Assembly (NCBI GenBank): GCA_009781145.1
Contig: WQYR01000004.1
Coordinates: 1-40,265, forward strand
DNA length: 40,265 nt
Reading direction: 5' to 3'
Origin: Propionibacteriaceae bacterium
Lineage (GTDB): Bacteria; Actinomycetota; Actinomycetes; Propionibacteriales; Propionibacteriaceae
Position 1 is the first letter of the stretch; each line of letters opens with the position of its first letter. The notes beneath the pieces are model-generated. The model saw only the letters and a program-made list of their open reading frames with translations, did no database searches and was not told where the DNA came from. The position numbers and the translations under genes are program-made. Positions 1 to 40,265 of the stretch are shown here, piece after piece.

Positions 1-15
1 ATTCGTGCCCTATTT

Positions 16-49
16 TTGCCTACAGTTGCCTACAGTTGCCTACAGTTGC
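16..49. repeat. 10-bp direct tandem repeat (TTGCCTACAG x3 plus a partial fourth unit)
   Basis: Read directly: ttgcctacag ttgcctacag ttgcctacag ttgc. Confidence 0.9.
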
Positions 50-116
50 AACTCTGCCGATTTGTGAATATCCACTTGACTAGGTGTTTTGGCTTGTCAG
101 AAGTACTTAGAAACGG

Positions 117-189
117 TGGAGCATAGGGGATTCGAACCCCTGGCCTCTTCCATGCCATGGAAGCGCGCTACCAACTGCGCCAATGCCCC
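117..189 (-). tRNA. tRNA-Ala (anticodon GGC)
   Basis: Minus strand GGGGCATTGGCGCAGTTGGTAGCGCGCTTCCATGGCATGGAAGAGGCCAGGGGTTCGAATCCCCTATGCTCCA folds as a cloverleaf; anticodon loop ATGGCAT; T-arm GGTTCGAATCC. Confidence 0.95.
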
Positions 190-264
190 GAAAGCGTCTC
201 TACGTTACCCGATGGGTACCCCGTCAGGCAACTGGGTTCTGTTACAACCCGGTATGCTGAGCCG

Positions 265-717
265 GTGGAACAAGCATCGCAAGTCAACCTGCCCGCGGGG
301 TACGAGTTTTCAACTGACCCCGCGCGGTTGGACCCGGAAAAGGTTCACTACCTGCTTCACAGCTACGCCTACTGGGCGGCCAATCGAACCCGGCAGACCC
401 AAGACGCCGCCATCGCAAAGTCTCGCAACTACGGCGTATACGCGCTGCCCTCGCAGCAGCAGGTGGCATATGCCCGCATAGTCACGGACGAGATCACTTT
501 CGCCTGGCTGGCTGATGTGATCGTCGACCCCGAGCACCGTGGACGCGGACTTGCCCGAGGGCTAATCGCTGGCGTGGTCGCCGACCTTGAGCCGCTGTGC
601 CTCAAAAGAATCGTGCTGAAGGCATCGGATGAGGGCAGGCACCTCTACGAGCAATTCGGCTGGGAGCCAGTGGACAACCCCGATTCCTGGATGGAGCTTC
701 GCACACACGCCGCGTAG
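265..717 (+). CDS. GNAT family N-acetyltransferase
   Basis: ORF 157-717 begins inside the tRNA, so an in-frame GTG at 265 is the more likely start. Contains GNAT motif VIVDPEHRGRGLARGLI and C-terminal LYEQFGWEPV. Confidence 0.8.
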   Translation: MEQASQVNLPAGYEFSTDPARLDPEKVHYLLHSYAYWAANRTRQTQDAAIAKSRNYGVYALPSQQQVAYARIVTDEITFAWLADVIVDPEHRGRGLARGLIAGVVADLEPLCLKRIVLKASDEGRHLYEQFGWEPVDNPDSWMELRTHAA

Positions 718-755
718 CTCCGTGGATATTGGGCGCCCAGTCGGGCAGAATAGAC
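676..755. repeat. Direct repeat copy 1 (GNAT 3' end plus hemE leader); exact match to 3373-3452
   Basis: 80 bp read as identical at offset 2697. Copy 1 has an extra 9-bp tandem AGAATAGAC before the alignment continues to the ATG. Confidence 0.95.
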
Positions 756-768
756 AGAATAGACGATC

Positions 769-1026
769 ATGCCTGAATCGTCGTCCTGTCACTTGCGTTT
801 GGTTCATGTGCCAGGCCGGACCTAGCTTGCCCGGATACAACCAGGCCCGCCAAACTCGGTGTGCCCCTCGCCCACTTCAGCACCCAACATGGAGCATCTG
901 CTGTCGGCCATGTGGGAGGTCCTGCAGGCCGCCGGAGCAGCCTCACCCGTCATCGGTGCCGACTATCGCACACCCTTGCATGCTTCCGCATTGATCGTGT
1001 CGGCCGTGCCGCTGCAAGACAACACC
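769..1026 (+). pseudogene. Decayed, internally deleted hemE (uroporphyrinogen decarboxylase) relic
   Basis: TTTGGTTCATGTGCCAGGCCGGACCTAGCTTGCCCGGATACAACCAGGCCCGC matches the hemE 5' region. After a deletion of about 0.6 kb, MEHLLSAMWEVLQAAGAASPVIGADYRTPLHASALIVSAVPLQDN parallels HemE TEHLLPAMRDVLLAAGVDAPVIGVDYRTPLDTAAAIVPGVPLQGN, with a +1 frameshift. Confidence 0.92.
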
Positions 1027-1197
1027 CATGACCACAACACCCCGACCGAGGCCGGGATAGCGTATCGTTCAATACAGCAACAGCTGAAAACCCAGTGATC
1101 CACACAGCCCAACCGGCGGCAACAAACCAGGGAACCACACCGGTTGAACTCGCGTGTGGCGGGGTGAACTGATGTGTGCAAGGGAAAGGACAGTTTC

Positions 1198-2673
1198 ATG
1201 AGCCTTAATGGGATAGGCACACTGAAGCAGGCGGCAATTGACGCCTACATGAGGGATCTGAACATGTATGACCCCCTCAGCTACGGTCAGTGGGCAGACT
1301 CGCGCGCCGACTGTTTCGGGTACGAGAGTCGTACTGACAACGGTTATCAACTATGCGACATGCTACAGCGCACTGCCACGGTGTCGCGACCGGATGGAAA
1401 TGGTGTCGGTGGCGGTGCCGTGGTGTCACTGTCTTCTGTTTCTGGACATTCTGGGCGAGCGGTGCGACCGGTACCAAATTTCGCTGCCATTTTCGACGGT
1501 ATTTGCAACATGATCGACCATACTCTGAGCCCGTTGATGGGCCTTCCAGAGCTCGACGGATTCTACGACCTTCAGAGGGCCTTGGGGCCGGCCTGTAAGG
1601 CGCTGATCACGTCTAGGGCTGGCGGCGGACTTGGCGGGGGGCTGTCTGATCCCATCACCATGATCCTGGGTTTCCTCGATGATTTTCGCAGCGAGTTCCT
1701 AAAGGCCTTCGACGTCAACTATCTGTCTCGCATGCAAGATGCAGTCGCCGCGTATTACGCCATCGGCCTGGCGCTGGGTGCGGCTTTAGGCGGCGAGGAT
1801 GGCCTCTGGAAGAAGACCGACGAGGTAGCGAACACGGCCATCCGACAAGCGACCGATGCTTTTAAGAATCATTCGAACGAGGCCCTCACGACATGGTCAG
1901 AGGACTTGAGCATCGTCCGTGTGATGATCGACGGCATCACACTCTTCGCGGCTGTGGCGTCTCTCGCCGTGCCGCCCGCCGGGGTGGCTGTGATGACCCA
2001 GTTGCTAGCCGGCTTGACACTTGTCACTGATGCAGGTGAGGCCGCTGTGCAAGCGTCGCAACCGGGACCTTCATTCACCTCGATAATGCAGGCTTTCGAG
2101 GATTCCATCACGGGCATAGTCGCCGACACTCGCACGCAGGAACAACTACTAGACGACAACCTGCTGGACTGGTGCCGCTCTTGTAGCGACGGCCACATGA
2201 ACTTGAGCAATCAACTGGCCGGCGAACCAATCGCTTCACCGGAGAGTTGGCCGAGCATCGACATCGACCTGAAGCGATGCCGCGACGTATACACCATCTA
2301 CTTGCCGGAGATATTGGAGGGTTTGGTCGCGGCCCGCACGACGGTTGAGTCTTTGACTGACAGTCAACCCTGGTATCGCGATGACAGGCTTGGTATCGGC
2401 TATCGCGGCTGTTGGGCGCGGTGGGACGAACTGCGTTGGGTCTTGCGCGACCTGCTGGCCGACTTGGAATGGCAAACTGACAAAGCCATCCAGGTGATGA
2501 CAAACATTGCCTTGGCTTTTGAAAATCACGATCAAGGCGCAGCCACCCAGCTGGCCAGCCTGAGCCAGACGCTCGATGGTGGCAGCGGTTGCTCGCCTAC
2601 CGCATTGCCGCCTGACTGGCCGGCAGACGACGGGTACCATGAGCATCGCCATGACAGCATCGGAGGTTACTGA
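1198..2673 (+). CDS. Hypothetical helical protein (about 491 aa) with weak resemblance to actinobacterial type VII secretion substrates
   Basis: ATG at 1198 follows the SD-like GGGAAAGGA. Long helical stretches, central Ala/Val-rich hydrophobic segment, C-terminal FENHD (Y/F-x3-D/E-like). No family recognised with confidence. Confidence 0.75.
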   Translation: MSLNGIGTLKQAAIDAYMRDLNMYDPLSYGQWADSRADCFGYESRTDNGYQLCDMLQRTATVSRPDGNGVGGGAVVSLSSVSGHSGRAVRPVPNFAAIFDGICNMIDHTLSPLMGLPELDGFYDLQRALGPACKALITSRAGGGLGGGLSDPITMILGFLDDFRSEFLKAFDVNYLSRMQDAVAAYYAIGLALGAALGGEDGLWKKTDEVANTAIRQATDAFKNHSNEALTTWSEDLSIVRVMIDGITLFAAVASLAVPPAGVAVMTQLLAGLTLVTDAGEAAVQASQPGPSFTSIMQAFEDSITGIVADTRTQEQLLDDNLLDWCRSCSDGHMNLSNQLAGEPIASPESWPSIDIDLKRCRDVYTIYLPEILEGLVAARTTVESLTDSQPWYRDDRLGIGYRGCWARWDELRWVLRDLLADLEWQTDKAIQVMTNIALAFENHDQGAATQLASLSQTLDGGSGCSPTALPPDWPADDGYHEHRHDSIGGY

Positions 2674-2674
2674 G

Positions 2675-3349
2675 GTGAGACGGCCACTTATCGCAATCGC
2701 AGCCATCCTCATGTCCATGTTGACGGCATGCGCCCCTGGACCGCAGACCCCAACAGTGCCAGCATCTTCGACACCAGAAAAAACGCCGTCGTCACCCATG
2801 ACAAGCCCGGTCCCCACAGTCCGAGGCGCCAGCGGTCCACTTGGCGTGGTGCATGCCAACCAAACCTGGATTGATGCCAGTACCGGCCTATCCGTGACGG
2901 TAGAGCAGGTCACAACGGCACCACTGCCAGGATCGACAGTCAAGCCCAGCTGGGATATCTATGCCCAGGTGTTTGGATTGCGCGTTGCGGTCGACACGAC
3001 CGGCACGACATCTCGGGGAGTGACCCTTGACGCATGGCCGCCGATAGCCTCGGCGTCGGGGTTTTGGCTGTTGTCGTTGGATCAGAAGCACGGCGCCAAT
3101 TGCTTCACACTTACGTTCGATATGAGTGAGGCCGAACAAAGACAGGCGCTTGCCGCGATTGATGGGGACACGGTATTCGACAAGCAGTCCGAGCGTGGGG
3201 ATGGCTGGATAATGTGCGGGGTCTTTCCAGATGACGTCGCGTCTTTATCTGCTGGGTTCACAGTGATCTTCGACGCGGCGGCGGCACACACCGCCGACGG
3301 GAAAACAGTCGGCAGCCCGCCGCTCGCCATCGTCGCGGTGGCTCCGTGA
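2675..3349 (+). CDS. Putative secreted lipoprotein
   Basis: GTG at 2675 after GGAGG; RRPLIAIAAILMSMLTAC is a signal peptide with lipobox LTAC, followed by a Pro/Ser/Thr-rich linker; start codon nearly coupled to the upstream stop. Confidence 0.75.
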   Translation: MRRPLIAIAAILMSMLTACAPGPQTPTVPASSTPEKTPSSPMTSPVPTVRGASGPLGVVHANQTWIDASTGLSVTVEQVTTAPLPGSTVKPSWDIYAQVFGLRVAVDTTGTTSRGVTLDAWPPIASASGFWLLSLDQKHGANCFTLTFDMSEAEQRQALAAIDGDTVFDKQSERGDGWIMCGVFPDDVASLSAGFTVIFDAAAAHTADGKTVGSPPLAIVAVAP

Positions 3350-3372
3350 CAGTGGTGCCCGCTCCGCATCCA

Positions 3373-3452
3373 AACCCCGATTCCTGGATGGAGCTTCGCA
3401 CACACGCCGCGTAGCTCCGTGGATATTGGGCGCCCAGTCGGGCAGAATAGAC
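3373..3452. repeat. Direct repeat copy 2 (remnant GNAT 3' end plus hemE leader)
   Basis: Exact match to 676-755; encodes the last GNAT residues (PDSWMELRTHAA*) detached from the rest of the gene. Confidence 0.95.
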
Positions 3453-3456
3453 GATC

Positions 3457-4506
3457 ATGCTTGAAACACCGTCACTTGTACGCGCCATGCGCGGCGACCG
3501 TCCACCTGTCACGCCCGTTTGGTTCATGCGACAGGCCGGGCGCAGCTTGCCCGAATACAACCAGGCCCGCGGCAACACCACCATGTTGGAAGCCTGCCTG
3601 ACGCCCGAACTCGCCGCCGAGATAACCATGCAGCCGGTGCGCCGCCTGGGCGTGGACGCAGCGGTTTTCTTCTCCGACATCGTTGTGCCGCTCAAGCTGG
3701 CCGGGGTCGGCGTCGAGATCGCCCCTGGCGTCGGTCCCGTCATGGATCAGCCGTACCGCACGCCGGCAGACATCGCCCGCCTGTGCGAGGCAACGCTAAC
3801 GGACGACGCGCTGGCGCCGATCACCGAGGCCGTGCGGTTGACGGTAGCCGAATTGGGAGCCACTCCCCTGCTCGGTTTCGCAGGCGCGCCGTTCACGCTG
3901 GCCGCCTACCTGGTTGAGGGCAGGCCGTCGAAGGATCACATGGCCGCCCGCACGCTGATGCACGCCGACCCGGATTCGTGGGCCCGTCTTCTGAACTGGG
4001 CGGCCGACATCACTGGAGCTTTCCTGGCAGCGCAAGTTCGTGCCGGCGCCAGCGCCGTGCAACTGTTTGACTCGTGGGTGGGCAGCCTTTCGGTGGCCGA
4101 TTACACGGCCCATGTGGCCCCCGCCAGTACCCGCGCGCTGACCGGCGTGGCCAAGCTGGGTGTGCCCGTCGTCCACTTCGGCACCAACACAGAGCATCTG
4201 CTGCCCGCCATGAGGGACGTCCTGCTGGCTGCCGGCGTGGATGCACCCGTTATCGGCGTCGACTACCGCACACCCTTGGACACTGCCGCCGCAATCGTTC
4301 CGGGAGTGCCGCTGCAGGGAAACATCGATCCTGCCATGCTGGCCGCCGGGTGGCCGGCGCTCAGCGCCCATGTGTGTGACGTTCTGGAGCGTGGACGCCA
4401 AGCCCCGGCGCATGTGGCCAATCTCGGCCACGGTGTGCCCCCCGAAACCGACCCCGACGTGCTGAAGCGCGTCGTCGAACTGATCCATGAGACCACCAAT
4501 GACTAG
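3457..4506 (+). CDS. hemE: Uroporphyrinogen decarboxylase
   Basis: RPPVTPVWFMRQAGRSLPEYNQAR and GFAGAPFTLAAYLVEG motifs. Confidence 0.97.
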   Translation: MLETPSLVRAMRGDRPPVTPVWFMRQAGRSLPEYNQARGNTTMLEACLTPELAAEITMQPVRRLGVDAAVFFSDIVVPLKLAGVGVEIAPGVGPVMDQPYRTPADIARLCEATLTDDALAPITEAVRLTVAELGATPLLGFAGAPFTLAAYLVEGRPSKDHMAARTLMHADPDSWARLLNWAADITGAFLAAQVRAGASAVQLFDSWVGSLSVADYTAHVAPASTRALTGVAKLGVPVVHFGTNTEHLLPAMRDVLLAAGVDAPVIGVDYRTPLDTAAAIVPGVPLQGNIDPAMLAAGWPALSAHVCDVLERGRQAPAHVANLGHGVPPETDPDVLKRVVELIHETTND

Positions 4507-5446
4507 CGGCACAGTCCGCGTCGGTACCCGGCGCAGCACGCTGGCAACCACCCAGACGGGCCACGTGATCGCCAGTCTGTCGAAACTGCTGGATCGTCCC
4601 GTCGAACCGGTGCTGATCCGCACGGACGGTGATGTGCTCACCGGCTCGTTGGCGTCCCTGGGCGGGACGGGCGTCTTCGTCGCGGCCCTGCGCGAGGCGG
4701 TGCTGGACGGACGGTGCGACCTTGCCGTCCACTCGCTGAAGGACCTGCCGGCGGCAGCGGTGCCCGGCCTGACGCTGTTCACCCCGCCGCGCGAAGACCC
4801 GCACGACGTGCTGTGCGCGCCGCCAGGCGCAACCTGGGAAAACCTTCCCACGGGGGCCCGCGTTGGCACTGGGTCGCCCCGGCGAGCAGCCCAACTGCGT
4901 GCGCTGCGCCCGGACATCGAACCGGTAGACATTCGGGGAAATGTTGACACCCGGCTGTCACGTGCGCTTGGCGCGGAGGCGGACCTAGACGCTGTCGTAC
5001 TCGCACGTGCCGGCTTGGCGCGCCTGGGACGCCTCGATGCGGTGTCGTCGGTGTTCGATGCTGCCGACATGACACCGGCCCCTGGACAAGGAGCCCTGGC
5101 AATCGAGGCGAGCGATGCCGCCTTGGCCGGCATGTCGCTGGCCACCGCCCTAGCCGCCCTCGACGACGAGCCGACCCACCTGGCAGTCACCGCCGAACGC
5201 GCCCTGCTGGAGCGTCTGGGCGCCGGTTGCGCTGCCCCAGTTGGCGCGCTAGGCACCCTGAGCGGCACCACCTTGAGCCTTCAGTCCGTCGTCGCCAGCT
5301 TGGACGGATCGCGCCGCCTGGTGCGGGCAGCGGGCGTCACGTTGACCGATTCCGATAGGCAAGCCGCGGCCAGGCAACTTGGCATCGATCTGGCTGAGAC
5401 TCTGTTGAGTGACGGGGCTGCTGACGTGGCTCCGCTTGGGATGTGA
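4487..5446 (+). CDS. hemC: Hydroxymethylbilane synthase (porphobilinogen deaminase)
   Basis: VRVGTRRSTLATTQT, VHSLKDLP, GTGSPRRAAQL; start possibly the ATG at 4499. Confidence 0.97.
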   Translation: MRPPMTSGTVRVGTRRSTLATTQTGHVIASLSKLLDRPVEPVLIRTDGDVLTGSLASLGGTGVFVAALREAVLDGRCDLAVHSLKDLPAAAVPGLTLFTPPREDPHDVLCAPPGATWENLPTGARVGTGSPRRAAQLRALRPDIEPVDIRGNVDTRLSRALGAEADLDAVVLARAGLARLGRLDAVSSVFDAADMTPAPGQGALAIEASDAALAGMSLATALAALDDEPTHLAVTAERALLERLGAGCAAPVGALGTLSGTTLSLQSVVASLDGSRRLVRAAGVTLTDSDRQAAARQLGIDLAETLLSDGAADVAPLGM

Positions 5447-5449
5447 ACC

Positions 5450-6214
5450 ATGGCAGACAGCTTGGCGGGCCGGACGGTTCTGATCGCCCGCGACCCGAGC
5501 CGGGCCGAAGGACTGCGGGCACGGCTTGAGGCGCTGGGCGCAGCCGTAATAGTCTCCCCCGTCACCGCCACAATGGCTGGTGACGAGGACGAGCTGGACG
5601 CCGTCACCGCCGCCTTGCCGAGCTTTGATTGGGTAGTTGTTGCCAGCGTCAACGCCGTCAATGCATTGCGCGACGCAGCGCAGCGGGCATCCGTAGACCT
5701 GACTGAGGTCCCGACGAGCTGGGCAGCGGTGGGGCCAACGACTGCCTCTGCGCTGGATGCCCTTGGTATCACAGTGGCCATTGTGCCGGAAGACCACTCC
5801 GCTGCAGGGCTTGTGGCGGAACTGGCAAAAACCGCCACACCAGGCCAGCGTGCCCTCCTTCCCCAAGGCGATCTGGCCGCCCCTACCATGGCGGAAGGCC
5901 TCCAGGCTGCGGGCTTTGGAGTCACCGCCGTGACGGCCTATCGCACCGTCCCGGAGATGCTCGACCCAGGCACCACCGAGGCCTGGGCAGCCGGCACAAT
6001 CGATGCCGCCGTGATCGCCGCGTCCAGCGCGGCCAGACAAGTTGCCGCCCAGGTGGACGTCAAGATCCCCGTCGCAATTGTTGCAATCGGCAACTCGACT
6101 GCCAAGACCGCCCGCGAGTGCGGCTTCATGTCGGTAGTTGTCGCAGATGATTCGACCGACGATGCGTTAGCCGATGCCGTCTACAAAGCTGCGGCTGATA
6201 ATCTGTTGCAATGA
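5450..6214 (+). CDS. hemD: Uroporphyrinogen-III synthase
   Basis: HemD-like sequence and position in hemECDB; overlaps hemB by 4 nt. Confidence 0.92.
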
Positions 6215-7212
6215 ATTCTTTGCCAATTGGCACCCCGCGCCCTCGTCGCCTGCGCACCACCGCGTCAATGCGCCGTCTCGTCGCCGAGACGCGCCTGCAC
6301 CCCGCCAACCTCGTCTTACCGATGTTCGTCAAAGAGGGCCTCAGCGAGCCCAAGCCGATTGCGTCCATGCCGGGTGTCGTTCAGCACACCCTGGCGTCGC
6401 TGGCCGACGCCATCGGCGATGCCACGCACGCCGGAGTTGGTGGCGTCATGCTGTTTGGCATTCCGGCCCACCGCGACGCTACCGGCACGGCCGGCGACGC
6501 GCCGGATGGCATCCTGCAGCAGGCCCTGACGGTGGCCCGGGAGACCGTCGACAAGGCGGCGACTGGGCTGACCCGTCCCGTCGTGATGACTGACACCTGT
6601 TTGGACGAGTTCACCGATCACGGTCACTGCGGCGTCCTGACGGCAGACGGACGGGTGGACAACGACGCCACCCTTGAGCGCTACGCATCAATGGCGGTCG
6701 CCCAGGCCCGAGCCGGTGCCGAGGTCGTCGGGCCGTCGGGCATGATGGACGGCCAGGTCGGCGCCATCCGGGCCGCGCTCGACGAGGCCGGGTTCACCGA
6801 CACAGCCATACTGGCCTATGCCGTCAAGTACGCGTCCGCCCTTTTCGGGCCGTTCCGTGAGGCCGTCGACTCGACCCTCAAGGGCGACCGGCGCACCTAT
6901 CAGATGGATCCGGCAAACGGCCGCGAAGGCCTGCGCGAGGTTGATCTTGACCTGGCGGAAGGCGCCGACATGGTGATGGTCAAGCCAGCCGGGTCATACC
7001 TGGACGTTCTGGCCGCCGTCGCCGACCGCAGCGATGTGCCAGTGGCCGCCTACCAGGTTTCGGGCGAGTACGCGATGGTCGAGGCTGCCGCAGCCAACGG
7101 CTGGATCGACCGCAAGGCCGCCGTGCTAGAAACCGTCCTGGGCATCAGACGGGCCGGCGCCGACATCGTCTTGACCTATTGGGCCACAGAAATCGCCCAC
7201 TGGATCAACTGA
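6211..7212 (+). CDS. hemB: Delta-aminolevulinic acid dehydratase (porphobilinogen synthase)
   Basis: [47 protein letters not shown]. Confidence 0.97.
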
Positions 7213-7256
7213 ACGTCATCCTGCACAAGGTGCCGATAGCAGTCACCCACCTTTTC

Positions 7257-7365
7257 GTCATCCTGCGCGGAGCGAGCGAAGCGAGTGGGAGTCGCAGGAT
7301 CTTTCTAGGCGAGGCAGAAAACCGGGCCAGATCCTGCGACTACACTCTGTTTCGCGCAGGATGAC
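7257..7365. repeat. Nested palindromic intergenic element between convergent genes
   Basis: Outer arms GTCATCCTGCGCG (7257-7269) / CGCGCAGGATGAC (7353-7365); inner arms GTCGCAGGATC (7291-7301) / GATCCTGCGAC (7330-7340), both perfect. Confidence 0.9.
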
Positions 7366-7431
7366 GGAAAAAGAAGGCGTTTCGCGATGACGGAAAAAGA
7401 AGGAGCCTCGCAGGATGACCCGGAATAGCCG

Positions 7432-8211
7432 TTACGGCCTGCGGTGCTCGACGCGTCTTACCGCCCAACTGCACATGATGCCGAAACCGATGATCATGGC
7501 CACCAACCAAGCTAGGGCTATCAGCGTCGCCGTCCCGTCGACCTGGCCGGATTGCGCCGCCCGCAGCGAGTTGATGATCGGCGTCATCGGCTGGTGATCG
7601 GCGAACCAGCGCAAGCCCGCCTTCATGGTACTGGTGGGCGCGAAACCTGACGAGACGAACATCAACCCCATGACGACATAGGCGAAGACACCCGCGCCCT
7701 CACTGGATTGGGCGGCCATGCCGAAAGCGACACCCATGATGCCGAAGGCAACCAACGCGACTAGCACGACTCCGGCCATGACACCAAACCCCGCCCACCC
7801 TGGATGCGGGCGGTATCCGCAAAGCAGCGCAACGGCGAAGATGACGACAACCGAGACGGCGTTGATAATGACCGATGAAACGATATGCCCTCCGATCATG
7901 GACACACGGGCGATCGGCATCGTCCGAAACCGGTCATACATGCCCAAGGTGACATCCTGGTTGGTTCGAAAGCCCGTGTACGACACGCCCGAAGCGATGG
8001 CGAAAAGTAGCACGACGGGCACAACGTAATCGACATAGCGGATGCTCGGATCGCCGGTGTTCATGGCGCCGCCCAACACGAACACGAAGGCGAGCATGAT
8101 CATTATCGGCATGATCAGAATCGTGATGATCGTGTCGATTGAGCGAATGTTGTGCTTCAGCATCCGGGTGGTCAGCGTCCAGGTGTCTGGCACCAGCGTG
8201 ATGGCGCTCAT
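7432..8211 (-). CDS. ABC-2 type transporter permease (DrrB-like)
   Basis: Multi-TM permease; overlaps the downstream-encoded ATPase start by 4 nt. Confidence 0.88.
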   Translation of the reverse strand: MSAITLVPDTWTLTTRMLKHNIRSIDTIITILIMPIMIMLAFVFVLGGAMNTGDPSIRYVDYVVPVVLLFAIASGVSYTGFRTNQDVTLGMYDRFRTMPIARVSMIGGHIVSSVIINAVSVVVIFAVALLCGYRPHPGWAGFGVMAGVVLVALVAFGIMGVAFGMAAQSSEGAGVFAYVVMGLMFVSSGFAPTSTMKAGLRWFADHQPMTPIINSLRAAQSGQVDGTATLIALAWLVAMIIGFGIMCSWAVRRVEHRRP

Positions 8212-8945
8212 TTCGCGTCCCCTTCCGTTAGCTGCAGGAAGGCGCTCTCCAGGTCGGGTGACCCGGCCGCGTCGAGTATCGCCTGATGGTCGCCCTCGAC
8301 GGCGATCACTCCATCGATCAGGACGCCGATGAGGTCGGCCAGTTGGGTCGCCTCGTCCATGTATTGCGTTGTCAGCATTATCGTGCGGCCCTGGGTGGCC
8401 AGGTCCTTGATGGCGGCCCAGACTTCCCGCCGTCCTGACGGGTCGAGCCCCGTCGTCGGCTCGTCAAGAAAGACGACCTGGGGGTCGCCGATCAGGCTCA
8501 TGGCAATGTCGAGGCGGCGCTTCATGCCTCCCGAGTATGTTCCGACTGGCTTGGCGGCGGCGTCAGCCAGGTTGAACCGCTCAAGCAGTTCGTCGGCCAG
8601 GGCGCCTGGATGCTTGACGTGGCGCAGCCGGGCGATCAGCACCAGGTTCTCCTTGCCAGTCAATATCGTGTCGACGCAAACGCTCTGACCCGTCACCGTG
8701 ATGGCCTGCCGCACCTGCGCCGCCTGCTTGACGACATCGAATCCCGCCACCAACGCCCGCCCCGAATCGGGCTTTTGCAGGGTCGTCAGAATGGAGATTG
8801 TGGTGGTTTTTCCCGCCCCGTTGGCCCCCAGCAGTGCGTAGACAACACCCTGGGGGACGGCAAGGTCGAGGCCGCGCAGCACATGGTTGTCGCCGAACGA
8901 TTTGTGCAGCCCCGCGATCTGGACCGCTGGTATGTCTTGGTTCAT
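8208..8945 (-). CDS. ABC transporter ATP-binding protein (DrrA-like)
   Basis: Walker A LLGANGAGKTTT, signature YSGGMKRRLDIA, Walker B VVFLDEPTTGLDP. Confidence 0.95.
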   Translation of the reverse strand: MNQDIPAVQIAGLHKSFGDNHVLRGLDLAVPQGVVYALLGANGAGKTTTISILTTLQKPDSGRALVAGFDVVKQAAQVRQAITVTGQSVCVDTILTGKENLVLIARLRHVKHPGALADELLERFNLADAAAKPVGTYSGGMKRRLDIAMSLIGDPQVVFLDEPTTGLDPSGRREVWAAIKDLATQGRTIMLTTQYMDEATQLADLIGVLIDGVIAVEGDHQAILDAAGSPDLESAFLQLTEGDAK

Positions 8946-8954
8946 ATCGCCTCC

Positions 8955-9305
8955 TCACCTGCCGAAATGCTGGGCAACGCGGTCGTTCAGTTGCTGGCTC
9001 ATCTTTCCGGCCCAGGTTTGCGCTTGGATCGCCGTCATGACGTCGCGGGCGAAGCCTGCCACGTCGTCCCCCGTTACCTCAAGGACGGGACGGTGCGCCG
9101 CCACTCCCTCCTCGAATAGCTCAAGAATGGCCTGCAGCACCGTCACAGACTGGGCGTCCATGGCGACGTTGAACAGAAACTTTTGGATCTGCTCCATGAC
9201 GAAGCGATAGTCGTCGGGCAGCGACTCGACCCGCGCCCGGTAACCGCGCCAGGCCTGCTTTGAGACTTTTGTGTCCTTGTAGAAGCCTCGAATCTTGTCA
9301 ATCAT
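8955..9305 (-). CDS. DUF1048 domain-containing protein
   Basis: Small helical protein IRGFYKDTKVSKQAWRGYRARVESLPDDYR beside a PadR regulator, the usual context for this family. Confidence 0.8.
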   Translation of the reverse strand: MIDKIRGFYKDTKVSKQAWRGYRARVESLPDDYRFVMEQIQKFLFNVAMDAQSVTVLQAILELFEEGVAAHRPVLEVTGDDVAGFARDVMTAIQAQTWAGKMSQQLNDRVAQHFGR

Positions 9306-9627
9306 TGCCGTTCTCCTTGATGTCTTGAAGGCGTGTCGAGATGAACTCCCAGCGTTGCCAAAAGCCCTCCAGCGCGGCCTCGCCGGCGGTGTTCAGCGTG
9401 TAGACCTTGCGCGGCGGCCCCACCTCTGAGCGTTGCTGCATGACTTCCACGCAGCCCTTCTTTTCCAGGCGCAACAGGATCGGGTACACCGTGCCTTCCG
9501 ACACGGACGCGAACCCTGCCCCATTCAGCGCCCGGACGATCTCGTAGCCGTAAGTCGACCGGTGCCGCAAAATCTGCATGACCGCGCCCTCCAGCACTCC
9601 CTTGAGCAGTTCAGTAAGGTCGTCCAT
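9298..9627 (-). CDS. PadR family transcriptional regulator
   Basis: ILRHRSTYGYEIVRAL...GTVYPILLRLEKKG...GPPRKVYTLN. Confidence 0.95.
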   Translation of the reverse strand: MDDLTELLKGVLEGAVMQILRHRSTYGYEIVRALNGAGFASVSEGTVYPILLRLEKKGCVEVMQQRSEVGPPRKVYTLNTAGEAALEGFWQRWEFISTRLQDIKENGND

Positions 9628-9657
9628 CTGTCACCTCCTTTGTCGTCATCCGGCGAG

Positions 9658-9679
9658 ATTCTGCGACTTCGCGCAGAAT
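9658..9679. repeat. Palindromic hairpin related to the 7257-7365 element
   Basis: ATTCTGCGACTTCGCGCAGAAT, preceded by GTCATCC. Confidence 0.75.
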
Positions 9680-9703
9680 GACGCGGCAGTTACCTCGTAA
9701 CGC

Positions 9704-10588
9704 TTGGTACCAGTACAGCGTATCACCAGGTACCGCCTGGCTCGCCGACTGCCGGCGAAAAAGGCTCACCGTGTTATCTGCAACGAGTTGGTTCCCCTGG
9801 CTGACCGGTTTCCGGACGACGCGGAGATCAATACGGAGCTCGCCAAGGCGTGGTACAACCTGGCCCTCAACTTGAAAGCGAATAAAGCCGGCCGCGTCAT
9901 TGACGGCGAGTTGGCGCCTTTTGCCGCCCGGTTCCCCGATGACCAAGAAATCAACGGATGGCTGGCCACCGCCCTGTTTAATCTGTTGGTCGACCTGCCG
10001 ATTGACCAGGCCCACCGGTGGGTCAACGAGTTGGCGTCCGTGGCTGCCCGATTCCCGCAGAACGAGGGCATCAACCTGGAGTTGGCCAAGGCGCTGTACA
10101 ACATGATTGTTGATCTGCCACCCGATCAGGGCGGCCAGATCTTCAACCAGCACCTGGCGCCCCTGGCGGCCCAGTTCCCCGACGATGCCAAGATCAATCT
10201 GATAACTGCTCAAGCAATCGTCCGCCTCGCCCAAACCCTGCCCCATCAACCCGCTCGTAACTTCATCAACAGCGCGCTATCACCGCTGACGGCACGTTTT
10301 CCACGCGACGCCGCCATCAACTGTGAACTGGCGAAGGCGGTCGTCAACTTGGCCCTCGATAGGCCGCCGGATCAGGCTCGCGTCATCATCGACGACGTCC
10401 TGAAGCCACTGGCCGCGCGGTTCCCGGATGATCCGGAGATAAACCTGCGACTCGTCAAAGGTCTCTACAACATGACGGTTGACATGCCCTCAGATCAGGC
10501 GAAACTGGTTGTTGATCATGAAATGGCCCCACTGGCGGCCCGCTTCCCTAATAACTCTGAGATGAAGGCCTTCCTCGATCTGCAGTGA
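9704..10588 (+). CDS. Tandem-repeat protein with about seven 41-aa units (TPR-like helical hairpins?)
   Basis: Recurring LAARFPDDxEINxxLAKALYNxxVDLPxDQA. Start uncertain; no clear SD and the ORF opens inside a partial repeat, so it may be 5'-truncated. Confidence 0.75.
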   Translation: MVPVQRITRYRLARRLPAKKAHRVICNELVPLADRFPDDAEINTELAKAWYNLALNLKANKAGRVIDGELAPFAARFPDDQEINGWLATALFNLLVDLPIDQAHRWVNELASVAARFPQNEGINLELAKALYNMIVDLPPDQGGQIFNQHLAPLAAQFPDDAKINLITAQAIVRLAQTLPHQPARNFINSALSPLTARFPRDAAINCELAKAVVNLALDRPPDQARVIIDDVLKPLAARFPDDPEINLRLVKGLYNMTVDMPSDQAKLVVDHEMAPLAARFPNNSEMKAFLDLQ

Positions 10589-10677
10589 TGGACATCGCCC
10601 AGCTACAGGGCTTTTGGCACCTGCCGTCGCGTCGGTTACTAAGATGACGGGCAGCAAACATCCAATCAGGAGGAACT

Positions 10678-11037
10678 GTGAAGGGCTTTAAAGAATTTCT
10701 CATGCGGGGCAACGTCGTTTCACTGGCCGTGGCGGTCATCGTTGGCACCGCATTCACTGCCGTGGTGACGGCTTTCAGCAAGCTCATCATGAGCATCATC
10801 GGCTTGGTTTTCGGCGAGCCGAACTTTGACGGGTTGAACATCGGGCCAGTCAACATCGGGGTATTCATCACAGCCGTCATCAACTTCCTTCTGATTGCTG
10901 CCGTCGTTTACTTCCTGATCGTCAAGCCGATGGCCATGCTGGAGGCCCGCAAACCCAAGCCGGCCGACGAGCCCGTCCCGCCAACAACCGAAGAACTGCT
11001 GACGCAGATCCGCGATCTGTTGGCGAAGGACGGCTAG
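10678..11037 (+). CDS. mscL: Large-conductance mechanosensitive channel
   Basis: GTG start after AGGAGG; KGFKEFLMRGNVVSLAVAVIVGTAFTAVV. Confidence 0.95.
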   Translation: MKGFKEFLMRGNVVSLAVAVIVGTAFTAVVTAFSKLIMSIIGLVFGEPNFDGLNIGPVNIGVFITAVINFLLIAAVVYFLIVKPMAMLEARKPKPADEPVPPTTEELLTQIRDLLAKDG

Positions 11038-11048
11038 TCGGGCACACT

Positions 11049-11468
11049 TCAGGCGGTCGTCACCGCGATCTTGCGCGGCTTGGCCTCTTCGGCCACGGGG
11101 ATCGTCAGCGTCAACACACCGTCGGTGTAGTTGGCTTCGATCTTGCCAAGATCAAGGCCCGAGCCAAGCGAGATCTGGCGAGCATAGGTGCCGAAGCTGC
11201 GCTCGCGGCTGACCCAGCCGCTCTTCTCGGCGGTGTCGTCCACCACCTCGGCAGCGCGCTCGGCGCGCACCGTCAACGTGCGGTCGTCCACGTCGATGTC
11301 GATCGACTTCGGGTCGACGCCGGGCAGGTCCATCTTGACGACGAAAGTGTCACCATTGCGGAAAAGATCCATCGGCATGCGGGTGTCCGACACAGTGCGT
11401 GAGACCGACGTAAACAAACGGTCGAGATCCTTGAACGGGTTATATGGCGTAGTCATCTTGAGATTCAT
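11049..11468 (-). CDS. Hsp20/alpha-crystallin family small heat shock protein
   Basis: MDLFRNGDTFVVKMDLPGVDPKSIDIDVDDRTLTVRAER, ending in GVLTLTIPVAE. Confidence 0.95.
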   Translation of the reverse strand: MNLKMTTPYNPFKDLDRLFTSVSRTVSDTRMPMDLFRNGDTFVVKMDLPGVDPKSIDIDVDDRTLTVRAERAAEVVDDTAEKSGWVSRERSFGTYARQISLGSGLDLGKIEANYTDGVLTLTIPVAEEAKPRKIAVTTA

Positions 11469-11537
11469 CTCCTCTAATCAGGGTGGCGCTGGTTTGCGCT
11501 CACGAGATTCAACCAGTCGCATGGGTCGGATATTCCC

Positions 11538-11562
11538 AAGTTGAGTGTACTAGACTCAACTT
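11538..11562. promoter_or_regulatory. Candidate HspR-binding HAIR operator
   Basis: AAGTTGAGT-GTACTAG-ACTCAACTT, a perfect 9-bp dyad with a 7-nt spacer. Published HAIR consensus is CTTGAGT-N7-ACTCAAG. Confidence 0.85.
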
Positions 11563-11647
11563 GCTCAAAACGTGCTTGGGCCGCAGACGCTGCTACATTT
11601 GGGACCACGACACATTCGGGCGAAGCAACGCAAAGGATGGTTTCACT

Positions 11648-11974
11648 ATGGTTTGTCATTTTGGCCACAAATGGAGCGAATGTATGTGCGACAAGTGCGG
11701 CATGATCCGCGACACGGGCCACGTCTGGGATGGTTGCGTTTGCAGCAAGTGCGGGTCAAAGAGCCATGACGAGTCCGCGCACGATTGGGAGTTTCTCGAA
11801 AGGGCAAGCCGCGACTCAACCCCATTTGACGCGTGGTATGGCGGTCATTTCGTTAGTGTGACGCCGGTTAGAAGCGAAGATACTTTCCTCTGCCGCAAAT
11901 GCGGCATGAAAAAGGTCGAATGGAACGAACGGGACGACATGGGCGGCGTCCTTAGCGGTGTCGAGCTGGACTGA
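11648..11974 (+). CDS. Cys/His-rich zinc-ribbon-like small protein
   Basis: ATG at 11648 after AAAGGA; MVCHFGHKWSECMCDKCGMIRDTGHVWDGCVCSKCG plus a later CRKCG. Confidence 0.7.
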   Translation: MVCHFGHKWSECMCDKCGMIRDTGHVWDGCVCSKCGSKSHDESAHDWEFLERASRDSTPFDAWYGGHFVSVTPVRSEDTFLCRKCGMKKVEWNERDDMGGVLSGVELD

Positions 11975-12075
11975 CGCATCAGCGTGGACGCGCATCGCAG
12001 GCCAAACGTTGAGCGTTCCAGACTCACCTTTTGCCCAACTTCCCTAGGCTAGAATGGGGGGACGGAAAGGCGAGC

Positions 12076-13290
12076 ATGGCAACAAAACCGACCATCACCC
12101 CTGGCAGCGGCCGGGCTCTGGTGCCTTCCGACCGCGCACGAGCGGCCATTGTCGGCCACCTTCGCGCCAAGAGTGGCACCATCGCCACTGCCATTGTCCA
12201 CGCCATCGGCGAAGACCACCCCTGGTACTCCGACCTCGACGCAGACTCGCGCAGTTGGATATCGATGATCGTCAGTGCCGCCGTCGACAACTTCGCCACC
12301 TGGTTCGATGACGACACGGACGAAGACGTCACCCCTGCCTCGATATTCGCCGTCGCGCCGCGCTCCATGACGCGGCAACTGACGCTCGGCCAAACCGTCG
12401 ACCTCGTGCGCACTTCCATCACCGCCATCGAGCGTCAGATCGACGAGTTGATGCCTAAGCCCGACCGCGGCCCGCTGCAGACGTCCCTTCTGTACTACTC
12501 AAGGCAGGCGGCCTTCGCGGCCGCCGAGGTATACGCCTGGGCAGCCGAATCGCGCGGCTCCTGGGACGAGCACGTCGAATCGCGCATCGTCGACGCGCTT
12601 ATGCGCGACCAGATCGACGAGGACATGCTGTCACGGGCCTCAACCTTGGGCTGGCCCGCGTCCATGCCGGTGGTTGTCATGGTTGGCGCACGACCTCGCG
12701 CCAAGGATCATCCCGCCGCGGTCGATGCGCTTCATCAGTGCGCCGAAGGCATCGAACAACAGGCACTCGGCGCCGTCCAAGGCGAGCATCTGGTTGCGGT
12801 CGTCAGCACCGGAAATGACGCTGACAGCACCGGGGGCGTCAGGTTGGCCAAGCAATTGCAGAATTGTTTCGGCCCCGGCCCGATCGTCGTCGGGCCTGTC
12901 GTAGCAGGCCTTTCCGAGGCGCACATTTCGGCGGTGGATGCTGCCTCGGGGGCGGCCGTGGTGAATGCCTGGCCTGAACACCCAGTCATCGTCACAGCAG
13001 ACAGTTTGTTGCCAGAACGCGCCTTGGCCGGAAACCCGGCGGCCCAGCAGGCTCTGGTCGGCGTGTACCGGCAACTGGCGGACGCAGGGTCCGATCTGCT
13101 GGAAACCTGCGCCGGCTTCCTCGACCACTCCGGCAGCATTGAGGCCACGGCGAGGGACATGTTCATTCACCCGAACACCGTGCGCTATCGCCTGAAGCGC
13201 ATTCAGGAAGTGACGGACTACTCCCCCGCCAACGCCCGGGACGCCTTCTTGCTGCGCCTGGCCCTCACTCTGGGGCGCCTGGCGGCATAG
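12076..13290 (+). CDS. PucR family transcriptional regulator (C-terminal HTH)
   Basis: C-terminal LLETCAGFLDHSGSIEATARDMFIHPNTVRYRLKRIQEVTDYSP; ATG at 12076 preceded by GGAAAGG. Confidence 0.88.
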   Translation: MATKPTITPGSGRALVPSDRARAAIVGHLRAKSGTIATAIVHAIGEDHPWYSDLDADSRSWISMIVSAAVDNFATWFDDDTDEDVTPASIFAVAPRSMTRQLTLGQTVDLVRTSITAIERQIDELMPKPDRGPLQTSLLYYSRQAAFAAAEVYAWAAESRGSWDEHVESRIVDALMRDQIDEDMLSRASTLGWPASMPVVVMVGARPRAKDHPAAVDALHQCAEGIEQQALGAVQGEHLVAVVSTGNDADSTGGVRLAKQLQNCFGPGPIVVGPVVAGLSEAHISAVDAASGAAVVNAWPEHPVIVTADSLLPERALAGNPAAQQALVGVYRQLADAGSDLLETCAGFLDHSGSIEATARDMFIHPNTVRYRLKRIQEVTDYSPANARDAFLLRLALTLGRLAA

Positions 13291-13990
13291 GTCGCGGCCC
13301 GAAAATGGCCGTGCCGATTCGGACGATCGTCGAGCCCTCCTCGATGGCCCACTCGAAATCGCCCGACATGCCCATCGACAGTTCAGTCCAAGGCTCACCT
13401 GACGCGTCGCGCAACTGTGTCTGCACGTCACGTAGGCGCCTGAAGCACGCCCGCACAGCAGTCTCGTCCGGGCTGTTCACGGCCACCGTCATGAGCCCCT
13501 GCGGACGCAGGGACGAGAAAGGCCTCAAGCCCCGTGCCAGCGCCAAAGCATCGTCAGGCGCCACCCCATGCTTGGCCGCTTCACCCGAGGTGTTCACCTC
13601 GATTAGGACAGCCATGCCCCGCCCCAGCGCCTGCAGGCGGCGGTCAAGGGCCTCCGCGGTGCGCAGTGCGTCCAACGCCTGGAACTGACTGGCGAACTCC
13701 GCCACCAACCCGGCTTTGTTGGTCTGCAATGGCCCGATCAACACCCACTTGAGGCCGCGGCCGTCAAGCTCGCGCGCCTTGGTCGCCATCTCCTGAGGAC
13801 GGTTTTCGGCGAACCGCACTATTCCACTGCCGGCCGCCACTGCGGCGACGGCGTCAGCCGTTCGGGTTTTCGACACTGGCAGCAGCGATACCTCGAACGG
13901 GTCCCGTCCGACGCGGCGCGCGGCCGCCGCCACGCGCCGTTGAATGGCGTCAACGCGCGTCGCCAGAGCGGACGCATCCGTCATGGCCAT
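13265..13990 (-). CDS. YggS/PLPBP family pyridoxal phosphate-binding protein
   Basis: LLPVSKTRTADAV, FAENRPQE, WVLIGPLQTNK, LSMGMSGDFEWAIEEGSTIVRIGTAIFG. Confidence 0.95.
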   Translation of the reverse strand: MAMTDASALATRVDAIQRRVAAAARRVGRDPFEVSLLPVSKTRTADAVAAVAAGSGIVRFAENRPQEMATKARELDGRGLKWVLIGPLQTNKAGLVAEFASQFQALDALRTAEALDRRLQALGRGMAVLIEVNTSGEAAKHGVAPDDALALARGLRPFSSLRPQGLMTVAVNSPDETAVRACFRRLRDVQTQLRDASGEPWTELSMGMSGDFEWAIEEGSTIVRIGTAIFGPRPMPPGAPE

Positions 13991-14937
13991 CGGGCCGCCA
14001 AAGAGACGACGCCCAGCCCGGCAATCAACGCAAAAAGAAGCGCCACCCCGGCCAGGCGCTCGGTGATCTCAGACAACTCCTCGACGTACCCGACGTCCTG
14101 GGCGATGGTTTGGTACACCGCTGAAAGATCAGACACCGACGACGCGGCGAACTTTTTGCCGCCGGACGCCTTGGCGATGTTCGACAGTTCGGCATGATTG
14201 ACCGGCACCCTTTGTCGCTGGCCATTTTCGATGATGTAGCCGTTGTCCGTGCCATAGGCGATCGTGTAGATGGGCACGCCCCGCTGCCCCGCCAGTTCGG
14301 CGGCCCCTGCCGATGGTTTGCCAGTGTTGGTCGACCCGTCCGACAGCAGCACGATGGCCCCTGGTGCCGGATCGTCCGGGTGCTGCGGGTCGGGCGGTGC
14401 CAGCTCCAACGCGCGCAGCGACGTGTAGATACCCTCACCGATAGCGGTGGACGGCTGCAACTGAAGCGAGTCGATGGCCCGCTTCGCGGCGCCTCGATCG
14501 GTACTGGGAGCCATGACGATGTTGGCCGTTGCCGCGAAACTGACCACGGCAAGGTTGAATGTCGCGGGCAGCAAGTCGACGAAACTGGATGCCGCCGCCT
14601 TCTCGGCGTCGATTCGGGTGGGCGCCACGTCGGTCGCCGACATGGATATCGACACGTCGATGGCGATGACGATGGTGGCACGATCCTTCGGCACGTTCAC
14701 CATGGCGGCGGGCTGGGCGTAGGCCAACACCAACGCGGCCAGCGAAAGCAACGAAGCGACCACCGAAAAGTGCCGCTTCCAGGCCGATTCGACGGGCAGC
14801 AACCGCGTCAGCCGACGGGCTCCGGTTGGGTTGCGCAGCCGCAACGACAACCCCGCATAGACAATCGCGATCGCTGGCACGAGCAGCAGCCACCAGAGCC
14901 TTTGCGGGCTCATGAATGAAAGGACCATCGCTACCAT
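13981..14937 (-). CDS. VWA domain-containing membrane protein (BatA-like)
   Basis: VIAIDVSISMSATD (MIDAS), IVLLSDGSTNTG, terminal TM segments. Confidence 0.9.
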   Translation of the reverse strand: MVAMVLSFMSPQRLWWLLLVPAIAIVYAGLSLRLRNPTGARRLTRLLPVESAWKRHFSVVASLLSLAALVLAYAQPAAMVNVPKDRATIVIAIDVSISMSATDVAPTRIDAEKAAASSFVDLLPATFNLAVVSFAATANIVMAPSTDRGAAKRAIDSLQLQPSTAIGEGIYTSLRALELAPPDPQHPDDPAPGAIVLLSDGSTNTGKPSAGAAELAGQRGVPIYTIAYGTDNGYIIENGQRQRVPVNHAELSNIAKASGGKKFAASSVSDLSAVYQTIAQDVGYVEELSEITERLAGVALLFALIAGLGVVSLAARWP

Positions 14938-15909
14938 TTACGGCCACCTCGCTGCCATCGATACCGCTCCGAGTGCTGCCACCACGGCAAAGGCCAGGGC
15001 GTACAGCGCCCAGCGTGCCGTCACCTCTTTGTTGACGTCGTCGTAACCGACTTCGCTCTTCAACTGGTTGTAGACGTTGTTGATCTGGCTTACAGACGCG
15101 GCGTCATAGGCTTTCCCGCCGGTGACTTGGGCTATCTGGTTGAGTGTGGCCTTGTCTGGCGCCACGTTCGCCCGCTGCCCGTCGATGTCGACGTAGCCGT
15201 TGGCCGTACCGTAGGCGATGGTAAAGATAGGCACCTTCTTGGCGGCCGCGTTGTTGGCGGCCTCCATCGTGTCGAACCCCTTGGTGCTGGTGCCGTCCGA
15301 CAGCAGGATCATCAGGGCCGGTGCCGACCGGCCACTGGCATCAGGCGGAGCCTGCGCGATGGTGACCAGACCAACGGTGATGGCGTCCCCGATGGCTGTG
15401 CCGTTCTCGGTAGTCAAAGAATCGATTGACCGTAGCACCATACCGCGGTCGGTCGACGGCGGCCCGTACGACGAAGGCGAGCCCGCAAGCGACACCACCG
15501 AGACGTTGTATTGCGGCGGCAGTTGGTTGACGAAGTCGGTGGCTGCCGCCTTGGCGGCGTCCAAGCGGTTGGGCGAAATGTCGGTGGCCGACATCGACAT
15601 CGAGTTGTCGATCAGAAGCACGATGGTGGCCCGCTCGCGTGGCACCTTTTCAACACCCGCCGGACGTGCCCATGCCCCAGATATCAACACCAGCGAACAC
15701 AGCGCCATGGCCACGGTGACGTGACGCCGCCACTGGCTCTGCTTCGGCAGGACGGCCGCGAGCACTCCCGTGTTGGTGTACCGGATGCCCGAGCGCTTCG
15801 ACAGGTGCAGACCCACGATGTAAAGCGCAATCAGCAGCGGCAAGGCTAGCAGCGCCCAAAGGCGCCCGGGGGCGAAGAATTCGAATGGGCCAACCGGTGT
15901 CGCAATCAT
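14938..15909 (-). CDS. VWA domain-containing membrane protein (paralogue)
   Basis: VLLIDNSMSMSATD, MILLSDGTSTKG; ATG at 15909 overlaps the DUF58 stop. Confidence 0.9.
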   Translation of the reverse strand: MIATPVGPFEFFAPGRLWALLALPLLIALYIVGLHLSKRSGIRYTNTGVLAAVLPKQSQWRRHVTVAMALCSLVLISGAWARPAGVEKVPRERATIVLLIDNSMSMSATDISPNRLDAAKAAATDFVNQLPPQYNVSVVSLAGSPSSYGPPSTDRGMVLRSIDSLTTENGTAIGDAITVGLVTIAQAPPDASGRSAPALMILLSDGTSTKGFDTMEAANNAAAKKVPIFTIAYGTANGYVDIDGQRANVAPDKATLNQIAQVTGGKAYDAASVSQINNVYNQLKSEVGYDDVNKEVTARWALYALAFAVVAALGAVSMAARWP

Positions 15910-16970
15910 TTGGCCACCCCCTGCGGAGGGACGTGCAACACGGTGGCGGTGCGTCGATAGGCCAGGACGAACCGGGCGATATCCTGAACCCAATCACGGT
16001 CGGTCCTAAGCTGGATGTGGCCGACGCCGGTGCGGCGCATCGCGGCGGCGATGCGCGCCCGCTGCTGGGCCGAGGCCTTGTCTACCAGGGCACGCGCCTT
16101 CGAGTCGGACGTGTTGACATACCGCTCAAAGTTGGTCTCCGGGTCTTTGATCAGCAGTTCGCCGACATCTGGGAACTCCATCTCGGCGGCGTCTATGACC
16201 TCCACGCAAAGCACCTGGTTTCGCACTGTCAGGCGACGTAGCTGCCGTTCCCACTCGGTGGGGACGCCCGGGTCGACGACCTCGTCGCCGGGGGTCAAGA
16301 AATCGGAGACAACCACGCGCAACCCGCGCCGGCGCTGCGTGCGGTTCATCTGCTCGATGCCGTCAGCCAGGGTCAGGTTGCCGGGCGCATGGTCGGGCAC
16401 GATGGGCTCTTCCAGCATCTTCCCGAGCAGCCCGTACAGGGCGTTGCGCCCGGCCAGGGCGGGCAGGCGCTTTATGGCGTCCGGGCGCAGAATCATGCCG
16501 CCGAAACGGTCACCCACCTTTTGAGAAACAAAGCCGATGGTGGCGATTGCCGCGATACCCAAGTCTCGTTTTGTCACGCCGGCAGTGCCCCAGTTCATGG
16601 ACGGGGTGACATCAAGCAGCGCCCACACCTCCAGTTCGCGGTCGGCCACGGAATCACGCACATGTGGCACTGTGGCGCGGGCGGTGACGGCCCAGTCCAT
16701 TCGGCGTACATCGTCCTGGCCCGGCACATAGATTCTGGCGTCGCCAGGCTCGGTACCGGGGCCTGGCACGAGCCCCAGATGGTCGCCCTGAAGGAAACCT
16801 TCCAGGCGGCGAACAATCGTCAGTTCCAGGCGGCGCATGGCCGCCTCGGGGGCCAGTTTGCGCAACGCTATGGTCTGTTGCTTCGGCGCCTCCAACAGGG
16901 TTGAGGTAACCGCATCGCCATCGTTCTCGGACGGCGGTGCGAATTCCGGCAGCACCTGAGTCATGGCCAT
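15906..16970 (-). CDS. DUF58 domain-containing protein
   Basis: DVRRMDWAVTARATVPHVRDSVADRELEVWALLDVTPSM. Confidence 0.93.
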   Translation of the reverse strand: MAMTQVLPEFAPPSENDGDAVTSTLLEAPKQQTIALRKLAPEAAMRRLELTIVRRLEGFLQGDHLGLVPGPGTEPGDARIYVPGQDDVRRMDWAVTARATVPHVRDSVADRELEVWALLDVTPSMNWGTAGVTKRDLGIAAIATIGFVSQKVGDRFGGMILRPDAIKRLPALAGRNALYGLLGKMLEEPIVPDHAPGNLTLADGIEQMNRTQRRRGLRVVVSDFLTPGDEVVDPGVPTEWERQLRRLTVRNQVLCVEVIDAAEMEFPDVGELLIKDPETNFERYVNTSDSKARALVDKASAQQRARIAAAMRRTGVGHIQLRTDRDWVQDIARFVLAYRRTATVLHVPPQGVAK

Positions 16971-16980
16971 AGACGACCTG

Positions 16981-18039
16981 CTAACCGCGCGGCTGGTTGG
17001 CGTTCCAGACGGGCGTCGGCGCAGGCACCATTGCCAAAATTCGGTCGATCACCTGGGATGCTGGAATGTTGTCAGCGATGGCGTCGAAACTGAGAGTCAC
17101 GCGGTGCGCCATGACGTCTTGGGCGACTGCCTGAACGTCTGACGGCAGCACATAGTCGCGGCCGTGGATCAACGCCAGCGCGCGGGACGCGGACGTCAGG
17201 CCCAGCGTGGCACGCGACGAGGCGCCAATCGAGATGACCTTGTCAAGGTCGGGCATGCCAAAATCCACCGGATTACGGGTGGCCATAACCAGGCGAACGA
17301 TGTACTCGGCCACCAGGTTGTGGACGAAAATGTTCGACGCCATGTCCTGCAATTGAAGCGTCTTCTTGGGGTCGAGCACCGGGTCCGGCACAGGCGCCTT
17401 GATCGACATGCGGCGCAGGATCTCGAACTCCTCATTGCCCTTCGGGTAGGGCACGTCCACCTTCAACAGGAAGCGGTCCCGCTGGGCTTCTGGCAGCGGG
17501 TAGACACCCTCGGATTCGACGGGGTTCTCTGTCGCGATGACAATGAACGGCTTGGCCATCGGGTATGTGGTGCCGCCGATAGACACCTGACCTTCGGCCA
17601 TCACCTCAAGCATGGCGGCTTGCACCTTGGCGGGGGCGCGGTTCACCTCGTCCGCCAGGACGAAATTGACGAACACTGGCCCGAGTTCCACGTCGAACGT
17701 CTCTTTCGCCATCGAGTAGATTCGGGTGCCAACAATGTCGGACGGCACCAAGTCGGGCGTGAACTGGATGCGGGCGAAGTTGCCACCGACCACGGTGGCG
17801 AAACTGCGCACGGCCAACGTCTTGGCTGTGCCCGGCACGCCTTCCAGCAGAACATGGCCCTTGGCCAGCAGACCAACCATCAACTGCTCGACAAGGTGCT
17901 CCTGGCCGACGATGACCCGCTGCACCTGCGCCAAGGCTTTGCCGAGTAACTCGGCCGCGTCCTTGACGCTCATCGCCTTCGCGTCATGGCTGCTGTGCTC
18001 GGTGGGGACGGGATCGGTATCCGTCGGGGTTGTGCTCAC
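16981..18039 (-). CDS. MoxR family AAA ATPase
   Basis: VIVGQEHLVEQLMVGLLAKGHVLLEGVPGTAKTL, FVLADEVNRAPAKVQAAMLE; probable GTG start at 18039. Confidence 0.95.
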   Translation of the reverse strand: MSTTPTDTDPVPTEHSSHDAKAMSVKDAAELLGKALAQVQRVIVGQEHLVEQLMVGLLAKGHVLLEGVPGTAKTLAVRSFATVVGGNFARIQFTPDLVPSDIVGTRIYSMAKETFDVELGPVFVNFVLADEVNRAPAKVQAAMLEVMAEGQVSIGGTTYPMAKPFIVIATENPVESEGVYPLPEAQRDRFLLKVDVPYPKGNEEFEILRRMSIKAPVPDPVLDPKKTLQLQDMASNIFVHNLVAEYIVRLVMATRNPVDFGMPDLDKVISIGASSRATLGLTSASRALALIHGRDYVLPSDVQAVAQDVMAHRVTLSFDAIADNIPASQVIDRILAMVPAPTPVWNANQPRG

Positions 18040-18209
18040 GATGCCTGGCTTTCTGTGCTTGTGAGTAATACATGTTACCGTGCCGAGGGCTTTCCAACCG
18101 CCGCGTCCGCCCCTGCACAGCAAACGATCCAGCTCCCACAGCTATCGCACAGGCCCACCAAACCGCATACCGATGGGCCAAAAGCCCCTTGCCTGTAAAG
18201 TTGGTAACG

Positions 18210-19199
18210 ATGTCCGACATTGAAATCCATCCGTCCGCCACCGGTGAGCCGTTCCCGCCGCCACCGTACGGGGCTGCGCTGCTGCCTGACGACCCGCCGC
18301 GGATCGGTGACTTCTGGCTGGACGGACGCCTGGCGGCGCGCGCCAGCGGCATCGCCTTCCTGGCCCACGAGGCCGCGCCGCAGCCCAAGCCGGGTGCCCA
18401 GTCCATCAAGAGCGACGAACCGGCTCCCGTCATGTTGATCGTCCTCAGCCAAGGGGCCACCGACGACGCAGCAGCACGCGACAGGCTGGCCGGCGAAGTC
18501 AACAAGATGCATGCCGACACAGTCATAGCACGCGGCGGCACCAACCAAGACGACGGACGCCTTGCCGACAAATACCGTGCGGAGTCGGACGAACCCGTCC
18601 CCACCAGCGACGTGCCGACAGCACCCTGGGTGGCACTGGCCTACGACGGCACGATCGACGCCATCGCCGAAGCCGACCGGGTGCTGCGCAGCGTCGACCT
18701 GTCGAGCACCCCACCGCTGGGAACGATGAGCGGCCCCAACTTCCAGTTGCCGTGGATCACCCAAACCAAGCCTGGCAACTGGCGGCGCTGGCCACTGCCA
18801 TGGGGTGGACGGACGGACAGAGCAAGCTGGGTGTCTGTGCTGGTGTCATGGCTGTTAATGCTTGCCTTGGCCGCGATAGCGCTGCTGATCGTCGTGCTGC
18901 TGTTTCAGAACCCTCCTCCACCCTCCGGCGGCAGTGGTGGCGGCGACAGCTCGGCCACGTCGTCCTCGTCTGCCGAAGGGTCTGGCAGTGGCTCGCCGTC
19001 GGACAGCGGTTCGGGCTCAGGGTCTGGCAGCGGTTCGCCGACGGACAGTGGAACCGAATCCGGTTCGCCGTCCGAAAGTGACAGTGGTGGGCACGACTCG
19101 CCCACCCAGTCGGCCTCGATGATGTCGCCAACAACAGGGACAGGCTCAATGGGCCAGCCCAGCATCAACCCAGACCTGTGGCTGGGCACCGGCCACTAG
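18210..19199 (+). CDS. Membrane protein with Ser/Gly/Asp-rich low-complexity C-terminal region
   Basis: Single [28 protein letters not shown] followed by [27 protein letters not shown] at 18210. Confidence 0.75.
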
Positions 19200-19858
19200 C
19201 CGATCAGACTTGCCTGTGCCGCAGCCCGTAGTTGGCACACCATCTGATCAGGGTCGTCAGCGCGGAAGACCGCAGACCCTGCCACGAAGGTGTCGGCGCC
19301 AGCCTCGACACACCGCCCAATCGTCTCCAGCGACACTCCCCCATCCATCTGCAGCCAAACCTCGCGCGACCCAGCCGCAATCATTCGGCGCAGCGCGGCG
19401 ACCTTGGGCAGAACCAAATCAAGGAAAGGCTGTGCGCCAAACCCAGGCTCCACGCTCATCACCAAAACCACATCGACCTCACCGAGAATGCCCGCAACCA
19501 TTTCGGCGCTGGTCGCCGGGTTGAGGGCGACACCGACCCTGGCTCCCCTGGCTCTCAGTTCCTGGGCAAGCCGCACGGGTGCGCGCGCCGCCTCGATGTG
19601 GAAGGTGACGGATTGAGCCCCGGCCTCTGCGTAGGCCGGTGCCCACCGATCAGGGTCCTCAATCATCAGATGCACATCAAGCGGCGCCGACGTGGCCCCG
19701 CTCAACGCCTGCACGACGGAAAGGCCGAAGGTCAGGTTCGGGACGAAATGATTGTCCATGACGTCGAGATGAATGGCGTCCGCAGAGGGTATGCGCGCAA
19801 TCTCGTCCCGCAAGCGGGTGAAGTCAGCGTTGAGGATACTCGGAGTGATTCTGATCAT
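19196..19858 (-). CDS. rpe: Ribulose-phosphate 3-epimerase
   Basis: [48 protein letters not shown]. Confidence 0.97.
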
Positions 19859-19861
19859 GTC

Positions 19862-21931
19862 TTACGCCACCGCCTTCTTGACTTCATCCACCACCCGTTC
19901 GGCAGTGATGCAGAAGTTTGTGTAAAGGACGGACGCGGAGGCCGATGCCCCGAAATGGTCAACACCAATTTTCACGCCCGCCTCGCCGATGATCTCACTC
20001 CAGCCGTAAGTCACGCCCGCCTCAATGGACACCTTGATTGCATCCTTCGGCAGCAACTCTTCTTTGTACGACGCCGGCTGGGCGGCGTACCACTCAAGAC
20101 ATGGGGCCGCGACCACACGAGTGGGTATGCCGTCCGCTTCCAAGGCGGCGCGCGCCTGGACGGCAATCTCCACCTCGGAGCCGGTGGCAACAATCACGGC
20201 CTTCGGCGGCGTCGTGCTGGAGTCAAAAAGGGTGTAGGCCCCCTTGCTCATCTCGGCCACGTCGGCGGCACCCGCGCCTGTGCGGTCGAAGGTCGTCAGG
20301 TCCTGACGACTGAGAATCAGGGCAACGGGGTGATCGGTGATTCCAAGAATCAGCCTCCACGCTTCGCCGACCTCGTTGGCGTCGCTGGGACGGATGACAT
20401 CGAGTCCGGGAATCACGCGAAGTGCCGCGACGTGCTCAACCGGCTGGTGAGTTGGCCCGTCCTCACCAACGCCGATTGAATCGTGCGTGAAGACGAACAC
20501 CGAAGGAATCTTGGACAAAGCCGCGACCCTGATCGGTGGGCGCATGTAGTCGGCAAAGACGAGGAATGTTCCGCCGTATGCCCTTGTCAACCCAGAATTG
20601 ATGGCATTGAGTATCCCGCCCATGGCGTGCTCGCGGATGCCGAAGTGGATGGTGCGGCCATTGGGGGCAGGTGCCCAGTCCTTGCTGGCACGGCTGGCGG
20701 GAAGGAAAGACGGCTGCCCTTCCATGGTGGTGAGGTTGGAGCCGGCCAGATCAGCCGAGCCTCCCCACAACTCGGGCACGGCATCTGCGAGAGCCGTCAA
20801 AACCTCGCCCGAGGCTGCCCGCGTGGACTTCTTCCCCGCAGGGAACACCGGAATGCTGGCACCAAGGTCGACCGGTAGCTGGTGGGCAAGAACGCGATCG
20901 AGCAACCCCTTTCCCGTTGGGTTTCCGTCTGCCCAGGAGGCAAACCGCACATCCCAACCCGCGCGACAACCTCTAGCCCGGTTGTCAGCGTTGGCCCGCG
21001 TATGGGCGATCACCTCGGCGCCGACCTCAAAGCTCTTCTCAGGGTCGAAACCCAGTCGGGCTTTCAAAGCCGCGACTTCTGCGGCACCGATCTTGGCCCC
21101 GTGCACCTTCTCTGAGCCTGCCATGGTTGGCAAGGGCCACCCGATGATCGTGGTGACTTTGATGAAACTTGGCTTGTCGGTGACGGCCTTGGCTGCCTCG
21201 ATGGCGGCGAATAGTTCATCAATCTTCTCCTCGTAGCCGCTGCCGCCATTGGTGAAGTCGACCTGTTGGACATGCCACCCATAGGCGGCATACCGGGCAC
21301 ATACATCTTCGGTCAGGGCAATCACCGTATCGCCCTCAATGGTGATGTGGTTGTCGTCGTAAATTACGATCAGGTTCCCGAGCTCCTGGGTGGCGGCCAA
21401 TGAACTTGCCTCGCTGGCAACGCCCTCCTGCATGTCCCCATCGCCCGCGATGCAGTAGACGAAATGGTCGAAGACCGACCGGCCCGGCTGCGAATCGGGA
21501 TCGAACAGCTCGCGTTCCTTGCGGGCAGCCATGGCGAAGCCCACCGCGTTCGACACCCCAGCCCCCAACGGCCCGGTGGTGCATTCGACTCCTGGGGTGT
21601 GGCCCCGCTCGGGGTGCCCAGGCGTCAAGGACCCCCACGTCCGGAACTGGGCCAGATCCTCCAACTCGACGCCAAACCCGCCCATGAATAGCTGTATGTA
21701 TTGCGTCAACGAGGAATGCCCAATCGATAGGACAAACCGGTCACGGCCGATCCAGGTGGGGTCACCCGGGTCGAGACTCATGACCTTCTGATACAGCAGG
21801 TAGGCAATCGGTGCCAACGAGATGGCCGTCCCGGGATGACCATTCCCGACCTTCTCGACGGCATCCGCCGCCAGCACGCGAGCAGTGTCAACTGCCCTTG
21901 TGTCCAGGTCATTCCAATCGAGTTGATTCAT
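19862..21931 (-). CDS. tkt: Transketolase
   Basis: GNGHPGTAISLAPIAYLLYQ, GDGDMQEGVASEASSLA, IYDDNHITIEGDT, HDSIGVGEDGPTHQPVE. Confidence 0.98.
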   Translation of the reverse strand: MNQLDWNDLDTRAVDTARVLAADAVEKVGNGHPGTAISLAPIAYLLYQKVMSLDPGDPTWIGRDRFVLSIGHSSLTQYIQLFMGGFGVELEDLAQFRTWGSLTPGHPERGHTPGVECTTGPLGAGVSNAVGFAMAARKERELFDPDSQPGRSVFDHFVYCIAGDGDMQEGVASEASSLAATQELGNLIVIYDDNHITIEGDTVIALTEDVCARYAAYGWHVQQVDFTNGGSGYEEKIDELFAAIEAAKAVTDKPSFIKVTTIIGWPLPTMAGSEKVHGAKIGAAEVAALKARLGFDPEKSFEVGAEVIAHTRANADNRARGCRAGWDVRFASWADGNPTGKGLLDRVLAHQLPVDLGASIPVFPAGKKSTRAASGEVLTALADAVPELWGGSADLAGSNLTTMEGQPSFLPASRASKDWAPAPNGRTIHFGIREHAMGGILNAINSGLTRAYGGTFLVFADYMRPPIRVAALSKIPSVFVFTHDSIGVGEDGPTHQPVEHVAALRVIPGLDVIRPSDANEVGEAWRLILGITDHPVALILSRQDLTTFDRTGAGAADVAEMSKGAYTLFDSSTTPPKAVIVATGSEVEIAVQARAALEADGIPTRVVAAPCLEWYAAQPASYKEELLPKDAIKVSIEAGVTYGWSEIIGEAGVKIGVDHFGASASASVLYTNFCITAERVVDEVKKAVA

Positions 21932-22941
21932 GATGACTCTTTACTTTCCGACGTGGCCGGAGCCGAATGAGCGGCGGCATCGAACACACTGCTAGTACGA
22001 ATGTCGGCTTCGGTCAGCGTGCGCAGTTCGACGAGGCTGACCGGTCGTCCCAGGCCGACCAGACGGTTGGCGTGCCGCAGTCGGGCGCGCTCCAAAGCGT
22101 TGCGGACGCTGCGAGCGTTCGCGAACCGCGGCTGATTCACCCGGACCTCCAGGTATTCGGCGAAGGCGGCACGGGCGGCGTCATCGAAGACGTACTCGTC
22201 CTTGGCCAGCATCTTCTCGGCGATCTGGGCCAATTCGGCCGTGGAATAGTCGTCGAAGGCGATATGGTGGGCCACGCGCGAGGACAAACCCGGGTTTGCG
22301 GAGAAGAAAGTGTCCATGCGGTCGGGATAGCCCGCGAAAATCACGACCAGCGAACTGCGCTCGGACTCCATTTCGGCCAGAAGAATCTCAATGGCCTCTT
22401 GGCCGTAGTCCCGCTCGTTCTCAGCGCGATAAAGGTTGTAGGCCTCGTCGATGAACAGCACCCCACCGGCCGCCCGGGCGATGGCCTGCTTGGTCTTGGG
22501 TGCGGTGTGCCCGATAAACTGCCCGACCAGGTCGTCGCGCCCCACCATGTGGACGGTGGGCTTCGCTAGGTAGCCCAGGGCATGCAGGATCTGGGCCATT
22601 CGCAGCGCCACCGTGGTCTTGCCGGTGCCGGGACTGCCGGTGAAACTCATGTGCAGAGTCGGTCGACTGGCCGACAAACCAAACTGCGCCCGAGCCCTGT
22701 CGACCATCAGCAACGCGGCGATCTGGGCGATGCGCTTCTTGACGTTGGCTAGGCCAACCAGTTCGGCATCAATCTCGTCGAGAACCTCGCGGACGGCAAC
22801 TGCGGCGGCGTCCTGCGCCAGATCGATCTTGGCGTCCTCAGCCAGGACGGCCTCGGATGTCGGGGACGGATTCCCGTCACCTGGGAGGCTACCAGGCGAC
22901 GGATCCGTCCCCGGACGGTAGAGCTGGAACCCGGAGCTCAT
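21928..22941 (-). CDS. cbbX: Red-type RuBisCO activase CbbX (AAA+)
   Basis: [44 protein letters not shown] overlaps with cbbS and tkt. Confidence 0.96.
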
Positions 22942-23360
22942 GAGCCGTAGCACGACCCGGAGGGCCGCTCCGTGGCGTACGAGTGCACCGAGTAACGCTG
23001 AACCCTTCCATCGGACTCAGTACGGTCGAGCCGGAAGCCGGGCTCCTCGGCCGGCCGCTGGACCAGGAAGCTCAGCGCCGTGGTCTGTCGACCCAGCCGA
23101 GCGTCGTAGGCCATCACCCGGACGTAGTGCCCGGGGAAGGTCGAGCGGCAATCGTTGATCTCGCGCAGCACGCCGTCCGGCTCTGTGAGATCGAACATGG
23201 GCAAGCCCCACATCTCCCAGTAGACGTTGCGCGGGTGTGGATCGTCGGAATGCTCGATCGATACCGGCCATCCCTGGTCAAGCGCGTACCGCACTTGGGC
23301 GGCGATCTCGTCGTCGGTCAGGTCGGGCAAATAGCTGAATGCTCCATGGCGAAGTCGCAT
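22938..23360 (-). CDS. cbbS: RuBisCO small subunit (red-type)
   Basis: [58 protein letters not shown]. Confidence 0.96.
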
Positions 23361-23376
23361 TTTGGGTGCCTTTCTA

Positions 23377-24944
<1,568 letters not shown>

Positions 24945-24985
24945 GGGTGATGTCCGAGGCACCCAGCCAGGCCTACGTTGTGAGC

Positions 24986-25987
24986 ATGACAAATCTACAC
25001 GCCACCGCAGCCAGCTTGGCAGCCGACGGAAAAGGTATCCTAGCCGCCGACGAAAGCATCAAGACCATGTCCGCCCGCCTGGCCAAGGTCGGGGTTGAAG
25101 GCACTGAGACCAATCGCCGCGACTACCGCGAGTTGCTGCTCACCACCCCGGGCCTGTCGCAGTGGGTCGCTGGAATCATTCTTTGCGACGAGACGCTGCG
25201 ACAGCTCACCGCCGACGGCACCCCCTTCCCGCAACGGGCGGCAGCTTTGGGGGTTCAGGCCGGCATCAAGGTGGACACCGGAACCACGACGCTGCCATTT
25301 TCGGACGGCGAGACGGTGACCCAAGGTCTGGATGGTCTGGCCGAACGACTGGCGGAGTACCGCGAGTTGGGGGCGACCTTCGCCAAGTGGCGCGCGGTGC
25401 TGCAGCCTGGCGCGTCCGACCGCGCCTTCTGGGCCAATGCCCACGCGTTGGCCCGGTACGCGGCGCTGTGCCAGGACGCCGGCATAGTCCCGATCGTCGA
25501 GCCCGAGGTGTTGATGGACGGCGGACACCCTATCGAGGCGTGCCAGGCGACCACGGCCGCAATGCTGAGCGCCACCTTCTCCGAGCTGGACCGGGCCGGT
25601 GTCGACCCCGCCGGTGTGGTCCTAAAGCCCAACATGGTGATCGCCGGCACGGCCGCGTCCAGCCAGTCAACCCCCAAGGATGTCGCCCGTCAAACGGTCG
25701 CGGTTTTGCGCGACAAGGTACCGGCCCAGGTGCCAAGCATTGCTTTCCTATCCGGGGGACAATCCAATGAGCGCGCCTGCGCCAACCTGGCGGAGATCAA
25801 CCGACAGGCAAGTCAGGTCGGCGTCCCTTGGCGGTTGACGTTCTCCTTCGGGCGCGCGCTGGTCGACGATGCGCTGCGCACTTGGGCGGGTCAGCCCGGG
25901 CAGGTGGCGCAGGCGCAGCAAGCCCTGGCCGCCAACTGCTCCCGCGCATCGGCGGCTGCCCAAGGCCGAGACGAAGGGGTGGTGTGA
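24986..25987 (+). CDS. Class I fructose-bisphosphate aldolase
   Basis: LAADGKGILAADESIKTMSARLAKVGVEGTETNRRDYRELLLTTPGL; VVLKPNMV; FLSGGQSNERACANL. Confidence 0.96.
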   Translation: MTNLHATAASLAADGKGILAADESIKTMSARLAKVGVEGTETNRRDYRELLLTTPGLSQWVAGIILCDETLRQLTADGTPFPQRAAALGVQAGIKVDTGTTTLPFSDGETVTQGLDGLAERLAEYRELGATFAKWRAVLQPGASDRAFWANAHALARYAALCQDAGIVPIVEPEVLMDGGHPIEACQATTAAMLSATFSELDRAGVDPAGVVLKPNMVIAGTAASSQSTPKDVARQTVAVLRDKVPAQVPSIAFLSGGQSNERACANLAEINRQASQVGVPWRLTFSFGRALVDDALRTWAGQPGQVAQAQQALAANCSRASAAAQGRDEGVV

Positions 25988-25992
25988 CGCCC

Positions 25993-27069
25993 ATGTCTCG
26001 CCGAATGACACTGACCCGGTACACCATCGAGCAGGAGCACCAGCACCCCGAAGCCACCGGAGACTTTTCTGCCCTGCTGAATGCCGTGGCGACATCCGCA
26101 AAGATCATCTCGAACCGGGTGCGTTTGGGCGAGTTGGCCAGCTCGCTGGGCTCCCCAGTTGATGACGGCGCCAGGCTCAATCCCACCGGCGACACCCCCA
26201 AAGAGCTCGATCTGATCAGCAACGACATCGTCATCGGCGAGACCCAATGGGGCGGTCATTTGACCGGCATCCTCAGCGAGGAACTCGAGGATGTCCTCCC
26301 GATCCCCAATGCCTTCAAGCGGGGCAAGTACCTGCTGGCTATGGATCCGTTGGATGGGTCGTCCAACATTGACGTCAACATCTCTGTCGGCACGATCTTC
26401 TCCATTTTGCGCAGTCCGCGACCGGGCGAGGTGGCGACGGCCGAGGACTTCCTGCAGCCGGGCACTCAACAGGTGTGTGCCGGGTTCGTCCTCTACGGGC
26501 CCTCAACCATGCTGGTGCTGACAACCGGTAGCGGCGTGGACGGATTCACGCTGAACCCGGAAGTTGGCGAGTTCGAGCTGACCCATCCGGACATGCGGGT
26601 GCCCGAGAAAACCAGCGAGTTCGCGATCAACGCGAGCAACGAGCGCTTCTGGGAGGAACCGATCAAACGCTACGTCGCCGAAATGCTGGCCGGCAGCGCA
26701 GGCGCCAGGGAGCGCGACTTCAATATGCGTTGGATAGCCTCGCTTGTGGCTGAGACATACAGGATTCTGACCCGGGGCGGCGTGTTCCTCTACCCGACGG
26801 ACACCAAGCAACCGGGCGTCAAGGGACGGCTGCGGTTGCTGTACGAGGCCAACCCGATCGCTTTCGTGATCGAGCAGGCCGGGGGCAAAGCCTCCACCGG
26901 AAGAGGCAGGATGCTTGAGGTTCAGCCCACCGCCATCCATGAAAAGGTCCCGTTGATCTTCGGTTCCCGCGAGGAGGTGGAGCGCATCGAGCAGTACCAC
27001 GAGCAAACCACAGACGAGCCCCATTACGACACTTCCCTTTTCAATACCAGATCACTATTTCGGAGCTAA
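25993..27069 (+). CDS. fbp: Class I fructose-1,6-bisphosphatase
   Basis: AMDPLDGSSNIDVNISVGTIFSI; GGVFLYPTDTKQPGVKGRLRLLYEANPIAFVIEQAGG. Confidence 0.96.
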   Translation: MSRRMTLTRYTIEQEHQHPEATGDFSALLNAVATSAKIISNRVRLGELASSLGSPVDDGARLNPTGDTPKELDLISNDIVIGETQWGGHLTGILSEELEDVLPIPNAFKRGKYLLAMDPLDGSSNIDVNISVGTIFSILRSPRPGEVATAEDFLQPGTQQVCAGFVLYGPSTMLVLTTGSGVDGFTLNPEVGEFELTHPDMRVPEKTSEFAINASNERFWEEPIKRYVAEMLAGSAGARERDFNMRWIASLVAETYRILTRGGVFLYPTDTKQPGVKGRLRLLYEANPIAFVIEQAGGKASTGRGRMLEVQPTAIHEKVPLIFGSREEVERIEQYHEQTTDEPHYDTSLFNTRSLFRS

Positions 27070-27071
27070 CA

Positions 27072-27947
27072 ATGTCACAAAAACACCCTGTCGTCGTGAT
27101 CACCGGATCTTCCGGGGCCGGCACAACGTCCGTCTCACACGCGATGGAGCAGATCTTCCGTCGCGAACACATGACTCCCGTCATGGTGGAGGGCGACTCT
27201 TTTCACCGCTATAACCGCGTTGAGATGGCCGCCAAGATCGCGGCCGCCGATGCCGATGGCAACCACAACTTCTGCCACTTCTCGCCCGATGCGAACTTGA
27301 TGACCGACCTTGAGCAGCTTTTCCTGAGCTACGGACAAACCGGTACGGGCCGGATTCGCCGGTACCTACACGATGCTGATGAAGCCCAGGCCTACGGGCA
27401 GTCGGCCGGGACGTTCACCGAATGGAGCGACATCCCTGAGGGCACAGACTTGCTGTTCTATGAAGGGTTGCACGGCGCCATCGTCACCGAGGACGTCAAC
27501 ATCGCCCAGTATGCGGATCTCAAGATCGGCGTGGTGCCAATCATCAACCTGGAGTGGATCCAGAAACTGCACCGGGACCGGAACGCTCGCGGATACTCCG
27601 ACGAGGCTGTGGTACACACCATTCTGCGCCGGATGCCCGACTACGTGAACTACATCTGCCCCCAGTTCTCAGAAACGGATGTCAACTTCCAGCGAGTGCC
27701 CACCGTGGACACCTCCAATCCGTTCATCGCGCGCTACATACCATCGGCGGACGAGAGTTTCCTGGTGATCAGATTCCGTGACGCCCGCGGGATCGACTTC
27801 TCATACCTCCTGTCGATGCTCCATGATTCGTTCATGTCTCGGAAGAACACCATCGTGGTGCCTGGAGGGAAGATGGATCTGGCCATGCAGCTCGTCTTCA
27901 CGCCACTGTTGCAACGGCTGATGGAACGCCGACGCCAGGTCGCCTGA
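27072..27947 (+). CDS. Phosphoribulokinase, class I (proteobacterial type)
   Basis: VVITGSSGAGTTSVSHAMEQIFRRE, VEGDSFHRYNR, FYEGLHGAI, VPIINLEWIQKLHRD. Confidence 0.95.
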   Translation: MSQKHPVVVITGSSGAGTTSVSHAMEQIFRREHMTPVMVEGDSFHRYNRVEMAAKIAAADADGNHNFCHFSPDANLMTDLEQLFLSYGQTGTGRIRRYLHDADEAQAYGQSAGTFTEWSDIPEGTDLLFYEGLHGAIVTEDVNIAQYADLKIGVVPIINLEWIQKLHRDRNARGYSDEAVVHTILRRMPDYVNYICPQFSETDVNFQRVPTVDTSNPFIARYIPSADESFLVIRFRDARGIDFSYLLSMLHDSFMSRKNTIVVPGGKMDLAMQLVFTPLLQRLMERRRQVA

Positions 27948-27960
27948 CCATTTCCGACGA

Positions 27961-29133
27961 TCAGATCGGTACCGTCACCTCGATCGTGGTGCCTTCACCG
28001 GGGGCGGAACGGACCGAGAGTCGGCCATCGATAAGACGCGCCCTCTCCACCATTCCCGCCAACCCGTAATGCCCGGCGGCAGCACCTGCCGACAAACCGT
28101 CGCCGATGGGCGCCAGGAAGCCGTCCCCGTCGTCACTGATAGACAGCATCACCGAGGCGCCACGCTGCGCCAGTTGGATGGAAGCGCGCTGGGCGTGCGC
28201 ATGCTTGACCACATTCTGGACGGCCTCCTGCGCGATGCGGAACAGCGATGTGGTCACCGCTGCCGGCAGTTGGACGTCATCGGCATCCACCTCGATATCA
28301 AGATTGGGGATGACCCGCGCCATGCTGGCCAAGCCCGCTGCGAGGCCAAGGTCGTCGATCACCGGGCTGTGCAGGCCGCTAATCGCCGCCCGCGTCTCGC
28401 CCATCGCCAGATCAGCCACCGCACGCGCGGCCGCAACCTGCTCGTAGGCGTAGCCGACATCGCCGTCGGCCAGCGCAGCGGCCGCAGCAGACAGGTGAAA
28501 GGTCAGCCCCGCGATGGCCTGGCTGACTCCGTCGTGAAGATCGGCCGCAACGCGACGACGCTCCGTCTCCTGAGCCCTCACCGTGGCCGCGACCAGACCG
28601 TCCCGGGCTGCGATCTGCGCGGCCTCAAACGCGGCTGCTGTATCCAACCCGATACGCAGCGCCAACAGATCGGCCGCCTGTTGACACAACGCCGTCTCAC
28701 CCGGGGTGAATACTCGCCGCTGGTGCTGGTGCAGAGCCACCACAGCCACCACGGATCCCGACGGCAACCGTGCAGGGACGCACAGCCGGGACACCAACGC
28801 CCCGGGAGGAAGCCCCAGCAGCCGGCGATGAGCCGGGTTGCGAGGGTTGTCGTCGACCAAAGTCACCGGAATGGCCTCGGCTGCCACTCGGCCCACCACG
28901 CCGCTCCCGACCGGCATTCGGGCGTTACCGAGGTCAGTCAGGTGGGGCGGGTACCCGGATGTTGCCACGATCTCGCCTTCAGGCAGCACCTGCCAGATCA
29001 GCGCACCGTCGGCATGCCAACCCTCGGTGAACAACGCGGCCGCCTCGTCGAGCACGTCCGACAATGTGGGGACCCGTGTCAGCAGCTCCAACAGAGCAGC
29101 GAACTGACCGTCCCCCATTGGTTTCGGGTTCAA
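27961..29133 (-). CDS. GAF-domain NarL-type sensor histidine kinase
   Basis: RRVAADLHDGVSQAIAGLTFHLS (H-box), HATPase region SISDDGDGF, GLAGMVERARLIDGRLSV. Confidence 0.93.
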   Translation of the reverse strand: MNPKPMGDGQFAALLELLTRVPTLSDVLDEAAALFTEGWHADGALIWQVLPEGEIVATSGYPPHLTDLGNARMPVGSGVVGRVAAEAIPVTLVDDNPRNPAHRRLLGLPPGALVSRLCVPARLPSGSVVAVVALHQHQRRVFTPGETALCQQAADLLALRIGLDTAAAFEAAQIAARDGLVAATVRAQETERRRVAADLHDGVSQAIAGLTFHLSAAAAALADGDVGYAYEQVAAARAVADLAMGETRAAISGLHSPVIDDLGLAAGLASMARVIPNLDIEVDADDVQLPAAVTTSLFRIAQEAVQNVVKHAHAQRASIQLAQRGASVMLSISDDGDGFLAPIGDGLSAGAAAGHYGLAGMVERARLIDGRLSVRSAPGEGTTIEVTVPI

Positions 29134-29828
29134 TGGAAAAGACCTTCGCGCAGGGCGGCGGCGACGGCGGCAGCCCGGTCGTTGACGTCGAGCTTGCGGT
29201 ACAGCCCACGTAGGTGCGTCTTGACTGTATCGTCGCTGACCACCAGCCGAGTGGCGATGCCCCTGTTCGACAGTCCGGCCACAAGCAGCGCCAGCACCTC
29301 GCTCTCACGCTGCGTCAGCCCCAACCTGGCCCCGGGCCAGAACTCCCCACTGGCGAGGTGCGCCGCGGCCGTCGCTACCCTGCCAGCCAGCAATGGGTCG
29401 ATCACAATTTCCCCCGCATGCACATTCTCCAGGTGGCGGACCAGTTCCGGCCCGTCCGTGCGTTTCGTCAGGTAACCGGACGCGCCGGCCCGCAGCGCCT
29501 GGTACAGGTACTGCTCGTCGTCGTATACCGTCATGAACACAACCTTGACCGCAGGCGCAACTCGCAGTATCTCGGTGCAGACGTCCAGCCCCGATGTGGA
29601 GCGCAGCCGCATGTCGCACAAAACGATCTCAGGCGCGAGTGTCAGCACTGCCTGAATGGCCTCGCTCAACTCCCCCGCACTGCCCACCACCTCAACTTGG
29701 TCGGGAAAGCGTGAGAGCACGGCGGCCAGGCCAACACACACAATCTCATGGTCATCGACGAGCAGCACTCGCAATGGTTTATGATCCTGGTCAGTGAAAG
29801 GCATAGACAACAGGATAGTGGACCTCAC
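29130..29828 (-). CDS. LuxR/NarL family response regulator
   Basis: RVLLVDDHEIVCVGL receiver; LTQRESEVLALLVAGLSNRGIATRLVVSDDTVKTHLRGLYRKL. Confidence 0.96.
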   Translation of the reverse strand: MRSTILLSMPFTDQDHKPLRVLLVDDHEIVCVGLAAVLSRFPDQVEVVGSAGELSEAIQAVLTLAPEIVLCDMRLRSTSGLDVCTEILRVAPAVKVVFMTVYDDEQYLYQALRAGASGYLTKRTDGPELVRHLENVHAGEIVIDPLLAGRVATAAAHLASGEFWPGARLGLTQRESEVLALLVAGLSNRGIATRLVVSDDTVKTHLRGLYRKLDVNDRAAAVAAALREGLFH

Positions 29829-29928
29829 AAGCCTTGAAACCCCACGGTCGTCTTAAGGTCACTAGTTCACCTCATGTTTCACCTGGACGGGTGGGCTGCC
29901 GCCCAATGGGCTGGGCTACGATCATAAT

Positions 29929-30861
29929 GTGATGGATAAGGTTCTGCGGATGCAGATGGCCGACGCTCGGGCAGTTCGGCCGGTGATGCTGGCCGTCGGC
30001 GGCGACTCCGGATCGGGGAAAACGACGTTGACCCGTGGCGTGGTGGATGCGCTCGGCCCGGACCTTTGTGTCTCGGTGTGCCTCGACGATTATCACCGTT
30101 TTGACCGGGCCAGCCGCGCCAGGTTGGGTTTCACAGTCAGCCACCCCGACTGCAACTATCTGGATATCGCCGAGCAGCACCTGCAGATGCTGGCCACCGG
30201 CCAGCCTGTGCTAAAACCCGTCTACGACCACCGCACCGGCACTTTCGGCGGCATGGAGTACCTGCAGCCCCGTCCCTTTGTGATTGTGGAGGGCTTGTTC
30301 CCGTTGTTCAGCCCGCTGAGCCGCGCCTGCTTCGACATCAAGGTGATGCTTGACCCCCCGGAGGAACTGCGCCGGGCATGGAAGATTGCCCGAGACACCA
30401 CCGAGCGCGGCTACACGGTCGAGCAAGTCCTTGACGACCTGGCCGCAAGGGAGGCCGATTCGGCCGAGTTCATCAGACCGCAGCGCCGCCATGCCGACAT
30501 CGTGGTGCGCGTCACCCAGGACGCGGGCCAAGACGATCAACTGTCGGCCGAGGTTTTGCTGCGCGGAACGGTACCGCACCCGCCCCTGGCCAACATTCTC
30601 GTCGACGACCCCCATTCGGCGATGCCCCTGACCATCATCCGCGACAGTGACGGTACCCCGGTCGACTGCTTGCAGGTTCGCGGAGACGCCGAACCAGCCG
30701 ACATCGAGAGAGTGAAGCAGGCGATCTGGGACAACATTGACCGTCCGCAGCCGCTGCCGATCAGCCTGGGCGAATTGAGGTCTGGAAGGCGCAGTGAGAC
30801 ACTCGCCATCACCCAGCTACTGCTGCTCTATCACCTGCTCCCAAAGGTCGACCCCAGCTGA
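29929..30861 (+). CDS. Phosphoribulokinase/uridine kinase family, class II PRK-like
   Basis: VGGDSGSGKTTLTRGVV P-loop; VCLDDYHRFDR; KPVYDHRTGTF; FVIVEGLFPLFSP; AWKIARDTTERGYT; IRPQRRHADIVV. Confidence 0.85.
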   Translation: MMDKVLRMQMADARAVRPVMLAVGGDSGSGKTTLTRGVVDALGPDLCVSVCLDDYHRFDRASRARLGFTVSHPDCNYLDIAEQHLQMLATGQPVLKPVYDHRTGTFGGMEYLQPRPFVIVEGLFPLFSPLSRACFDIKVMLDPPEELRRAWKIARDTTERGYTVEQVLDDLAAREADSAEFIRPQRRHADIVVRVTQDAGQDDQLSAEVLLRGTVPHPPLANILVDDPHSAMPLTIIRDSDGTPVDCLQVRGDAEPADIERVKQAIWDNIDRPQPLPISLGELRSGRRSETLAITQLLLLYHLLPKVDPS

Positions 30862-31005
30862 GGAGCGCGCGATTGGGCTGCTGTCGATGACAGGTCGAGC
30901 AGGTCGAGGACGGCACTGGTCGCCTGGCGGATGATGGGGTCAGGTGTCTGTCGCTGCGGCGATTCGCCATGCAGCGTCCGCGACTGTCCTTGGAAGGAGT
31001 CAGGC

Positions 31006-32208
31006 ATGGTCACAGCCATCGTCAACGCGCAGGTCTTCGATGGGCAAGACGTCATCGGGGAGCGAAACGTCATCCTCGACGGAACTCAGGTGCTCGCGGT
31101 CGACGTGCCCGTGCCGTCGGGTGCCACACTCGTCGACGGCGCCGGAGCAACATTGCTTCCAGGGTTGATCGATTCGCATGTCCACACGGACCTGAACGGG
31201 TTACGTGACGCCTTGGCGTTCGGCGTCACCACGGAACTGGAGATGCAGGGTCACTGGTCGCCCAAGACTCGCCAGGAGATCGTCACCCGTGACGACGTTG
31301 CCGACCTGCGAACTTCCGGGATGGGCGTACGGACCAAAGGCGGACATCCGTCCGAATACATCACATCCGGCAGCCTGTTGATGCGTTTGGTGTATCCGCT
31401 GCTGCCCAGCGTCAACACGCCCGAGCAGGCCCGACGTTTCGTTGCCAAGCAGGTCGCGTCTGGAGCCGACTACATCAAAGTGTTTATCGAGGACGGATCG
31501 ACCATCGGGTATCCCGGTCTACCCGTGATCAACCAGCCGACACTGCTCGCAGCGATTCGCGCCGCCCACGAACAAGACAGGCTCGTCATCGCCCATGCGA
31601 CGACAGCCGACGGGGCCAGACGCGCGATCGCCAGCGGGGTGGACGGCCTGGCGCACTTGTTCCTTGACGCGCCAACCCCAGGTCTCATCGACGCCATCGC
31701 CGCGTCGGGAGCGTTCGTCGTTCCGACTCTCGTCACGATGTCGACAGCATTTGGCCACGACGCTGCCGAACTTGCCGCCGACCCGCGCGTGTGCGCCAGG
31801 CTCAATCAAGCCTGGCTCGGCTCGCTGAAGCGCAGCATGAACGCCTATCCCCAGGGAGACCTCGAAACCGCTTTCACCAGCGTGCGCGCGCTGCGCGATG
31901 CGGCGGTCGACATTCTCGCTGGCAGTGACGTGTCCGAGCCTTTGCCGATGCTGGGCGGGTTGGCCCACGGAGCCAGCCTCCATCACGAACTCCAGTTGCT
32001 GGTCCAGGCCGGGTTCACGCCTGTGGAGGCTTTGCGCGCCGCCGCATCGGTCCCGGCTCGCCGGTTCGGGTTGACCGACCGGGGCCGAATCGCCCCTGGC
32101 ATGCGGGCTGACCTCTTGCTGGTCGACGGCGATCCCACCACCACAATCGGCGACACCCTGTCCACTCGCGCCATCTGGCGACGCGGCGTCCAGCAAACAG
32201 TGGCATGA
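31006..32208 (+). CDS. Amidohydrolase family protein
   Basis: ATG at 31006 after GGAAGGAG; GATLLPGLIDSHVHTD; VIAHATTADGARRAIASGVDGLAHLF; RIAPGMRADLLLVDGDP. Confidence 0.93.
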   Translation: MVTAIVNAQVFDGQDVIGERNVILDGTQVLAVDVPVPSGATLVDGAGATLLPGLIDSHVHTDLNGLRDALAFGVTTELEMQGHWSPKTRQEIVTRDDVADLRTSGMGVRTKGGHPSEYITSGSLLMRLVYPLLPSVNTPEQARRFVAKQVASGADYIKVFIEDGSTIGYPGLPVINQPTLLAAIRAAHEQDRLVIAHATTADGARRAIASGVDGLAHLFLDAPTPGLIDAIAASGAFVVPTLVTMSTAFGHDAAELAADPRVCARLNQAWLGSLKRSMNAYPQGDLETAFTSVRALRDAAVDILAGSDVSEPLPMLGGLAHGASLHHELQLLVQAGFTPVEALRAAASVPARRFGLTDRGRIAPGMRADLLLVDGDPTTTIGDTLSTRAIWRRGVQQTVA

Positions 32209-32262
32209 CATGAACTCTCACTCGTCCCGCCCGCGCATCAAACCGAACCATTCAATCGGTTG

Positions 32263-32336
32263 TGGGGCGTGAGGGGTTCGAACCCTCGACCAAGGGATTA
32301 TGAGTCCCCTGCTCTGACCGGCTGAGCTAACGCCCC
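32263..32336 (-). tRNA. tRNA with CAU anticodon (elongator Met or Ile2; not resolvable by eye)
   Basis: GGGGCGTTAGCTCAGCCGGTCAGAGCAGGGGACTCATAATCCCTTGGTCGAGGGTTCGAACCCCTCACGCCCCA; perfect acceptor stem, loop CTCATAA. Confidence 0.92.
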
Positions 32337-32387
32337 AAAGCTATCGCTCATGGCGATTCTACCGGGCGACAGGCTATAGTCGCATAC

Positions 32388-32861
32388 ATGACAGCTCGAC
32401 GATATTCGCCCCGCAAGATGATTGTGGTGCTTCTCGTCCTCGCGCTTATGGGGTTTCTTTTCGTCCTAGTCGCCGGCCAAGGCGGCCCGCAGCCCACGGC
32501 CGCACCTTCGGACACCCAATCACTCAACACCGAGGCACAATTGGAAAATCTCTTTCAGACCAAGGCATCAGGCGTCCAGATCGCTGGCCACGGCGTGGTC
32601 ACCAGTGTGCTGTCCGATGACAACGACGGCGACCGCCATCAGCGGTTCATATTGAAGCTGTCCTCCGGCCAGACGCTGCTGATAGCCCACAACATCGACA
32701 TTGCACCACGCCTGGACGGCTTAGCCGTCGGCGACCAGGTTGCATTCTTTGGCGAATACACCTACAACGCGCAAGGCGGCACCATCCACTGGACCCACCA
32801 TGACCCGCAGGGGTCACATGTTGCCGGCTGGCTCGAGTGGAACGGCAAGCGTTACAACTAG
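32388..32861 (+). CDS. DUF3465 domain-containing protein, membrane-anchored
   Basis: N-terminal TM; GHGVVTSVLSDDNDGDRHQRFILKLSSGQTLLIAHNID, GGTIHWTHHDPQGSHVAGWLEWNGKRY. Confidence 0.8.
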   Translation: MTARRYSPRKMIVVLLVLALMGFLFVLVAGQGGPQPTAAPSDTQSLNTEAQLENLFQTKASGVQIAGHGVVTSVLSDDNDGDRHQRFILKLSSGQTLLIAHNIDIAPRLDGLAVGDQVAFFGEYTYNAQGGTIHWTHHDPQGSHVAGWLEWNGKRYN

Positions 32862-33154
32862 ACGGCTTCGTAGATCGTCACAGTGCCCGGCTTGGCCGGG
32901 TCGGCTGCAGCACCGAAGGCCGGGAACAAACGTTGGAAATGCTCGCTGGCGATGTGCTTGTCGAGCGCATCCTGGCTGACCCACTCCTCCAGCACCGTCA
33001 AATGCATCGGGTCGGCCGAATCACGCCACAACCCGTAGGCGATGCAACCCTCGTCCTTGGCCATCGTCTCGTCCACGAGCTCGCTTGCCGCGGCGACGAA
33101 ATCGTCAATCGAATCGTCCCGCAACCAGTTGTCTGCCACTACTTTCACCGTCAT
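32858..33154 (-). CDS. Antibiotic biosynthesis monooxygenase (ABM)/quinol monooxygenase-like protein
   Basis: Start MTVKVVADNW; DEGCIAYGLWRDSADPMHLTVLEEWVSQDALDKHIASEHFQRL. Confidence 0.85.
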   Translation of the reverse strand: MTVKVVADNWLRDDSIDDFVAAASELVDETMAKDEGCIAYGLWRDSADPMHLTVLEEWVSQDALDKHIASEHFQRLFPAFGAAADPAKPGTVTIYEAV

Positions 33155-33195
33155 TGTGTTCTGCCTTTCATTGGGCTGCGCCCCATAACGCAGCT

Positions 33196-33223
33196 GCGCC
33201 CCCACATTAACATATGGGGGCGC
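33196..33223 (-). terminator. Strong GC-rich hairpin downstream of rplO
   Basis: GCGCCCCCA-CATTAACATA-TGGGGGCGC, perfect 9-bp arms; no clear U-tract. Confidence 0.6.
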
Positions 33224-33238
33224 AACAAGTGTGAATGG

Positions 33239-33685
33239 CTACAGGGTGACGCAGGTGCCGCCGGCAGCTTCAATCTTTGACCTGGCGGACGCCGAGAAGG
33301 CGTCAGCAGTGATGTCGATCTTGACGCCGATCTCGCCGGTGCCCAGCACCTTGACGAACGAATTGGCGCGCACCGCACCGCGCTCGATCAGCGAGTCGAT
33401 ATCGACGGCGCCACCTTCGGGGTACAGAGCCGTCAACCGGTCGAGATTGACAACCTGGTAGGTCACCTTGAACGGGTTCTGGAAGCCACGCAGCTTGGGC
33501 AGCCGCATGTGCAGCGGCATCTGCCCGCCCTCGAAATTCTCGGGCGTGTTCTTGCGTGCGCCAGTGCCTTTGGTGCCACGACCGGCCGTCTTGCCGCCGT
33601 GGCCCGACTCGCCCCGGCCTACACGTCGCTTGGGCGTGTGGGCGCCCGGAGCCGGACGCAAATGATGTGCTTTGAGTATCATCAC
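33239..33685 (-). CDS. rplO: 50S ribosomal protein L15
   Basis: [37 protein letters not shown]. Confidence 0.97.
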
Positions 33686-33882
33686 TTCACCTCTTCCACG
33701 GTCACCAGGTGTGCCACGGTGCGGATCATGCCCCGCACTGTGGGCACGTCAGCCTGCTGCACGCTGGCGCCGATCTTGGTCAGGCCGAGCGCCCGCAGCG
33801 TTTTGCGGGCAGCCGGCTTCTGCGTAATTGCCGATTTCGTCTGTGTGATCGTCAGCATGGCTGACTTCTTAGCTGCAACCAT
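33682..33882 (-). CDS. rpmD: 50S ribosomal protein L30
   Basis: [32 protein letters not shown]. Confidence 0.97.
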
Positions 33883-34538
33883 CAGGCAGCCACCTCCTGC
33901 TTCGCCGTGGCCTCAGCGGCCCGAGCCTCTTTGGCGGCCCCAGCCGCCCTGGTAGCGTTACGGATCGCTGCAGGCACGACGTCCTCAATTGGCATACCAC
34001 GACGGCGCGCGATGGCCTCGGGTTGCTCCAGCGCGCGTAGCGCCGCGACAGTCGCGTAAACGACGTTGATGGCGTTGGCCGAGCCCAGCGACTTGGCAAG
34101 CACGTCCTGGATGCCGGCGCACTCCAGCACCGCGCGCGCCGAGCCACCGGCGATGACGCCAGTACCGGGCGACGCCGGGCGCAGCATCATGACGCCAGCC
34201 GCCTCTTCGCCCTGCACCGGGTGCGGGATCGTCCGGGCAACCATCGGCACGCGGAAGAAGTGCTTCTTGGCCTCTTCCACACCCTTGGCGATGGCTGTCG
34301 GAACCTCTTTGGCCTTGCCGTAACCGACGCCGACCATGCCTTCGCCGTCACCGACCACTACCAGTGCCGTGAAACTGAACCGACGGCCGCCCTTGACCAC
34401 CTTGGCGACGCGGTTGATCGCCACGACGCGCTCCAGATACGGGCTCTTCTCGCGCTCCTGCTGCTCGCGGTTGCCGCGACGGTCATCCCGTCCACGACGA
34501 TCTCCGCGCTCGCCGCCGCGCCGTTGTGTCTCGCTCAT
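33882..34538 (-). CDS. rpsE: 30S ribosomal protein S5
   Basis: [46 protein letters not shown]. Confidence 0.98.
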
Positions 34539-34553
34539 GGATTATCCTTCCCT

Positions 34554-34937
34554 CTAAAGACCCAAACCGGCCTCGCGCGCGGCGTCAGCCAGCGCGGCGA
34601 TGCGTCCGTGATACTGATGCCCGGCGCGGTCGAACACGACCTTGTCGACACCAGCCGCCTTGGCGCGTTCGGCAATCAACTTGCCGACCTCGCGAGCCTT
34701 CGCCGTCTTGTCGCCTGAAGCGGCGCGCAGCTTGGCTTCCATGGTCGAGGCGGCGGTCAGCGTGCGACCTGCCACGTCGTCGACCACCTGGACCGCCGTG
34801 TGCTTGGCCGTCTTGGTAACCACCAGACGGGGACGCTCGGGCGTGCCAGAAATCTTCTTGCGACCCCGCATCTGACGCCGCAGTTGCGACCGGCGCTTCG
34901 GGTCGAGGTTCTTGGAAACCTTCAATGTGATGGCCAT
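34554..34937 (-). CDS. rplR: 50S ribosomal protein L18
   Basis: [50 protein letters not shown]. Confidence 0.97.
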
Positions 34938-35476
34938 TACTTGCCAGCCTTTCCAACCTTGCGACGCACATGCTCGCCGGCGTAGCGCACGCCCTTGCCC
35001 TTGTAGGGCTCGGGGGGACGAATCTTGCGAATGTTGGCGGCGTTCTCGCCAACCACCTCTTTGTCGATACCTAGCACCGAGAACCGGGTTTGGGTCTCGA
35101 CGTTGTAGGTAATGCCCTCCGGCGCGTCAACCACCACCGGATGTGAGAAACCCAGCGCGAACTCGAGCTGAGTCGGGCTCTTCATCACCACACGGTAGCC
35201 GACACCGACGATCTCAAGCTTGCGCTCGTAACCGTCCTTGACGCCAGTCACCATGTTGGCCACCAGAGTGCGCGTCAAGCCGTGCAGAGAACGGCTACGA
35301 CGTTCGTCGTCAGGCCGCTCGACCAACAACTGGTCGGCCTCCTGCTTGATCGTGATGGGCTCGGCGATGGTACGGGACAACGTGCCCTTGGGGCCCTTGA
35401 CCTGGACGCTACGCCCGTCGATCGACACATCGACCCCAGCGGGAACGATAATCGGCATTCTGCCAATGCGTGACAT
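34937..35476 (-). CDS. rplF: 50S ribosomal protein L6
   Basis: [48 protein letters not shown]. Confidence 0.98.
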
Positions 35477-35485
35477 ATCTACTCC

Positions 35486-35893
35486 TCACCACACATAAGC
35501 GACGACTTCGCCGCCGACTTGCTTCTCGTGGGCTTGCTTATCAGTCATCAGGCCATGGGACGTCGAGATAATCGCGATGCCCATGCCGCCGAGCACCTTG
35601 GGCAACCCAGTCGCCTTGGCGTAGACGCGCAGACCGGGCTTGCTGATTCGGCGAAGCCCCGCCAGCGCACGCTCACGGCGGGCGCCGTACTTCAGCGTGC
35701 AGGTCAGCGTCTGACCCGTCTGGCCCTCGGGGGCGTCCGTCACCTTGTAGTCGGTGATGTAGCCCTCGGCCTTCAAGATCTTGGCGATGCCCACCTTGAT
35801 TTTGGAACTCGGCATGGATGTCGAGTCGTGATACGCCCGGTTGGCGTTGCGCAGACGCGTCAGCATGTCTGCAATGGGATCCGTCATTGTCAC
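35486..35893 (-). CDS. rpsH: 30S ribosomal protein S8
   Basis: [46 protein letters not shown]. Confidence 0.98.
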
Positions 35894-35971
35894 TTTGGAT
35901 CACACCTTCCTCGCAGCGGTTTCCTCACCGGACCTGCCGCGTTTCGTCATTCGATAAAAAAGCTTCTGCCG

Positions 35972-36157
35972 TCACCAGGACGACTTTGTGACACCCGGCA
36001 GGCCGCCGGCGTGAGCGAGTTCGCGCAAGCAGATACGGCACAGGCCGAACTTGCGGTATACCGCCTTGGGACGCCCGCAGCGCTGGCAGCGCGTGTAGGC
36101 GCGAACAGCGTACTTGGGTGCTGCCGCCTGCTTTACCTTCAATGCAGTCTTAGCCAT
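35972..36157 (-). CDS. rpsN: 30S ribosomal protein S14, zinc-binding type Z
   Basis: [41 protein letters not shown]. Confidence 0.97.
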
Positions 36158-36160
36158 GTT

Positions 36161-36871
36161 TCACTTCCTCTTGCCCGTGTGATGTCCGCGAACCTTGACG
36201 ACCTTTGCGTCATCCTTGGCCTTGAACGGGAAGCCCAGTTCCTTCAGCAGGAAGCGGCCCTCCGCGTCGGTTTCGGCCGTCGTCACGAACGTGATGTCCA
36301 TGCCGCGCGTCCGGTCGATCTTGTCCTGGTCAATCTCCAAGAACATGACCTGCTCGGTCAAACCGAACGTGTAGTTGCCGTGCCCGTCGAACTGGTTCGA
36401 GTTGAGCCCACGGAAGTCACGGATGCGGGGCAACGCCAGCGTCAGCAGACGGTCGGCGAACTCCCACATACGGTCGCCGCGCAGCGTGACGTGCGCACCG
36501 ATCGTTTGGCCTTCGCGCAGTTTGAACTGGGCGATGGACTTGCGGGCCTTGGTGGCGGTGGGCTTCTGGGCGGTGATCGCCGTCAGGTCGCGCAGCGCGC
36601 CGTCCATGATCTTGGAATCGCGGGCCGCCTCGCCGACACCCATGTTGACGACGATCTTCGTCAAACCAGGCACCTGCATGACATTGCCGTACTTGAACTC
36701 GTCCTGCAGTGCCTGACGGATGTGCTCGCGGTAATGCGCCTTGAGGCGCGGCATGGTCGCGGCCTGAGCCCGGGTGACCATTTCGCCTTTCTTGGCCTTT
36801 GCCTTGCCGCCCTTGCCCGTCTCTTCGACAGCCTCGACGGCCTCGACAGCCTCTTTCACAGCCTCACTCAT
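36161..36871 (-). CDS. rplE: 50S ribosomal protein L5 with N-terminal extension
   Basis: L5 core [43 protein letters not shown] preceded by about 40 aa of low-complexity sequence. Confidence 0.97.
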
Positions 36872-37248
36872 CGGCCGATCTCCTTCCCCGTCCGCACGGC
36901 GATGCGCGTGCCACGGGTACCGTCATACTCGGAACCATCGCGGCGGCGCTTTTTGACATCTTGACGCTCGCTGGCCAAACGGGTCGGGATTTCCCCGGAG
37001 CCGTCGCGCACCACCAACTGAACATTCGACACCTCGATCAGCGCCTCGGACGACACCGCGCCGCCCTTGGTCTGCTGGCCCGTGCGCGGGTCATACTTGT
37101 CCTTGACGTGACGAGTCACCACGGCGACACCCTCAACCTTGACTTTGCCCAAGGCCGGGTATGCGGCGATGACACGGCTGACCGTACCGGCCTGCTCACC
37201 CGTCAGAATCTTGACGCGATCATTCTTCTTGATGCGCATTTTTGCCAT
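36868..37248 (-). CDS. rplX: 50S ribosomal protein L24
   Basis: [47 protein letters not shown]. Confidence 0.96.
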
Positions 37249-37249
37249 A

Positions 37250-37618
37250 TCAGATCACCTCCGGTGCCAGCGAGACGATGCGCATGAAGCGCTTCTCGCG
37301 CAGTTCACGGGCGACGGGACCGAAAATGCGGGTACCGCGCGGCTCACCGCCCTTTTGAACAATGACAGCGGCATTGTCGTCAAAGCGGATGTGGGAGCCG
37401 TCGGCCCGACGGTACTCCTTCGTGGTGCGAACCACGACAGCCTTGACAACCTCGCCCTTCTTAACCGCACCGCCAGGTATTGCGTCCTTGACGGCACACA
37501 CGATGGTGTCGCCCAGGTGGGCGTAGCGGCGCTTCGAGCCACCGAGCACGCGGATGCACAGCAACTCCTTGGCACCCGTGTTGTCGGCGACCTTCAGTCG
37601 CGTCTCTTGCTGAATCAT
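37250..37618 (-). CDS. rplN: 50S ribosomal protein L14
   Basis: [37 protein letters not shown]. Confidence 0.98.
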
Positions 37619-37628
37619 TGCCTGTGCC

Positions 37629-37907
37629 TCACTTCGCCTTCTCGACGATCTCAACCAACCGCCACCGCTTGGTGGCGCTCAGCGGACGCGTCTCCATGAT
37701 GCGAACCCTGTCGCCGACGCCGGCACTGTTGGCCTCATCGTGCGCCTTGAGGCGCACGGTCTGAGTCATAACCTTGCCGTAAAGGGCGTGCTTGACGCGG
37801 TCCTCAACCTGGACGACGACCGTCTTGTCCATCTTGTCGGACACAACATAGCCTTCGCGTACCTTGCGACCGGCGCGGTCGCCATTCACATTGTCAGTCA
37901 TACTCAT
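37629..37907 (-). CDS. rpsQ: 30S ribosomal protein S17
   Basis: [31 protein letters not shown]. Confidence 0.97.
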
Positions 37908-38149
37908 GCCTTCTTAGTTCCCAACTCGGGCTCGGGCACAATACCAAGATTGCGCTCTTGCAGGACGGTGTAGATGCGCGCGATGTCGTGACGCACCTCG
38001 CGCAGCCGGGCCGTGTTCTCGAGCTGGCCGGTGGCGGTTTGGAAACGCAGGCCAAACAATTCTTGTTTGAGTCCCAACACCTGGTTTTCGAGATCCTTGC
38101 GGGATAGCCCACGCAGATCAGTCATCGAGGTCTTCGTCTTGGTTGCCAT
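37904..38149 (-). CDS. rpmC: 50S ribosomal protein L29
   Basis: [56 protein letters not shown]. Confidence 0.97.
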
Positions 38150-38568
38150 CAGATGTCACCTGCCTCGCGCTTGATGAAACGTGCCTTGAAAGGCAGCTTG
38201 TGGATGGCCAGTCGCATGGCCTCGCGGGCCACCTCTTCGCTGACACCGCTCATTTCGAAAAGAATGCGGCCTGGCTTGATGTTTGCGACCCACCATTCGG
38301 GTGAGCCCTTACCGGAACCCATGCGGGTTTCGGCCGGCTTCTTGGTCAGTGGGCGGTCCGGATACACCGTGATCCAAACCTTACCGCCACGGCGAATGTG
38401 ACGCGTCATGGCGATACGAGCGGCCTCAATCTGACGGTTCGTCAGGTACGAGCCCTCAAGCGCCTGGACGCCGTATTCACCGAAGGCCAGCTTGGAGCCG
38501 CCCTTGGCATCGCCCGTACGGGACGGACGCTGCTGCTTACGGAACTTAACTCGGCGAGGAATCAGCAT
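38149..38568 (-). CDS. rplP: 50S ribosomal protein L16
   Basis: [66 protein letters not shown]. Confidence 0.98.
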
Positions 38569-38571
38569 GGC

Positions 38572-39405
38572 TCACTCTCCTTGGCTTTCTGTAGCGACCG
38601 CCTGCTCGGCAGCGGCGGCTTCGGCCCGACGGCCGGCACCCGCACCACGACCGCCGCGCGGGGCGCCGTCACGGGGTGGACGACGGCTGCCGCCACGGTC
38701 TGCACCGCGGTCACCGCGGGCCGGACGGCTGGGCGCGGCCGCGTCACGTGCAGCCTTTTGAGCCGCCCGCTCGGCGCGCGTGCCCGACACGTCACCCTTG
38801 TAGATCCAGACCTTGACGCCGATGCGCCCGAAGGTCGTGCGAGCCTCGTGGAAGCCGTAGTCGATATCGGCGCGCAGCGTATGCAGCGGCACGCGACCCT
38901 CGCGGTAACCCTCGGCGCGGCTCATCTCCGCCCCGCCCAGACGGCCGGAGCAACGAATACGCACACCCTGGGCACCAGCCCGCATGGCCGACTGTTGAGC
39001 CTTCTTCATGGCGCGACGGAAAGCGACGCGAGCACCGAGCTGTTCGGCGATGCCCTGGGCCACCAACTGAGCATCCGTCTCGGGGTTCTTCACCTCGATG
39101 ATGTTCAACTGGATCTGCTTGCCCGTCAGCTTCTCAAGCTCGGCGCGCACCTTCTCAGCCTCGGCGCCGTTACGGCCGATGACGATGCCGGGACGTGCGG
39201 CGTGCAGGTACACACTGACGCGATCCGAGCGGCGCTCGATCTCGATTGAGGAGACACCGGCGCGCTCCAGCGACTTGGTGAGGTAGCGGCGGATCTTATC
39301 GTCCTCGCCCACCAGCGCCGCGTACTGCTTGTCGGCGTACCAGCGCGACTGGTGATCGGTGGTGATACCGAGCCTGAACCCAACCGGGTTGATTTTCTGT
39401 CCCAC
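38572..39405 (-). CDS. rpsC: 30S ribosomal protein S3
   Basis: [42 protein letters not shown]. Confidence 0.98.
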
Positions 39406-39407
39406 GC

Positions 39408-39893
39408 TCAGTCCTCCTTTGTGCTTTCCGCGGGCACGGCTGCCTTGGCCTTCTTCTTTTGGTCAGCGGCACCCGCTGCCCGCTTAGCCTTCTTCGGTTC
39501 GGATTCCGGCTTCGGCTCGACGACCACCGTGAGGTGCGCGCCCCGTTTCAGGATGCGGCTGGCTGACCCTTTGGCACGGGCCCGGATGCGACGAAGCGTC
39601 ACACCCTCGTCCGCGAAGATGGCCGAGATGTAGAGGCTCTCGGCCTCCAGGCCCTCTTGCTGCTCAGCATTGGCCACTGCCGACGCCAGCGTCTTGTACG
39701 CCGGCACAGCGGCTGCCTGCGGCGCGAACTTCAAGATGGCCAACGCCGAATTGGCGTCCTTGCCGCGCACCATGTCGATGACGCGACGCATCTTGGAAGC
39801 GCTCATGCGCAGGTACTTGGTTTCCGCAAACGACCCGGCGCGGTCACCCAACAGGGCCCGGCGACGAGCCGAAATCTTCTCAGGATCTCTCAT
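39408..39893 (-). CDS. rplV: 50S ribosomal protein L22
   Basis: [42 protein letters not shown]-terminal Lys/Ala-rich tail. Confidence 0.97.
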
Positions 39894-39910
39894 TTACGAC
39901 TCATTCCTAC

Positions 39911-40192
39911 CTAGCGCCGACGCGCTTTCTTGTCGTCCTTGATATGGCCGCGGAAAGTGCGGGTCGGGGCGAACTCGCCCAGCTTGTGACCGATCATTCC
40001 TTCGGTCACGAACACCGGCACATGCTTACGCCCATCGTGCACGCCAATGGTGTGACCGAGCATGTCGGGGGTCACCATTGAGCGTCGCGACCAGGTCTTG
40101 ATGACCGTCTTGGTGCCCTTCTCGTTCAAAGCAGCGACCTTTTTGGCCAGATGCTCGTCAACGAAAGGACCCTTCTTCAGGCTACGTGGCAT
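39911..40192 (-). CDS. rpsS: 30S ribosomal protein S19
   Basis: [64 protein letters not shown]. Confidence 0.98.
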
Positions 40193-40207
40193 TGTCTACT
40201 CCTGGCC

Positions 40208-40265
40208 TCAGCGCTTCTTGCCGGACTTGCGGCGACGGATAATCATCTTGCTCGATGCCTTCTTC
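40208..40265 (-). CDS. rplB: 50S ribosomal protein L2, C-terminal fragment (runs off window)
   Basis: Minus-strand end reads KKASSKMIIRRRKSGKKR*, expected upstream of rpsS. Confidence 0.85.
   Translation of the reverse strand, partial: KKASSKMIIRRRKSGKKR

Follow-up and report, generated by a model that had tools for sequence, protein, structure and literature searches.

The GNAT–hemE junction of a Propionibacteriaceae genome probably records a partial duplication that arose within its own lineage, in which one hemE copy decayed to a relic, a gene pair came to lie at the junction, and an adjoining repeat was kept identical by recombination. The window, i.e., the whole stretch of 40,265 nucleotides that was analyzed, is contig C4 of a draft genome (G000) of 232 contigs with 81% completeness. 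The locus as a whole is an unremarkable case of genome plasticity, apart from one oddity: 80 bases that stayed identical beside a decayed neighbor.

The window opens with tRNA-Ala(GGC) on the reverse strand (115–189), followed on the forward strand by an intact GNAT acetyltransferase (253–717; Pfam Acetyltransf_7/_1), the hemE relic (769–1029), ORF A (1198–2673), ORF B (2675–3349), and an intact resident hemE (3457–4506). The latter encodes a uroporphyrinogen decarboxylase of 349 aa, with Pfam URO-D and TIGR01464 matches above cut-off. The 3′ end of GNAT is the left copy of a forward-strand direct repeat (676–755), while the right copy (3373–3452) consists of a GNAT 3′ fragment and the hemE leader. 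The exact 80-bp match noticed in the sequence-only reading is borne out: self-comparison of the window gives 100% identity across 80 bp, and a whole-assembly search places the repeat at exactly two sites (E 3.6e-36 each). Read by eye, copy 1 holds one additional AGAATAGAC, a 9-bp tandem duplication, and allowing for this slip the homology continues to 772 on the left and 3460 on the right, spanning 88 bases. Past these positions, the copies diverge sharply into relic and intact hemE, respectively. A promoter and terminator scan of the region returned nothing of note above chance.

The relic retains the hemE start region and codons of about 15–38 and 232–291, and it is marked by one additional base near 884, a frameshift, and large internal deletions. 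Its segments 779–850, 849–884, and 884–1029 match resident hemE at 85%, 86%, and 76%, respectively, with counterparts at 3499–3570 and about 4150–4329, in agreement with the earlier description of copy 1 as leading into a deleted, frameshifted, and diverged hemE remnant and copy 2 into intact hemE. Beyond 1029, no significant hemE match is found (52 of 500 shuffles score equally well). Over 249 aligned sites, the relic is 80% identical to resident hemE and 77% identical to hemE of the sister species G002, while the two working genes are 84% identical to each other. A DNA tree built on these 249 sites joins the relic to resident hemE with G002 outside (IQ-TREE SH-aLRT/UFB 92.6/97; FastTree 0.945; shared-site counts 19 vs 12, polarised 8 vs 3), and the relic branch is longer than that of resident hemE (0.22 vs 0.08). 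Changes private to the relic fall on codon positions 1/2/3 as 7/12/10, compared with 9/2/20 for the two working hemE genes (p 0.005 by chi-square; 0.04 by Fisher for the third position). Frameshift, deletions, and this distribution show that the relic has lost reading frame and codon constraint. The even spread over codon positions, together with the tree, therefore indicates that it evolved mostly as a pseudogene. There is moderate support, from 249 sites, for the relic as a decayed duplicate of resident hemE rather than a foreign allele, and it probably arose in this lineage shortly after the separation from G002.

A foreign hemE allele brought in by homologous integration had been offered as the other possible origin. 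Under such a scheme, circular or linear DNA from a related species, bearing a GNAT 3′ end, a piece of hemE, and ORFs A and B, would have integrated at the GNAT–hemE junction by a single crossover, with the foreign hemE surviving as the relic. A single crossover yields the exact order GNAT–repeat–relic–insert–repeat–hemE, and a foreign source would accommodate both a relic that differs from resident hemE by 20% beside an identical repeat and the dispersed relatives of the A/B pair. However, the relic groups with resident hemE, although on just 249 sites, and its private changes show no third-position excess; hence, only a small part of its divergence accrued while the gene was functional. It would also be improbable, without later conversion, for a donor to differ by 20% in hemE yet share exactly a leader that normally changes fast. 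Foreign integration is thus disfavored and regarded as unlikely.

The unoccupied state of the locus is seen in G002, where the counterparts of window positions 117–850 and 3420–7215 are contiguous (C99, L028) and comprise tRNA-Ala, GNAT, hemE, and the subsequent genes. The GNAT ortholog is 76% identical and stands directly before hemE, the left neighbor tRNA-Ala is conserved, and neither relic nor insert lies between GNAT and hemE. Given this direct adjacency, duplication and insert are most simply taken as the derived state of this lineage; alternatively, the insert may have been lost in G002. The suggestion that hemE is a recurrent landing site is unsupported because the G002 hemE site is empty. 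G002 is the one relative that informs on this site: of the seven genomes in the genus, four (G003–G006) gave no hemE match, perhaps through loss of heme synthesis or because the bins are incomplete, and GNAT was not seen adjoining hemE in the other family genomes inspected.

Several side observations concern hemE and the surrounding sequence. G001 carries two hemE pieces at contig ends (L029 1–984 and L030 7405–7838), 78% identical over 398 bp, which represent either two copies or a mixed bin. The hemE of the genus (window 3457–4506; L028, L029, L030) groups with Promicromonosporaceae/Cellulomonadaceae (96/91) and not with its own family, consistent with a possible old transfer. A hemE scan yielded matches from other actinobacterial families only. 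The G000 and G002 contigs both terminate at or just past tRNA-Ala (window 1–190; L028 7046), and the window starts with a 10-base tandem repeat, maybe another repeat-rich site. A further direct repeat in the window pairs 14543–14685 with 15494–15636 (71% over 143 bp).

The absence of divergence in the GNAT–hemE repeat is the feature that calls for recombination. From the branch lengths of the relic and resident hemE in the tree, the 88 repeat bases would be expected to have accumulated between ~14 changes (slower, constrained rate) and ~26 (relic rate), compared with 0 observed (Poisson order 1e-6 to 1e-12). In G002, the corresponding stretch has changed strongly and differs in length by 32 bases, so it is not intrinsically conserved. 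Thus, the repeat was probably homogenized by recombination, either between its copies or with a member of the same species that lacks the insert, which is the simplest account; it is solely the missing divergence that points to gene conversion here. Conversion among repeats is well documented in an actinobacterium (PMC12046097).

It is proposed that, after the split from G002, a segment reaching from the last GNAT codons to at least hemE codon 290 was duplicated, measuring ~960 bp before later deletions. A two-gene unit from a type VII secretion system (T7SS) gene family, composed of ORF A and the lipoprotein gene ORF B, would have been placed exactly at the duplication junction, presumably in the same single event. 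The left hemE copy, being redundant, would have decayed as a pseudogene while function stayed with the right copy. The GNAT-3′/hemE-leader repeat would have been held identical, most likely by later recombination between copies or with an insert-free strain, since the left copy supplies the 3′ end that GNAT requires, and the right copy still serves as the hemE leader. An old duplication with flanks homogenized by gene conversion was among the origins first considered, and it is the one that best fits the tree (92.6/97; 0.945) and the loss of codon constraint. On this reading, the locus dates a duplication and an insertion to one lineage, and an 88-base repeat left unchanged next to a neighbor that has lost a fifth of its sequence would be a natural record of homogenizing recombination.

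ORF A encodes 491 aa, is predicted to be mostly helical, and is directly followed by ORF B, a putative lipoprotein with a conserved cysteine in a lipobox-like site and a GTG start read by eye. Neither has a Pfam or NCBIfam assignment, and the pair is conserved elsewhere. An AlphaFold model of ORF A (pLDDT 64, pTM 0.57) and a fold search with it (best E 0.057) were both uninformative. Relatives of ORF A are rare, occurring in 6 of the 148 family genomes and in 7 of 395 genomes sampled from the class. None was found in plasmid records, phage records, or viral contigs; hence, nothing suggests that a phage or plasmid carried the gene. A second A/B pair lies on contig C14 of the same genome (55% identical for A and 42% for B), and further pairs occur in G002. 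With dN/dS values of 0.37/2.85 and 0.55/2.66 (dS saturated), the C4 and C14 pairs have diverged mostly at synonymous sites, and ORFs A and B, both intact, are therefore maintained as genes while the adjacent relic rots. A 213-bp repeat around a pair in G002 (C213) was considered as a parallel case and set aside, as it more likely reflects pairs arrayed in tandem that share leaders.

The relatives of ORF A point toward type VII secretion. Some share contigs with EccB and EccD (C100 in G000; C104 in G002), and another adjoins a mycosin-type subtilase (C143 in G000), while the window copy of ORFs A and B is itself far from the T7SS locus. No WXG100, LXG, PE, or PPE domains were detected in nine ORF A relatives, the sole Pfam match being a weak PhoU. 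From this gene context, ORFs A and B may be linked to secretion in function, which points to an uncharacterized pair of genes with a connection to type VII secretion within the genus, an actinobacterial one. The two intervening ORFs had been called unrelated in the sequence-only reading; this holds with respect to hemE but not otherwise, as they form a recognizable pair with relatives in the T7SS locus of the genome. At C143 (L060 204–1136), a leucine-rich-repeat lipoprotein takes the place of ORF B after the ORF A relative, indicating that the partner of ORF A varies.

The C14 pair lies directly behind tRNA-Val, and the last 48 bases of the tRNA recur after its ORF B (92%). A third tRNA-Val piece of 40 bases (88%) precedes prfB, 1.4 kb on, with a second islet between that encodes a small WXG-like protein with no Pfam match and a membrane protein. 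In G002, a decayed tRNA-Val 3′ piece likewise lies upstream of prfB (L089 218–244, C34). Islets separated by tRNA 3′ fragments are seen at the tRNA-Val/prfB site in both species (L059 5534–9436 in G000), and this site, rather than hemE, looks like a recurrent landing place.

The C14 arrangement bears on whether the repeats in the window are att sites of a site-specific integrative element, in which case the insert would be a stripped remnant or a cassette served by an integrase in trans. A pair behind tRNA-Val with a repeated tRNA 3′ part has the layout of tRNA-targeted islands, and the window insert too lies at the 3′ end of a gene that stays intact. However, ORFs A and B are all that lies between the repeats, with no integrase or other recombinase family, and the targets differ (GNAT vs tRNA). 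The GNAT 3′ end does carry the exact repeat, and a longer decayed duplicate adjoins it; a short att core does not account for the hemE relic, several hundred bases long, that lies within the repeat. The att-site interpretation is accordingly held to be rather improbable.

An assembly artefact, in which a short-read graph joined two places via the 80-bp repeat, is very unlikely. It is a concern in a 232-contig draft of 81% completeness, since exact repeats this long are where graphs fail. However, the join of ORF B to the GNAT 3′ fragment, at 3372/3373, falls outside the repeat and would call for a separate explanation, a repeat of 80–97 bp fits within ordinary 150-base reads, and relic and insert show age rather than chimerism.

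In both dispersed units, at C4 and C14, the host DNA on the left side recurs on the right; their margins are similar in size (171 and 186 bp before ORF A, 23 and 41 bp after ORF B), their right ends are weakly alike (29 of 500 shuffles), and a common left end scored no better than shuffles. It is highly improbable that the pair, with ~170 bp before and 20–40 bp after it, is a compact mobile unit without a recombinase, moving out from the T7SS locus to other sites and doubling the neighboring host sequence every time (48 bp at tRNA-Val, ~1 kb at GNAT–hemE); if true, this would be an undescribed route by which cassettes disperse, for instance through replicative template switching.

Among known systems, the C14 pair resembles tRNA-bounded genomic islets in that it follows tRNA-Val and is flanked by a repeat of the tRNA 3′ part, whereas the window copy sits at a GNAT/hemE junction without a recombinase. 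The presence of A/B paralogs in repeated pairs on contigs with EccB, EccD, and mycosin is reminiscent of T7SS (ESX/WXG100) accessory and substrate sets, and T7SS paralogs are known to recombine in firmicutes (PMC9484751). In contrast to those substrate sets, ORF A matches none of the WXG100, LXG, PE, or PPE families, and the window copy is distant from the secretion locus. Repeat-driven conversion and duplication are described in Mycobacterium tuberculosis (PMC12046097); unlike duplications of that type, the present locus holds a two-gene unit at the junction and is identical only in the outer 88 bases. It is nonetheless like a partial tandem duplication with pseudogene decay and flank conversion, in which a segment is doubled, one copy is kept, and the repeats are homogenized.
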